Assembly (NCBI GenBank): GCA_945965395.1
Contig: CAMFND010000154.1
Location: 1-57,041, forward strand
Direction of reading: 5' to 3'
Origin: an uncultured Bacteroides sp.
Lineage (GTDB): Bacteria; Bacteroidota; Bacteroidia; Bacteroidales; Bacteroidaceae
DNA: 57,041 bases
Part shown: positions 1 through 57,041 of the stretch, one piece after another
How the letters are laid out: each line of letters opens with the position of its first letter
Numbering within the stretch: position 1 is the first letter of the stretch
The notes under the pieces: model-generated
What the model saw: the letters and a program-made list of their open reading frames with translations, nothing else
What the model was told of the DNA's origin: nothing
Database searches by the model: none
Position numbers and translations under genes: made by a program

Positions 1-153
1 ACATAGTGGTAATCGTTTAAATGTTATAATTCAGCACTATAAATTTAATAATGTTATCGCTATGTTTCTAATTATCTGTGAAATATATTTATTGTTATTT
101 CAAACTCACGTTAACTTATCTTCGTTTATTGAATATCTCCACATTCTGAGACT

Positions 154-630
154 TTACTTATAATTTTTGTTTTGGGCAAGCACTCCGTTTGTCTTTAAAG
201 CAGACACATTCTCCAATTTATTATTTTCATCAAACTGAAATTCTGCCACATTCAATATAGGTTCTACACTACGAATCTTCTTCCTATTATCCTCACTACC
301 GTCAACCCATTGCACACTTAAACCATCAAAAACTAAATATTAAAAGCCCCCATGTAAATAAATGGATCTTTTTTACCCAAGTTTCGGTATAAGTCTTTAT
401 ATGTTTCTCTTATTTATCCTTTTATGCCTATAATATTTGGGAACCCTTGATTTAGAATATAATCTGACTACTTTTTCGTATTTCATTTTGACTGGACAAT
501 TTGCATAATTTCATCCACATAAATCAAGGTTCTAAACTTTTGTTGCTGTAATAATAAATATTTTAGCAAAGATTCCCTGACCGATTTCCTCTTTTCCCAG
601 ACAAGTAATACCCCCTGCGATTTGTCTTAA
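154..630 (-). pseudogene. decayed coding remnant, function unknown
   Basis: Reading the minus strand from about 630 to 345 gives one coherent frame containing segments such as VLLVWEKRKS, LIYVDEIMQIVQ, DYILNQGFPNI and ETYKDLYRNLGKKDPFIY, interrupted in frame by TGA, TAG and TAA codons. A frameshift near 340 then leads into a second clean stretch (VFDGLSVQWVDG ... VAEFQFDENN ... NGVLAQNKNYK) ending at a TAA at 154-156. Protein-like composition broken by three stops and a frameshift is the mark of a dead gene. I do not recognise the parent family. The bases from 1 to 153 are AT-rich and show nothing I can support. Confidence 0.6.
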
Positions 631-689
631 TTTTTTCTTTTTCTTTCTTTTTCTTGATAAAAAGCGAGGAAAAATACAGAAAAATACGT

Positions 690-697
690 TATATTTA
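690..697 (+). promoter_or_regulatory. -7 box of a Bacteroides-type promoter
   Basis: TATATTTA matches seven of eight positions of TAnnTTTG and lies 40 bases before the metallopeptidase start. No good TTTG is seen at the usual -33 spacing. Confidence 0.4.
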
Positions 698-737
698 CCA
701 CTGAGAATAAAATAACAGGTAACTAAAAAACAAAACT

Positions 738-1709
738 ATGACACTAAAACACTCGCTTTCTTTCATATTTTGCCTGGCTTTTACCACCATCGCAGCTTGG
801 GCGCAGAGTAACAAGTTTTCAAACTCCATCTTCCGCTTTGCCACTCGTGCCGAAGGACAAATGCTGATTACGGAACTGGATGACTATACACGCGACTGGA
901 ACCAGTTTGACATTGACGTGCGTCTGCAAAAGCCGCAAGGACGCAAATCACAGCTGTTGCAGTTTGCCATGGAACAGACACTCAACTGGAGTGACACTGA
1001 AAAAGAGCGCATCAGCAAAGCTATGAAAAGCCTGGATGCAGAAATCAAGAAACAAAGTTACAACCTCGATTTCCCGAAAGAAATCATCTTTGTAAAAACT
1101 ACCCAGAAAGAAGAAGGTAATGCAGAGGCCTACACCCGCGTAAACTGGATTGCCATCGGTGAGCATGCGTTGAAGGAAGCTTCGGATGCAGATTTGAAAT
1201 ACCTTGTAGCCCATGAGTTGTTTCACCTGTTGACACGACAGAATTCCAACTTCAAGAAAGACATTTACAAGGTCATCGGATTCACGGTGATTGAAAAAGA
1301 AATTATCTTCCCGTCCGATTTGGCGGAGATTCGTATTTCCAATCCGGACATCAGCCGATATGACAGTTACGGCACGTTTACCATCGGCGGACAGAAGCAA
1401 TACTGCACCATGGTGATTTATACCGACAGACCTTATGACGGAAAAACGCTCTTCGACTACCTGAAAGTGGGACTTGTACCTTTGAACGGTGATTTTGTTC
1501 CTATCCAGAAGGCTGGAAAGACAATCATTTATGCACTGGATGAAGCGGAAGATTTCTACACACAAGTAGGAAAGAACACCAACTATCTCATTCATCCGGA
1601 AGAAATCATGGCAGACAACTTTGCCTTCACGCTGACTGGCAAGAAGGACCTTGCTAATCCGGAAATAATCCAGAATGTACAAAAAGTGCTGAAGGCCAAA
1701 AACCGATAA
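738..1709 (+). CDS. secreted zinc metallopeptidase (HExxH)
   Basis: A 323-residue protein with an N-terminal signal peptide ending around AAWAQ, so it acts in the periplasm or outside the cell. The motif VAHELFH (H159, E160, H163) is a gluzincin zinc-binding helix with its catalytic glutamate, and HPEEIMADNF (E289) further on is a good candidate for the third zinc ligand. Middle residues carry no family I can name. The gene stands alone between its own promoter and a strong hairpin terminator shared with the convergent amidase gene. Its substrate is unknown. The class is well supported by the HExxH plus ExxAD pair; the family is not. Confidence 0.75.
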   Translation: MTLKHSLSFIFCLAFTTIAAWAQSNKFSNSIFRFATRAEGQMLITELDDYTRDWNQFDIDVRLQKPQGRKSQLLQFAMEQTLNWSDTEKERISKAMKSLDAEIKKQSYNLDFPKEIIFVKTTQKEEGNAEAYTRVNWIAIGEHALKEASDADLKYLVAHELFHLLTRQNSNFKKDIYKVIGFTVIEKEIIFPSDLAEIRISNPDISRYDSYGTFTIGGQKQYCTMVIYTDRPYDGKTLFDYLKVGLVPLNGDFVPIQKAGKTIIYALDEAEDFYTQVGKNTNYLIHPEEIMADNFAFTLTGKKDLANPEIIQNVQKVLKAKNR

Positions 1710-1730
1710 ACAATCTACTTTCACAGATAT

Positions 1731-1769
1731 AAAAAAAGTCAGGCACTTCGCGGTTGCCTGACTTTTTTT
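1731..1769. terminator. bidirectional rho-independent terminator
   Basis: A perfect 15-bp inverted repeat (1731-1745 with 1755-1769) around a 9-base loop. The arms carry A7 at one end and T7 at the other, so the hairpin can end transcription from both the metallopeptidase and the convergent amidase operon. Confidence 0.9.
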
Positions 1770-1782
1770 ATGACTTATGAGA

Positions 1783-2583
1783 TTATCTTTTCCGGTAATC
1801 CTTCTCGATGGCTAAGGTTATCCAGTTGGCTAAGGCCTGACGATTATCGGCAATGACCAGACGTTTCTGATCCTGCGCATTCTGGATATTTCCAACTTCC
1901 AGGAAAACAGCTACCGGAGTCGTATTGCGAAGTACGAACAGATTACGTTCGCTCACCGTACCATCGAATCCGCGGTTGGGCTGATGGCGGTCATACTTGG
2001 AACGGAAAGTCCGCTGTATTTCCCTCGCCAGTCGTTTTCCTTTTGAACTGCCCGGTGCATGATAGAAATACACGTCGGTCTGGTTGTTCCGGGCCCGACT
2101 GTCTACATGAATAAACACGGCACGCTTGTAGCTGCTCTTATCCTTCCGGTACAAGCGGTTCACCGCATCACAACGCTGTTGCAGACGGGCTACCTGATTC
2201 AACGGAATGGCTTTTCCCATGCAAGTTTCCCGCTTGCTGTTATTCAGTATAGCCTGGTCACGGATTCCGTCCTTTGCATCCTGAATAATAAAATGCACTT
2301 TTGCCCCACGTTTCATCAACTCGCGTCCCAAGCGGAGAATGATGTCGTAAGCATACTCATCTTCATGCAATTCTTTTCCGCGGTATTTACCAATGCAGCC
2401 AGGATCCGGTCCCCCATGTCCGCTGACAAGATAGAAAGTGGCTCCTTTCAACGAGCTGGAAGTTACCGCATACGACGCATATTTCTTTCCAAACAGCGGT
2501 TCATAATGTCCCTTCTTTTTTCCCGTCATTCCCGAAGGGAAGCACAGCAAGCCACACAAAATCAAACATAAGAACTTCTTCAT
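1783..2583 (-). CDS. N-acetylmuramoyl-L-alanine amidase (Amidase_3)
   Basis: A secreted zinc amidase that would cut the bond between MurNAc and the stem peptide of peptidoglycan. After a signal peptide (MKKFLCLILCGLLC), the Amidase_3 signatures follow in order: SGHGGPDPG (zinc ligand His56), HEDEYAYDI (Glu76), FIHVDS (His159) and FLEVGNIQN with catalytic Glu229, counted from the ATG at 2583. A GTG one codon upstream is possible, but the ATG overlaps the stop of the thioredoxin gene by one base (TGATG), which suggests translational coupling. At 266 residues it is a bare catalytic domain with no binding repeats. The pairing with a periplasmic thioredoxin fits envelope maintenance. Confidence 0.88.
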   Translation of the reverse strand: MKKFLCLILCGLLCFPSGMTGKKKGHYEPLFGKKYASYAVTSSSLKGATFYLVSGHGGPDPGCIGKYRGKELHEDEYAYDIILRLGRELMKRGAKVHFIIQDAKDGIRDQAILNNSKRETCMGKAIPLNQVARLQQRCDAVNRLYRKDKSSYKRAVFIHVDSRARNNQTDVYFYHAPGSSKGKRLAREIQRTFRSKYDRHQPNRGFDGTVSERNLFVLRNTTPVAVFLEVGNIQNAQDQKRLVIADNRQALANWITLAIEKDYRKR

Positions 2584-3125
2584 CACTTCAGCAGTTCATC
2601 TATTTTCTTACAAAGAGAAGCAAACTCCTCTTCATTATACAAGCGGGTCATCATCACGATTTTACCCTCCTTATCTATCAGCACGTTACGGGTGATTCCG
2701 GCATTGCGTTCCGCATATTTGGCAAAAATATCTGCTCCCGGATCAAGTCCTAACGGATAAGTCACTCCTGTCTGCTTGGCAAAGGCTTTCACTCGTTCCA
2801 GCGGCTCGTCACGGTCAATTCCATAAAGCGCAAAGGAAGCATTGTCCTTATGTTTCTGCCAGATGTCTTTTTCAATAAAAGGCATTTCCTTACGGCAGAC
2901 TCCACACCAGCTTGCGGTAAACTGCAACATGACTACCTTTCCCTTAAGTTCTGACAATTTCACCTTGCGTCCGTCCGTCAGCTTCATTTCAAAGTCGGGA
3001 GCCGTATCGCCTACCTTGACAATATATCCGGCTGCATCAGGAACCGGCTGAGAGGCTGTAAGTGGTGCATGGCCGCCTAAAAGTCCCATCAATGTCAATG
3101 CAAAAATAAGCTTCTTCATACTCAT
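2583..3125 (-). CDS. TlpA-like periplasmic thioredoxin
   Basis: A 180-residue exported thioredoxin-fold protein of the AhpC-TSA/TlpA type. The signal peptide (residues 1-24) is followed by the family opening VGDTAPDFEM and by SWCGVCRKEMP with the redox pair Cys74-x-x-Cys77. A cis-proline is not evident in the usual place; the loop reads GITRNVLID. Such proteins reduce or exchange disulfides in the periplasm. It is the first gene of a two-gene operon, and its TGA overlaps the amidase ATG. A second ATG two codons in (MKK) would give an equally good signal peptide. Confidence 0.85.
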   Translation of the reverse strand: MSMKKLIFALTLMGLLGGHAPLTASQPVPDAAGYIVKVGDTAPDFEMKLTDGRKVKLSELKGKVVMLQFTASWCGVCRKEMPFIEKDIWQKHKDNASFALYGIDRDEPLERVKAFAKQTGVTYPLGLDPGADIFAKYAERNAGITRNVLIDKEGKIVMMTRLYNEEEFASLCKKIDELLK

Positions 3126-3144
3126 TCTAAATTATATTTCGGCT

Positions 3145-3152
3145 CAAAGATA
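3145..3152 (-). promoter_or_regulatory. -7 box upstream of the TlpA/amidase pair
   Basis: On the minus strand the bases read TATCTTTG, a perfect TAnnTTTG, 20 bases before the TlpA start codon. Confidence 0.6.
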
Positions 3153-3281
3153 GTACAAAAAATTAAAATACAGACACATTCGGAAAGAAACCTGCCTGCA
3201 AAAAGAATATCAGAAAGTGCGAAAAGGGCCGAAAGAAAATGCTTTTTATTACTTTTCGGTATGTTTATACAGAAACTTTAT

Positions 3282-3289
3282 TAACTTTG
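3282..3289 (+). promoter_or_regulatory. -7 box upstream of the XRE-cupin gene
   Basis: TAACTTTG is a perfect TAnnTTTG. The transcript would begin near 3294-3297, about 60 bases before the regulator's start codon. Confidence 0.6.
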
Positions 3290-3295
3290 CGGATT

Positions 3296-3334
3296 ATGAA
3301 GAACAAAGCGTACACCCTTACGCTTTTATTGTAA
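3296..3334 (+). other. 5' UTR hairpin and 12-codon mini-ORF
   Basis: Just after the predicted transcription start lies an 8-bp stem (AAAGCGTA 3305-3312 with TACGCTTT 3319-3326, loop of 6) followed by TATTGT. The same bases form a 12-codon ORF, MKNKAYTLTLLL, from 3296. It could be a 5'-end stabilising stem or a weak attenuator for the regulator behind it. Chance is possible for the ORF. Confidence 0.3.
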
Positions 3335-3356
3335 ATCAAAGCTAAAGAGAAGAACT

Positions 3357-3935
3357 ATGGATTGCACCAACATCATCGGAGAAAAAATAAAATCGCTCCG
3401 AACCAATCAAGAAATAAGTATACAGGAACTGGCAGAACGCGCAGGACTGACCGTGGAACAGGTAAGTCGCATTGAGGAAAACATCGACATTCCTTCGTTG
3501 GCTCCGCTGATTAAAATAGCACGTGCATTGGGAGTACGTTTGGGTACTTTCCTGGACGATCAGACTAGTGAAGCCGGACCGGTTATCTGCCGCAAAGGCG
3601 AAGCGGACGATACCATCGGATTTTCAAACAACGCTACGCATGCCCGCCAGCACATGCATTATCATTCATTGTCAAAAAGCAAGGTGGACCGTCACATGGA
3701 ACCGTTCATCATCGACATCGACGCCAACGACGAAAAAGACTTCTTTCTGTCGGCACATGAAGGAGAAGAGTTTATCATGGTACTGAAAGGAGAACTGGAA
3801 ATCAGTTATGGAAAAAGCAACTATCGCCTGAAAGAAGGAGATACCATTTATTATGATTCCATCGTGCCGCACCATGTACACACCGCCGAAGGACAGGCTG
3901 CACAAATTCTGGCCGTAGTCTACACCCCGGTATAA
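3357..3935 (+). CDS. XRE-family regulator with C-terminal cupin
   Basis: A 192-residue cytosolic transcription factor. Residues 7-63 are a helix-turn-helix of the HTH_3 type ([20 protein letters not shown]). Residues 120-190 are a small cupin with the two motifs [12 protein letters not shown] and [15 protein letters not shown], which form a small-molecule or metal pocket. The HTH-cupin layout is that of PuuR/SutR-type sensors. It is followed after 23 bases by an acyl-CoA synthetase on the same strand with no terminator between, so the two form an operon. The cupin probably senses a substrate or product of that enzyme, or the regulator controls its own operon. The ligand cannot be read from sequence. 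Confidence 0.88.
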
Positions 3936-3958
3936 GTCTCACACAAATCATCAACGAC

Positions 3959-5611
3959 ATGTTACAACTTTCTGAAAGAACATTAGGCGACTGGCTGGAG
4001 CATTGGGCAGAAGTGACTCCGGACAAAGAATACATTGTATATTCCGACCGCAACCTGCGTTTTACGTGGAAGCAGTTTAACGAGCGTGTGGACCACATGG
4101 CCAAAGGTTTGCTGGCCATCGGCGTGAAAAAAGATACTCACGTGGGCATCTGGGCCCGCAATGTACCCGACTGGCTGACATTCCTGTATGCCTGCGCCAA
4201 AATTGGTGCCGTGGCCGTTACGGTCAACACGAATTACAAGCAGGCGGAACTGGAGTACCTCTGCGAAAACTCCGACATGCATACTCTGTGTATCGTAGAC
4301 GGAGAAAAGGACAGCAACTTCGTGGAAATGACCTACACCATGCTGCCCGAACTGAAACTCTTCGAACGGGGCCACATGAAGAGCAAGCGCTTCCCTCACA
4401 TGCGCAATGTGGTGTACATAGGTCAGGAGAAATACCGGGGCATGTATAACACGGCAGAGATTCTGCTGTTAGGAAGCAACATTGACGATGAGGAACTGAT
4501 TAAGGCCAAGAAGCTGGTAAGCTGCCATGATACGGTGAACATGCAGTATACTTCCGGTACTACGGGATTCCCGAAAGGGGTTATGCTTACTCACTATAAT
4601 ATTGCCAACAACGGATTTCTAACCGGTGAGCACATGAAGTTCACGGCCGATGACAAGCTGTGCGTATGTGTTCCGCTGTTCCATTGCTTCGGTGTGGTAC
4701 TGGCCACCATGAACTGCCTGACGCATGGCTGCACACAGGTCATGATAGAGCGCTTCGACCCGTTGCTCGTACTGGCTTCCATACACAAGGAACGCTGTAC
4801 GGCTCTTTACGGCGTACCGACCATGTTCATTGCCGAACTGCATCACCCCATGTTCCCCATGTTCGACTTATCGAGCCTGCGCACGGGTATCATGGCCGGC
4901 TCTCTCTGTCCTGTGGAACTGATGAAACAGGTAGAAGAAAAAATGTTTATGCGCGTTACCAGCGTATACGGACTGACAGAGGCTTCACCGGGTATGACCC
5001 ACAGCCGCATTGACGACGATCCGGAAGTACGTTACACCACCGTAGGCCATGACTTTGAGTTCACGGAAGTGAAAGTAATCGACCCGAATACCGGAGAAGA
5101 ATGTCCGGTGGGTGTACAGGGCGAAATGTGTAACCGGGGCTACAACACCATGAAAGGTTACTACAAAAATCCGGAAGCCACAGCTGAGGTAATCGACGCC
5201 AACGGATTCCTGCATTCCGGCGACTTAGGAGTAAAAGATGAAAACGGAAACTATCGCATCACGGGACGCATCAAGGACATGATTATCCGCGGAGGGGAAA
5301 ACATTTACCCGCGCGAAATCGAAGAATTCCTCTACAAGATGCCAGGCATCAAGGATGTGCAGGTGGCCGGAGTTCCTTCCAAAAAATACGGTGAGGCAGT
5401 GGGAGCTTTCATCATCCTGCACGAAGGATACACCATGAATGAATTTGATGTACGTGAGTTTTGTCAGGGGAAAATAGCCCGCTACAAAATTCCCAAATAC
5501 ATTTTCTTCGTAAAGGAATTCCCCATGACAGGAAGCGGAAAAATCCAGAAATTCAAGCTGAAAGATTTAAGTCTGAAATTGTGTGCCGAACAAGGCATCG
5601 AAATCATATAA
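3959..5611 (+). CDS. AMP-forming acyl-CoA synthetase
   Basis: A 550-residue cytosolic ligase of the ANL superfamily that activates a carboxylic acid with ATP and joins it to CoA. All core motifs are present: [11 protein letters not shown] (197-207, P-loop), [10 protein letters not shown] (from 336), HSGDLG (419-424, ribose-binding Asp422), [16 protein letters not shown] (hinge and A8) and the adenylation lysine in GSGKIQK (Lys528). The length and lack of a membrane segment fit medium- or long-chain fatty acyl-CoA synthetases. It sits 23 bases behind an XRE-cupin regulator, a probable dedicated controller. The acid it uses could be a fatty acid or an aromatic acid. Confidence 0.88.
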
Positions 5612-5615
5612 AAAA

Positions 5616-5656
5616 CGGCCCGGAACCCTTCTTTCTCAAGAACAGATTCCGGGCCG
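5616..5656. terminator. hairpin terminator between convergent genes
   Basis: A perfect 10-bp GC-rich stem (CGGCCCGGAA 5616-5625 with TTCCGGGCCG 5647-5656) lies 4 bases after the acyl-CoA synthetase stop. An A-run before it serves the minus strand; the plus-strand side has only a broken T tract. Confidence 0.8.
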
Positions 5657-5681
5657 GAATTTTATCGACAAATTGCTTGAT

Positions 5682-6389
5682 TTATTTCTTTACAATCTTC
5701 ACCAGCAATGTCTTGCTGTCCAAATTGCCTTTGGTGTCGTATGCTTCCGATTTCACCAGTCCCACTCCTTTGGCATACCATTCGGTCACACGCAGTGTAG
5801 TGGTTTTCAGCACAATCTTTGTACGCTGCAGGTAAGAAATCTTCACACAGTCAAACTTTCCGGCTGTAGTGCTGATGGTTTCATTTCCCATGTAAGCTGC
5901 ACCAGACACATTCACTTCATTCTTCAACATATTGCGAACTACCTGATAAGAGCGGTCAGGAATACTTTCCCCACCTTTGGCACCGTCTTTGATAGTAAAT
6001 GAATTGTCGCCTTTAAACTTAAGTTTCTCCAGCAAACCTAAACGGGCAGCCTCGTTGTATTTAGCAGGGTCGGAATCAGAATCTACATACGGACCGTACA
6101 TCAAATCTTCCGTACATACCGTATTGGCTCCATCGTAGCTCCAGTTGAACAAGGTATAGCTGGTATTGTTCTTTGCCTTTGTAGTGACAATCTTATCATA
6201 GTAGGCAGCCTGAAGCTTTCCGTCCACTTTCTCTACTTTACTTACAGTCATGGTTTCATCCGATGTGCTCTGACCGATTTCATCATAATTCACATAGTGC
6301 AGTTCTGTACCTTCTGTCGTGCAGAAATATTGTGCCTGCATGGAATGGCAAGCCAAGACAGCTGCCACCAAAAACATTAGCCTCTTCAT
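5682..6389 (-). CDS. secreted TapB/DUF3108-like protein
   Basis: A 235-residue exported protein with signal peptide MKRLMFLVAAVLACHSMQAQ. The body alternates short beta strands and ends with a block (TTAGKFDCVKISY ... VTEWYAKGVGLVKSE) typical of DUF3108-like/TapB proteins, whose last strands have this GxF.C..I and W.a.GvGlVk pattern. The family is thought to be periplasmic or surface-associated; its molecular role is not established. A longer frame runs upstream to 6461, but the ATG at 6389 begins the signal peptide and lies 30 bases after a good -7 box. The gene is monocistronic and divergent from the TPR gene. Confidence 0.6.
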   Translation of the reverse strand: MKRLMFLVAAVLACHSMQAQYFCTTEGTELHYVNYDEIGQSTSDETMTVSKVEKVDGKLQAAYYDKIVTTKAKNNTSYTLFNWSYDGANTVCTEDLMYGPYVDSDSDPAKYNEAARLGLLEKLKFKGDNSFTIKDGAKGGESIPDRSYQVVRNMLKNEVNVSGAAYMGNETISTTAGKFDCVKISYLQRTKIVLKTTTLRVTEWYAKGVGLVKSEAYDTKGNLDSKTLLVKIVKK

Positions 6390-6418
6390 AGTTTCATCTT
6401 TTAAAGTAAAATACGGTG

Positions 6419-6426
6419 CAAACATA
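6419..6426 (-). promoter_or_regulatory. -7 box of the TapB-like gene
   Basis: The minus strand reads TATGTTTG, a perfect TAnnTTTG, 30 bases before the start codon. Confidence 0.55.
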
Positions 6427-6449
6427 CAAATTTCTTTCTTTTTTCTGCC

Positions 6450-6457
6450 TATCTTTG
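6450..6457 (+). promoter_or_regulatory. -7 box of the TPR gene
   Basis: TATCTTTG is a perfect TAnnTTTG, 30 bases before the TPR start. It forms a compact divergent promoter pair with the box at 6419-6426. Confidence 0.55.
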
Positions 6458-6486
6458 CCACAGAAAAAACATTAAATCAGTTTATC

Positions 6487-7440
6487 ATGGGATTATTATC
6501 ATCTTTATTCGGAAAAAGTAAATCCGATGCAAACGAACAAGAGAAACAAGACAAGAAGAATTTCGACATCCTGAAATATGACGGCATCCGTGCCCGCAAC
6601 ATGGGTAAACTACCCTACGCCATCAAATGTTTTGAAGAAGCAGTGGCACTTCAAGAAGAAAAGGAAACGCTGGGTTTACTGGCCAGTGCATATCTTCAGG
6701 CCAACCGCACGGAGGATGCACGTATCACCCTTGACCGGCTGATTGCAAAAGATGAGACAAACGTACAGGCCTTGCTGTCTTTGGCCAGTGTATGCTATAT
6801 ACAAGAAGACTATGAAGGGATGGATAAGGCCTGCCAGAAAGCCATCGCTTTGGATGAGAAGAACGCTCAGGCTTACTACTTAGCCGCTCGTGCTGCACGA
6901 GGTTTGAAAAATGACTTACAAGCCATTGTCATGCTAACCAAAGCCATCGTACAAAACGAGAGTTTCACAGAAGCCTATCTTCTGCGTGCTGAAGTGCTGT
7001 GGGAAATGCGCCAGGCGAAAGATGCGCTCAACGACCTGGAGCAGGTACTGAAACTTAATCCGGAAGAAGAGGAAGCGCTTCTCCTGAAAGCTACCATCCA
7101 TATCGGTATGGGAGAAAATCAGGAAGGAGAAGCATGCGTGGAACAGGTTATAGCTTTGAACCCGTTCAATGTGAAAGCGTATTTGCTGAAAGGTGGCTTG
7201 CTGATAGAGGAAAAACAACTGGACAAGGCACTTGAGAATTATCAGGAAGCTATTGAACTGATTCCACAAGAAGCGCAATTATACCAGGAAAGAGGACGCG
7301 TTCACCTGCTGATGGGCGACAAGGCCGGTGCGGCAGAAGACATGAAAAAGGCCATCGAGCTGGCTCCTGAAAAAGAAAACCTGATTTCCGGCAATTTCAA
7401 TAACTTTGAAAAGAGCAATCTGCAAACCGGAATCTACTAA
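6487..7440 (+). CDS. tetratricopeptide repeat protein
   Basis: A 317-residue protein without a signal peptide, built almost wholly from TPR helices from about residue 35 to 305. Repeats can be seen in blocks such as GKLPYAIKCFEEAVALQ, EDYEGMDKACQKAIALD, RQAKDALNDLEQVLKLNP and DKALENYQEAIELIP, each with the A/G at position 8 and A at 20 of the TPR consensus, giving roughly seven to eight repeats. Such arrays bind other proteins; the partner is unknown. The start at 6487 was chosen because the longer frame overlaps the divergent promoters, and MGLLSSLFGK is a common opening. A strong terminator follows. Confidence 0.8.
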   Translation: MGLLSSLFGKSKSDANEQEKQDKKNFDILKYDGIRARNMGKLPYAIKCFEEAVALQEEKETLGLLASAYLQANRTEDARITLDRLIAKDETNVQALLSLASVCYIQEDYEGMDKACQKAIALDEKNAQAYYLAARAARGLKNDLQAIVMLTKAIVQNESFTEAYLLRAEVLWEMRQAKDALNDLEQVLKLNPEEEEALLLKATIHIGMGENQEGEACVEQVIALNPFNVKAYLLKGGLLIEEKQLDKALENYQEAIELIPQEAQLYQERGRVHLLMGDKAGAAEDMKKAIELAPEKENLISGNFNNFEKSNLQTGIY

Positions 7441-7457
7441 ACGATACTCTTCATAAA

Positions 7458-7500
7458 GAACGGGTGCGGAACATTCATTCGTGAAATTCCGCACCCGTTC
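7458..7500. terminator. bidirectional terminator
   Basis: A perfect 14-bp GC-rich stem (7458-7471 with 7487-7500), loop of 15, with AAA before and TTTTT after. It serves the TPR gene and the convergent aminotransferase gene. Confidence 0.9.
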
Positions 7501-7520
7501 TTTTTATAATAATAGATGCA

Positions 7521-8690
7521 TTAAAGAGCTTCGTAAGCTGCTTTCAACTGCTGCAAGGCTTTTTCAAGTGTCACACGCGGACAGCCTACATTCATTCGCA
7601 TAAAGCCTGCTCCTTCCTTACCAAACATCTCTCCATCGTTCAGCGCCAATCCGGCCTTGTCTACAAAGAAAGCATTCAATGCCTCATGCGACAATCTCAG
7701 TTCGCGACAATCCAGCCAAATCAGGTAAGAAGCCTGCGGACGCATCACCTTAATCTTAGGAGTATGTGCTTTTGTATAGGCATCTGCATAGTCAATATTT
7801 CCCTGAATATAAGCCAGACACTGTTGCAGCCACTCTTCTCCTTCAGTGTAAGCAGCGGTTACGGCCGGCCATGCAAACACATGTCCCGCATTCAGCTCTC
7901 CGGCATCCAGATAAGTAACGAAGCGTGAACGAAGTCCTTCATTGTAAATAATGGTATGCGAAGCAGCTACTCCCGGCATATTGAAAGTCTTGCTGGGTGC
8001 CATAAAAGTAACGGAGTTGTTGCGGGCTTTTTCTGACACCATGGCAAAAGGCAGATGCTGATAAGGAGGTAAAGTCAGGTCAGCATGAATTTCATCCGAA
8101 AAGACAATCACATTGTCATCGGCACAGATTTCGGCCAGTTCCTGCAACTCTTCTTTCTTCCAAACCACTCCTCCCGGGTTGTGAGGATTACACAGAATCA
8201 GTACCCGTACTCCCTTTATGGAACGGCGAATCAAATCCAAATCCATGCGATAATGTCCGTCCACTTCTTTCAGCGGACATTCCACCAGGCGACGGTTATT
8301 GCGTGTCACCAGCCAGGCAAAAGGATGGTACACCGGAGGCATAATCATAATCTTGTCGCCCGGCTTTGTGAAACAGTTGATAGCCATTCCCAAACCCGGT
8401 ACAATGCCTGGTACAAAATTGATTTCTTCCTTCTCTACCGACATGCCATAACGTTTCTTTACCCATCCGATAATAGACTGATAGTAATCGTCTGAACGGA
8501 AAGTATATCCTAACACCGGATGTTCGCAACGTTTGCGAATGGCTTCCAAAATAAACGGAGGTGTGGCAAAATCCATATCGGCCACCCACATCGGAATCAA
8601 ATCAGACTTTCCCCATACGTTTACCATACCGTCTACTTTCTCGCAACACGTGCCGCGACGGTCAATCACTTCATCAAAATTATAGTTCAT
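7521..8690 (-). CDS. MalY/PatB-type PLP aminotransferase (C-S lyase)
   Basis: A 389-residue fold-type I PLP enzyme of the MalY/PatB branch. Members act as cystathionine beta-lyases or aminotransferases. The opening NFDEVIDRRGT, the MWVADMDF block (34-41), PVYHPF (119-124), NPHNPGG (168-174), SDEIHADL (198-205) and the PLP lysine Lys234 in SKTFNMPG are all diagnostic of this branch. A longer upstream frame is rejected because a -7 box lies inside it. The gene is monocistronic and divergent from the aromatic amino acid operon. Its likely job is cysteine/methionine metabolism, but a transaminase role cannot be excluded. Confidence 0.85.
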   Translation of the reverse strand: MNYNFDEVIDRRGTCCEKVDGMVNVWGKSDLIPMWVADMDFATPPFILEAIRKRCEHPVLGYTFRSDDYYQSIIGWVKKRYGMSVEKEEINFVPGIVPGLGMAINCFTKPGDKIMIMPPVYHPFAWLVTRNNRRLVECPLKEVDGHYRMDLDLIRRSIKGVRVLILCNPHNPGGVVWKKEELQELAEICADDNVIVFSDEIHADLTLPPYQHLPFAMVSEKARNNSVTFMAPSKTFNMPGVAASHTIIYNEGLRSRFVTYLDAGELNAGHVFAWPAVTAAYTEGEEWLQQCLAYIQGNIDYADAYTKAHTPKIKVMRPQASYLIWLDCRELRLSHEALNAFFVDKAGLALNDGEMFGKEGAGFMRMNVGCPRVTLEKALQQLKAAYEAL

Positions 8691-8737
8691 GTTCTTATTT
8701 GTTTTGGCTATTTTACAAATGAAATATCTCTGTACAA

Positions 8738-8745
8738 CAAAGGTA
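8738..8745 (-). promoter_or_regulatory. -7 box of the PatB-like gene
   Basis: The minus strand reads TACCTTTG, a perfect TAnnTTTG, 47 bases before the ATG at 8690. Confidence 0.55.
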
Positions 8746-8815
8746 AGAAAATACATTCATATCCGCCATTCTGAGGCTATTTTTTAAAAATAAGAAGAAA
8801 AAGTTTGTCGGAACA

Positions 8816-8845
8816 TTTGTTTTTTAAAGAAAAGTATTACATTTG
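8816..8845 (+). promoter_or_regulatory. promoter of the Phe/Tyr leader and operon
   Basis: TTTG at 8816-8819 and TACATTTG at 8838-8845 are separated by 18 bases, an almost ideal Bacteroides primary sigma promoter. Transcription should begin near 8850, about 25 bases before the leader peptide start. Confidence 0.75.
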
Positions 8846-8875
8846 CAGCAGAAATAACAACAAAATAACAAACAA

Positions 8876-8965
8876 ATGAGAACATTTACATCATACTTCT
8901 TCTTTTACTTTTATTTCTTTTACTTTAGCAATGAAGTGAAGCGGGAGTTTGCATGCATACGTTAA
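8876..8965 (+). CDS. Phe/Tyr-rich leader peptide
   Basis: A 29-codon ORF between the operon promoter and the terminator. Residues 7-17 read YFFFYFYFFYF: eleven consecutive Phe or Tyr codons (seven Phe, four Tyr). Residue 4 and residue 25 are also Phe. The codons lie at 8894-8926 and the TAA at 8963-8965. Such runs are the sensing element of classic attenuation, where a ribosome stalls when the charged tRNA is scarce. The operon behind it makes both phenylalanine and tyrosine, matching the two amino acids in the run. It is not expected to have a function as a protein. Confidence 0.85.
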   Translation: MRTFTSYFFFYFYFFYFSNEVKREFACIR

Positions 8966-9007
8966 TAGAGAAAACAAGAATGAAATGATAATACAAAGTC
9001 CCGCTTC
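8938..9007 (+). promoter_or_regulatory. antiterminator pairing of the Phe/Tyr attenuator
   Basis: Bases 8938-8951 (GAAGCGGGAGTTTG) can pair with 8994-9007 over 14 positions with a single mismatch at 8947/8998. The second arm is the left arm of the terminator, so the two structures exclude each other. The first arm starts 11 bases after the Phe/Tyr codon run and ends 11 bases before the leader stop codon. A ribosome stalled in the run would leave it free, while one that reaches the stop would cover it. Confidence 0.75.
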
Positions 9008-9027
9008 GATGGAGCGGGACTTTTTTT
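8995..9027 (+). terminator. attenuator terminator before pheA
   Basis: An 11-bp perfect stem (AAAGTCCCGCT 8995-9005 with AGCGGGACTTT 9013-9023), loop TCGATGG, and a run of seven T at 9021-9027. It lies 15 bases before the pheA start codon, in the transcribed leader, so it must be read through for the operon to be expressed. Confidence 0.9.
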
Positions 9028-9042
9028 ATAGTTACACAAAAG

Positions 9043-9885
9043 ATGAAGAAGATAGCCATACAAGGAGTTCCGGGCTCGTATCACGACATTGCAGCCCATA
9101 AGTTTTTCAAGGATGAGGAAATCGAACTGATTTGCTGCAACACATTCGAAGAGGTGTTCGATAACCTGAAAAAAGACAGCAGCATCATCGGAATGATTGC
9201 CATTGAGAATACGATTGCCGGAAGCCTCCTTCACAATTACGAATTGCTCAGAGACAGTGGAGCTACGATTATCGGAGAACATAAATTACGAATCAGCCAC
9301 AGCATCATGTGTCTACCTGGAGAAGACTGGAGCACACTGACAGAAGTAAACTCCCATCCGGTAGCACTGGCACAATGCCGGGATTTCCTACAACACCACC
9401 CTCAGCTGAAAGTGGTAGAAACGGAAGATACCGCAGGCAGTGCACGCGACATCAAGGAAAAGGGATTGAAAGGACATGCTGCCATCTGCTCCAAATATGC
9501 AGCCGAGCTTTACGGCATGAAAATCTTGCAGGAAGGCATTGAAACCAACAAGCATAATTTCACCCGCTTTCTGGTGATATGCGATCCCTGGATGGCTGAC
9601 GAACTGAAAGACCGTTCCAAAATCAACAAGGCCAACATTGTTTTCTCCCTGCCTCATAATGAAGGAAGCTTGTCACAAGTGTTATCCATCTTTTCGTTCT
9701 ATCACATAAACCTGACCAAAATACAATCGTTGCCCATCATCGGGCGGGAATGGGAATACCTGTTCTACGTAGACGTGATGTTCAACGACTATTTGAGATA
9801 CAAACAATCCATTGACGCAGTAATGCCATTAACCAAAGCACTTAAAATTTTAGGAGAATATGCAGAAGGAGAATCAACCTTATAA
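9043..9885 (+). CDS. pheA: prephenate dehydratase
   Basis: A 280-residue cytosolic enzyme converting prephenate to phenylpyruvate, the committed step to phenylalanine. The catalytic part (1-180) opens with IAIQGVPGSYHDIAA and contains the IENTIAGSL motif (54-62) and NKHNFTRF with the catalytic TRF (174-176). An ACT domain follows (about 197-275). There is no N-terminal chorismate mutase; that activity is fused to the DAHP synthase two genes on. In the ACT domain the usual GALV and ESRP effector-site motifs read GSLS and QSLP, so phenylalanine feedback may be altered. The gene is first in the operon, right behind the attenuator, and overlaps the next gene by 26 bases. Confidence 0.93.
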   Translation: MKKIAIQGVPGSYHDIAAHKFFKDEEIELICCNTFEEVFDNLKKDSSIIGMIAIENTIAGSLLHNYELLRDSGATIIGEHKLRISHSIMCLPGEDWSTLTEVNSHPVALAQCRDFLQHHPQLKVVETEDTAGSARDIKEKGLKGHAAICSKYAAELYGMKILQEGIETNKHNFTRFLVICDPWMADELKDRSKINKANIVFSLPHNEGSLSQVLSIFSFYHINLTKIQSLPIIGREWEYLFYVDVMFNDYLRYKQSIDAVMPLTKALKILGEYAEGESTL

Positions 9886-11050
9886 GATAGAGCCGGCCAG
9901 CCGACTGAACCACGTCAGCGAATACTACTTCAGCCGGAAACTGAAAGAAGTGGCACGGATGAATGCCGAAGGGAAAAATGTCATCAGCTTAGGAATCGGA
10001 AGCCCGGACATGCCGCCTTCAGAAGAGACCATCAACGTGTTGTGTGAGAATGCCCGCAAGCCGGACGCACACGGCTACCAGCCTACGGTGGGAATACCGG
10101 AACTGCGCAAAGCCATGGCCGACTGGTATAAAAGATGGTATGACGTAGACCTGGACCCGGCAACGGAAATCCAGCCACTTATCGGTTCGAAGGAAGGTAT
10201 CCTTCACGTCACACTTGCACTGGTGAACCCCGGTGACCAGGTGCTGGTTCCAAACCCCGGATACCCTACCTACACTTCACTGAACAAGATTTTAGGAAGT
10301 AAAATCGTGAACTACAACCTGCGGGAAGACAATCACTGGCAACCGGACTTTGAAGAACTGGAAAAGATGGATTTAAGTCGGGTAAAAATCATGTGGACCA
10401 ACTATCCCAACATGCCGACCGGTGCCAATGCCACCATGGAGCTTTACGAGAAGCTGGTGGATTTTGCACGCCGTCACCAGATTGTCATTGTCAACGACAA
10501 CCCGTACAGTTTCATTCTGAACCGCAAACCTATCAGTATCCTGAACGTACCGGGAGCCAAAGAATGCTGTATTGAATTCAATTCCATGAGCAAGAGTCAC
10601 AACATGCCGGGATGGCGCGTAGGTATGCTGGCAACCAATGCCACTTTCGTACAGTGGATTCTGAAAATCAAGAGCAACATTGATTCCGGTACTTTCCGCC
10701 CCTTGCAGCTGGCAGCCGCACAAGCTTATCACAACAGCGCAGAATGGCACGAAGAAGCCAATATCCAGACTTACGCACGTCGCCGGAAACTGGCTGAAGA
10801 AATCATGCATACCTTGGGATGTACCTTCGACCCGGAACAAGTAGGTATGTTCTTGTGGGGACGCATTCCAGACCACTATGCCGACGTAGAAGAACTGACC
10901 GAGAAAGTCTTGCACGAAGCCCGCGTGTTCATCACTCCGGGATTCATTTTCGGCAGCAACGGAAAACGGTATATCCGTATTTCACTCTGCGCCAAAGAGC
11001 CTCAACTGGAAGAGGCGTTAAAACGAATCCAGGACATCGTGAATAAATAA
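9860..11050 (+). CDS. class I/II aminotransferase of the aromatic operon
   Basis: A 396-residue fold-type I PLP transaminase. Motifs include GIGSPDMPPSE (substrate loop), NPGYPTY, NDNPYSFI and the PLP lysine Lys245 in SMSKSHNMPGWRVG. In sequence style it resembles the LL-diaminopimelate/aspartate aminotransferase group. Its place between prephenate dehydratase and DAHP synthase argues that it adds the amino group to phenylpyruvate and 4-hydroxyphenylpyruvate, the last step to Phe and Tyr. The start at 9860 lies 26 bases inside pheA, in another frame, and gives the expected N-terminus (KIEPASRLNHV), so translational coupling is likely. Confidence 0.88.
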   Translation: MQKENQPYKIEPASRLNHVSEYYFSRKLKEVARMNAEGKNVISLGIGSPDMPPSEETINVLCENARKPDAHGYQPTVGIPELRKAMADWYKRWYDVDLDPATEIQPLIGSKEGILHVTLALVNPGDQVLVPNPGYPTYTSLNKILGSKIVNYNLREDNHWQPDFEELEKMDLSRVKIMWTNYPNMPTGANATMELYEKLVDFARRHQIVIVNDNPYSFILNRKPISILNVPGAKECCIEFNSMSKSHNMPGWRVGMLATNATFVQWILKIKSNIDSGTFRPLQLAAAQAYHNSAEWHEEANIQTYARRRKLAEEIMHTLGCTFDPEQVGMFLWGRIPDHYADVEELTEKVLHEARVFITPGFIFGSNGKRYIRISLCAKEPQLEEALKRIQDIVNK

Positions 11051-11073
11051 CATTACAAAAATCAAATACTACC

Positions 11074-12144
11074 ATGGAACAGTTAGATTTACTCCCTATT
11101 GAACTGGAAGGTGTTTCTCAGGAACGCCCGTTGATCATTGCAGGCCCTTGCAGTGCCGAAACAGAAGAACAAGTTATGACTACAGCCAAGTCACTGTCTG
11201 ACAAAGGTATCAAGATATTCCGTGCCGGAATCTGGAAACCCCGCACCAAACCGGGAGGTTTCGAAGGTATCGGTGTGGAAGGACTTTCCTGGCTGAAAGA
11301 AGTGAAGAAGGAAACCGGCATGTACGTAGCCACGGAAGTAGCTACCGCCAAGCATGTGTACGAATGCCTGAAAGCTGATGTAGACATCGTATGGATTGGT
11401 GCCCGTACTACTGCCAACCCGTTTGCCGTACAGGAAATTGCCGATGCCCTGAAAGGCGTAGACATTCCCGTCTATGTGAAGAATCCGGTAAACCCTGATC
11501 TGGAGTTGTGGATTGGTGCATTGGAACGCATCAACAATGCCGGACTGAAACGTATCGGTGCCATTCATCGCGGATTCTCTTCATACGACAAGAAAATTTA
11601 CCGCAACCTGCCGCAGTGGCACATTCCTATCGAACTGCGCCGCCGCATCCCGAATCTGCCTATTATCTGCGACCCGAGCCACATCGGCGGAAAACGTGAA
11701 CTGATTGCTCCGCTGTGCCAGCAGGCCATGGACTTAGGTTTCGACGGACTCATCATCGAATCACACTGCAATCCGGAATGTGCATGGAGCGATGCCGCAC
11801 AGCAGGTTACTCCCGATATTCTTGACTACATCCTGAACCTGCTCGTAATCCGTTCTGAACATCAGACTACAGAAAACCTGAACGAGCTTCGCCGGCAGAT
11901 TGACGAATGTGACAACGACCTGATGGACATACTCGCCAAACGTATGCGTGTGTGCCGTGAAATCGGTACCTTCAAAAAGGAACATAACATGACCATCCTG
12001 CAGACCGGACGTTACAATGAAATTCTGGATAAACGCGGTGCACAAGGCTCACTTTGCGGCATGGATTCCGATTTCGTCAAACAAGTATTCGAGCTGATTC
12101 ACGAAGAAAGCGTGCGCCAGCAAATGGAAATCATCAACAAATAA
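11074..12144 (+). CDS. DAHP synthase-chorismate mutase fusion
   Basis: A 356-residue bifunctional enzyme acting at the first step and at the branch point of aromatic synthesis. Residues 1-260 are a type I-beta (KDO8P synthase-like) DAHP synthase with IIAGPCSAETE, IWKPRTKPGGFEGIG and the metal-site block CDPSHIGGKRE (Asp200). From residue 268 (NLNELRRQIDECDNDLMDILAKR) an AroQ-type helical chorismate mutase follows to the end, with the expected Arg, Lys and Glu positions. C-terminal mutase fusions of this kind occur in Bacteroidetes, and the mutase domain can act as the regulatory unit of the synthase. It is the third gene of the operon, 23 bases behind the aminotransferase. Confidence 0.92.
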   Translation: MEQLDLLPIELEGVSQERPLIIAGPCSAETEEQVMTTAKSLSDKGIKIFRAGIWKPRTKPGGFEGIGVEGLSWLKEVKKETGMYVATEVATAKHVYECLKADVDIVWIGARTTANPFAVQEIADALKGVDIPVYVKNPVNPDLELWIGALERINNAGLKRIGAIHRGFSSYDKKIYRNLPQWHIPIELRRRIPNLPIICDPSHIGGKRELIAPLCQQAMDLGFDGLIIESHCNPECAWSDAAQQVTPDILDYILNLLVIRSEHQTTENLNELRRQIDECDNDLMDILAKRMRVCREIGTFKKEHNMTILQTGRYNEILDKRGAQGSLCGMDSDFVKQVFELIHEESVRQQMEIINK

Positions 12145-12156
12145 CAGAAACAAAGC

Positions 12157-12930
12157 ATGAAAATATTGATTTTAGGAGCCGGGAAAATGGGCTCCTTCTT
12201 TACCGATGTATTGAGTTTTGAACATGAAGTCGCCGTGTACGATGTGAATCCCCAACGCCTGCGCTTTATGTACAACTGCTACCGATTCACCAAGCTGGAA
12301 GAAATCAGCGAATTCAAGCCGGAGCTGGTCATCAATGCTGCCACGGTAAAATACACACTCGATGCTTTCCATCAGGTCCTTCCGGTGCTGCCGAAGGACT
12401 GTATCATCAGCGACATTGCTTCCGTGAAAACCGGATTAAAGGAGTTTTATGAAAACTGCGGCTTTCGCTACGTGTCTACCCACCCGATGTTCGGTCCCAC
12501 ATTTGCCAACCTCGACAAACTGAGTACGGAGAATGCCATCATCATTAAGGAAGGTGACCACCTGGGAAAGATTTTCTTCAAGGACCTTTACCAGCACCTG
12601 AAGCTGAACATCTTTGAATACACCTTCGAGGAGCACGACGAAACGGTGGCTTACTCCTTATCTATCCCGTTCGTATCTACCTTTGTGTTTGCAGCCATTA
12701 TGAAACACCAGGATGCACCGGGTACTACCTTCAAGCGCCACATGGCCATTGCGCAAGGTGTGCTGAGCGAAGATGATTTTCTGCTACAGGAAATCTTGTT
12801 CAATCCGCGCACTCCGGCTCAGGTAGAAAATATCCGTACGGAGCTAAACGAACTGTTAGATATTATCAGCCGGAAAGATGCAGAAGGCATGCATGCCTAT
12901 CTTAGCAAGATTCGAAAAAATATCAAATAA
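12157..12930 (+). CDS. tyrA: prephenate dehydrogenase
   Basis: A 257-residue NAD(P)-dependent enzyme that converts prephenate to 4-hydroxyphenylpyruvate, the committed step to tyrosine. The N-terminal Rossmann motif is ILGAGKMGSFF, the acidic end of strand two is YDVNPQR, and the prephenate-binding histidine motif is THPMFGPTFAN (108-118). The helical dimer domain follows. It lacks an ACT or mutase domain, so control probably rests on the attenuator and on the DAHP synthase fusion. It is the last gene of the operon, 12 bases behind the synthase, and a strong terminator follows. Confidence 0.92.
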   Translation: MKILILGAGKMGSFFTDVLSFEHEVAVYDVNPQRLRFMYNCYRFTKLEEISEFKPELVINAATVKYTLDAFHQVLPVLPKDCIISDIASVKTGLKEFYENCGFRYVSTHPMFGPTFANLDKLSTENAIIIKEGDHLGKIFFKDLYQHLKLNIFEYTFEEHDETVAYSLSIPFVSTFVFAAIMKHQDAPGTTFKRHMAIAQGVLSEDDFLLQEILFNPRTPAQVENIRTELNELLDIISRKDAEGMHAYLSKIRKNIK

Positions 12931-12950
12931 CTTATAGGGAAATCCATAAA

Positions 12951-12992
12951 AAAGGGCAGGAAGAAAACCACAAACCTTTCTTCCTGCCCTTT
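12951..12992. terminator. bidirectional terminator
   Basis: A perfect 16-bp stem (12951-12966 with 12977-12992), loop of 10. It ends the aromatic operon and the convergent GHL10 gene. Confidence 0.9.
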
Positions 12993-13014
12993 CTATTTTC
13001 TATCAGACTGATAT

Positions 13015-14517
13015 TTACAGCTTAATCTTCTTTGATACCGATTTCGACTCATTGTGCAGACGGTCGAGTGCAGTCACTACGTAACGATACTTCGTCTTTC
13101 CGTCTTCATACGGCAACTTATAGAATTCATCGTGCGTAATCGCTACAATGTGTGAAGGATCATTCAGGTTCACCTTCTCCTTGCTTCCGAAGCGGTACAC
13201 CACATAATGATAAGCCTTGTCCATCTCGGTCTTTGCCTTCGGTGCCGTCCAGAACAAGATGTATCCGTCTGCGGTCCATACCGGTTTCAGCTTACGCACT
13301 TTGCCCGGAGCCTTGTCGTCCATAAACGGAGAAGCCGGAAGCAATGCCGGATACTTGTGATATTCTTTCACCAGCATATCCCGGTAATTTCCCTTGTTCT
13401 CTACCACTGCCGCCGCATACCACTGACAGCTTCCCTGTACGGTAGGCAATGAACGCTGCAAATTATACTTTGCCGGAATCTGGCTCTGGTTCGGATTCAT
13501 CAAATCCGCTTTCGATACAGTGCGTATCACATCCTGACCGATGTACAGCGGACGAGCTGCCGAATGGCGTGCCCACCAGCGAATCAGTGTATCATAATCG
13601 GCTGCCGGATGTCCGATTTCCCAATAAATCTGCGGGATATTGTAATCTACCCAGCCATTGTTTACCCACAAAAGCACGTCGGCATACAAGTCATCGTAGT
13701 TCTGCAATCCGTTTGTCTCACTTCCGTTCGGGTCATTCTTCTTGTTACGATAAATACCGAACGGTGATATACCAAACTTCACCCACGGTTTACATTCGCG
13801 AACGGTTTCATGAATTTCCTTAATCAACACGTTCACATTATCCCGACGCCAGTCTGCCCGACGCGTAAATCCACGGCCGTATGCTGCAAAGCTGACATTA
13901 TCCGGAAACTCCTCTCCCGGATTCGGATAAGGATAGAAATAGTCGTCCATGTGAATGGCATCCACATCATAGCGGGTCACAATGTCGCGTACAATCTTAC
14001 AGATGTATTTTCTGGATTCCGGCAGTCCCGGATCAAAATACAGCTGGCCAGCATACTGCACAAACAATTCCGGATTCTTGCTGTAGGGATGCATGGGCGA
14101 CAAAGCACCTGTGCCTTTCGTCTTGGCACGATACGGATTAATCCACGCATGAAGTTCCATGTTCCGCTTGTGGCATTCCTCAATCATAAACTGCAAAGGG
14201 TCCCACATAGGCGAAGGAGCTTTTCCCTGCACACCGGTCAAGAAACGGCTCCATGGTTCGTAAGGAGATTTATACAAGGCATCCGCCTCTGCCCTCACCT
14301 GAAAAATGATGGCATTGATACCAGCTTTCTGCAAGTTGTCCAACTGGCTCACCAGCACCTTCTTCATTTTCTCCGTAGGCATCCCCTGGAACTGTCCGTT
14401 TACACACTGTATCCAGGCTCCGCGAAACTCCCGTTTGGGATAACGTGTCTGAGCATACAAGTTGCTCGTCCACAAGCTTCCCAGAAGGACAAGCAACATC
14501 AATAGTTTAGTCTTCAT
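13015..14517 (-). CDS. GHL10/DUF187 glycoside hydrolase-like protein
   Basis: A 500-residue secreted protein. After the signal peptide (MKTKLLMLLVLLGSLWTSNLYAQ) comes the GHL10 domain with the family opening REFRGAWIQCV, AIIFQVRAEADALY, ELHAWINPYRA and the barrel motif DAIHMDDYFYPYPNP, then KFGISPFGIY and the strand IPQIYWEIGHPAADY. Residues from about 405 form a fibronectin-like end domain. YngK/DUF187 enzymes are glycosidases whose relatives hydrolyse bacterial polysaccharides; the substrate here is not known. The start at 14517 begins the signal peptide and was preferred over a frame opening six codons earlier. Confidence 0.82.
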   Translation of the reverse strand: MKTKLLMLLVLLGSLWTSNLYAQTRYPKREFRGAWIQCVNGQFQGMPTEKMKKVLVSQLDNLQKAGINAIIFQVRAEADALYKSPYEPWSRFLTGVQGKAPSPMWDPLQFMIEECHKRNMELHAWINPYRAKTKGTGALSPMHPYSKNPELFVQYAGQLYFDPGLPESRKYICKIVRDIVTRYDVDAIHMDDYFYPYPNPGEEFPDNVSFAAYGRGFTRRADWRRDNVNVLIKEIHETVRECKPWVKFGISPFGIYRNKKNDPNGSETNGLQNYDDLYADVLLWVNNGWVDYNIPQIYWEIGHPAADYDTLIRWWARHSAARPLYIGQDVIRTVSKADLMNPNQSQIPAKYNLQRSLPTVQGSCQWYAAAVVENKGNYRDMLVKEYHKYPALLPASPFMDDKAPGKVRKLKPVWTADGYILFWTAPKAKTEMDKAYHYVVYRFGSKEKVNLNDPSHIVAITHDEFYKLPYEDGKTKYRYVVTALDRLHNESKSVSKKIKL

Positions 14518-14550
14518 ATCCGTAAATTTTATCATATCCTTTTCACTTTC

Positions 14551-14581
14551 CGGACAAATGTCCGATTAAGCCGCAAAGATA
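14551..14581 (-). promoter_or_regulatory. -7 box and 5' UTR palindrome of the GHL10 gene
   Basis: The minus strand reads TATCTTTG at 14574-14581, a perfect TAnnTTTG. Between it and the start codon is the palindrome CGGACAAATGTCCG (14551-14564), just downstream of the predicted transcription start, where an operator or a 5'-end hairpin would sit. Confidence 0.45.
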
Positions 14582-14673
14582 GTGAAAGGTGAGTGCAATA
14601 CCAAGCCAAAAGCCCGCTTTTGAGCACAAGTATTGCCGAACCGCATCCTATATTCAAGAAATCAAAATTTCCT

Positions 14674-15348
14674 TTACTTGGCTGCCTTATGCAACTCCAC
14701 TCCCACCACATAATAATGTGGTACGTTCGACAAAATCATTCCGGTCTTATCATTCCCGTCAATTTCCCTTTCCCCACAGAAACGCATAAATCCGTATTGT
14801 TCATCTACCCAACCAGAGCCATATAAAACTAAAGGTATGTTCAGGCTGTCTGCATTCGGATTATTCCGTAAGATATAAGGTCTGGCTTCGTAAAAATACA
14901 TCTTTTCTTTTCCTAACGGATGCAACTTCAATGCTACATTCGCAGTCATCGCATTCGGAACTTTAATAGTAAGCAAAGTTGTAGAGTCATTTCTGCTTGT
15001 CAGGAATAAAGACAGGTCTGTGATTTTATTCCACACTTCTGTGCCCTCCGGCAAATCCTTGTATCTCCAGGAATCTTTCAGCAGCTCCTTATTTTTCCCC
15101 ATTCGAAACAGCTCGATACGTTTGGATGTTTTCCCTTTCTCATGTTCCTCCACATATACTTGTACTTCATACGTATCTGCCAGGAACGGCATCAGGTCAA
15201 AATGGAACATCTTTACACGCATCACATTCAGCACATCTACAATATCCTCCACACCAATTTGTTTCGTATTTACCTTTAATGAATCTTGTGCATACAGTCC
15301 TACGGACAAACAAAGGCAAATAATTGCCATCCATACTCTTTTTTTCAT
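14674..15348 (-). CDS. secreted protein, possibly DUF5041
   Basis: A 224-residue exported protein with signal peptide MKKRVWMAIICLCLSVGLYAQ. The mature part is beta-rich with features such as TYEVQVYVEEHEKGK, SLFLTSRNDSTTLLTIKVP and a polar end. It resembles the small Bacteroides family DUF5041, but I cannot confirm this by reading alone. No catalytic motif is visible. It lies between the GHL10 gene and the 88-bp repeat region with its own promoter, and shows no operon partner. Confidence 0.6.
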   Translation of the reverse strand: MKKRVWMAIICLCLSVGLYAQDSLKVNTKQIGVEDIVDVLNVMRVKMFHFDLMPFLADTYEVQVYVEEHEKGKTSKRIELFRMGKNKELLKDSWRYKDLPEGTEVWNKITDLSLFLTSRNDSTTLLTIKVPNAMTANVALKLHPLGKEKMYFYEARPYILRNNPNADSLNIPLVLYGSGWVDEQYGFMRFCGEREIDGNDKTGMILSNVPHYYVVGVELHKAAK

Positions 15349-15445
15349 TGTATTATGTTTTAAGTTTCATTCAGCTTTTATCTGCAAACCGAAAATGCAT
15401 AGTACGATTATATCCTTCTATATAAACCAACCATGCAAATTCTCA

Positions 15446-15453
15446 CAAATATA
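15446..15453 (-). promoter_or_regulatory. -7 box upstream of the DUF5041-like gene
   Basis: The minus strand reads TATATTTG, a perfect TAnnTTTG, about 98 bases before the start at 15348, implying a 5' UTR of some 90 bases. Confidence 0.45.
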
Positions 15454-15591
15454 ATGATTACTGAATGATTATCACTATAACTTCCTCAAAATCTACGATT
15501 TGCCTCTACACCAGTCCCAATAGAAGTAACAGGGCCGTCATAAATCTTCTAAACCGCCTTATATAAAAGAGAAACTCCTATTCAAAAATAT

Positions 15592-15679
15592 CTTGACACG
15601 TAGCTGTCAATATCTCGACACGAACGTGACGAGACATCAGCACGTTCGTGTCAAGACCTCGTCACGTACGTGTCGAGGT
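15592..15679. repeat. 88-bp array of four 22-bp palindromic repeats
   Basis: The 387-base gap between the genes at 15348 and 15736 holds four back-to-back 22-bp units (starts 15592, 15614, 15636, 15658), each made of two 11-base halves such as CTCGACACGAA, CGTGACGAGAC, CGTGTCAAGAC and CTCGTCACGTA. The shared core is close to GACACGTACGTGTC, itself a palindrome. A perfect 12-bp inverted repeat (15617-15628 with 15641-15652) and a near-perfect 22-bp palindrome (15657-15678) lie inside. It begins 56 bases past the stop of the minus-strand gene ending at 15736, where no ordinary terminator is seen. The rest of the gap is AT-rich, apart from the promoter box at 15446. Confidence 0.85.
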
Positions 15680-15735
15680 AAATTTAACTCTATTTTAAGT
15701 AATATACGGAAGAAAGCTGAAGAATCTATAAGAAA

Positions 15736-16269
15736 CTATTTACTCTTTTTTGCAGGCAGCAACGGCTTTATATATTTCTTGAAAATTTTTCCTACTTCAA
15801 TGGGAGTGGAGTTATTCAGCATATCATACGTTCTGCCCGTTGAGGGCTTGAGAGAATGCCCGTAATCTGTCTGTAGTTTTTTACTGACGTCCGGTCCCTC
15901 GTTCATGATAAGTTCAGGCGGACGACCTTCCACAGTCACATCATACACCGGATCTTCTCCTCGTTTTGTCCAGATGGAATAAGGACACATACGGATATAT
16001 CCCTTCGGTTTCTTTGCCATAAGACTGTCTGTCAGACTTCGGGGAATTCCTTCATCAAAAGGATTCTTGTACTCCATCCATTTCTTTTCCAACGGGGCTT
16101 CCAAAGGCTTGTTGTAATTCTCCATATCCCCTGGAAGGAAATCAAACTGAATGAGTTTTACCGTTTCTTCATTCAGCTTAATATCCTTGTCTTCCTTTTG
16201 CTGGCCCATCACAGGTATCACCACCAGCAAAAGAGAATTCAACACCATATATCGTTGGAGAGTGTTCAT
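15736..16269 (-). CDS. secreted protein of unknown function
   Basis: A 177-residue protein with a signal peptide ending near VMGQ. I do not recognise it. The mature part starts with a charged stretch (EDKDIKLNEETVKL) and has the segments FLPGDMENYN, IPRSLTDSLMAKKPKGYIRM and TGRTYDMLNN; the end is basic. No catalytic motif or membrane segment follows the signal peptide. It is the last gene of a five-gene run (from 24352), 10 bases behind a TonB-dependent receptor, so it is probably a periplasmic or outer-membrane partner of those receptors. Confidence 0.6.
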   Translation of the reverse strand: MNTLQRYMVLNSLLLVVIPVMGQQKEDKDIKLNEETVKLIQFDFLPGDMENYNKPLEAPLEKKWMEYKNPFDEGIPRSLTDSLMAKKPKGYIRMCPYSIWTKRGEDPVYDVTVEGRPPELIMNEGPDVSKKLQTDYGHSLKPSTGRTYDMLNNSTPIEVGKIFKKYIKPLLPAKKSK

Positions 16270-16279
16270 TCAGCCGTCT

Positions 16280-18604
16280 TTACTGATTGTCCATATTCAA
16301 TCGTGACATTTCCGTCTCAGCTGCACTCTGATTATTCATCTTCTTTTCGGTTCGGAAACGATAAGTAATCGTGAAACCGACTTTTCGGGTTTCCTCTTTT
16401 CCGACACTGTGCATGATAATATCATTCAGACGAGCAGAAGCACGCGTATTGTTCTTATTGAAAATGTCGTAAGCATCCAGTGAAAGTTGAAGCTTGTCTT
16501 TCAGGAACGATTTTTTCAAACTCAGGTTGAAGGAGGTATAACTCTTCGCCTCGTACAACTGATAATATCCTCTGGAACCATAATTAAAATCAGCAGACAA
16601 CAGGAATCCGGATGGAAGTGTGAAACTGTTGTTGAAGTTCAGCATCACCAGCGGACGTCCGGCCTTTAAGATACTCTCATTCGGCCCCGGATAATTGAAG
16701 AATGTCTTCAAACAGGTAAGCGTAAGTGAGGGCAGCCACCACTTCACAGGATATTGCACGTTTACCATACCCGTCAGATTATGCATTCTGTCAAAATTAT
16801 CCATGTAGCTGACCGTAACCGCTGAATTTCCCGGCATACTGTAGAAAGCTGTTATCAGCGGATTATGGGTATGAGTATAATTCAGGTTAAAAAACAGAAA
16901 CTTATAAAACAGCATATAGTTCAGGTCATGAGTCAAAGCCTGTTTCAGGTAAAGATTTCCTTTTTGATAAGTAAACCGATCTGTGTACACCGCATTGTCG
17001 TTCATTACACCAAAAGGCGGACGCTCCGTATGAACGGAATATGTAAGTGACTGTTGCAGGCTCTCGGTATTGTAGCTTAACGAAACAGAGGGCAGGAAGT
17101 TATGATAAGTCTGGTTCTGATTCTTGTGGCTACTGTTTTCCTTCAAATCGCTCCGTATGTGTTCGTAACGCAATCCGGCTCCCAGCGACAGTTTGTTCCA
17201 TGTGTAATCGTACGACAGGTAGAGCGAATTTTTCATTTCCGTATTACTTGTACTACCATTATTCAACGCACGGACATACTCTATATAGTCCGTTCCGGTT
17301 GTGTGGCTGAAATCATAACCGAAGCTGAAAGTTCCGGCTTTCCCTGTTTCATACGATAAACTCAATTTGGCTGCAAACAAATCCCAGTCCGCCTTACGGT
17401 AATAGTCCATAGACGTTTCCATACCGTCGCTTTCCCATTCACGGATATTGCCACGGCTTCGGTCGGTCTTATGAAGATAATCACCGAATGCGTTCATCTT
17501 CCAGCCATTCTTCCAGTCGTTTGTATAATACAGGTTCAAATGATTGCTGACGGACTTGTCGGACACATCGCTGAGATTCCTGATAAAGGTTGAAGTTCCT
17601 TTGTCCGGTATCATAGAAAGCGTATCCTTAGAGAACGTATTACCTTCACTGTATTTACCTTCATATTTCAGGCCGATTTCCGACTCCGGAGAGAAATGAT
17701 AAGAAACCCCTCCCGTATAGGCATGGCTTTCGTTGAAGATTTGTTTCCGGGTCAAATCGGTCAGATTCCAGATTGTATCACTTTGAGTCTGCTGGTAAAC
17801 GTCAAGGTTCGAATCCTTCTTTCCACGGTCATAATTATAAGAGAGAAAGAAGTCCCAGTTCTTGTAATTGTAACTTCCGTTCATCTTGTAATTCTGACTA
17901 AGATAATTCCCCTGCAGCAGATTACCGCTGACATTAAAGGCAAGTCCTTCGCCCAGGCGTTTGGTCTTGATTTCAATCACCGCACGTTGTTCCGAGTGAT
18001 AACGCACACCCGTATTCGCCACCAGTCTGACAGACTGAATCTGGTCGATAGCCAGATTGTCCAGTTCGGTACGGTCTGTCACTTCTCTGCCATTGATGTA
18101 ATAGGTAGGGAGACCTCTACCAATCACTTCAATGTCTTCACCACGTTTCTGAATGCCGGGTATCTTGCAAAGCAAATCATCCAGTGTAGTCTGTTTGGCA
18201 AGAATCGTATTAGGCACATCAGCCGTAATACCTTCCCTATCCAATTTGAAAGGTTTTCGGTAGGCAGTAACCTCCACTCCTTCAAGCTCGGTCTGAGCCA
18301 GTTCCATTTTAACTACCGGCAGTGTGAGATTCGCATTGACTTGTATATTACGATACAATGTCTCATAACCCAGATAAGAATAACGGATGATATAGTTGCC
18401 CCCAGCAAGCGATGTGCTATATACCCCGCAAGAGTCGGATACTGCTCCGGCGACGAGTGTACTGTCTGCCTGATTCAAAAAGGCGACATTCACCATCGGC
18501 ATCACCGTATTTTCCGAATCGATGATTGTTCCTTTAATCAAATGCTGACTGTAAACAGGCAGTATGATTAAGCTTCCTATAGCATATAAAAATAGCTTTT
18601 TCAT
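16280..18604 (-). CDS. TonB-dependent OMP_b-brl_3 receptor
   Basis: A 774-residue outer-membrane beta-barrel protein. Order of parts: signal peptide (1-20), a CarboxypepD_reg-like domain (21-105, IKGTIIDSENTVMPMVNVAFL), a plug-like domain (about 125-215, with TLDDLLCKIPGIQKRG and GRGLPTYYINGREV) and a large barrel to about 755 with alternating aromatic strands. The barrel end is followed by a polar tail (TEKKMNNQSAAETEMSRLNMDNQ region), unusual for a C-terminal beta-signal. It is the most divergent of three tandem receptors in one operon. The cargo is unknown. No SusD partner is present, so glycan import is less likely than a role in peptide or metal handling. Confidence 0.82.
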   Translation of the reverse strand: MKKLFLYAIGSLIILPVYSQHLIKGTIIDSENTVMPMVNVAFLNQADSTLVAGAVSDSCGVYSTSLAGGNYIIRYSYLGYETLYRNIQVNANLTLPVVKMELAQTELEGVEVTAYRKPFKLDREGITADVPNTILAKQTTLDDLLCKIPGIQKRGEDIEVIGRGLPTYYINGREVTDRTELDNLAIDQIQSVRLVANTGVRYHSEQRAVIEIKTKRLGEGLAFNVSGNLLQGNYLSQNYKMNGSYNYKNWDFFLSYNYDRGKKDSNLDVYQQTQSDTIWNLTDLTRKQIFNESHAYTGGVSYHFSPESEIGLKYEGKYSEGNTFSKDTLSMIPDKGTSTFIRNLSDVSDKSVSNHLNLYYTNDWKNGWKMNAFGDYLHKTDRSRGNIREWESDGMETSMDYYRKADWDLFAAKLSLSYETGKAGTFSFGYDFSHTTGTDYIEYVRALNNGSTSNTEMKNSLYLSYDYTWNKLSLGAGLRYEHIRSDLKENSSHKNQNQTYHNFLPSVSLSYNTESLQQSLTYSVHTERPPFGVMNDNAVYTDRFTYQKGNLYLKQALTHDLNYMLFYKFLFFNLNYTHTHNPLITAFYSMPGNSAVTVSYMDNFDRMHNLTGMVNVQYPVKWWLPSLTLTCLKTFFNYPGPNESILKAGRPLVMLNFNNSFTLPSGFLLSADFNYGSRGYYQLYEAKSYTSFNLSLKKSFLKDKLQLSLDAYDIFNKNNTRASARLNDIIMHSVGKEETRKVGFTITYRFRTEKKMNNQSAAETEMSRLNMDNQ

Positions 18605-18644
18605 AGAGTTAAGTCAATGCTAAATATTCCATCATGTTTGTGTA

Positions 18645-20918
18645 TTATCTTCCGAAACGTGAAGAATCTACTTCTTTCTTCTTCTTACTGATACTGCCCC
18701 CAAAACGGTAGACAAATTTCATTGAAAGGGTACGGCTGTATTGCCCCATATTCAGGTCGATGTGCTGTCCTGCATAGCGGTTTCTCACCTTCATGCGCAT
18801 GGTATCAAACAAGTCAGCACAGTTCAGGCTCAGACTGGCCTTATCCTTCAGGAAGTTCCACTGCGCTCCTACATTGACCGTAAAGACCGGTTTCGTATCG
18901 CTGATACCGGAAATCATGCTTGAACGGTACATCGCATCCAAATCAAATCCGAGGTTAGAACCTACCGAGAAATGATTCTGCATAGCAAGCATACAGGCCC
19001 ATTTCTTACGGTCGAAAGGAATATCCCAGAAGTTATCACAACGGTTACGGTCATTGACCACCGTCGCATTCACCTGAGAAGACAACCACTCACCGATGTT
19101 GAACGGAATATTGGCGCTCATACCGAAGGACTGGTAATAGTTCCAGTTCTGCGTGCGGTACACAAGTGCCAGACGGTCTTTTGCCTGATACATATCCATC
19201 GTGAAATAATCGTTGGTACGCTCGTAGAACAACGACAACATGTACTTCTGCAGGAAGAGATAATTGGCATTTACACTGTACACATTGGCAGGACGAAGTC
19301 CCTCGATGGTCTGAATCTCTTCGTAGGCATTCATGTAAGTAGTACTGGTCTGCATATCCCAATAGGTAGGATAGTCCTTTTCTGATGATATACCCAGCAC
19401 GAACGTATGTTTCTCCGACGGCGAATAGGTCAGACTGGCCTGCGGATAGACCGCCCATTTATGATAATTTCCGATAGAATAATACTCACCGGTTGCCGAG
19501 AGAGAAAGAGACAGCCCGTTTTCAAACTCCTTGTCGAAGCCTCCATAAAAGTTGGTAATCTGCTCATAAAGACGTGAGGAAGAATTGCCCACATCATCCT
19601 TTCCTTCAGTCTGATTGAAGAACTGGGCGTTCTTATTGTCCGTATAATCATAACGGACACCGTATTTCAAAGTCCAGTCATTGGCGAGAGCGTAGCTCTG
19701 GTCGGCATATACAGTGAACTTGCGGATTTTCTGGTCCGAAGTATAATCAAGCAACTGGCGTGTATTGTCTGTCAGTTTACTTTCCAGACGATTCTTGTCA
19801 TTCATGGTATAGTCCGTATAATCCACCCCAAGGTCAAGGCCGAATCCGGAAGAATAGCGGGCAAAGACATTGTGCAGACGGCTGTCCTGCAACTTGTCAT
19901 TGTGGCTGTTCTGGAAGTTTCCATTTACATCAATCGTACCTTTACCATTATCGGAAAGGGCACCGTTGTAACCCACACTCAACTCATTATCCTCGTTTAT
20001 CTGATAGCCGTACTCAGCATAGATATTATGCTTCCAGCCCTTTGTATTGATTTTCTGTGTCTGCGTGATGTCATATACCTTTCCGTCATACGTATGTTGG
20101 GAGGCCAGGTCCATCACCGTCATTATATGCGAATAACCCGGATTGTAAGAGACATTCAACGATGATTTTCCCTTCGTCAGCAGGAAGTTTACATTGCCGC
20201 TGTAACTGCTAAAATACTGGTTGCTGTAGCTGGCCGACAGTTCACTCTGGATGGTATTGTCGTCTGCCTTAGCCGTTACAATATTAATGGCAGCCCCGCG
20301 CACATGATATTCGGGAGGTGTATTATACATCACTTCGGCGGTCTGTACCTGCGAAGCGGAAGTATTCTTCAGCATCTCAATCAGCTGCTCCTGTGTCAGT
20401 GTACTTGCCTTTCCGTTCAGGATAACTGTTACGTCCTTTGCTCCCACCAGTGAGAGTTTGCCGTTCCTGTCCTGCACACCCGGCAACTTACAGATAGCCT
20501 CGTAGACATTGTTTACAATATGCTTTTCTGAGATGGCCGAAATGTCATAATTCAGTTTTCCCTGTTCCATGGTTACAAACGGGCGTTCTCCCTCAATTAC
20601 CACTTCCTCCAGATTGTAGTCCTTCGATTCCAAAGTAATGACACCGGCATCACGCTCCTGTCCCTTCACCTGCCTGGTCTGATAAAGCAGATGCTGGACG
20701 ATGAGCTGATAATTCTCCGGTTCCGGTTCAAGCATGAATGTACCGTCAGCCGCAGATATGGTTGCACCTAGATAGGCTGAATCCGGTAGCTGCATGACGA
20801 TGGTAGCACCTTCAACCGGCTGCTGATTGGTATCTACAATCTTTCCGGTTGTCTGACTCCAAACAACAGGAAAATAACCTAAGATAAATATTGCACTTAT
20901 AGTGTTTCTAATATTCAT
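18645..20918 (-). CDS. TonB-dependent OMP_b-brl_3 receptor, paralogue 2
   Basis: A 757-residue outer-membrane protein with signal peptide, CarboxypepD_reg-like domain (21-106), plug (about 125-215, with YEAICKLPGVQDRNG and LNGKASTLTQEQLIEML) and barrel. It is clearly paralogous to the next gene upstream: long barrel blocks such as GEYYSIGNYHKWAVYPQASLTY recur with few changes. The first 106 residues are nearly identical in the two, also at DNA level. After the last barrel strand (KFVYRFGG) a basic tail ends in VDSSRFGR. It is in an operon with the receptor genes on both sides (gaps of 40 and 43 bases). Confidence 0.85.
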   Translation of the reverse strand: MNIRNTISAIFILGYFPVVWSQTTGKIVDTNQQPVEGATIVMQLPDSAYLGATISAADGTFMLEPEPENYQLIVQHLLYQTRQVKGQERDAGVITLESKDYNLEEVVIEGERPFVTMEQGKLNYDISAISEKHIVNNVYEAICKLPGVQDRNGKLSLVGAKDVTVILNGKASTLTQEQLIEMLKNTSASQVQTAEVMYNTPPEYHVRGAAINIVTAKADDNTIQSELSASYSNQYFSSYSGNVNFLLTKGKSSLNVSYNPGYSHIMTVMDLASQHTYDGKVYDITQTQKINTKGWKHNIYAEYGYQINEDNELSVGYNGALSDNGKGTIDVNGNFQNSHNDKLQDSRLHNVFARYSSGFGLDLGVDYTDYTMNDKNRLESKLTDNTRQLLDYTSDQKIRKFTVYADQSYALANDWTLKYGVRYDYTDNKNAQFFNQTEGKDDVGNSSSRLYEQITNFYGGFDKEFENGLSLSLSATGEYYSIGNYHKWAVYPQASLTYSPSEKHTFVLGISSEKDYPTYWDMQTSTTYMNAYEEIQTIEGLRPANVYSVNANYLFLQKYMLSLFYERTNDYFTMDMYQAKDRLALVYRTQNWNYYQSFGMSANIPFNIGEWLSSQVNATVVNDRNRCDNFWDIPFDRKKWACMLAMQNHFSVGSNLGFDLDAMYRSSMISGISDTKPVFTVNVGAQWNFLKDKASLSLNCADLFDTMRMKVRNRYAGQHIDLNMGQYSRTLSMKFVYRFGGSISKKKKEVDSSRFGR
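20601..20858. repeat. near-identical 258-bp copy A (receptor N-domain)
   Basis: This stretch encodes residues 21-106 of the receptor gene at 18645-20918 and matches 22918-23175 with 19 differences in 258 bases (about 93%), counted by eye. The flanking parts of the two genes differ far more, so the block looks homogenised. Confidence 0.85.
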
Positions 20919-20961
20919 TATATACTGCTATTTATCAATGATTTTAATCGCTTTTCAAATT

Positions 20962-23238
20962 TTAATGTCCAAATCGTGATGTATCAACTCCTTTCACCTC
21001 CTGTTTTTTATATCCACCAAAACGGTATGTAAAGTTCAGAGATACCATACGGGTATAGAATCCTGTGTTCATATCCAAATGTTGCCCTTTGAAGCGAATC
21101 TTCATATCTGGCATACTGGAGTTAAATATATCACTGCAACGTGCTGTAAGTGAACATCTTCTTTTGGCAAAGCTCCACTGCATTCCGGCTGTGAGGTTGA
21201 ATGAGCTTGCAAGATCCAGCGTTCCCTGAATGAAAGGTGTCTGTATGTTACCTGTCAACTCAAACGAAAGATTCTTACCTACCTTGAAGGTGTTGTCAAG
21301 AGTTCCGACAAACATCCATTTCTTGCGGTCAAATGGCACGTCAAAAAAACGGTCGCATTTTTGCCGTGCCTGCATACCTACAAGTGTGAGCCTTACGTCG
21401 TACCAGTTTCCTATGCTGAAAGGTAGAATAATATTTGCACCTATCATACGCATATAATTCCAGTTGGTATTCTTGTATATTAATGCCAGTCGGTCGGTAG
21501 CCTGATAAGGAGACTGAGCAAAGTAATCGGACGTATGTGTGTAGAACAATCCGAAAATATATTTTCGTTTCAGAATGTATGTACCGTTCAGGTTATAGTT
21601 GGTCATGGGACGCAATCCCGGCGTTCCCTGAAGTTCAGAATATCCGTTCAAATAGGTAACGGAAGACTGCATATCCCAGTAACCCGGATAAGTCTTGTCT
21701 GTTGATAAAGACAATTGAAAGATATGTTTCGGGCTTTTCAGGTATGTCAGTGAGGCTTGCGGATAAACAGCCCATTTGCGATAGTTGCCAATAGTGTAAT
21801 ATTCTCCTGTAGCAGAAATAGAAAGCGAAGTGCCGGTTGTCCAGTTTTTATTCAGTGAAAAATAAAAACTGGCTGTCTGTTCATTAAGTTTGGCTTCTGT
21901 ATTTTCGGTTTGCACACTACCTGTTACATTATTATATGTTTGAAAATCATAATCTTTTGCATAACGGTAGGCTACTCCGTAACCAATGCCCCAGTTGTTT
22001 GTCAGATTATGTTTCTGGTCTGCATAAATTGAATAGCGGTCTATTCGCTGGCCACCAGTCAGTATGTATGAGCTTTTGTTTTTATCAGATAGTTGCGTGA
22101 ACATAGTCTGATTATTGTCTGAAGTATAACGTGTGTAATCGCCGCCTACTTCCAGACCTATACCAGAACTGTACTGCACTGTTACATTGTTCATCTTATT
22201 GTCCATGAACTTATCAAGGTTGGACTGCTGGAAACTTCCGTCTGCTATACTGCGGTTATGTCCGTCAGGTGTAAAGCTTCCCGTGTAGGCTACATTCAGA
22301 TGATTCTTTTCGTTGATGTTATATTCCAAAGCAGTTCTCACATTGTGCATCCAGCTTTTGGAACTCAGTTTCTCATTCTGGGTTATTTCATAAACTTTAT
22401 CACTTAATGTGTGTCTAGAGAACAGCTCTGTATATTCCAACATTTTAATATTGTCAGTCCCATACATTACATCCAAAGTTACTTTGGGAGTAGACAAACG
22501 GAAATTACCGTTTGCACCGCCACTGCTGAAATATTTATTCTGATAATAAGTACTCAATTCTCCTTGAAATGAATAATCATTAGAGCGTTTCATCACCACA
22601 TTGATTATAGCTCCACGAACATGGAGTTCAGGAGGGGCACTGTACATAACTTCCGCCTTCTCGACACGATCCACCGGCGTATTGCGTAGTAATGTCTCCA
22701 ACTGCTCTGCTGTCATGGTTGTAGGCTTACCATTCATCACAATGGTAAGAGAACTTGCTCCAGCTAGAGAAAGTGCTCCGTTGCTCTCCTGCACACCCGG
22801 TAGTTTGGTTATAGCGTCGTATGCATTGTTTACTACTTGTTTTTCAGAAAGCACTGAAAGATTATAGCCAAGCCGTCCGTTTTCAACTTTGACCAATGGC
22901 TTTTCTCCCTTAATAACCACTTCCTCCAGATTGTAGTCTTTTGCTTCCATAGTAATAATACCGGCATCACGCGTCTGCCCCTTCACCTGCCTGGTCTGAT
23001 AAAGCAAATGCTGGACGATGAGCTGATAATCCTCCGGCTCCGGTTCAAGCATGAATGTACCGTCGGCCGCAGATATGGTTGCACCTAGATAGGCTGAATC
23101 AGGCAGCTGCATGACGATGGTAGCACCTTCTACCGGCTGCTGATTGGTATCTACTATTTTTCCAGTTGTCTGACTGAATACAGATGATGCAAAACCTGCA
23201 TATATGAAGAGACCTGCTATAATTTTTTTACATTCCAT
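20962..23238 (-). CDS. TonB-dependent OMP_b-brl_3 receptor, paralogue 3
   Basis: A 758-residue outer-membrane protein with the same plan as its neighbour: signal peptide, CarboxypepD_reg-like domain (21-106), plug (YDAITKLPGVQESNG, MNGKPTTMTAEQLETLL) and barrel. The barrel is about half identical to that of paralogue 2, with shared blocks such as GEYYTIGNYRKWAVYPQASL and FDVPFDRKKW. The C-terminus again runs past the last strand (NFTYRFGG) into a tail ending VDTSRFGH. It follows a thioredoxin-like lipoprotein gene by 19 bases, so it is the first receptor of the operon. Cargo unknown. Confidence 0.85.
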   Translation of the reverse strand: MECKKIIAGLFIYAGFASSVFSQTTGKIVDTNQQPVEGATIVMQLPDSAYLGATISAADGTFMLEPEPEDYQLIVQHLLYQTRQVKGQTRDAGIITMEAKDYNLEEVVIKGEKPLVKVENGRLGYNLSVLSEKQVVNNAYDAITKLPGVQESNGALSLAGASSLTIVMNGKPTTMTAEQLETLLRNTPVDRVEKAEVMYSAPPELHVRGAIINVVMKRSNDYSFQGELSTYYQNKYFSSGGANGNFRLSTPKVTLDVMYGTDNIKMLEYTELFSRHTLSDKVYEITQNEKLSSKSWMHNVRTALEYNINEKNHLNVAYTGSFTPDGHNRSIADGSFQQSNLDKFMDNKMNNVTVQYSSGIGLEVGGDYTRYTSDNNQTMFTQLSDKNKSSYILTGGQRIDRYSIYADQKHNLTNNWGIGYGVAYRYAKDYDFQTYNNVTGSVQTENTEAKLNEQTASFYFSLNKNWTTGTSLSISATGEYYTIGNYRKWAVYPQASLTYLKSPKHIFQLSLSTDKTYPGYWDMQSSVTYLNGYSELQGTPGLRPMTNYNLNGTYILKRKYIFGLFYTHTSDYFAQSPYQATDRLALIYKNTNWNYMRMIGANIILPFSIGNWYDVRLTLVGMQARQKCDRFFDVPFDRKKWMFVGTLDNTFKVGKNLSFELTGNIQTPFIQGTLDLASSFNLTAGMQWSFAKRRCSLTARCSDIFNSSMPDMKIRFKGQHLDMNTGFYTRMVSLNFTYRFGGYKKQEVKGVDTSRFGH
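22918..23175. repeat. near-identical 258-bp copy B (receptor N-domain)
   Basis: The second copy of the block at 20601-20858, in the same orientation and at the same place in its gene (residues 22-107). The direct repeats are 2.3 kb apart, so recombination between them could delete or fuse the receptors. Confidence 0.85.
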
Positions 23239-23257
23239 TTATAGGCATTTAAGACGT

Positions 23258-24352
23258 CTATCTTATCAGTTCCTCTAATCTTTGTTTCAACAGCATATTG
23301 TGAAGCTGGTTTGCCACAATCTCGCCATTGCTATTAATCAGAATACCATGCGGTATACCTGAGAAAGGAAAATTCTCTTTTACCTTTTCTCCTTCAGTTG
23401 TATCAATCAAAGAAGTAAACTTGATTTGATATTTCTTCATGGCCGCCTGAAAATCATCTATATTCTTGTCTATCGAAATCAAAAGTATATCCAATCCTTT
23501 CTCCTTATACTGGCTGTAAGTTTTTTCCAGTTCAGGAAATTCCGCAATACAGGGAGCACAGGCAGAAGACCATAAATCAATATACAGATACCCATTTTTA
23601 GGAATAAACGAAGAAAGCTTTCTTGTTATCCCATTAGCATCCGGAAACTCCATATCTTTTATCTTTTTACCAATCCTGGCATCCAATTCTTTCTGTTTTC
23701 TGTCCATATCCAGGCGAAGCTCATAATACCATTGCACTTTCTTGTCAGCTTTCACTTCTTCCGGCAAAGTGGGATAAATCTCGAGGAAATGAGGATCATA
23801 TACAGAACCTATTTCATTGATAAATGTGGCCTTGCCTACAATGTTGTGTATATTATCAAGCTGAAACTTCACTTTATACTCTGTGTAGACCTGAGCCAAA
23901 GAATCATACACCGAAGTATCCGGATTATCTTTTCTTTCTATGCTCCTGCGATACTCCATCTCTCCTAATTTTTCTATTCTGCGTGTTTCTGTAAGATAAG
24001 TATTGTATAAATCGTTCATAGGTGTTCCTGTTACATGATATACCGAATCAAATGCTATCTTTACCGTTCCTTTTTCGGCAAAGAACATTCCTTTTAATGG
24101 ATTCAACGTGCCATTTACTGAGAGATAATATGCTAACTCAAGGTTTTCTTCTATGCTGAAATTAAATTTTCCATGGAGCAAAGTATCACTAGCGACATTA
24201 ATCACTGAATCGTTCTGGAGATAATACAATTCTATTGGCGTCCCATCCATGCAGTTGCTACATACGCCTTCAATATTTACCGTCTTAGGGTTTACACAAC
24301 TTGCCATGAAGATGGTACTCATGACAACTCCATATAGATTGACAGACTTCAT
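23258..24352 (-). CDS. thioredoxin-like lipoprotein (DUF4369/AhpC-TSA)
   Basis: A 364-residue lipoprotein. The lipobox FMASC puts the lipidated Cys at residue 19 of the form starting at 24352; the upstream ATG at 24385 is rejected because the promoter box lies there. Residues 22-110 resemble the DUF4369 beta domain found before such thioredoxins, residues 110-225 are helical and charged, and residues 230-364 are a TlpA-type thioredoxin fold with KIKDMEFPDANG and a redox pair Cys265-Ala-Pro-Cys268 in the unusual setting WSSACAPC rather than WCxxC. The cis-proline motif is SGIPHGILI. It is first in the operon with three receptors and may act on disulfides of their cargo or of the receptors. Confidence 0.82.
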   Translation of the reverse strand: MKSVNLYGVVMSTIFMASCVNPKTVNIEGVCSNCMDGTPIELYYLQNDSVINVASDTLLHGKFNFSIEENLELAYYLSVNGTLNPLKGMFFAEKGTVKIAFDSVYHVTGTPMNDLYNTYLTETRRIEKLGEMEYRRSIERKDNPDTSVYDSLAQVYTEYKVKFQLDNIHNIVGKATFINEIGSVYDPHFLEIYPTLPEEVKADKKVQWYYELRLDMDRKQKELDARIGKKIKDMEFPDANGITRKLSSFIPKNGYLYIDLWSSACAPCIAEFPELEKTYSQYKEKGLDILLISIDKNIDDFQAAMKKYQIKFTSLIDTTEGEKVKENFPFSGIPHGILINSNGEIVANQLHNMLLKQRLEELIR

Positions 24353-24382
24353 TATTAAGATAGTATTTTTAAGAATAGCCCT

Positions 24383-24390
24383 CAAAAGTA
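24383..24390 (-). promoter_or_regulatory. -7 box of the thioredoxin-receptor operon
   Basis: The minus strand reads TACTTTTG, a perfect TAnnTTTG, 31 bases before the ATG at 24352. A run of seven C (24409-24415, G on the transcribed strand) falls where the -33 element should be. Confidence 0.6.
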
Positions 24391-24477
24391 GATATTATGC
24401 ACGACACTCCCCCCCACTCTTCTCATAAATTATCCTTTCAGCAATCCATAATTGTTTAATTAAGAATAAAAAGGCAC

Positions 24478-25248
24478 TTATCGTTCAATCGCACTTCTCA
24501 CTGCTTCATAAAACAGGCCTCCCACATCTATGCCTAGTTTAAACTTACGAAATTTATAGGATGGAGCGACCATCGGTGCAGTCCTCCATCCTTGTCGCAC
24601 ATCATAATACCTTTGTACACCAACGTCCACTCCAAAACGGTTTGTAAAATCGTAACCAACGGTGGCTCCATAATACGTACGGTTGAGATTATACCTGTTA
24701 TCCGGACTATAAGCACCAAACACGGTAAGATGAAAATCATCTGCCGGATGAAGTGCCATGCCTCCTGACACACCAAACGACTGACCGACACTATAGGGGA
24801 AAGTATATTTTGCCGCATTCAATCCTGCATATATATCCCAAAAATCATTGATTTCCTTTTGGTATATAAGCATCATCTGGTTCACCCGACCGATACCTGG
24901 AATGGTAGTCTGCATTCCCCTGCCATAAAAATAGGGAGAAAACTGCCCGAATGCATTATAGTCACCCATAAACATGGGAGACGGATTCACATAATAGGTT
25001 GGAACATAAAAAGGCCTTTCCTGCCTAAAATCAAAATCTACAGGTGAATCAGATTGTATTTCTTGATTTACTTCATGGTCTTTTATCTTCACTCTATCCG
25101 TGGATGGGCTAATCGACAAGAATTCCCCACCCACATCTTTTTTCAACCCTGCACCAAGCTTTATCGTATCTTTTTCGATACTTTCTTGTCCAAAGCTCTG
25201 CATACAGGATAGTCCCAAAAGCATAAGAAAAACCACTACCGATTTCAT
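24478..25248 (-). CDS. outer-membrane beta-barrel protein, unknown function
   Basis: A 256-residue exported protein (signal peptide to about residue 20). An acidic linker (25-75) is followed by amphipathic strands rich in Tyr, Phe and Gly (NPSPMFMGDYNAFGQFSPYFYGRG, GLNAAKYTFPYSVGQSFGVSGG, YYGATVGYDFTNRFGVDVGVQRYY), as in small outer-membrane barrels. I do not recognise a family. It has its own promoter box and follows a second small barrel gene in the same direction; it may belong to the surface-signalling cluster to its right. Confidence 0.6.
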   Translation of the reverse strand: MKSVVVFLMLLGLSCMQSFGQESIEKDTIKLGAGLKKDVGGEFLSISPSTDRVKIKDHEVNQEIQSDSPVDFDFRQERPFYVPTYYVNPSPMFMGDYNAFGQFSPYFYGRGMQTTIPGIGRVNQMMLIYQKEINDFWDIYAGLNAAKYTFPYSVGQSFGVSGGMALHPADDFHLTVFGAYSPDNRYNLNRTYYGATVGYDFTNRFGVDVGVQRYYDVRQGWRTAPMVAPSYKFRKFKLGIDVGGLFYEAVRSAIER

Positions 25249-25275
25249 AACTTAAAGATTAAAAAGCAATCACCT

Positions 25276-25283
25276 CAAAGTTA
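25276..25283 (-). promoter_or_regulatory. -7 box of the barrel gene at 24478
   Basis: The minus strand reads TAACTTTG, a perfect TAnnTTTG, 27 bases before the start at 25248. Confidence 0.55.
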
Positions 25284-25301
25284 GTTTATTTTTCATTCTG
25301 A

Positions 25302-25934
25302 CTAAAAATAATACGTTAATGAAGCTACAAAAGTCCGGAACTTGGTATCGGGGTTATGCTGATAAGTTTTGGTCATACCCCAGTCGTATCCTATGGCAAT
25401 CTGTACATGGCGGGCTATCTCTACCCCGGCACGAAAGCCTACTCCCCAGTCAAAGCGCGGCATCACTCCCTCCTTAAACATATTATGTGAGGCTACTGTG
25501 ACAATATCCTGTTCTCCCGGAAGACTGGCTATTTGCTTCATTTGACCAAACAAACCGACATTGAAATAAGGTCCGGCATCCAGAAACAAACTGACATTTC
25601 TCCCGACTTTCAACTTATAGCCTAAATGGATGGGAATATGAAGATAATAAGGCGTACTTTCATATTCGTAGGTTCTCTCATTCATTACATAATAAGGAAC
25701 ACTTTTCCAACCGTATGAGGAAATCATCAGTCCCATATCTGCATACAGCCCTTTTGCAGCCTCACGGAAGGCATATTCCCCTTTCAGTCCGGCATGAAAA
25801 CCAGATCTGGAAATACTTTCTTTCGTGGAATTATAGTTATACCCTCCTGAAAGTCCATATCTGAACTCTTGCGCTTGTACACCTACGCACAATGATACCG
25901 CCATTACCAGCGTAAATAAAAATTTTTTCTTCAT
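25302..25934 (-). CDS. porin-family outer-membrane protein (OMP_b-brl_2)
   Basis: A 210-residue exported protein with a signal peptide ending VQAQ and a mature part typical of eight-stranded OMP_b-brl_2 barrels: FRYGLSGGYNYNSTKES, GFHAGLKGEYAF, YYLHIPIHLGYKL, VSLFLDAGPYFNVGLFG, GVGFRAGVEIARHVQIAIGYDWG and a C-terminal strand ending SLTYYF, with the terminal aromatic residue used as a BAM signal. It follows the DUF4249 gene after 34 bases, so it is probably the last gene of the sigma-FecR-TonB operon or the next one along. Its role is unknown. Confidence 0.78.
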   Translation of the reverse strand: MKKKFLFTLVMAVSLCVGVQAQEFRYGLSGGYNYNSTKESISRSGFHAGLKGEYAFREAAKGLYADMGLMISSYGWKSVPYYVMNERTYEYESTPYYLHIPIHLGYKLKVGRNVSLFLDAGPYFNVGLFGQMKQIASLPGEQDIVTVASHNMFKEGVMPRFDWGVGFRAGVEIARHVQIAIGYDWGMTKTYQHNPDTKFRTFVASLTYYF

Positions 25935-25968
25935 AAGTCTATATTTTAGTTTGTAAATAAAATTCTTC

Positions 25969-26934
25969 TTACTCTTTCGGATTGCTTATCCATTCACTTT
26001 CATACACATTACATCCTCCTAAAAGGCCAATGCCGTTTTCCACATTGGTATAGTGGCTACGGATGGGAGCAAGCCCGTATCCTCCCAAATCATTATCATT
26101 TATACGATTGAGCGACTTCAGGTAAGTGTACATTTCTTTCGACAATTTGTACAAATAGATTTTAAACTCAATGGTTTCTTTCTGTTCTTCATCTTCATAC
26201 CCGGCGTCATAATAGGTATCTACCTTCAATGTATAACTTTTTCCGTTTATCTTGCTGTCATCCCAGATATACAGATTACGGTAATATTCTTTCGATATAT
26301 CGAAAATGTCATCAAATCCTGTCTTTTCCGAAAATAAAGGTTCGTTGTTCAGGTTAAGGTCTACAGAAGTATATTTTATGGTATCAGAATCTGAGTTTTC
26401 AGGTTGTAAAAACGCTGTGCTGGCCTTTTTTATAACTCTCATTCCATAATAGTCCTCTGCTCCGGCAGAGTCTGTAAAAGAAATACGAAACTGTATTTTC
26501 CTGCCGTATTCCCCATCCGTCAATACAACTTCCGATTTATCCAGCGGAAACACATGTGGTATCACCGTTTGCGACTTGGCAACCGGCAGATCGGGATAAG
26601 ACACTTCCATACTTATCTGGTCGTCTTCTTCCAGTTTTCCCACTACATAATACGATCGGGCCGGAAGCAAACCGGTAGAAACTTCCGTGTAGTGAATCTC
26701 TTTCTCTTCTCCGTTCAACCTAAATACAAGGAAAGGCTTGCTGTCTGTGTTTGTTCCCTGGTTGTGAATCACCCTGCTTCGTGCCACCTGTATCAGCGTC
26801 GTATCGCCTAATGTAGAAGGCATACAGAAAAGCACAATTTTACGCTCGGCATCCACCTCAGTCAGACTGAACTCATGCGTACAAGATGGTAGCACAGAAA
26901 TTAATAAGGCTATAAATAAAAGTCGGTATATCAT
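25969..26934 (-). CDS. DUF4249 lipoprotein
   Basis: A 321-residue lipoprotein with lipobox VLPSC (Cys18). The mature start HEFSLTEVDAERKIVLFCMPS and the domain pattern (SRVIHNQG, YYVVGKLEEDDQISMEVSYPDLP, the GMRVIKK strand and a C-terminal GLAPIRSHYTNVENGIGLLGG) match DUF4249, a family found next to TonB receptors in Bacteroidetes. It sits 6 bases behind the STN-type receptor and most likely is its surface or periplasmic partner, much as SusD is for SusC. No ligand is known for the family. Confidence 0.8.
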   Translation of the reverse strand: MIYRLLFIALLISVLPSCTHEFSLTEVDAERKIVLFCMPSTLGDTTLIQVARSRVIHNQGTNTDSKPFLVFRLNGEEKEIHYTEVSTGLLPARSYYVVGKLEEDDQISMEVSYPDLPVAKSQTVIPHVFPLDKSEVVLTDGEYGRKIQFRISFTDSAGAEDYYGMRVIKKASTAFLQPENSDSDTIKYTSVDLNLNNEPLFSEKTGFDDIFDISKEYYRNLYIWDDSKINGKSYTLKVDTYYDAGYEDEEQKETIEFKIYLYKLSKEMYTYLKSLNRINDNDLGGYGLAPIRSHYTNVENGIGLLGGCNVYESEWISNPKE

Positions 26935-26940
26935 ACGGAT

Positions 26941-29514
26941 TTAAAATTTAAGTGTATAACTGAAAGACGGTATGATAGGAAACACTCCATGAGCTTTTCC
27001 CACAAACGTACCGTCCGGATTTTGCTGGACAGTGGCATAGAATGGATTCTTCCTGCAATAGGCATTATACAGACTGATATTCCAGATACGCTCGAAACCT
27101 CTTTTCGTAGTTTTGCGGAAATTAATCCCCAAATCCAGTCTGTGATAGGCCGGAAGGGAAACATTGTTGGGCATTTCATAAATCATCATCCCTTCATTTG
27201 CCTTCTCTACTCCCGGAATAACGGGAGCATCTACCTGCTGTGTCGGAATGGTCATGCGATTCCCACTATGATAATTCCATGAGGCGTATACGTCAATTCT
27301 TTCATTAAACTTATGCCCGATATTGACAGAAAACCGATGCCGGTTGTCAAACTTATCCGGATACCATGAAGAATGGAGGTCAGGGAAAAATCTCTTGCTC
27401 CACGAAAGTGTATAGGACGCATTGACCGAAGTCTTTCCGTTACTGTAACAGATGTCGGTTTCCATCCCGTAAGCTTTTCCTTTCCCTGTACGTACCTCTT
27501 CCTCCCATCGGTCTGCCATCGGATTAAGCATGCCACTATTGCCATCATATTCTATCAGGTTGTCCATGGTTTTATAAAACCCCTCCACACTCCATCGGAT
27601 GTTATACGGCAATTGGGTATATACTCCCACTGCATATTGGCGTGCTTTCATGGGAGTGATGCGTGCTGTGGAAGGCACCCAATAGTCAGTCGGCAAATTC
27701 AAATAGGTGGCCGAAAGCTGATGCATGAACTGACTCATTTCGGTGTACGAGACTTTCAGGCTGGCTTTGTCACACAACCTGAAGTTGATTGCCGCACGTG
27801 GTTCTATCGAATGATATTTTGTACCCGATATACCAAACAACGTGTAATGTAACCCTCCATTCAGTTTCACACTTTTACATAGCGTCATTTCGTCCTCTGC
27901 ATAAAGCGTAAACTCATTGCTTTTGTACCGGCTGTCCACTTTTTCGGTCAACTCATCTTGCGATGTACTGTCATACTTCGAATAATAATTCTGGGGTACG
28001 AAAAGATGGCGCATATAGTTGGAACCGAAACGGATGTGATTCCAGGAGTTTGGTCGATAATCAAACTCCAACCGATAACCGAAGTCATTGATGGTGGAAT
28101 GATTGTTCTGCTCTTTTACAATGCCACCCTTCGTTCCTTCGATATATCCCAATCGTTCTTCACTCAAATAATCGAACCTGGAACGATTATGAGTATAAAC
28201 TCCTGTAATATTGACGAACATGTTGTGCGAGAAAATGTATTTCCAATTGGCAGATGCGGTAAAATTACCCCATTGCAGATTGAACTTGTCTATATTGGTA
28301 GGTTCTGGGTCAAACAGATATTCTTTATGTCTGAACTTAAAAAGGTCATTCCCTGAATAAAGGCTGATATCCGCACGACTCTTTTCGGAGAATACATGAG
28401 TCACTTTCGCATTGATGTCATGAAAAGCATATCTCACATTTTGCTTGTTCCGGCGACTGGTATTCATAATGGCAATAGCCGGGGCGGTAAGCAAGTCCAT
28501 CCACGTGCGGCGCATGGCAACATTGAACGACGTACGGTCCTTCACTATCGGTCCTTCAAACTGTATCCTGCCCTCCAGAAGCCCAAGCGTAAAACTGCCA
28601 TGATATTCCTTCATGTCGCCGTCGTTAGTACGTACATCAACCACCGAAGAGAGCCGTCCGCCATAACGAGCAGGAAAACCACTTTTATAAAAATCTATAT
28701 TCTTGATAATGTCTGTATTGAATGCTGAAAACAACCCTCCGGCATGATTCACCTGATACAAGGAAGTACCATCCAGAAGAAACAAATTCTCATCATTGTT
28801 TCCACCATGTACGTACAATCCAGAGATAAGCTCCGTCCCGCTGGCCACTCCCGACAAGCCTTGAAGTTTCTTTACCACATCGGGCGAGCTCATAAAGTTG
28901 TTTCCATTTACAAAGTCCTTCGCTGTAAGCGAGACTTTTCCTGTCTGGGTGGTATGAAGAGGCGAGTTCAAATCAGCCGTCACCACCACTTCATTGAGCT
29001 GGTAATCAGACTTCAGAGTTATATTCTTTGATTTGTTTCCGCCTAACGTAACATCTTCCAGATGTTCTCCACTGCCAATGTGCGAAAACCGGATTTTATG
29101 CCTTCCCTCACTTAACGTAAGGCTATAAAACCCGTGCTCGTTAGTTAGCGTACCCACATTCGAAGTCATGTCCCATACGGTTGCATTTATCACACTTTCT
29201 CCATTTTCCTGATAGACGTATCCACTTAACGTATAAGTCAACAGTCTTTTAAGTATGACATGACTACCATCTATTTCCCACTTGATATTCGTATGATGAA
29301 AGAGGGTTTCAAGAGCACTTTCCAGACTGACCATATCAGGTTTCTTGCCAGTATACGGAATATCAAGCCTGATGGATGCATCATACACAAAGCTGACAGG
29401 GTACACCTGTTTCACCTTCTCCATCATGTCTTCCACAGTAACCCGATGCTGTGCATATAGGGAAGAAACATCCACCAAGAAAGCTAAAAACAATAAGGAT
29501 ATGATTCTTTTCAT
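26941..29514 (-). CDS. TonB-dependent receptor with STN domain
   Basis: An 857-residue outer-membrane receptor of the FecA signalling type. Order: signal peptide (1-21), STN domain (about 25-92, VKQVYPVSFVYDASIRLDIPYTG) that talks to the FecR anti-sigma factor, CarboxypepD_reg-like domain (93-180, YTLSGYVYQENGESVINATV), plug (about 195-310, VVKKLQGLSGVASGTELISGLYVHGG) and a 22-strand-type barrel ending SFSYTLKF. Its ATG overlaps the FecR stop codon (ATGA). The neighbours (ECF sigma, FecR, DUF4249 lipoprotein) make it the input of a trans-envelope signal system. The ligand is unknown. Confidence 0.88.
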   Translation of the reverse strand: MKRIISLLFLAFLVDVSSLYAQHRVTVEDMMEKVKQVYPVSFVYDASIRLDIPYTGKKPDMVSLESALETLFHHTNIKWEIDGSHVILKRLLTYTLSGYVYQENGESVINATVWDMTSNVGTLTNEHGFYSLTLSEGRHKIRFSHIGSGEHLEDVTLGGNKSKNITLKSDYQLNEVVVTADLNSPLHTTQTGKVSLTAKDFVNGNNFMSSPDVVKKLQGLSGVASGTELISGLYVHGGNNDENLFLLDGTSLYQVNHAGGLFSAFNTDIIKNIDFYKSGFPARYGGRLSSVVDVRTNDGDMKEYHGSFTLGLLEGRIQFEGPIVKDRTSFNVAMRRTWMDLLTAPAIAIMNTSRRNKQNVRYAFHDINAKVTHVFSEKSRADISLYSGNDLFKFRHKEYLFDPEPTNIDKFNLQWGNFTASANWKYIFSHNMFVNITGVYTHNRSRFDYLSEERLGYIEGTKGGIVKEQNNHSTINDFGYRLEFDYRPNSWNHIRFGSNYMRHLFVPQNYYSKYDSTSQDELTEKVDSRYKSNEFTLYAEDEMTLCKSVKLNGGLHYTLFGISGTKYHSIEPRAAINFRLCDKASLKVSYTEMSQFMHQLSATYLNLPTDYWVPSTARITPMKARQYAVGVYTQLPYNIRWSVEGFYKTMDNLIEYDGNSGMLNPMADRWEEEVRTGKGKAYGMETDICYSNGKTSVNASYTLSWSKRFFPDLHSSWYPDKFDNRHRFSVNIGHKFNERIDVYASWNYHSGNRMTIPTQQVDAPVIPGVEKANEGMMIYEMPNNVSLPAYHRLDLGINFRKTTKRGFERIWNISLYNAYCRKNPFYATVQQNPDGTFVGKAHGVFPIIPSFSYTLKF

Positions 29515-30329
29515 TGCTCTTTCTGTATTATTCTTATATCCAATGTCTTTTCAATCAATGCGATAATTTCGCCCAAGTTGTCCGTTTTGAATTCACCGGT
29601 AATTGTCCTTTCATGTTCCGACGCATACAACAGTGTACCATAATAGAGGGAAAGCTCTTTCAACACTTCATCAATGGGAGTATTCCTGTAAATGAATTTT
29701 CCAGTAGCCCAAGCCGAAGGATTTGGAGAAACAGCATGCACCGCTACAGGCATTTCATCGCCATGTGTCAGCATGCCACACATATCTTTTGTAAGGACAA
29801 TTCCATTTTTTCCATATCTCCCTTTAAATACGACTTTACCAGATTTTACATACACACGGGTAGCCGTATCTTTTCTGCATTCAGTCACTTCAAACTCGGT
29901 TCCAAGTACTTTCACCTGAGCATATTCAGTGGTGGCAATAAAAGGAGACAGCGCATTTTTTCGGACACTAAAATAAATTTTTCCCGACATGTTGACTTCC
30001 CGGTTAGCCTTTCCATACTTATCGGTGTCATATTCCAAAGTCGCTCCTTGGGAAAGTATAGCCAGCGTACTGTCTGACAGGAAATATCTTGTCACCATTG
30101 CATCTGCCGTAATTAACACGGTATGATGCTCCTTCCGGCTTAACAAGGTATAGCTCACCACACAAATAAGGATAGCCGCAGCGATTCCCGATAAATATGC
30201 CCAAAATCCGCTTACTTTATTTTGATACGCTATACCTGTTATTTTCTTCAGAGCCTTTCTTGTATCCAGCTTCCCATTTTCGTAATACCGAAGGACAAAC
30301 TGCAGTTTTCTTTCTTCTTTATCTTTCAT
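29511..30329 (-). CDS. FecR-family anti-sigma factor
   Basis: A 272-residue inner-membrane protein. The cytoplasmic N-terminus is short (about 40 residues), a membrane helix follows (about 43-63, WAYLSGIAAAILICVVSYTLL) and the periplasmic part holds the FecR domain (RYFLSDSTLAILSQGATLEYD, VLGTEFEVTE, VKSGKVVF) and a C-terminal DUF4974 domain (KFIYRNTPIDEVLKELSLYYG), which contacts the receptor's STN domain. It holds the ECF sigma factor until the receptor signals. It lies between the sigma and receptor genes and overlaps the latter by four bases. Confidence 0.9.
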   Translation of the reverse strand: MKDKEERKLQFVLRYYENGKLDTRKALKKITGIAYQNKVSGFWAYLSGIAAAILICVVSYTLLSRKEHHTVLITADAMVTRYFLSDSTLAILSQGATLEYDTDKYGKANREVNMSGKIYFSVRKNALSPFIATTEYAQVKVLGTEFEVTECRKDTATRVYVKSGKVVFKGRYGKNGIVLTKDMCGMLTHGDEMPVAVHAVSPNPSAWATGKFIYRNTPIDEVLKELSLYYGTLLYASEHERTITGEFKTDNLGEIIALIEKTLDIRIIQKEQ

Positions 30330-30393
30330 GATTGAATGTGTTTTTAGCTAAGACTGAATGAACCATAAAAACTACTATGCCGAAACCAAAAAA

Positions 30394-30906
30394 TTATCCG
30401 AAAAAGAACAGGTACACCCTACTCACACCTTCCTTCAACGTTTTAAGTGCTTTGCTCATCTGGTTCTTTACCGTATTGACAGAGATGTGCAATCTTACGG
30501 CTATTTCTTCATATTTCATACCATCCCTCTTGGCCAGCAAGAACACCTCCTTGCATTTTTCCGGTAAGGCCTCTATAGCAGTCCAGATACGAGCCTCATC
30601 ATAAGACCATTCTTCACACTCCTCGTCCGACAGGATTTCCTCAAGGTCTGATGGCTGCACATTACCATCAATGAGTGAATCCTTCTTCAAGATGTCTATA
30701 CAACGGTTTCTCACCATAGAGTACAAATAAGATTTAAGACCACTCACTTCAAATCCTTTCTCTCTCCTTTTCCACAATTCCATAAAACAATCCTGCACCG
30801 TATCTTCCGCATCATCTATATCTTTCAGATAATGAAGTGCAAACAGACAAAGCGGACGATAATATTGAAGGAAATTATCTCTGAATATTTTTGTATTGAT
30901 GTCCAT
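30394..30906 (-). CDS. ECF sigma factor (FecI-like)
   Basis: A 170-residue RNA polymerase sigma factor with only regions 2 and 4. Region 2 covers about 10-80 (FALHYLKDIDDAEDTVQDCFMELWKRR, LKSYLYSMVRNRCID) and region 4 about 105-160 (ALPEKCKEVFLLAKRDGMKYEEIAVRLHISVNTVKNQMSKAL, a helix-turn-helix for the -35 element). The start at 30906 (MDINTKIF) fits the family better than the frame's first ATG. Its place before fecR and an STN receptor shows it is the output of that surface-signalling system; likely targets are the following genes. Confidence 0.9.
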   Translation of the reverse strand: MDINTKIFRDNFLQYYRPLCLFALHYLKDIDDAEDTVQDCFMELWKRREKGFEVSGLKSYLYSMVRNRCIDILKKDSLIDGNVQPSDLEEILSDEECEEWSYDEARIWTAIEALPEKCKEVFLLAKRDGMKYEEIAVRLHISVNTVKNQMSKALKTLKEGVSRVYLFFFG

Positions 30907-31117
30907 GTACAAGTGTGATTGATAAATTCGCATTTTTAAGAAAACTCAGAATATCAGATTTACCACTATGAGCGGACTTGTTTTTTATTATATTTAAACA
31001 CAACAGATTTACTTTATACATTCTTTAAATATCACAGATTCTACTAGAGTTTATAGTGAATACTATATTTCGCACGATTTCTTCCCACCAATCAAAACCT
31101 ATCTATAAAGAAAAACT

Positions 31118-31125
31118 TATATTTG
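31118..31125 (+). promoter_or_regulatory. -7 box of the AAA/PDDEXK gene
   Basis: TATATTTG, a perfect TAnnTTTG, 30 bases before the ATG at 31155. It lies inside the longer frame that opens at 31056, which argues against that earlier start. Confidence 0.6.
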
Positions 31126-31154
31126 CATTATCTGAATCACACAATCATAGAACC

Positions 31155-32708
31155 ATGAGCAAGATTTATCCGGTAGGCATACAAAGTTTTGAAGAAATAC
31201 GCAAAAATCATTACTGCTATGTAGACAAAACTGAATTAATTTACCAGCTGGTAAACAGTGGTAAATATTATTTTCTGAGCCGTCCCAGACGATTCGGAAA
31301 AAGCCTGCTCATCTCCACGCTTGAAGCCTATTTCTCCGGTAAAAAAGAACTGTTTCAGGGTCTTGCCATGGAACAACTGGAAAAAGAATGGACAGCATAT
31401 CCTGTGCTGCATCTTGACCTGAATGCACGACGATACGAGAATGAAGCCTCTCTTTATGCTATACTTAACCAACATCTGGAAAGTTGGGAAGCAATCTATG
31501 GAGACGAAAAAAAAGATCGGGCTCCAGAAGAACGTTTTGCCTACCTGATAGAAAAAATCAGCCGTACCACTAGCAAAAATGTAGTCGTATTAGTGGACGA
31601 ATACGATAAACCGATGTTACAGGCCATCGGTAACGAAACTCTTCTTTGCAACTATCGCAACACCCTGAAGGCTTTCTACGGGGTATTGAAAACCTGCGAC
31701 AAATATCTTCGGTTTGCTCTTCTGACAGGCGTAACCAAATTCAGTAAAGTAAGCGTATTCAGCGACCTGAATAACCTGGAAGATATTTCTCTACAGGCTA
31801 TGTATAACAATTTGTGTGGAATCACAGAAAAGGAGTTATCAGAAGTATTTGCAGAGGACATCCAGTTATTGGCCGACAATAACGCACAGACTTATACTGA
31901 AACTTGTCACCAATTGAAAGAATGGTATGACGGATATCATTTTGCATACCGTTCGGAAGACATCTATAATCCTTTCAGTCTGCTCAATGCTATGAAAAGC
32001 CGTGAATTTGGAAGCTATTGGTTTGAGACCGGTACGCCGACTTTCCTCGTAGAATTAATAAAGCATAGTAAATATAATTTGCAGCGGCTTACCGAAGAAA
32101 TAGCAACCGCCGATTCATTGGGTAGTATTGACACAATGGAAACTAATCCCGTACCCATCCTCTACCAAAGCGGATACCTTACGATTAAAGGGTATGACAA
32201 AGAATTTAAAGTATACAAACTGGGATTCCCCAACAAGGAAGTGGCAGAAGGGTTTACACGCTTCTTACTTCCCTGCTATGCATATATGCCTTCCGGCAAT
32301 CCCTCTTTTGAATTAATGTGTTTTGTAAAAGAGGTACGGGACGGCAAAATAGATGCATTTATGAAACGCCTGCAAAGCTTCTTTACAGACACTCCTTATG
32401 AATTAATACGCGATTTAGAATTACATTATCAGAACGTATTGTTCATTATCTTCAAGCTGTTAGGCTTTTATACCCAGGCAGAATACCATACCTCGGAAGG
32501 ACGCATTGATCTGGTAGTAAAAACAGCACAGTATATTTACGTCATGGAGTTCAAGCTGGACGGAAGTGCGGAAGAAGCCCTGAAACAAATCAATGACAAA
32601 CAATATGCACTGCCTTTTGCCACGGATACGAGAAAAGTCTACAAACTGGGAGTAAACTTCAGCCATCATACACGCAACATCGAAAAATGGATTATAGAAG
32701 AATTATAA
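31155..32708 (+). CDS. AAA-ATPase-like/PDDEXK_9 protein
   Basis: A 517-residue cytosolic protein of the AAA-ATPase_like (PF09820) plus PDDEXK_9 (PF08011) type. The opening IYPVGIQSFEEIRKNHYCYVDKT is diagnostic. The Walker A is the family variant SRPRRFGKS (42-50), and VVLVDEYDKPM is the Walker B. The C-terminal nuclease-like fold has Asp452 in GRIDLVV and Glu465-x-Lys467 in VMEFK, the D...ExK catalytic set, intact. Bacteroides carry many copies; their function is unproven, with defence or DNA processing suggested. It is monocistronic, has its own promoter, and is followed by an 88-bp repeat array. Confidence 0.85.
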   Translation: MSKIYPVGIQSFEEIRKNHYCYVDKTELIYQLVNSGKYYFLSRPRRFGKSLLISTLEAYFSGKKELFQGLAMEQLEKEWTAYPVLHLDLNARRYENEASLYAILNQHLESWEAIYGDEKKDRAPEERFAYLIEKISRTTSKNVVVLVDEYDKPMLQAIGNETLLCNYRNTLKAFYGVLKTCDKYLRFALLTGVTKFSKVSVFSDLNNLEDISLQAMYNNLCGITEKELSEVFAEDIQLLADNNAQTYTETCHQLKEWYDGYHFAYRSEDIYNPFSLLNAMKSREFGSYWFETGTPTFLVELIKHSKYNLQRLTEEIATADSLGSIDTMETNPVPILYQSGYLTIKGYDKEFKVYKLGFPNKEVAEGFTRFLLPCYAYMPSGNPSFELMCFVKEVRDGKIDAFMKRLQSFFTDTPYELIRDLELHYQNVLFIIFKLLGFYTQAEYHTSEGRIDLVVKTAQYIYVMEFKLDGSAEEALKQINDKQYALPFATDTRKVYKLGVNFSHHTRNIEKWIIEEL

Positions 32709-32759
32709 GACCTGTTTCCCAAGTAACCTAATCTTTTCTTTCTACCTTCGGCACACTTT

Positions 32760-32847
32760 CTACGTTTCCATTCCGTGAACCCTACGTTTCCCGATGCGGA
32801 ACCGTACGTTTCGCATAAGGAAAACATATGGTTCCGCGCAGGGAAAC
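32760..32847. repeat. 88-bp array of four 22-bp repeats
   Basis: Four 22-bp units start at 32760, 32782, 32804 and 32826, each of two 11-base halves such as CTACGTTTCCC and GATGCGGAACC; the last is in inverted sense (ATATGGTTCCG, CGCAGGGAAAC). Bases 32782-32804 pair with 32829-32851 at 18 of 23 positions, giving a long hairpin. Degenerate half-units continue on both sides. The array starts 51 bases past the stop of the PDDEXK gene and ends before the uvrA promoter; no other terminator is visible. The plan (4 x 22, 11-base halves) is that of the array at 15592-15679, but the words differ. Confidence 0.8.
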
Positions 32848-32880
32848 GTAAAAGACTTCTTTCCCTCCGAAAGTATTCGC

Positions 32881-32912
32881 TTTGATAATTCCAGCTATTT
32901 TTCGTAACTTCG
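32881..32912 (+). promoter_or_regulatory. uvrA promoter
   Basis: TTTG at 32881-32884 and TAACTTCG at 32905-32912 (seven of eight to TAnnTTTG in effect, with C for T) are 20 bases apart, and the uvrA ATG is 27 bases on. Confidence 0.55.
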
Positions 32913-32938
32913 CATGTTCATCTAACAAGAAAAGATAC

Positions 32939-35710
32939 ATGTCAGAAAATGATTTTATTACCATAAAAGGTGCCCGGGTAAATAACCTGAAAAACATCGA
33001 CGTACGTATCCCACGCAACAAGCTGGTAGTCATTACCGGACTGTCGGGTTCGGGAAAGTCGTCGCTGGCATTCGATACGCTGTATGCCGAAGGGCAAAGA
33101 CGCTATGTAGAAAGTCTGTCTTCTTACGCCCGCCAGTTTCTCGGACGTATGAGCAAACCGGAATGTGACTTTATCAAGGGAATTCCACCTGCCATCGCCA
33201 TTGAACAGAAAGTAACGAGCCGCAACCCGCGTTCTACCGTGGGTACCTCGACAGAGATTTATGAATACCTGCGCCTGCTTTTTGCACGGGTAGGAAAAAC
33301 GTATTCTCCCGTAAGCGGACAACTGGTGAAGAAGGACAGTGTGGAAGACATCGTGAACTGCATGCTGTCTTACCCAAAAGGCACACGCTATACCGTACTG
33401 ACACCTATCCTTCCCCGTGACGGAAGAAGTGTGGCAGAACAGCTGGACATGGATATGAAGCAGGGCTTTACCCGACTGGAAGTGGACGGCGAGATGGTAC
33501 GCATTGAAGATTATACCTACAATGAGAACGATAAGGTGTATCTGTTAGTAGACCGCATGAGCTGCGATGACAGCAAGGATGCCATCAGCCGACTGACGGA
33601 TTCTGCCGAGACGGCCATGTACGAAGGCGACGGCACGTGTATGCTTCGTTTCTATTTGTCGGATGACACCCGCCTGCATGTATTCAGCACGAAGTTTGAA
33701 GCCGACGGCATCAAGTTTGAAGAACCGAACGACCAGATGTTCTCATTCAACTCTCCGCTGGGAGCCTGCCCTACGTGCGAAGGCTTCGGAAAGATTATCG
33801 GTATCGATGAACACCTGGTGGTGCCCAACCGTGCGCTGAGCGTGTACGATGGTGCCGTGCTTTGCTGGAGAGGCGAGAAAATGGGAGAATGGCTGAATGA
33901 GTTCCTTCGGGAAGCTCCGGCTCATGATTTCCCCATCTTTGCTCCCTATTATGAACTGACACAGGAACAGAAAGATTACCTCTGGCACGGGCCAAGGGAA
34001 AAGGTCTGCATCGACTCTTTCTTCAAGATGCTGGAGGAAAACCAATATAAGATACAGTATCGCGTAATGCTGGCCCGCTACCGGGGAAAAACGACTTGCC
34101 CTACCTGTCACGGAAGCCGACTGAAAAAGGAGGCCAGCTACGTACGAGTGGGTGGAAAGAATATCTCGGAACTGGTAGAAATGCCGATTACCCAATTGCA
34201 GGAGTTTTTCCGTACGCTCACACTGGATGCGCACGACACTCTCGTGGCACAACGCCTACTGAGTGAAATCAAGAACCGTCTGACATTCTTGTCGGATGTG
34301 GGACTGGGTTACTTGACGCTGAACCGGTTGAGCAACTCGCTTTCGGGAGGTGAAAGTCAGCGAATCAACCTAGCTACCTCGTTAGGAAGCAGCCTGGTAG
34401 GGTCATTGTATATTCTTGACGAACCAAGTATCGGTCTGCACAGCCGTGACACTACGCGCCTTATCAAGGTGCTGCGCCAGTTACAGCAATTAGGAAACAC
34501 GGTAGTGGTAGTGGAACACGACGAAGAAATCATCCGTGCAGCCGACTACATCATCGACATCGGTCCGAAAGCCGGACGACTGGGTGGACAAGTGGTATAT
34601 GAGGGCGACATGAAAGACTTACAGAAGGGAAGCGACAGCTATACCGTAAAATACCTGTTAGGAGAAGAGATCATCGACCTGCCAGCCAGCCATCGTCCGT
34701 GGAACAATTACATCGAAATCAAGGGAGCACGCGAGAATAACCTGAAAGGCATCGACGTGCGCTTCCCGCTTAACGTGATGACGGTGGTGACGGGGGTCAG
34801 CGGTTCCGGAAAGAGTACGCTGGTACGCGACATTTTCTACAAGGCTCTGAAGCGGGAATACAGTGAATCGAGTGAACGCCCGGGCGAATTCATCTCATTG
34901 GAAGGAGACATCCGTCAGGTGAACGACATCGAGTTTGTGGACCAGAACCCTATCGGAAAGTCTTCCCGAAGTAATCCGGTGACTTACGTCAAGGCGTATG
35001 ACGAAATCCGCAAACTGTTTGCCGACCAGCCGCTGGCCAAGCAAATGGGATACAGCGCAGGCTATTTCTCGTTCAACACGGAAGGCGGACGTTGCGAAGA
35101 ATGCAAGGGAGAAGGTACGGTAACGGTAGAAATGCAGTTCATGGCCGACCTGGTGTTGGAATGTGAGTCGTGCCACGGCAAGCGCTTCAAAAACGACACG
35201 CTGGAAGTGAAGTTTGAAGGAAAAAACATTTACGACATACTGGAAATGACGGTCAACCAGGCCATCGAGTTCTTTACGGAACACAACCAGAAGAAGATTG
35301 TCAAGAAGTTGCGCCCGCTACAGGATGTGGGACTGGGTTATATCAAGCTGGGACAGTCTTCGTCTACCCTCTCGGGAGGAGAAAACCAGCGCGTGAAACT
35401 GGCGTACTTCCTCAGTATCGAAAAGGCACAACCTACCATCTTCGTATTCGACGAACCGACGACTGGCTTGCACTTCCATGACATCAAGAAACTGCTGGAA
35501 GCTTTCGATGCCCTCATCAGTCGTGGACATACGCTGGTCATCATTGAACACAACATGGATGTCATCAAATGCGCCGACCATGTGATTGACCTCGGTCCGG
35601 AAGGTGGCGACATGGGAGGAAATCTCGTGGCAGCCGGCACACCGGAAGAAGTGGCCAAATGTGCGGCTTCCTATACGGGACAATACCTGGCAGAAAAACT
35701 CAATCAGTAA
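32939..35710 (+). CDS. uvrA: excinuclease ABC subunit A
   Basis: A 923-residue nucleotide-excision-repair protein that, with UvrB, finds bulky DNA lesions. Two ABC ATPase modules are seen: Walker A at 34-41 (GLSGSGKS) and at 619-626 (GVSGSGKS), signature motifs [14 protein letters not shown] and [14 protein letters not shown], and Walker B blocks [12 protein letters not shown] and [12 protein letters not shown]. Zinc sites include [17 protein letters not shown] and the C-terminal finger Cys719/Cys722...Cys742/Cys745. The start at 32939 ([20 protein letters not shown]) is standard for the family. The next gene starts 18 bases after its stop. Confidence 0.96.
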
Positions 35711-35727
35711 TCTTAACGAACAGACAC

Positions 35728-37158
35728 ATGACTCAAACTCTTGAAACCCTATACAGCCAGTTCACCGGCCATGCTCCGGAAAGCGTGGAAGCATTGCCGG
35801 GAGCCGGTTCCAACAGAAGCTACTACCGCCTGAAGGGTACTCCAACTCTTATCGGAGTATGCGGTACTTCACGCGAAGAAAACGAGGCCTTCATTTACCT
35901 GTCACGCCATTTTCAGGCACAGCATCTTCCGGTACCGGCGGTGCATGCCGTTTCCAATGACGGACTCTGTTACCTGCAGGATGATTTAGGAACAGATTCC
36001 CTGTTTCAGCTTATCGCACACGGAAGAGAAACCGGAGAGTTTGGCTCAACGGAAAAGGACTTGCTGAAAAAAGTCATCCGGTTACTGCCCCGTATACAGT
36101 TTGAAGGGGCACAAGAACTAGATTTCGGGAAATGCTATCCGGCGGTAGAGTTTAATCACAGAAGCATTCTGTGGGACTTGAACTACTTTAAATACTGTTT
36201 TCTGAAAGCTACGGGAGTGGAATTCAGAGAGGATTTGTTAGAAGACGATTTCGAGGCTCTTTGCCAGACACTGATAGAGAGTATGGAACCCCAACCGGTA
36301 TTCATGTATCGCGACTTCCAGAGCCGTAATATCATGGTGAAGAAGGGAGAGCCTTACCTGATTGATTTCCAGGGAGGACGGAAAGGACCGCTGTATTACG
36401 ACGTGGCTTCTTTCCTCTGGCAAGCCAAGGCCAATTATCCGGACAGCCTGCGCCAGGAACTGATTGACGAGTACCTGGAAGCCCTGCGTCCCTACAAGCT
36501 GATAGAAAAGGACGTGTTCCTGTCCCGTCTGCGTCATGTCGTATTGTTCCGCACACTACAAGTATTAGGAGCTTACGGCTTCCGCGGCTACTTTGAGAAA
36601 AAGGCTCATTTCATTGAGAGCATTCCTTTTGCCATTGAAAATCTGCGCCAGTTATTGCAGGAGGGTTTTCCGGAATATCCTTATCTCTGCGAGGTATTAC
36701 AGCGCATGACAGAACTGAAGCAGTTTGCCGCTGTACGCAACCGCCGCAACCTGACGGTCACGGTGATGAGTTTCTCTTACCGGAAAGGGATTCCGGAAGA
36801 TGAAAGCGGAAATGGTGGAGGATACGTGTTTGACTGCCGCGCCGTACACAACCCCGGACGCTACGAACAGTACAAATCGCTTACAGGACTGGACGCACCG
36901 GTCATCGAATTTTTAGAGAAGGACGGAGAGATTACAGAGTTCCTTCGTCATACCGACGCTCTGGTGGATGCCCACGTGCAGCGCTTCCTGGAACGTGGAT
37001 TCTCGCACCTGATGATTTGCTTCGGATGCACCGGAGGACAGCACCGCTCCGTGTACTCTGCTCAGCACACAGCAATGCACTTGCATGAAAAATTTAAAAT
37101 CAATGTACACCTGATTCATCGGGAACAACAAATAGACCAATTACTGAAAGCCAAATGA
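35728..37158 (+). CDS. amgK: AmgK-like sugar kinase fused to a RapZ C-terminal domain
   Basis: A 476-residue cytosolic fusion. Residues 1-335 are an APH-fold kinase like AmgK, which phosphorylates MurNAc (or GlcNAc) at the anomeric position: ALPGAGSNRSYYRL, the catalytic loop YRDFQSRN with Asp196 and Asn201, and the metal site LIDFQGG with Asp213. Residues 342-476 are a RapZ C-terminal domain with MSFSYRKGIP, VFDCRAVHNPG and the signature CFGCTGGQHRSV (432-442), the part that in E. coli RapZ binds glucosamine-6-phosphate. The stop overlaps the MurU-like start (ATGA). With that neighbour it gives the anomeric MurNAc recycling route; the RapZ part may sense amino-sugar levels. Confidence 0.85.
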   Translation: MTQTLETLYSQFTGHAPESVEALPGAGSNRSYYRLKGTPTLIGVCGTSREENEAFIYLSRHFQAQHLPVPAVHAVSNDGLCYLQDDLGTDSLFQLIAHGRETGEFGSTEKDLLKKVIRLLPRIQFEGAQELDFGKCYPAVEFNHRSILWDLNYFKYCFLKATGVEFREDLLEDDFEALCQTLIESMEPQPVFMYRDFQSRNIMVKKGEPYLIDFQGGRKGPLYYDVASFLWQAKANYPDSLRQELIDEYLEALRPYKLIEKDVFLSRLRHVVLFRTLQVLGAYGFRGYFEKKAHFIESIPFAIENLRQLLQEGFPEYPYLCEVLQRMTELKQFAAVRNRRNLTVTVMSFSYRKGIPEDESGNGGGYVFDCRAVHNPGRYEQYKSLTGLDAPVIEFLEKDGEITEFLRHTDALVDAHVQRFLERGFSHLMICFGCTGGQHRSVYSAQHTAMHLHEKFKINVHLIHREQQIDQLLKAK

Positions 37159-37892
37159 AAGCCATGATATTTGCTGCCGGACTGGGTACCCGGCTCAAAC
37201 CGCTGACCGACCACATGCCCAAGGCCTTAGTCCCGGTGGCCGGACGTCCCATGCTGGAACATGTGATTCTCAAACTGAAAGAAGCGGGATTTACCGAACT
37301 GGTCATCAACATTCACCATTTCGGGGAACAGATTATCGATTTTCTGAAAGCTAACCAGAATTTTGGACTGACCATTCATATCAGCGATGAACGTGACATG
37401 TTGCTGGACACAGGGGGCGGTATCAAAAAAGCGGCAACTTTCTTTACTGGCACGGAACCGTTCTTGGTACACAATGTGGACATCTTGTCGAATGCCGATC
37501 TGAAAGAGGTCTATGATTTTCATCGGAAAAGTCAGAATCTGGCTACACTGCTGGTCAGCCCGCGCAAGACCTCGCGCTACCTATTGTTCGATATGGGCAA
37601 CCGCCTGCAGGGCTGGATTCATAAAGACACGTTGCAAACCAAGCCGGAAGGTTTTGTGTACGAACCGGGCCAATACCGCGAATATGCGTTCAGCGGCATC
37701 CATGTAATTTCACCGGAACTGTTTTGCTACATGGAAGGAGAGACATGGAACGGTAAATTTCCCATCATGGATTTTTATCTGCACACCTGCCGGCAACTCC
37801 AGCTCGGAGGATGCATCAAAGAAGACTTGCAACTGATTGACATCGGCAAACCGGACACGCTGGCCCGGGCCGAAGAATTCCTGAAAGATTAA
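37155..37892 (+). CDS. murU: MurNAc-1-phosphate uridylyltransferase (MurU-like)
   Basis: A 245-residue nucleotidyltransferase. The N-terminal signature AAGLGTRLKPLTDHMPKALVPVAG (7-30) is the nucleotide-binding loop of sugar-1-phosphate NTP transferases, followed by HNVDILSNADL, a metal site, and a GG loop at DTGGGIKK. Directly after an AmgK-type kinase, with a four-base overlap, it is most likely MurU, making UDP-MurNAc from UTP and MurNAc-1-phosphate and so bypassing de novo synthesis. A mannose- or glucose-1-phosphate enzyme would look alike; the assignment rests on context. Its TAA shares the bases TTAA with the stop of convergent lptD. Confidence 0.82.
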   Translation: MKAMIFAAGLGTRLKPLTDHMPKALVPVAGRPMLEHVILKLKEAGFTELVINIHHFGEQIIDFLKANQNFGLTIHISDERDMLLDTGGGIKKAATFFTGTEPFLVHNVDILSNADLKEVYDFHRKSQNLATLLVSPRKTSRYLLFDMGNRLQGWIHKDTLQTKPEGFVYEPGQYREYAFSGIHVISPELFCYMEGETWNGKFPIMDFYLHTCRQLQLGGCIKEDLQLIDIGKPDTLARAEEFLKD

Positions 37893-40630
37893 TACCAGGT
37901 AACTGCACTACCCGTATTGCTTCGCTGATCCCACTTCAGGGCATCGGTCAACATACTGGAGTTGGCACGGATAGAAAAATTATAAGACGTAAACGGACCG
38001 AACACCAATCCGCAACTCATATTAAAGCAGTGCAAGTCACGGGTAATGTTCAAGGTTGTCATAGACATCTCCTTAGAGGTAAAGTCATATCCGGTAGAAT
38101 AGGTCATATTCCAACGGCTACCAATCTTGAAGTTACCCGACACGTTCAATGAATGCGTCAATGAATACGGATAACGCATGGTCTTGATGTTAATGTCCTT
38201 CGAACGGTCCTCACGAATACTGTAGCTATAGCTCAAGCTGACACTCCAAGGCAATTTGAAAGCCAGGTAACCGTCTGAATCGACAGAAGCTTTCTCCGTC
38301 TTTCGCATGTTGGAGTTATTATTCTGTTCTTCCGTTTCTTCCTCTGTCTCCTCGTCTTCATTTTCTTCCTTACCTTTATTGTCCTTGTTCTTTTCATCCT
38401 CTTCTTTCTTACCGAAAAGTTTCTTGAAGGTATCGTTATTCAAGGTATAAGAGAATGAACCACTGTATCCCTGGAAACGTCCGAAACGTCCGTAAGACCA
38501 TTCTGTGCGGTCGCCCACCACTACATTACCATTCTCATCGAACTGGTATGCATACGTAGCGAATGAGGCATTCATATTAAACGTATAGCTCTTGGTCAGC
38601 TTCAAACGAAGGTTCATGCTCAAGTCACTCCACTTTTTATTGGCTACGTCGTAAGAAAGAGAAGCCCCCAACTGGTCAATCAAGCTGATTTTCTTGTAGC
38701 CGGTAGTATCTTTGTCCGACTTCATCTTCATCTCAATGTTGTTATCAATTGAGAAGCTGATGTTCTGTGACATATTCTTTCCCGGATAGCCGTATACAGC
38801 TCCTTCATAAGGAGAATACTCTACGGTACGCACCTCACCGTCTTCATCCGTATAAGTATAAGTGTCGTAATAGCCGTAACGTGATTTTCCAAAGTCCGGT
38901 GTATAGGTATAGCTGACGGTCGGTGTAAAGACGTGACGAATCTGAAGCTCCTTGCTCTTCATGAACAAAGGCTTGTACATACCATACAACTTGGTATTCA
39001 TCTGTAAAGACAAGTTGTAATCATACAAACGGTTGAAGCCGTTGATGGTATCTCGCTTCACATGATCACGCGAGGTAGGACTCGCATCATAGCTCTGCTT
39101 TACTTTCCGCAAATACCAGCGTTCCGTGTAATTGAACGAAGGAACGATGTTGATATACTTGAACAAGTTGAAAGTTGCCGAAACCGGAATCTTGTGCTGC
39201 ATACCGTTCTCCCACTGTGTCAAAGGTGTCTTAAACAACAGATTATCCTTTGTACTGATGGAGTTGGTAATACTTCCGGTGTACTGCAATGAAATCTTTT
39301 CGTACCAGCGCTCATCTCCTGCCGATTTTTTACGCTTGAACGGATAAATACGGTTCAATGAGATATTTACGTCCGGAAGCGTCATGCTCAAAGAAGAGTC
39401 ACGCGTGTTCTGCGTGATATTGAATGCTCCAGAGATGTTCAATCCGATTTCCGGAAAGTTACGTGAGTAGCTCACACTGGAAGCCTTGGTATTCTGAGAA
39501 TACTGCTGCGGGTTGTACAAGCTGCTCAAGCTGGAACGGTCATAACTACTGGTGGCAAAGTTCACACTGGCCGAGAACGAACTGTTCGGATTGGCCTTGG
39601 CATCCTGTCGGTGACTCCACTGAATACGGAAGTCTTTCGACACAGAATAGTCGGGCATATTCTTCTCACCCGTTTTTGTCACCAGATAGCTGGCATTGAA
39701 CGAGCCACTGAATTTATAACGCTTGTTATAGTTAGATGCAGCCGATAATCCCCAAGAACCCTTCGTAAAGATTTCTCCCAATACTTTCAGGTCCATCTGG
39801 TCGCTGATGGCAAAATAATACCCACCGTCGCGCAGATAGAAGCCACGATTCATTTCATCACCATACGTCGGCATAATGAAACCGGAAGAATAACTGCTAT
39901 TAAACGGGAAGAAACCAAAAGGTACGGCAATAGGCAGAGGCACATCCTCTACCACCAGCTGTGCAGGTCCGAATACCACGTTTTTCTTCGGACGTACCTT
40001 TGCCATGGACATCTTCAGATAGAAGTGCGGATGGTCATGATTGTCACAGGTAGTATACATCCCTTCACCCATGCAAATCTCATCATTTGCACCTTTCTTA
40101 GCTTTTTTACTGGTGACATATCCTTCACCCTGCTGTGTGACAATGTTATTGATGAAACCTTTTTTAGTCTTAAAATTATAACGCATGATTTTAGACTCAT
40201 ACGGAGTTTCTCCATCCTTGAAAATCGGCGTACCCGTTTCCACTCCTGCCGTATCGGTCACTCCCGTGGCATAGACGGTACTGCTGTCCATATTCATCGT
40301 AATCACCGCAGAGGTCAGCTCAATGTTCTGGTAATTCACTTTACCTTCTCCATAAAGATGTGCATAACCCTCTTTCGTAAAGACAATCGAATCGCTTGCC
40401 TCATAAATGACCGGCGCATCCAGCGGTTCTTTTTTCTTTGTGGTATCTGCGGCCAGCGAATCCATACCCAGCGAATCCAGCGCCAGCGAGTCCCGATGAA
40501 GGGAATCGGTCTTCTCTCCTCCCCGCATACGTTTTCCTCTCACACGCTGTGCTTCGGCATAGAATGAGCAGAAAAAGCCAAAAACAAACAGAGATAGCAG
40601 TAAATATGTAGTTCTTCTAAATGATGTCAT
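37889..40630 (-). CDS. lptD: LPS assembly outer-membrane protein LptD
   Basis: A 913-residue outer-membrane protein of the Bacteroidetes LptD type, which inserts lipopolysaccharide into the outer leaflet. After the signal peptide (to about residue 27) and a linker rich in DSL repeats, an OstA-like domain (about 55-215) contains APVIYEASDSIVF, YGEGKVNYQNIEL and ICMGEGMYTTCDNHDHPHFYLK, and then the barrel begins with VPLPIAVPFGFFPF. A lysine/glutamate-rich stretch of some 40 residues (about 738-777) sits in one barrel loop. The start at 40630 begins the signal peptide. It ends head-on against murU with no terminator between. Confidence 0.88.
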   Translation of the reverse strand: MTSFRRTTYLLLSLFVFGFFCSFYAEAQRVRGKRMRGGEKTDSLHRDSLALDSLGMDSLAADTTKKKEPLDAPVIYEASDSIVFTKEGYAHLYGEGKVNYQNIELTSAVITMNMDSSTVYATGVTDTAGVETGTPIFKDGETPYESKIMRYNFKTKKGFINNIVTQQGEGYVTSKKAKKGANDEICMGEGMYTTCDNHDHPHFYLKMSMAKVRPKKNVVFGPAQLVVEDVPLPIAVPFGFFPFNSSYSSGFIMPTYGDEMNRGFYLRDGGYYFAISDQMDLKVLGEIFTKGSWGLSAASNYNKRYKFSGSFNASYLVTKTGEKNMPDYSVSKDFRIQWSHRQDAKANPNSSFSASVNFATSSYDRSSLSSLYNPQQYSQNTKASSVSYSRNFPEIGLNISGAFNITQNTRDSSLSMTLPDVNISLNRIYPFKRKKSAGDERWYEKISLQYTGSITNSISTKDNLLFKTPLTQWENGMQHKIPVSATFNLFKYINIVPSFNYTERWYLRKVKQSYDASPTSRDHVKRDTINGFNRLYDYNLSLQMNTKLYGMYKPLFMKSKELQIRHVFTPTVSYTYTPDFGKSRYGYYDTYTYTDEDGEVRTVEYSPYEGAVYGYPGKNMSQNISFSIDNNIEMKMKSDKDTTGYKKISLIDQLGASLSYDVANKKWSDLSMNLRLKLTKSYTFNMNASFATYAYQFDENGNVVVGDRTEWSYGRFGRFQGYSGSFSYTLNNDTFKKLFGKKEEDEKNKDNKGKEENEDEETEEETEEQNNNSNMRKTEKASVDSDGYLAFKLPWSVSLSYSYSIREDRSKDINIKTMRYPYSLTHSLNVSGNFKIGSRWNMTYSTGYDFTSKEMSMTTLNITRDLHCFNMSCGLVFGPFTSYNFSIRANSSMLTDALKWDQRSNTGSAVTWY

Positions 40631-40657
40631 CACCGTCTTTTTACGCAATATGCGGTG

Positions 40658-40665
40658 CAAAAGTA
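40658..40665 (-). promoter_or_regulatory. -7 box of lptD
   Basis: The minus strand reads TACTTTTG, a perfect TAnnTTTG, 28 bases before the lptD ATG. A TTTG further up is too close to be its -33. Confidence 0.55.
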
Positions 40666-40719
40666 AGCATTATCCGACAAATAAACGTCAACGCTTTCCT
40701 TTTTAATGTATTTTTAGTT

Positions 40720-41256
40720 CTACAAAAAGAGTTTACACCAGGCATCAAAACGTGCCAGCCCCTCTTCCCCATGCTTTTCAATACTCTTTCGGGCCTTCTC
40801 CACGCTCTTTTCCTTATCCAATTTAGTCTTTGAATAAAACTTATCGGCAAAGCAGATAATCTGCTCTTCCAGGCTGACTGGAATCATTTCACGGTGAGGC
40901 ACCGGAAGGTCACGTTCCATAATCGCCTTGAGGGAAAGTCCGGCACCTGTATGACGCTCACACACCAGTGCATGACGCGGATAACCCTCACGAGCCACCA
41001 ACTCCGAACCTAAATACCCATGACAGATATAGGGATATTTGCCAAAGCAGAAAATGCCATCTGCATCCGTCATAAAAATACCAATGTCATGAAGCATGGC
41101 CGCCTCTTCTATAAAAGTCAAGTCCAGATTCAGTTCCGGATGCTTACGTGCCATATCCAAGGCCTTGTCCGCAACTGAACGGCTGTGTACCAGCAATATA
41201 TGTTTTAACTCATTATCTTCCGGATAATATTTGTCAATCAATGCAAGTGAATTCAT
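40720..41256 (-). CDS. HD-domain phosphohydrolase
   Basis: A 178-residue cytosolic protein with the HD metal-binding set: His24 (ILLVHSRSVADKAL), His56-Asp57 (AAMLHDIGIF) and Asp138 (IICFADKFYS). An extra His block (CERHTGAGLS) matches the HDIG type. HD proteins hydrolyse phosphate esters, often of nucleotides. It is one of several small stand-alone forms in Bacteroides with no proven substrate. Its promoter is interlocked with that of divergent namZ. Gene order places it between lptD and namZ, so an envelope-linked role is possible but unproven. Confidence 0.82.
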   Translation of the reverse strand: MNSLALIDKYYPEDNELKHILLVHSRSVADKALDMARKHPELNLDLTFIEEAAMLHDIGIFMTDADGIFCFGKYPYICHGYLGSELVAREGYPRHALVCERHTGAGLSLKAIMERDLPVPHREMIPVSLEEQIICFADKFYSKTKLDKEKSVEKARKSIEKHGEEGLARFDAWCKLFL

Positions 41257-41269
41257 AAATAAATGTGGC

Positions 41270-41277
41270 TATATTTG
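41270..41277 (+). promoter_or_regulatory. -7 box of namZ
   Basis: TATATTTG, a perfect TAnnTTTG, 30 bases before the namZ ATG. Confidence 0.55.
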
Positions 41278-41289
41278 TAAAAAGTATCA

Positions 41290-41297
41290 CAAATCTA
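41290..41297 (-). promoter_or_regulatory. -7 box of the HD gene
   Basis: The minus strand reads TAGATTTG, a perfect TAnnTTTG, 33 bases before the HD start. Both predicted transcripts would start near 41284, back to back, so the two promoters overlap fully. Confidence 0.5.
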
Positions 41298-41307
41298 CAA
41301 AAATTCC

Positions 41308-42495
41308 ATGAGTTACACGAAAAGAATCTTTTTGAAATACATTTTGGGTGCATGTATAAGCTGTTTTATGGCTCTGCAAGGACATGCCACCGTACGCAAC
41401 GGAGCTGACCAACTGGAAAAACTGCTTCCCTTGCTTGAAGGAAAACAGGTTTCTCTGGTGGTAAACCATACTTCTCTTTGTGGGAAAACCCACTTGCTGG
41501 ACACCCTGGCCAGTCAAGTAAAAATCGTACGGGTATTTGCTCCTGAACATGGATTTCGAGGGGATGCAGATGCCGGAGAATACATTCAAAACGGAAAAGA
41601 TACCCGCACGGGAGTGCCCATCCTTTCACTTTATGGAAAAAACAAGAAACCACTACCGTCACAACTGACAAGCACGGATGTGGTAGTATTCGACATACAG
41701 GACGTAGGTGCCCGCTTCTATACTTACATCAGTACGCTTTATTACGTGATGCAGGCTTGTGCCGAGAACCAGAAAGAACTGATTGTGCTGGACCGCCCCA
41801 ATCCTTGTGACTACGTGGACGGTCCGGTACGAGAAAAGGCATACAAAAGTTTTGTGGGCATGCTTCCCATCCCCCTGCTTCATGGATGTACCTTAGGCGA
41901 AATGGCCGAAATGATTAATGGAGAAGGCTGGTTAGGTAAAGGTCTGCAATGTCGTTTGCAAGTAATTCGAGTGGAAGGATGGAAACACGGACAGCCTTAC
42001 TCGCTTCCGGTAAAACCTTCTCCCAATTTGCCAAACGATCTTTCCATTGCGCTCTACCCCTCACTCTGTCCTTTTGAAGGAACTTCCGTAAGCATCGGTA
42101 GAGGAACCACTTATCCTTTCCAAGTCATCGGTTCTCCGGCGCTAAAGGACTTTTTCCAGTTTCAGTTTACCCCACGCTCTTTAAAAGGGTTCGACAAGCA
42201 TCCGCTTAATCAGAATCAGGCCTGCTTCGGCCTTGACCTGCGTACAGAGAAAGAGCTGCCTCAAGGCTTTTCCCTAAAATACCTCCTGCAGTTTTATCAG
42301 CTCTATCAGAAGCAATATCCGGATGCCGAAAAGCGTTTCTTCAGCCGCTCCCAATGGTTTGACCTGCTAATGGGTACCTCACAGGTACGCAAGGATATAC
42401 TTCAGGGAAAAACGGAATCCGAAATACGCCAGGCATGGGAGAAAGACTTACAAGCTTACCGTTCCTTACGTGAAAAATATTTATTGTATGAATAA
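41308..42495 (+). CDS. namZ: exo-beta-N-acetylmuramidase NamZ (DUF1343)
   Basis: A 395-residue exported enzyme of the DUF1343/GH171 family, whose characterised members release MurNAc from the non-reducing end of peptidoglycan fragments. The signal segment (1-28) is followed by VSLVVNHTSL, the family hallmark EHGFRGDADAGEY (80-92), VPILSLYGKNKKP, VFDIQDVGARFYTYISTLYYVM and the segment LDRPNPCDYVDGP, then LPNDLSIALYPSLCPFEGT. All conserved blocks are present. With the kinase and nucleotidyltransferase at 35728-37892 it supplies the first step of MurNAc salvage; the amidase at 1783 could feed it. Confidence 0.88.
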   Translation: MSYTKRIFLKYILGACISCFMALQGHATVRNGADQLEKLLPLLEGKQVSLVVNHTSLCGKTHLLDTLASQVKIVRVFAPEHGFRGDADAGEYIQNGKDTRTGVPILSLYGKNKKPLPSQLTSTDVVVFDIQDVGARFYTYISTLYYVMQACAENQKELIVLDRPNPCDYVDGPVREKAYKSFVGMLPIPLLHGCTLGEMAEMINGEGWLGKGLQCRLQVIRVEGWKHGQPYSLPVKPSPNLPNDLSIALYPSLCPFEGTSVSIGRGTTYPFQVIGSPALKDFFQFQFTPRSLKGFDKHPLNQNQACFGLDLRTEKELPQGFSLKYLLQFYQLYQKQYPDAEKRFFSRSQWFDLLMGTSQVRKDILQGKTESEIRQAWEKDLQAYRSLREKYLLYE

Positions 42496-42500
42496 AAAAC

Positions 42501-42545
42501 AAGCGGACAGCAGGTTGCTTCTTTCAAGCCTCTTGCTGTCCGCTT
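42501..42545. terminator. hairpin between namZ and ffh
   Basis: A perfect 12-bp stem (AAGCGGACAGCA 42501-42512 with TGCTGTCCGCTT 42534-42545), loop of 21, preceded by A6. The A-run makes it a good terminator for ffh on the minus strand and a weaker one for namZ. Confidence 0.75.
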
Positions 42546-42567
42546 CTTACTATCTTAATCTGCGCGA

Positions 42568-43893
42568 TTATTTCTTTTTCATCTTCTGCATCATACCAGC
42601 CATCTTGCTGCCAGTTACCATCTTCATCATCTTACGAGTCTGATCGAACTGCTTCAACAGGCGGTTTACTTCCTGAATGCTTGTTCCACTACCCTTTGCA
42701 ATACGTGTACGGCGTGTTCCATTCAGAATTTCCGGATGAGTACGTTCTTCCGGAGTCATAGAATAAATAATAGCCTCAATGCTCTTGAATGCATTGTCGT
42801 CGATATCAATATCCTTAATGGCTTTTCCTACACCCGGAATCATGGAAGCCAGTTCCTTCAAGTTACCCATCTTCTTAATCTGGTGAATCTGAGTCAGGAA
42901 GTCATTGAAATCAAACTGGTTTTTCTGAATTTTCTTCTGGAGGCGTTTCGCTTCTTCTTCATCATACTGTTCCTGTGCACGTTCTACCAAAGATACGATA
43001 TCACCCATACCCAGGATACGGTCAGCCATACGAGCCGGGTGGAACTGATCTACGGCATCCAGTTTCTCACCGGTACCCACGAACATAATCGGCTTGTTTA
43101 CTACCGTACGGATAGACAGGGCCGCACCACCACGTGTATCACCATCCAACTTGGTCAATACGACACCGGTGAAATCCAGACGTTCATTAAATTCACGAGC
43201 TGTATTTACCGCATCCTGTCCGGTCATGGCATCTACCACAAACAATGTAGCATCCGGATTGATAGCTTTCTTGATGGCTTCAATCTCGTTCATCATCTGT
43301 TCGTCTACAGCCAAACGACCAGCTGTATCGACAATTACCAGGTCATACCCTTTTGCTTTCGCTTCCTGAATGGCATTCAAGGCAATCTGTACAGGGTCTT
43401 TGCTGTCCAGTTCGCTATATACAGGAACTTCTACCTGCTGGCCGAGCACTTTCAACTGCTCAATTGCTGCCGGACGATACACGTCACACGCTACCAGCAA
43501 AGGTTTACGATTCTTCTTTGATTTCATCATGCGGGCCAGCTTACCAGAGAAGGTAGTCTTACCAGAACCCTGCAAACCAGACATCAAGATAACAGCCGGA
43601 CGACCTTTCAATTCGATTTCGGCAGTATCTCCTCCCATCAAGGCAGTCAGCTCATCGTGTACAATCTTCACCATCAACTGACTGGGCTTGACAGCTGTCA
43701 ATACATTCTGTCCCAGTGCTTTTTCCTTTACCGTATCTGTAAAGTTCTTTGCTACTTTATAATTCACGTCCGCATCCAGCAATGCACGACGTACATCCTT
43801 CAAGGTTTCGGCCACATTGATTTCGGTGATTTTACCTTCACCTTTCAATATCTTAAACGACCGTTCTAGTCTTTCACTTAAATTATCGAACAT
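42568..43893 (-). CDS. ffh: signal recognition particle protein Ffh
   Basis: A 441-residue SRP GTPase that binds signal sequences at the ribosome and docks with FtsY for membrane targeting. The N domain (1-85) opens MFDNLSERLERSFKIL; the G domain has P-loop GLQGSGKTTFSGKLA, DVYRPAAIEQL, DTAGR and TKLDG; the M domain (from about 300) has MGNLKELASMIPG, the RNA-binding block SMTPEERTHPEIL...RRTRIAKGSG and a methionine-rich end (MKMVTGSKMAGMMQKMKKK). The start at 43893 is the family standard. The SRP RNA gene is not in this window. Confidence 0.96.
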   Translation of the reverse strand: MFDNLSERLERSFKILKGEGKITEINVAETLKDVRRALLDADVNYKVAKNFTDTVKEKALGQNVLTAVKPSQLMVKIVHDELTALMGGDTAEIELKGRPAVILMSGLQGSGKTTFSGKLARMMKSKKNRKPLLVACDVYRPAAIEQLKVLGQQVEVPVYSELDSKDPVQIALNAIQEAKAKGYDLVIVDTAGRLAVDEQMMNEIEAIKKAINPDATLFVVDAMTGQDAVNTAREFNERLDFTGVVLTKLDGDTRGGAALSIRTVVNKPIMFVGTGEKLDAVDQFHPARMADRILGMGDIVSLVERAQEQYDEEEAKRLQKKIQKNQFDFNDFLTQIHQIKKMGNLKELASMIPGVGKAIKDIDIDDNAFKSIEAIIYSMTPEERTHPEILNGTRRTRIAKGSGTSIQEVNRLLKQFDQTRKMMKMVTGSKMAGMMQKMKKK

Positions 43894-43934
43894 ATATGTT
43901 GCTTTTTTATTTATTATCAAAAATTTCCAGCGTG

Positions 43935-43964
43935 CAAAATTACAAAAAAATCAGTATGCTCAAA
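43935..43964 (-). promoter_or_regulatory. ffh promoter
   Basis: On the minus strand TTTG (43961-43964) and TAATTTTG (43935-43942) are 18 bases apart, a close match to the Bacteroides consensus. The -33 overlaps the stop codon of the MATE gene. Confidence 0.65.
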
Positions 43965-45282
43965 TCTTTTTGTTCTGCCATTTTGCTTTTTTCAGATAAA
44001 TGAGACTGGAACCTAACATCAATACGTAATAAATCACTTCCGTGGTGAAGCATACGTCCACCGGTGCCTGGATAACCATGCCCACCACAATGATATAAAG
44101 TGCATAAAAAACTTGTACAAACACTTCCAATACCAGCGCCGCCTGCGTATTGCCCGTTCCTGATATGCCATTGAAGTACACATTGGCCAGCGAAGCAATC
44201 AGCATAGCCCCACATACCACGTACAAAGCCGATACAGACTCCACCAGCAAGGCTTCTTCATTTGTATAAACCGACAAGATACTTCCAGGAAACGCCACGC
44301 ACAAGCCTACGCACACTACCATAATCAAAAACGACATCCGGGATATTTTATGCAGTAACGTAACTACCCCCGATGAACCGCCGGCGCCAATCAGATTACT
44401 CACCAACGTATTGGCAGTAGTGGAAAGTGCCTGTACAGGAATCAGCAACACCACATACACACTTCGCACGATATTGGCCACCGCCAGTTGCCGCTGTCCG
44501 AGTCGTTCAAGAGCCATAAAAAAGACAAACCAAATGGCCATGGCCAGAAAATACTGTACCATCGTGAAACAAGATATGCGAAGGATGCGCAACACCATAC
44601 TTAAATCGAACTGTCCAAAACGATTCAGTCCGTATTTTTTCAGGTCCACCTTATAATAGGTATAAAGCAAAAAGAAGAGCAGTGAAGAAGCCTCAGCGAT
44701 GACAGAAGCCAAGGCGGCACCACGTACCCCCATTTCCGGAAGGCCTAATTCTCCGAATACCAAGGCGTAATCAAGCACCACATTCACCAAAGCCATTACG
44801 ACTGCATTCATGGTCAACACTTTGGTACGCGTAATACCGATATAAAGCCCGCGAAACATCACATTCACAAAAGCAAAAAGAAATCCCCAGATACGCCAGG
44901 TGAAAAATTCATAGGTAGCCCCGTAAATAGAATCCGAAGTAATCAGCAACCGAATCAACGGAGCAGCAGAAAAATACATCAGTATCAGCAAACAGACTGC
45001 CATTCCGAAACTGAAAGCCGTTCCCTGCCACATAATAGGGCCTACTGCCCGATAGTTTCCTTCTCCATTACGACGAGCTATCAGAATCTGCGAACCAACA
45101 CTAAAACCGAAAGCTATGGTATAGACACAAATGTAGAGCAATCCGCCCATGGCAGCTGCTCCCAAAGCGACTTCACCCACACGCCCTAAAAAGGCTGTAT
45201 CGGTCACATTTATCACATTCTGCGCCAACAGGCCCAGAAAAATAGGATAAGTAACACGCCAGATTTCCTTGTTGGTGTACAT
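43960..45282 (-). CDS. MATE-family multidrug efflux transporter
   Basis: A 440-residue inner-membrane protein with about 12 membrane helices in two halves. Family hallmarks are the opening IWRVTYPIFLGLLAQNVINVTDTAFLG, GFSVGSQILIARRNGEG, LGLPEMGVRGAALASVIAE and the second-half repeat ALSTTANTLVSNLIGAGG with FNGISGTGNTQAALVLEV. MATE proteins export cationic drugs or metabolites using sodium or proton gradients. The C-terminus is short and basic. It is monocistronic upstream of ffh; substrate unknown. Confidence 0.9.
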   Translation of the reverse strand: MYTNKEIWRVTYPIFLGLLAQNVINVTDTAFLGRVGEVALGAAAMGGLLYICVYTIAFGFSVGSQILIARRNGEGNYRAVGPIMWQGTAFSFGMAVCLLILMYFSAAPLIRLLITSDSIYGATYEFFTWRIWGFLFAFVNVMFRGLYIGITRTKVLTMNAVVMALVNVVLDYALVFGELGLPEMGVRGAALASVIAEASSLLFFLLYTYYKVDLKKYGLNRFGQFDLSMVLRILRISCFTMVQYFLAMAIWFVFFMALERLGQRQLAVANIVRSVYVVLLIPVQALSTTANTLVSNLIGAGGSSGVVTLLHKISRMSFLIMVVCVGLCVAFPGSILSVYTNEEALLVESVSALYVVCGAMLIASLANVYFNGISGTGNTQAALVLEVFVQVFYALYIIVVGMVIQAPVDVCFTTEVIYYVLMLGSSLIYLKKAKWQNKKI

Positions 45283-45322
45283 ACATCAAAAGAATAAAAT
45301 GATTGGAAATTGCATACTTTTG

Positions 45323-45330
45323 CAAAGATA
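45323..45330 (-). promoter_or_regulatory. -7 box of the MATE gene
   Basis: The minus strand reads TATCTTTG, a perfect TAnnTTTG, 41 bases before the start. Confidence 0.55.
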
Positions 45331-45456
45331 CACTTTTAAAACCAGAACTACATAAAAAATGCTTAAATACCTCCCTTGCACTGTTTAGTTTCAAATAAAA
45401 CAATTTCAAATAAAATAAATTTTACTCATTTCGTTGGTTTATGTGCAATTTAACAC

Positions 45457-45464
45457 TATTTTTG
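45457..45464 (+). promoter_or_regulatory. -7 box of the FadL-type gene
   Basis: TATTTTTG, a perfect TAnnTTTG, 32 bases before the ATG at 45497. Confidence 0.55.
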
Positions 45465-45496
45465 CAGCTGATTTTTAACAAACAACCTAAAAACGA

Positions 45497-46825
45497 ATGA
45501 AAAAATTGCTTTTCATCAGTGCAGCGACACTGTGTATCTCTTTCCCGACTTTCGCGGGAGATTATCTGACCAACACCAATCAAAACGCCGCTTTCCTTCG
45601 AATGATAGCCCGAGGAGCTTCTATTGATATAGACGGTGTGTATAGCAACCCTGCAGGACTTTCTTTCCTCTCTCATGAGGGATTTTACCTGTCACTAACC
45701 GGACAAAGTGCCTACCAGACCCGCGAAATTGACGCTACTTTCCCGCTCTTTCAGCAAGCTGACGGAACCAACGGTAGCCGACTGTACAAAGGAACGGCCT
45801 CTGCCCCCTTCATCCCGAGCTTTCAAGGATTATATAAAAAGGATAATTGGGTTATCTCTGCCAGCTTTGCCATTACGGGTGGTGGAGGAAAAGCCTCATT
45901 CAGTAACGGTCTTCCAATGTTCGATGCATTAGCTATGGGAATGATTGCCAAACAAACTGGCGGGCAAGTAACTCCCCAGATGTACGACATTAATACTTCT
46001 ATGGATGGAAAGCAATACATTTACGGAGTACAGTTGGGATTGAGCTACAAAATCAATGACTGGCTGAGTGTGTTTGCCGGCGGCCGAATGAACTACGTAA
46101 AAAGTGGTTATGAAGGTTATCTGAAAGCCTACATGAAAGAGAATTTAGGTGGAACCCAATTGACCAACCTTGAACTGGACTGCGACCAAAGTGGATGGGG
46201 ACTGACTCCCATCATTGGGGTGGATGCTAAATTAGGACGCTGGAACCTGGCTGCAAAATATGAATTCAAGACAAACCTGAATATTGAAAACCAGACTCAC
46301 ACACTGGAAGTTCCCAAAGGTACCCCAGAAGCGGTCATAAAACCTTATGCAGATGGAGAACAAACTCCCAGCGATATTCCTGCCTACCTGAGTGTAGCTG
46401 CCGGATATGAAATTTTGCCTAACCTTCGTGCCACTGTAGAATATCACTTCTACGATGATAAACATGCAGGCATGCTGAACGACCGACAGAAAACCCTGAA
46501 GCACGGTACTCACGAATACCTTGCCGGTATGGAATGGGACATTACCAAACGACTGACCGTCAGCGGTGGTTTCCAAAAAACCAACTATGGTTTGAGTGAT
46601 GATTTCCAGACTGACACCAGCTTCTCATGCGACTCTTACTCTTTAGGATTTGGTGCCAGAGTCAACCTTACACAAGCATGGAGCATTGATGTGGCCTATT
46701 TCTGGACACATTACAACAAATACACCAAAGAAACAGACAACTACAACGGTACAGGCTTAAAAGGAACCGACATTTACAACCGTACGAACAAAGTATTCGG
46801 ATTAAGCCTGAACTATAAATTCTAA
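45497..46825 (+). CDS. OmpP1/FadL-family outer-membrane transporter
   Basis: A 442-residue outer-membrane protein with a 20-residue signal peptide. The N-terminal hatch region has the FadL marks ARGASIDIDGVYSNPAGLSFL, where NPAG is the conserved turn. The body is a beta-barrel (FIPSFQGLYKKDNWVISASFAI, GVQLGLSYKINDWLSVFAGGRMNYV, IPAYLSVAAGYEILPNLRATVEYHFYDDK) ending with the aromatic FGLSLNYKF. The family carries long-chain fatty acids or other hydrophobic molecules across the outer membrane. It could feed the acyl-CoA synthetase at 3959, but no direct link is seen. Confidence 0.87.
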   Translation: MKKLLFISAATLCISFPTFAGDYLTNTNQNAAFLRMIARGASIDIDGVYSNPAGLSFLSHEGFYLSLTGQSAYQTREIDATFPLFQQADGTNGSRLYKGTASAPFIPSFQGLYKKDNWVISASFAITGGGGKASFSNGLPMFDALAMGMIAKQTGGQVTPQMYDINTSMDGKQYIYGVQLGLSYKINDWLSVFAGGRMNYVKSGYEGYLKAYMKENLGGTQLTNLELDCDQSGWGLTPIIGVDAKLGRWNLAAKYEFKTNLNIENQTHTLEVPKGTPEAVIKPYADGEQTPSDIPAYLSVAAGYEILPNLRATVEYHFYDDKHAGMLNDRQKTLKHGTHEYLAGMEWDITKRLTVSGGFQKTNYGLSDDFQTDTSFSCDSYSLGFGARVNLTQAWSIDVAYFWTHYNKYTKETDNYNGTGLKGTDIYNRTNKVFGLSLNYKF

Positions 46826-46836
46826 TTACCCCCCCT

Positions 46837-46879
46837 CTTCTGGCTTCTCTTCTTTTTGGTACAAAGGAGAAGCCAGAAG
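46837..46879. terminator. stem-loop after the FadL-type gene
   Basis: A perfect 13-bp stem (46837-46849 with 46867-46879), loop of 17. No U-tract follows on the plus strand, so it is a 3'-end hairpin or weak terminator. A run of seven C lies just before it (46829-46835). Confidence 0.55.
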
Positions 46880-46939
46880 TTAACCTTAAAAAACCTTTAC
46901 TTTCTCCTTATTATTAGAAAGAAAACAGATAGTTTTTGT

Positions 46940-46947
46940 TATTTTTG
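46940..46947 (+). promoter_or_regulatory. -7 box of the S41 peptidase gene
   Basis: TATTTTTG, a perfect TAnnTTTG, 38 bases before the ATG at 46986. Confidence 0.55.
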
Positions 46948-46985
46948 TCAAGTAAAACCTTGTACTAATTCTCAAAAATTAAACT

Positions 46986-48488
46986 ATGAACCAAAAACTA
47001 TCATGGCTACTGCTTTCCACTCTATTGGGAGGAGCCGTACTGACTGGATGTTCGGAAGAAAATCCAAAACCGACAAACGGAGAAGGTGATCAGAATCCCA
47101 CATCGAAGAACCCCACAGAGCTCTATTATGCCAACATGTTCGGCAAGGAGGCTATGAGTACCTACTATTACTGGAATAAGGAAATCAGTAGTGACCTGGA
47201 CAACTGGAACATCGAGACTAACAATGACCCAATCGGTACCGTTGACCGAATCAGGTACCATCAAGGAGATAAATACATTGACAAATGGTCCATGCTCACT
47301 GACGACATGGCTTCCTTTAACAGCAGTGTGGAAGGGGTTTCTACTACATTTGGTTGGAATCTGACTTTCTACCTGGTAGACAAAGAAAAGAATCAATATG
47401 TAGCAGTAGTAAACTTTGTCCATGAAGGGACTCCTGCTGCAAAAGCAGGATTTAAACGAGGAGATATTATCCTTTCTATAAATGATGAAAAAATCACCCC
47501 CGACAACTATGCGGATTTATACTACAAACCTACCTTAAAGGTTTCCCTCGGAGAACTGCAAGAAGATATCATTGTCAGCCAAAACAAGTCAATAGAGCTG
47601 ACAGCCGTCAACATGTACGAAAATCCTATCATTTGCGACTCCGTATATGAATTCAACGGAAAGAAAGTGGGCTATCTGGCCTATACCGGCTTTGACCTGA
47701 AATCCATCAATCCACTGATTGAGATCGGGAAAAAGTTTAAAGCCGAAGGTATTGAAGAACTGGTTTTAGACCTCCGGTACAACGGAGGAGGTTATGTTAT
47801 CACTGAAAATGTGTTAGCCTCCATGTTTGCCCCGCAAGAAGCTGTCAGCAGCAAGAAAGTATTCGAAAAAGAAATCTACAACAGCTATTTGAGCGAAATC
47901 TACCAGAAACAAGGAGAAAGTCTGGAAACCCGTTTCACCACAGAATTCAATTACCCGGAAGTGGAAGTCAATGCAAGTACCAAAGATGCCAACATCGGAT
48001 TGAAAAAAATCTACGGATTAATCGGTTCTGGATCGGCATCGGCATCCGAAGCACTGCTTGGTGGATTAATGCCTTATACAAACGTTCGACTCATCGGCAC
48101 ACAGACACACGGCAAGTACTGCACCGGGTGGATGCTTAGCGCAGAAGAGATGTACGAGAAATGTCCGCAAGAGCTGGAGAACTGGGGAATCTATGTAATG
48201 GTCAGCATTTACCAGAATGCCGATGGAAAAACTCCCTGTATGCCTGATGGACTCATCCCGGATATCCAGATTGAGGATGACCCGATACAGCCTTATCAGA
48301 TAGGAGATGTCAATGAACCCCTCTTGAAACAGGCACTCACGGAAGCCGGACGTTCATACGAAACTGACGGTGTACGAAGCCGTAGTGCAGCTTCCCCACA
48401 CTTCAAGACACTCCCGCCCATAAAAACACCACTCTTTGGAAAACGTATCCAGCTGATTCCATCATTCGTTTCTTCACACTCCAAATAA
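46986..48488 (+). CDS. S41-family peptidase lipoprotein
   Basis: A 500-residue lipoprotein with lipobox LTGC (Cys22). A helical N-terminal domain (45-110, ELYYANMFGKEAMSTYYYW) is followed by a PDZ domain (about 115-210, GTPAAKAGFKRGDIILSINDEKI) and the S41 core (225-450) with LVLDLRYNGGG and the catalytic Ser352 in GSGSASASEALLGG; the lysine partner is probably in THGKYC. Tail-specific proteases of this type cut misfolded or tagged proteins in the periplasm; Bacteroides has several lipoprotein forms with unknown targets. The polar tail after 450 is unassigned. Confidence 0.87.
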   Translation: MNQKLSWLLLSTLLGGAVLTGCSEENPKPTNGEGDQNPTSKNPTELYYANMFGKEAMSTYYYWNKEISSDLDNWNIETNNDPIGTVDRIRYHQGDKYIDKWSMLTDDMASFNSSVEGVSTTFGWNLTFYLVDKEKNQYVAVVNFVHEGTPAAKAGFKRGDIILSINDEKITPDNYADLYYKPTLKVSLGELQEDIIVSQNKSIELTAVNMYENPIICDSVYEFNGKKVGYLAYTGFDLKSINPLIEIGKKFKAEGIEELVLDLRYNGGGYVITENVLASMFAPQEAVSSKKVFEKEIYNSYLSEIYQKQGESLETRFTTEFNYPEVEVNASTKDANIGLKKIYGLIGSGSASASEALLGGLMPYTNVRLIGTQTHGKYCTGWMLSAEEMYEKCPQELENWGIYVMVSIYQNADGKTPCMPDGLIPDIQIEDDPIQPYQIGDVNEPLLKQALTEAGRSYETDGVRSRSAASPHFKTLPPIKTPLFGKRIQLIPSFVSSHSK

Positions 48489-48497
48489 TGGTTCAAT

Positions 48498-48542
48498 AAA
48501 AAAGTTCGCCAGACTCCGTAAAAGAATCTGGCGAACTTTTTT
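48498..48542. terminator. bidirectional terminator
   Basis: A perfect 16-bp stem (48498-48513 with 48527-48542) with A6 at the left and T6 at the right. It serves the S41 gene and the convergent glycan-locus operon. Confidence 0.9.
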
Positions 48543-48572
48543 ATACAATTCATCTATGATTCAAACACATTC

Positions 48573-49811
48573 TTACTCTTCCCATACCAGATAAGCAGAC
48601 ACCAGCCAATGGTTCAATTCATCCTTATTTACAGGCTGGGCTTCAGGTATGCTGACAGTGAAAGTATGCTTTCCTGCCTGCAAGCCTGGAAGCTCAATTA
48701 CCTCCGGCAAAACATCCGACCCAGGACACCAGTTAGAACGGGATAAATCAGAAGATGCCAATGGTTCCTCTACCTCCTTGGTCTTATAACCATCTTCACT
48801 AATATAGGCCGCCAGGCGTTTGATAAGCCAAACACCAGTGGCCGGATTGAAACGACGGAAAGAAGCACAGTCATCTCTCCAAGGAACGAAACTATAAACC
48901 TCTTTTCCATCCACGGAAAGAATATTGCGCTTCTGCACAAATTCATCACCACCGGAATGGCCTCCATGACCGGTTACAATGTATTTCAAACGCACATTTT
49001 TCGCGTTCTTCGGAAGCACAAAATCAGTAGAAACAGATTTACGGGCAAAAATGTCCGGATAAGACTGACCGATATAATATACCGTGTTCATCAGCGGTTC
49101 CACATGACGGCGGACAAGCTTTTCACATGTTACCGGAGTTTCCTTGATTTTCAACTCCATGCTGGCCACATATCCTTCTTTTGTCCACGTGTCAATAAAG
49201 ATACCGACATACACTTCACCTTTAAGGGTCGAATATAAATCGGTAATGTCCTGTTCCCATTGCACACATTTCTCCCACTTAGGAATATAAACCGGACGAC
49301 GCTTGCTGGACAAAGAATCATCATCTTCACTGAAATGCCCTACTCCGAAAGGTGTCATGAAGCGCATCAGCTCTATTGTAGGCAAATAATCCTTTCCCGG
49401 TACAATTCCAATCATATTTTCCAGTTTCAAGCTGTCAATTGCCGGAAACTGTTTCTTTCCCTGTGCAATACTCAGCAGATTCACAGCCGAATTCTTGGGA
49501 AGCACAAAACAAGAACCGGATTTATCCCAGCGGTCACCATTAGAGGCTACGGTCACCTTCAAGCTGACCGTCACATCCCGCTGGTAATCGGGAACCTGAA
49601 TCTTCTTTAAAATAATACGCCCGTTCACCAGATGAATGACTCCATCCGCACCCGCTGCAGAATACCCTGCATACGTATCTGGTACAAAATGAATATTCTC
49701 CTTGTCAAATACCGTCAAATTCAAATCTCCTTTTGCAGGAAGTTCCTTATGTCCTGCCGCACATACGTTCAACGCCACGAATAAGGAAACAAACATACTA
49801 ACTATCTTCAT
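48573..49811 (-). CDS. PNGase F-like N-glycanase
   Basis: A 412-residue exported protein related to PNGase F, which removes N-glycans from asparagine. Recalled PNGase F blocks can be lined up in order: its CDEWD (Asp60) with GDRWD here (Asp96), GRFITPYWVG with [14 protein letters not shown] (Glu118) with IDTW (Asp207), the AEW glutamate (Glu206) with Glu290 in GDEF, and RAGWCPG with RSNWCPG. Two catalytic acids are kept and the third is Glu to Asp. An extra N-terminal domain (25-85) precedes the catalytic part. It is last in an operon with a fucosidase and a glycosidase, so it likely removes glycans from host glycoproteins. Confidence 0.75.
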
Positions 49812-49823
49812 ATACTCATTTTG

Positions 49824-51887
49824 TTATTTTGCAACCTCAAAACCTCTTTTATCCAAATAAGCCTTAAACTTATGCAGATACTCTTCGTCCGGCCCGTCAA
49901 AGAAGGAAACCCCTGAAGCTCCATTGTTGAAAGCCTCATCCAATGCCTGCTCAAAGGTATTCTTAATATCAGGGAACATCAATCCGGCATAAATTTTAGC
50001 CCGGCCATTAATCGTCTGTACACTTTCCTTCACCGAACGTCCAATCCACTCCGGTCCTTCATAATAAAAACCATTGTAAATCATCGGGAAGTATGCATCG
50101 AGCGACCACTGTCCCCAATCCTGACGCACCATCTTGCGAGCCATAGAAGGTCCCGGGAATACCGCAGCAGAGATACGTTTGCCATCTGCCTTGATGGTTT
50201 GCGTAATCTTATTGACCACACGTGTAATGGCATCCAGACGGAAATTTATCCATGACTGGTCTTCCATCGGATACTTCAATTCCAGCGGGTCTTTACCGGT
50301 CTGCTCCTTAAACATCTTCCGGCATACCTCACAATAACAATAATCATATTCCGGCAATTCAGATGTCTGCTCTATTCCGTAATTCTTCCATAAGCTTACC
50401 GGTAACACTACATCCGGGAAACGTACATAATCCAGATGCACTCCATCCACATAAGGCAGATTCGCTTCTTTCAGGTAATCAGCAGCCAGATATTCAGCCA
50501 CACCTTCATGGTTCGGACACAAGAAGCGGTAATAATCTACATAAGCAGGTTTGTCATAGCATGACTCCCCTTTGCGGTTCACGGCAAACCAATCAGGATG
50601 TGTCTCACGCACTTCTCTGCGGTTCATGGTCCACTTCCAATAATGCGCCTCCAGCCCCGCTTCCTTACACATCCGGTAAGTAGCCTCATCATAGCCTTCA
50701 AACATAACTCCACTGATGCCACATTCTTTCATTAGAGCAAAGTATTTCTTATAGTACGCATCTCCCTTTTCCTTATTAATACGCATCCATACCCAATTCT
50801 TTACCTGATGGGGAGTAATGGCTTCACGAGTAAACCTACCGTTATGGTCTACCACATAACGTACTTTTTCTTCAGGCACGCTCACCGACATACAGAATGT
50901 ACGCTGTGTAGCCTCTACCAAGATTTCAGCACCAGCAGGCAAGTCCTTCAAATCCGCCTCAGTCAGGAAGAAATTCTCTTTGGAACGAATGTAGTTTTTC
51001 TCCTTGGCATAATTATCCAATTGTGCATAGAACATGGCCCAAAGCAACTTATAGGCAGCCATATTGTAAGGATACTTGAAGGAATCAGTACCCGTTCCTA
51101 TCACCTTATCAGAAAGATACAAGAATCCCCATCTGTCGGGCATGTGCATATCGATGCGTCCGGTAGGCATCCATACCCAGTTTTCTTCACGCTGTCCGGG
51201 CTTCAACCACTGCACACGTGAGAAGTTGATACGCCAGCAGTTTCCAGCCTGAGCCGGGTTGGAGAAATTCACTGTCAACGCTTTATGAGGAATAGCCATT
51301 TCCACGCTCCACTGTTTGTCCTTATCTTTCGACTTGTTCAAGGTTCCTTCACGATGAATAGCCAGCTGAAGTCCCGGACAATCCCACTGAATCATAAAAT
51401 TACCTCCCGAACGGTAAGGTTTGTCCAGCATCAAGTCAAAAATAACTCCCTTCGCATTGGTTTCTATTTCAAAGTAATTCTGCCCGTCCCCATCCGGATC
51501 CAGAAAAACCTCAAAGTCATTGTCATAATAGATAATCGTATCCCGCTGACTGAGTTTCGCCTTGATATCATCCTCCTGCAACACGGCTCCTACATAGAGA
51601 TAATTATCATCCCACAACATTTTGGCAGAAGTATCATAACAAGGTTTGGCAAATCCTTCCCCACTTATATCTACAAAAGAAGAAGTGGACTGCGCCTTTT
51701 GCCAGTCTGCCTCATTCAGTTTTCCATCTACTTTAATTTTTCCATCCACACGATAGCATACATAACCTTCGGGAAGCGTCAGCATACGTTCATACTTTTC
51801 ATATAGCCCCTGCCCCCAAAGCTGTCCTGCCACTGCAAGTGCAAACAAACTACCTATCAATTGTTTTCTCATAATCGGTTTTTTCAT
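49824..51887 (-). CDS. CBM9-like domain plus GHL10-like glycosidase
   Basis: A 687-residue exported protein. Residues 45-258 form a CBM9-like sugar-binding domain (VDGKLNEADWQKA, YLYVGAVLQEDD, DNDFEVFLDPDGDGQNYFEIE, WSVEMAIPH, WRINFSRVQW). After a linker, residues 345-687 are a TIM-barrel hydrolase of the family-10-like (GHL) group: CKEAGLEAHYWKWTMNR, YVDGVHLDYVRFPD, CYCEVCRKMF, ISAAVFPGPS, LDAYFPMIYNGFYYEG and GASGVSFFDGP. The conserved Asp in HLDYVRFP is a candidate catalytic acid. The start at 51887 overlaps the fucosidase stop (TAATG), so it was preferred to the ATG at 51872. Substrate unknown; a host N-glycan is suggested by the operon. Confidence 0.78.
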   Translation of the reverse strand: MKKPIMRKQLIGSLFALAVAGQLWGQGLYEKYERMLTLPEGYVCYRVDGKIKVDGKLNEADWQKAQSTSSFVDISGEGFAKPCYDTSAKMLWDDNYLYVGAVLQEDDIKAKLSQRDTIIYYDNDFEVFLDPDGDGQNYFEIETNAKGVIFDLMLDKPYRSGGNFMIQWDCPGLQLAIHREGTLNKSKDKDKQWSVEMAIPHKALTVNFSNPAQAGNCWRINFSRVQWLKPGQREENWVWMPTGRIDMHMPDRWGFLYLSDKVIGTGTDSFKYPYNMAAYKLLWAMFYAQLDNYAKEKNYIRSKENFFLTEADLKDLPAGAEILVEATQRTFCMSVSVPEEKVRYVVDHNGRFTREAITPHQVKNWVWMRINKEKGDAYYKKYFALMKECGISGVMFEGYDEATYRMCKEAGLEAHYWKWTMNRREVRETHPDWFAVNRKGESCYDKPAYVDYYRFLCPNHEGVAEYLAADYLKEANLPYVDGVHLDYVRFPDVVLPVSLWKNYGIEQTSELPEYDYCYCEVCRKMFKEQTGKDPLELKYPMEDQSWINFRLDAITRVVNKITQTIKADGKRISAAVFPGPSMARKMVRQDWGQWSLDAYFPMIYNGFYYEGPEWIGRSVKESVQTINGRAKIYAGLMFPDIKNTFEQALDEAFNNGASGVSFFDGPDEEYLHKFKAYLDKRGFEVAK

Positions 51888-53236
51888 TAATTACTTTCAA
51901 TAACCTGTCCCGCTCCCCGATACAATTTGACCGGTCCGTCCAACAATACGGCAATTACCGTGATTTGTGAATCAAGTACATGATCGGGCACATCGATATA
52001 AAGATTACCAGGCACTTCACTCCAATAGTTCTTATTATATACCTTATAAGACAACATGGAACCATTGCCTACTACCCATACCCGGTTGACTTTATTCATC
52101 AGCCCTTTCACTTCAATAGGACCATTGGGCTTATATGGTAAGTAAAGATACAAGATATCTCCCCCTTTATTCAGTGTTGTATATCCCTGGAAGTGTTCTG
52201 TCGGAATACCGGCACGCGTATCATAAATCGCCTCCTTATGCTTTTTCGTCCAACGTCCGAACTCTTTCAAGATAGCTACCTGCTCTTCCGGAATCGTACC
52301 GTCCTCTTTCGGACCGATGTCCAGCAACAGATTTCCTCCCATACTCAGGCAATCCACAAAAGTCCGCAATAAGATATAAGGAGACTTATAGTTGGTATCC
52401 GTATGCTGATAGCCCCACGAATCATTCATCGTCATACACAACTCCCAATATTTATCTTCCGGACGTACAATAGGAACTCCCTGCTCCGGCGTAGCATAAT
52501 CTCCATATCCCTGGATACGCGAGTTGATAATTACATTCTTATTGTCCGAGCGCAACAAATCCACGATTCCTTTAGAGTTCCATGCCTCCGCCGTCTGTTC
52601 CCAGTCGCCATCAAACCAATACAAGTCCGGCTTCCAAGTCTTGTTCAACTCCGCCAATTGCGCCATATTAAAATTCACGAAACGTTTCCAGCGCACGGAA
52701 TCATTCGTATAACGCACTTCCGTACGTGTCATGTTCGGATAATCAGGATGCGACCAGTCCAGCAAAGAATAATAGAATCCCAACTTCAGTCCCTGCTTGC
52801 GGACTTCCTTTACAAAAGGACTGATCAAATCCCTTTTAGCCGGCGTACATTTTACCGTACTCAGCTCACCCGCCTTTGTATCCCATAAAGCCATTCCATC
52901 ATGGTGCTTCGTCGTAATCACCGTATAGCGGGCTCCACTCTCTTTTATCAAGTCCACCCAGGCTTTAGGATCATACTTTGAGGCAGTAAAACCATCTTTT
53001 TGACTCATATATTCCTCATACGGAAGGTATTTATTGAAGAAAGACCAGCTTTCGGAAACCCCCTTCACCGAATAAATACCCCAATGAATAAAAATACCCA
53101 ACTTAGCATTTGAGAACCACTCCATCCTTTTTTCTTTCTGAATGTCTTGTGGGGATTTTTCCTGTGCTTGCCCCATCACCAGAGAAAATGCACAACAAAA
53201 AGTAGCAAATAAGGTTATAATAAGTTTCTTTATCAT
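51887..53236 (-). CDS. alpha-L-fucosidase (GH29)
   Basis: A 449-residue exported enzyme that removes terminal L-fucose. After the signal peptide (to about residue 24), GH29 blocks follow: WFSNAKLGIFIHWGIYSV, YTVITTKHHDGMALWDT, LKLGFYYSLLDWSHPDYP, the nucleophile region LYWFDGDWE (Asp209), and GGNLLLDIGPKEDG. The catalytic acid of GH29 is poorly conserved and cannot be placed with certainty. It is the first gene of the hydrolase operon, with its own promoter at 53271-53301, and its stop overlaps the next start. Confidence 0.9.
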   Translation of the reverse strand: MIKKLIITLFATFCCAFSLVMGQAQEKSPQDIQKEKRMEWFSNAKLGIFIHWGIYSVKGVSESWSFFNKYLPYEEYMSQKDGFTASKYDPKAWVDLIKESGARYTVITTKHHDGMALWDTKAGELSTVKCTPAKRDLISPFVKEVRKQGLKLGFYYSLLDWSHPDYPNMTRTEVRYTNDSVRWKRFVNFNMAQLAELNKTWKPDLYWFDGDWEQTAEAWNSKGIVDLLRSDNKNVIINSRIQGYGDYATPEQGVPIVRPEDKYWELCMTMNDSWGYQHTDTNYKSPYILLRTFVDCLSMGGNLLLDIGPKEDGTIPEEQVAILKEFGRWTKKHKEAIYDTRAGIPTEHFQGYTTLNKGGDILYLYLPYKPNGPIEVKGLMNKVNRVWVVGNGSMLSYKVYNKNYWSEVPGNLYIDVPDHVLDSQITVIAVLLDGPVKLYRGAGQVIESN

Positions 53237-53270
53237 GTTTATAATTTTTATATTGGTTTAATTACCGCTA

Positions 53271-53301
53271 TAAATATAATCAAGGATTTTGAAGAATCAA
53301 A
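53271..53301 (-). promoter_or_regulatory. promoter of the fucosidase operon
   Basis: On the minus strand TTTG (53298-53301) and TATATTTA (53271-53278) are 19 bases apart, a near-ideal Bacteroides promoter. Together with the terminator behind susD it separates the hydrolase genes from the susCD transcript. Confidence 0.65.
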
Positions 53302-53383
53302 AAGCCTTAACGGCAGCAACAATTATAAATTCAGGCCAATACAATTGTTTTATTACTTGTAAATGGTAAAATGAAAAAAACGG

Positions 53384-53421
53384 CCCTATCATCATTATCC
53401 AACATGGAGTTCGATAGGGCC
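53384..53421 (-). terminator. terminator of the susCD transcript
   Basis: On the minus strand the 9-bp stem GGCCCTATC/GATAGGGCC (53413-53421 with 53392-53400) is followed by a run of seven T (53384-53390), 78 bases after the susD stop. Confidence 0.85.
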
Positions 53422-53498
53422 ATTCATATTTCATCAAAATTTTATTTCCCAAAAGGGCTATTTGATTTACCTCCTACTTAATTTGTCATATCCAAAGA

Positions 53499-55418
53499 TT
53501 ACAGCTTAGGACCTTCACCAAATTGTGGATTTTCCTTATCATAGGTTACACGTTCTGTATTCAACACGGATGGATCATTACTATTCGTTCCATATGTAAA
53601 ACCTTGTGCTTTATAAGCGGCAATTGTAATGTCACGCAGCAAGTCCGTAGGGGCCGGTTCTGATGTGCGTAAACGACGAGGAAGTAAAGTCGTATAATCA
53701 ATTACATTACTGAACTCTTGCCAAGGCAATAATGAGCTACCCTTCATCGGAATACCAGAACGACGCACATTCACAAACTGGTCTATCGGATTCAGAAGAT
53801 AATGGATATACTGCTGGATATAGACTTTTTCCAGATTTTCCTGTGGACTACCAGTCAAATGGAAAGCATCATGATTTAACATCTCATCCACCATTTCTTC
53901 AGTGATACTGATTGACACATCAAACGGGTCGTTTACACAAAGCTCCGCATAATAAGGAACTTGGTTCAATTCAGCTGCCCGGTCATATACCCAAGCTGAC
54001 TGACGACAACCGTCTAACAAATGCTGTTGGGCGGACTTTGGAGTATTAGCCCCCAACAGATTGAATTCAGCGAATAACAGATTAACTTCCGCTGAAGAGA
54101 AATAGATACCATACCACGGTGTTGTCCGTACATCAGTTTGTGGAGTTTCATCTGGAGCATCAGGATAAGTAAAATCATAAATACCTTTAATCAACTCTGC
54201 GTTACGGCGTGATAAGGACTCATAGTTCCGAGTTCCACCAGAAGATTTTTTTAACTGCAAAGTTAAACCTGTTGGGTCAAAATGGAAATCGTAAACAGGA
54301 TCTTGTTCAGCATCAAGTGCAATCGGAGCTCCATAATAACGTACCCAAGGTTCACCACCGATACCACCTTCTGCTTCAGTCTTCCATCCTAAAAATGTTT
54401 TACCGTCAGCCGAGAAGTTCGCTTCAGCCGCAATAAATGGAGGAATAGCTTTTCCTTGATCCAAGAAAGCCTGGATAACCGGAGCATTAAACTCGTTCTT
54501 TTCGAACGCACTCAGCAAACGTGTATCTTTATTTGATTTCATAAAGTTCAGCAACATATCACTGATAACTCCTACTCTCGGGTTTTCGTTCCAATGGTTA
54601 TTATAACGACCACGGTTATAAACAAAATCGTCATCACTACTTTCTAACACACCGGCAGGGCTAGCTGTTACTTCATTAACAATTTGAATAGCACGCTGAC
54701 GATCGTGATTAACTAAACGTGCAGCAATTTTCAGTTTTAAAGAATTGGCAAATTTTGCCCATTTAGACAAATCACCACTATAAACAAAATCTTGAGTTCC
54801 CAATACATCTTCCAAATTCGGATGAGATGTGAGATAGTTAACAGTCTGATTCAATTCATCTAACCAAATATCAATAAGCTCATCCTGGGTATCATATTTA
54901 GACAAGAAAATAGGAGGATCTGTATAACGCGCTTGTTCAGCTTCAGAATATTGACGTGAACCATACATATCACTGTCATTCATTCCCAAGAACACCTGTA
55001 ATGGATAACACAGATATCCTAAATACTCATTACGCGCCTTTTCTTCCTCTGACATTTGAGAAATATGATAACGGATATCGTTAGCATATCGCAACACATC
55101 ATTTACAGCATACCCAATACTTCCCTGTTCAGTAATCAAATTAAAACCTGAACTATTGCCGTTAACTCCTGATGTATTTGCTTCCATCTGACCGACCGTA
55201 CACTGCATCCATGTACTCATACGTGGAATATCATAAAACCATGCCGTGTAATCCATAGGTTCAAATTCATACAGGCATTGCGTAAAAAGATAGCGAATGT
55301 CTGGGTCATTAATGTCGGCTTCCGAAGAGTTAATCTTACTAAACTCATCTGTACAAGAGGTAAAAGAAAGTCCTCCTATACCCAACAAACATGCTATTGC
55401 TAAATATTTATATTTCAT
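53499..55418 (-). CDS. SusD/RagB-type glycan-binding lipoprotein
   Basis: A 639-residue surface lipoprotein with lipobox SFTSC (Cys22). It is of the SusD-like_2 style: opening TDEFSKINSSEADINDPDIRYLFTQ, then a helical TPR-like region (KWAKFANSLKLKIAARLV, GVISDMLLNFMKSNKD) and the C-terminal block INPIDQFVNVRRSGIP..., with YIQQYIHYLLNPIDQF. It lids its SusC partner (34 bases downstream in sequence, upstream in transcription) and delivers glycan to it. The ligand is not readable from sequence; the following PNGase-like and GH29 genes suggest host glycoprotein glycans. Confidence 0.88.
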   Translation of the reverse strand: MKYKYLAIACLLGIGGLSFTSCTDEFSKINSSEADINDPDIRYLFTQCLYEFEPMDYTAWFYDIPRMSTWMQCTVGQMEANTSGVNGNSSGFNLITEQGSIGYAVNDVLRYANDIRYHISQMSEEEKARNEYLGYLCYPLQVFLGMNDSDMYGSRQYSEAEQARYTDPPIFLSKYDTQDELIDIWLDELNQTVNYLTSHPNLEDVLGTQDFVYSGDLSKWAKFANSLKLKIAARLVNHDRQRAIQIVNEVTASPAGVLESSDDDFVYNRGRYNNHWNENPRVGVISDMLLNFMKSNKDTRLLSAFEKNEFNAPVIQAFLDQGKAIPPFIAAEANFSADGKTFLGWKTEAEGGIGGEPWVRYYGAPIALDAEQDPVYDFHFDPTGLTLQLKKSSGGTRNYESLSRRNAELIKGIYDFTYPDAPDETPQTDVRTTPWYGIYFSSAEVNLLFAEFNLLGANTPKSAQQHLLDGCRQSAWVYDRAAELNQVPYYAELCVNDPFDVSISITEEMVDEMLNHDAFHLTGSPQENLEKVYIQQYIHYLLNPIDQFVNVRRSGIPMKGSSLLPWQEFSNVIDYTTLLPRRLRTSEPAPTDLLRDITIAAYKAQGFTYGTNSNDPSVLNTERVTYDKENPQFGEGPKL

Positions 55419-55452
55419 AATGATTTCCTTGTTAAAGTTGAATTATAACAGA

Positions 55453-57041
55453 TTAAAATTCCGCACTAACAGTAAATGTATAACTCCGGATAAACGGTTC
55501 ATAACCACGGATACGAAATTCAGCCGCACGGTTACCACGCACAGTTTCCGGGTTTACTCCATTGGGCAGTGAATTATACAAATAACATACGTTACGGGCA
55601 GAGAAACTCAAATTCAGGCTCTTTGCAAAAACTTTTTTCGCCCATGCACTTGGAAGACGATAAGACAATGTGATGTCACGCAATGCAATATAACTCAAAT
55701 CGTCTACCCAATCATCATTAACAACACCTTCCCCCCATGAATTTCTGAAAACATGGTATGCTCCCGCATGCGTCGGTTCGATGATTCCGGCATCAATAGC
55801 CTGTTGATGCGACATACCACTAATATCATGTGCTTTCCCGTCAATACCAGTCACAACAGTTCCATCTGCAAACACACCGTCCAAAACAACACCATCATGA
55901 TATTGAAATCCTTTACTGTCCGGGAACTGACTAGTGAAAGTCAAACCGCCATGTTCAGTATCACGATAAGCCAGTGAACTCTCTGTCCAACCAGAATTTG
56001 TACCATAACGGTTACTATACATAGCTACCAGACCACCGAAACGCATATCCAAACCTAAATGTAGACTTAAATCTTTCCATCGCAAATCAGTATTTACAGA
56101 TCCTAAAAAGTCCGGTGTCATATCACCTAGTTCTTCAACAACCCCACTACGCTGAGCGTAAACAGCACGGCGAGAATCACTGTAAGTCAATAGAACTTGC
56201 CCCTGCTCATTACGCGCGGGAAGAATATCGGTCATTAGCATACCATAAGAACTACCCACTTTGGCAACTGAACCAATACGGTAATCGTAATTATCAACTT
56301 GTCCTTGCAAAGTAATATATTCGGCTGCATCAGGGTGAAGTTCAACAATTTTACTAATATTCTTCGTCCATGTGAAATTCAAGTCCCATTGCCAATTCTT
56401 ATTTTGGAAAGGAGTCGTATTAATGGCTAATTCCACACCCTGATTTTGAATGTTACCAGCATTAATCAATTGCTCTTCCACACCAGAAATTGCAGGCTGA
56501 GCAATTGTCATAATCTGGTCTTTCGTATTTTCACGATAATAGGTAGCATCAATATTAAAACGATTATTGAACATACGCCAATCTAAACCGATTTCCCAAG
56601 CATTCTTGCGCTCTGGCTTCAAATTTGCAGCCTTCATCAGCATATCCAAAGTATTAGTATAAATGTTGCCGCCTGTCGGCAATTCAATTGAACTAAATCC
56701 ATATGCTTGATTAATATAATAAGGTTCAGTGTCATTACCTACCTGTGCCCATGAACCACGAAGTTTTGCAAATGAAATCCATTCCGGTAAGTTATCACGG
56801 AATGTTTCGCTGATAATCCATGAACCAGAAACAGAAGGATAAAAATAAGAATGATTACCTGTAGCATTCGAATACACCAAAGCAGAAGACCAGTCATTAC
56901 GTCCGGTAATATCCAAATATAACTGATTTCTCCAACCTAAGTTTACAGCAAGAATTGCTGACAACATTCGTTTTTGAGATGAAAGTCCACCTTCTGACAC
57001 TTTCGGATTCTTCGAGTTATTTACAAACCATTGTCCCGGAA
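55453..57041 (-). CDS. SusC/RagA TonB-linked transporter, partial
   Basis: The C-terminal 529 residues or so of a SusC-type outer-membrane transporter; the frame stays open to the window edge, so the N-terminus with its signal peptide and plug is missing. Typical barrel blocks are SAILAVNLGWRNQLYLDITGRNDWSS, SYFYPSVSGSWIISE, LRGSWAQVGND, NLKPERKNAWEIGLDWRMFNNRFNIDATYYREN and the family end ISYRLPSAWAKK...LSFSARNVCYL... with PNGVNPE and a C-terminal SAEF. It works with the SusD gene 34 bases away to import glycans through TonB energy. Confidence 0.93.
   Translation of the reverse strand, partial: PGQWFVNNSKNPKVSEGGLSSQKRMLSAILAVNLGWRNQLYLDITGRNDWSSALVYSNATGNHSYFYPSVSGSWIISETFRDNLPEWISFAKLRGSWAQVGNDTEPYYINQAYGFSSIELPTGGNIYTNTLDMLMKAANLKPERKNAWEIGLDWRMFNNRFNIDATYYRENTKDQIMTIAQPAISGVEEQLINAGNIQNQGVELAINTTPFQNKNWQWDLNFTWTKNISKIVELHPDAAEYITLQGQVDNYDYRIGSVAKVGSSYGMLMTDILPARNEQGQVLLTYSDSRRAVYAQRSGVVEELGDMTPDFLGSVNTDLRWKDLSLHLGLDMRFGGLVAMYSNRYGTNSGWTESSLAYRDTEHGGLTFTSQFPDSKGFQYHDGVVLDGVFADGTVVTGIDGKAHDISGMSHQQAIDAGIIEPTHAGAYHVFRNSWGEGVVNDDWVDDLSYIALRDITLSYRLPSAWAKKVFAKSLNLSFSARNVCYLYNSLPNGVNPETVRGNRAAEFRIRGYEPFIRSYTFTVSAEF

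Follow-up and report, generated by a model that had tools for sequence, protein, structure and literature searches.

The leader peptide pheL of E. coli reads Phe only, and the anatomy of the enteric system comprises a Phe-codon leader followed by an antiterminator and a terminator that have one arm in common. Other leaders read several amino acids: that of ilvGMEDA reads Ile, Val and Leu, and that of thrABC reads Thr and Ile. In some Bacteroidetes/Chlorobi, attenuators were reportedly predicted by Vitreschak et al. in 2004.

Within the same phylum, a 2021 study of Flavobacterium psychrophilum (PMC9723704) presents strong clues that amino-acid operons are controlled by leader-peptide attenuation; as a separate finding, it describes a structured 5' element of pheA that is conserved in Flavobacteriaceae and has no Rfam hits. 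Short ORFs reminiscent of leader peptides are described for Bacteroides thetaiotaomicron 5' UTRs in PMC7366714, whose main text contains no pheA. A search of the open-access literature revealed no description of a Phe/Tyr leader in Bacteroidia among the matches listed, and little was found in print on such control in this class. A first-pass annotation of the DNA analysed here had stated that no Bacteroides case was described; among the matches listed this holds for a Phe/Tyr leader, but the attenuation inferred for Flavobacterium, the pheA 5' element and the ORFs of B. thetaiotaomicron narrow the statement. The kind of switch is already known; what is added here is its spread through the Bacteroidia and a tandem form.

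The window, i.e. the whole stretch of DNA analysed, comprises 57,041 nucleotides and is contig 154 (CAMFND010000154.1) of a 3.72 Mb, 161-contig assembly, which was also scanned for further leaders. The host genome is Phocaeicola plebeius-like, and the pheA product of the window is 99% identical to that of P. plebeius DSM 17135. On the forward strand, pheA, coding for prephenate dehydratase (9043-9885; PF00800, E 2e-57), is followed by the genes for a class I/II aminotransferase (9860-11050; PF00155, E 1e-61), a DAHP synthase fused to chorismate mutase (DAHPS/CM, 11074-12144; PF00793 and PF01817) and a tyrA-like prephenate dehydrogenase (12157-12930; PF02153 (PDH_N), 35.2 bits at a cut-off of 26.5). 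Pfam matches above cut-off for all four genes, the fourth of them weak, bear out the four-gene aromatic operon pheA-aminotransferase-DAHPS/CM-tyrA that had been read from the sequence. The NCBIfam matches of all four genes lie below cut-off, including the prephenate dehydrogenase models for the fourth gene and the best matches of the aminotransferase, which are LL-diaminopimelate aminotransferase-like. If translated from its first ATG, the aminotransferase ORF would share 26 bases with the end of pheA (9860-9885), which would permit translational coupling. The divergent neighbour on the reverse strand (7521-8756) is a PatB family C-S lyase (TIGR04350, 490 bits at a cut-off of 340) and not an aromatic gene.

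Among related loci with at least 4.2 kb of downstream sequence, the order aminotransferase, DAHPS/CM, tyrA was found in 111 of the 119 with at least 53% pheA identity, and the tyrA query matched 2 of the 45 below this identity. One locus (L254) displayed an extra ORF between aminotransferase and DAHPS/CM, by eye a putative prephenate dehydrogenase. A variant operon (L259) with the leader MHKQYTYTNFWFFYFYDKSRD consists of pheA, DAHPS/CM and two ORFs that by eye resemble EPSP synthase and chorismate synthase.

Upstream of pheA, a Bacteroides-type promoter (8816-8845) combines TTTG at 8816-8819 with the TAnnTTTG element TACATTTG at 8838-8845, and both elements agree with the B. fragilis consensus TAnnTTTG/TTTG as quoted in PMC7366714. 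This promoter had been called near-ideal, which is true of the Bacteroides consensus only, because an E. coli-type promoter scan revealed none. Of 219 loci, 181 have a TAnnTTTG motif within 110 nt 5' of the leader (6.3% of mononucleotide shuffles do), and in 159 of the 219 TTG is found 20-24 nt 5' of this motif (shuffles: 0.6%). The leader ORF (8876-8965) encodes the peptide MRTFTSYFFFYFYFFYFSNEVKREFACIR in 29 sense codons by translation. Its codons at 8894-8926 form an unbroken run of eleven Phe/Tyr codons (Y F F F Y F Y F F Y F), the putative sensor; 20,000 mononucleotide shuffles of 8757-9042 gave such runs of at most seven codons. The antiterminator 5' arm GAAGCGGGAGTTTG (8938-8951) begins 11 nt past the last Phe/Tyr codon and lies inside the leader ORF, whose stop codon ends 14 nt beyond the arm. 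By complementarity and fold it is predicted to pair, at 13 of 14 positions, with the 3' arm CAAAGTCCCGCTTC (8994-9007), which is common to the terminator. The intrinsic terminator hairpin (8995-9023), the sole terminator-like site found in 8600-9200, has a stem of 11 perfect pairs (8995-9005 with 9013-9023), or 13 if extended loopward with G-T, and is followed by T at 9024-9027, giving seven T in all (9021-9027). A possible protector (1:2) hairpin between the codon run and the antiterminator 5' arm is predicted for 8894-8951. Leader, unbroken codon run, antiterminator with one mismatch in 14, common arm and terminator with an 11-bp stem and T7 had all been noted in the first-pass annotation and were recovered unchanged. 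Both the leader RNA (8858-9027, z -3.9) and the stretch 8930-9007 (z -4.4) fold better than 200 of 200 dinucleotide shuffles. The window thus holds a Phe/Tyr-codon leader and an intrinsic terminator ahead of the first gene and, judged by sequence and position, a putative mutually exclusive antiterminator whose 5' arm would be freed by a stall at the regulatory codons.

We consider it highly likely that this region is a ribosome-mediated transcription attenuator which reads charged tRNA-Phe and tRNA-Tyr together. Transcription would start just past 8845, with the ribosome trailing RNA polymerase along the leader. If Phe-tRNA or Tyr-tRNA were scarce, the ribosome would stall within the 11-codon run and, because its leading edge would stop before 8938, the arm 8938-8951 would be free to capture 8994-9007 once transcribed; no terminator would form, and pheA-aminotransferase-DAHPS/CM-tyrA would be transcribed. 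If both amino acids were plentiful, the ribosome would lie over the arm (A site at about 8933-8957) while 8994-9007 emerges or, alternatively or additionally, the hairpin between run and arm would form behind the ribosome; with the arm occupied, 8995-9005 would pair with 9013-9023 and transcription would stop. Because the Phe and Tyr codons are interleaved, we infer an OR logic, in which a shortage of either amino acid alone should suffice. The model is based on anatomy, conservation, covariation and arm-to-run spacing, which support the ribosome-mediated attenuation of the aromatic operon as originally proposed; its start site, leader translation, stalling, kinetic capture and response to each amino acid are what we infer from them.

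A pheA match was obtained in 186 of 393 genomes of the order, 269 of 299 of the family and 258 of 296 of the phylum, and of 486 relatives among named genome contigs, 80 loci were retained. The resulting sample is neither random nor independent, because the best-matching loci and hand-picked stretches across families were taken. By tblastn, pheA was located in 265 loci; removal of one locus with 15 nt of upstream sequence (L204) and merging of identical 200-nt upstreams left 239 distinct upstream regions, the window's own included, which are mutually related and not independent. An ORF with at least 6 Phe/Tyr per 10 codons was present in 230 of the 239 pheA upstreams as compared to 32 of 1195 dinucleotide shuffles, and one with at least 7 in 220 as compared to 8. 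The nine upstreams below 6 in 10 (L246, L029, L177, L198, L185, L218, L150, L260 and L258) still displayed no leader over 900 nt, bar a score of 6 far upstream in L150.

As a control, the regions upstream of pheA were scanned in 40 loci from other classes of the phylum, and 39 of them contained at most 4 Phe/Tyr in 10 codons. The sole exception, L292, carries a Phe/Tyr leader with a score of 10, MKQNYKQARYYFYFYFYFFSSPGGYCLF, possibly acquired by horizontal transfer of pheA together with the leader. Because pheA has an N-terminal extension of 30 codons or more at 11 of these 40 loci, part of the first scan fell within coding sequence; a second scan, from the furthest pheA start, gave at most 5 Phe/Tyr in 10 for 39 of the 40 and still 10 for L292. 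Five of the 239 loci (L147, L150, L153, L170 and L264) also come from other classes, and the leader is present in four of them and absent in L150. Based on the 230 of 239 upstreams and the outcome of the control, the Phe/Tyr leader is, as sampled, a feature of the Bacteroidia and of a few pheA loci elsewhere.

A leader together with a usable downstream terminator was placed in 222 of the 239 loci. The 17 left out are the nine with fewer than 6 Phe/Tyr and eight without a usable terminator call (L058, L090, L091, L095, L096, L155, L188 and L195), several of which have a detected hairpin that overlaps the run. The complementarity of the post-run region to the terminator 5' arm exceeded that of all 40 mononucleotide shuffles in 154 of the 222 loci, and in 183 it exceeded that of 39 or more of the 40. 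A swap test over all 222 loci is an unselected and therefore unbiased measure; here the own partner outscored the average of 40 swapped-in partners in 211 loci (mean score 23.0 vs 17.3; 82/84, 65/68 and 64/70 in the three pheA identity groups). The first-pass annotation had named conservation of the codon run and of the alternative stems in orthologous leaders as a check on its reading. This check was largely passed, with the run absent in 9 of 239 upstreams and the antiterminator equalled by at least 2 of 40 shuffles in 39 of 222 loci.

Covariation was analysed in two alignments, A1 (60 sequences) and A2 (50 sequences), whose 110 rows are the 154 best loci minus near-duplicates. Changes on both sides were found in 9 of 14 antiterminator pairs in A1 and 7 of 9 in A2, counts that are favoured because the rows were chosen from the 154 loci with good complementarity, and in 10 of 13 (A1) and 8 of 10 (A2) terminator pairs. 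The covariation score exceeded all 500 shuffles and all slid versions for antiterminator and terminator in both alignments. Of the other measures for the A1 antiterminator, the count of further pair types was equalled or exceeded by 414 of 500 shuffles and the count of pairs with both-side changes by 50 of 500; for the A2 antiterminator, a version slid by +2 gave 8 both-side pairs as compared to 7 for the true register.

The antiterminator arm begins 9-14 nt past the last Phe/Tyr codon in 186 of the 222 loci. Among the 154 best loci, the standard deviation of the run-to-arm distance was 1.96 nt, as compared to 12.9 for stop-to-arm and 8.1 for terminator-to-arm; the stop codon ended 5' of the arm in 32 loci, within the arm in 12 and 3' of it in 110, with median run-to-arm distances of 12, 11.5 and 11, respectively. 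The run-to-arm spacing is fixed at 9-14 nt, independent of the stop codon. An E. coli-like ribosome footprint reaches 13 nt to the 5' side of the P codon and 12 nt beyond the first base in the A site. When the last Phe/Tyr codon occupies its A site, such a ribosome would cover no base of the arm in 154 of 183 leaders and at most 5 in the others, so the arm spacing fits an E. coli-like footprint.

How the arm would be hidden when both amino acids are plentiful was read differently in the first-pass annotation, which saw a design simpler than the enteric four-arm one, with no protector hairpin and with a ribosome waiting at the stop codon that itself masks the antiterminator arm. With an E. coli-like footprint, a ribosome at the stop codon would cover half of the arm or more in 102 of 183 leaders, e.g. 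in short leaders that end just before it, and stop-codon masking could act in leaders whose stop adjoins the arm. Against this as a general explanation, less than half of the arm is covered in the other 81 leaders, and none of it in 25 of those. In the window, a ribosome at the stop codon (8963-8965) would cover 8947-8975 but not 8938-8946, and constrained folding still yields the antiterminator; blocking would here occur in transit. In constrained folds of the nascent RNA, for which the 5' end was assumed at 8851, the antiterminator forms before the terminator 3' arm exists: fully for A sites from the start codon to 8927, at 0.60 for 8930, not at all for 8933-8957, at 0.46 for 8960 and fully again at the stop codon, 8963. 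A stall in the run would therefore leave the arm accessible, and a ribosome moving over the post-run codons would hide it. Furthermore, the hairpin between run and arm is predicted with -13.8 kcal/mol (8876-8951) or -13.1 kcal/mol (8894-8951), and over the 154 best loci the run:arm region is slightly stabler than synonymous permutations (mean z -0.82, kinship uncorrected). Because this hairpin is predicted, there is no clear sign that the design is simpler than that of enteric leaders. From the failure of stop-codon masking in the window and the predicted run:arm hairpin together, the classical four-segment scheme is the model we favour, and masking at the stop codon without a protector hairpin appears unlikely as the general mode.

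The attenuator model depends on the order in which the structures form, which folding does not prove. For the full leader, the terminator (-20.5 kcal/mol) is predicted to be more stable than the antiterminator (-19.4 kcal/mol), and its pairing probability was at least 0.80 at every ribosome position tried; because the terminator wins at equilibrium for all these positions, the switch must be kinetic. Ribosome-free RNA also forms the antiterminator before the terminator 3' arm appears, so default termination is not predicted by folding alone and, according to the model, would need a ribosome or early run:arm pairing.

The residues in the runs bear on what is sensed. Over the 222 loci the runs contain 1114 F and 785 Y, and both residues occur in 219 of them. 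A leader that senses Phe only, with the Tyr codons as tolerated passengers, is conceivable: a single change converts TTY into TAY, the pheA leader of E. coli reads Phe alone, Phe outnumbers Tyr in the runs, and the operon begins with pheA. We consider it improbable. Tyr averages a fraction of 0.41, 0.44 and 0.41 of Phe+Tyr in the three similarity groups, and the other residues whose codons lie one change away from those for Phe seldom occur in the run windows (S 40, C 4, L 4, V 3, I 2), although this rarity arises partly by construction because the windows were chosen for Phe/Tyr density, which leaves the Phe:Tyr split unaffected. In the 84 loci with at least 75% pheA identity (67 distinct leaders), Phe and Tyr interchange at run positions -8 to -5, while -2 is Tyr in 84/84, -3 Phe in 84/84 and -4 Tyr in 80/84. 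The operon also makes Tyr. Joint sensing of Phe and Tyr, the Tyr part being read from the codons, is the best reading, and the earlier proposal that one leader senses both amino acids is thereby supported at the level of codon content.

Trp was considered as a third input and rejected for now. W occurs in 28 of 76 distant leaders (below 55% pheA identity) and in 5 of 146 closer ones; however, TGG up to the run end is no commoner in frame than out (20, 8 and 19 by frame in distant leaders; 4, 2 and 4 in closer ones).

At gathering threshold, a search of the window against Rfam revealed no matches, including T-box or riboswitch families, and in 20 related loci none at the pheA element; the only match there was Flavo-1, elsewhere in L161. 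The window scored 34.5 bits against RF01859 (Phe_leader), whose gathering score is 55, with E 3.4e-4 in a 351-base search; membership of this family was rejected at this sub-threshold score, and no match to it was found in the 20 related loci. Control by a metabolite riboswitch, a T-box, an RNA-binding protein or a nascent-chain arrest peptide, in which the run would be incidental or an arrest motif, has nothing direct in its favour, the conserved parts being the run and two short alternative stems. Besides the Rfam results, the leader peptides vary among relatives except in Phe/Tyr content and, in many, in the codons that overlap the arm, and the arm spacing agrees with a ribosome footprint, so that such control is very improbable. 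Hardly more credible is a constitutive terminator that trims pheA expression or yields a trans-acting sRNA of ~170 nt with no amino-acid response, which would agree with the terminator winning at equilibrium in the full leader but leaves the codon run, the fixed run-to-arm distance and the covariation between arm and terminator unexplained. The pheA element is very probably a real and widespread attenuator, ordinary in kind, with an aromatic dual input.

In 15 of the 239 loci, from ten families by taxonomy labels, two consecutive Phe/Tyr leaders were found within 480 nt upstream of pheA. Both terminators were found in ten of these loci, from seven families (L014, L015, L017, L018, L174, L193, L214, L227, L252 and L253); the others are L011, L012, L024, L030 and L263. 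In the ten loci with two terminators, TAnnTTTG lies within 70 nt before the first leader in 10/10 and before the second in 0/10, and the distance from the first terminator to the second leader is 12-28 nt in nine and 148 nt in L253. The arms paired well, with a score reached by at most 4 of 100 shuffles, in 9 of 10 first leaders and in 7 of 10 second leaders. We hold the chances to be evenly balanced that a widespread family of aromatic attenuators that read Phe and Tyr through a single leader has in several lineages turned into a double gate. If true, two serial attenuators behind one promoter would multiply their read-through probabilities and sharpen the response. No case of tandem biosynthetic leader peptides was found among the matches listed in the open-access literature.

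Six other gene heads of the same genome were scanned, and three revealed leader candidates. An Ile/Leu/Val leader, MITLNTLVNLAVLHIIRVVVVAPRGEKVSCM, and a terminator precede ilvD (L322, G000:C100:51000-54000, at 1381-1530), and its arm lies 11 nt past the Val run, the same geometry as in the pheA leader. A His-rich leader, MILNTVHHRHHHYLTVHTVG, stands before hisG (L320, G000:C82:1-2000, at 897-959), with a hairpin and a T-run downstream in the fold that were not called by the terminator detector. The leader MNLSTVNTFFWWRRLQLQRS lies with a strong terminator before a 404-codon ORF (L321, G000:C90:8000-12000, reverse-complement 306-446), which directly precedes the best chorismate-binding (trpE-like) gene; the best arm for this Trp leader is weak (score 11.5). 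The gene-head scan revealed no leader for the homoserine dehydrogenase gene and two other chorismate-binding genes. Three other sites in the genome with seven consecutive TWY codons lie within or next to long ORFs or on the strand opposite them and, judging by the ORF lists, none precedes an aromatic gene. Short TWY runs alone are not diagnostic, because a reversed control pattern is about equally frequent in 20 genomes.

The comparative evidence suggests that leader-peptide attenuation of Phe and Tyr synthesis is widespread in Bacteroidia, human gut genera included. The run-to-arm spacing of 9-14 nt offers a simple signature for finding further leaders in this group, which the ilvD leader fits, and the interleaved run and the tandem forms make dual-input and two-stage attenuation testable in B. 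thetaiotaomicron or P. vulgatus.

Among the described systems, the pheA 5' element of F. psychrophilum (PMC9723704) comes from the same phylum and precedes the same gene as the element in the window, but in the accessible text of that paper neither a Phe/Tyr codon run nor alternative stems are described for pheA. The ilvGMEDA and thrABC leaders are alike in that one leader reads several amino acids made by its operon; the window differs from them in the aromatic pair Phe/Tyr, in its origin from Bacteroidia and in belonging to no Rfam family at threshold. The enterobacterial pheA leader (RF01859) has in common with the window a leader with Phe codons, an arm shared by antiterminator and terminator and a position directly before pheA, and the (1:2) hairpin of run and arm is likewise predicted in the window. 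In contrast to the enterobacterial leader, the window interleaves Tyr codons with the Phe codons and precedes a four-gene operon for Phe and Tyr, and its antiterminator arm lies within the leader ORF, with the stop codon ending 14 nt past the arm.
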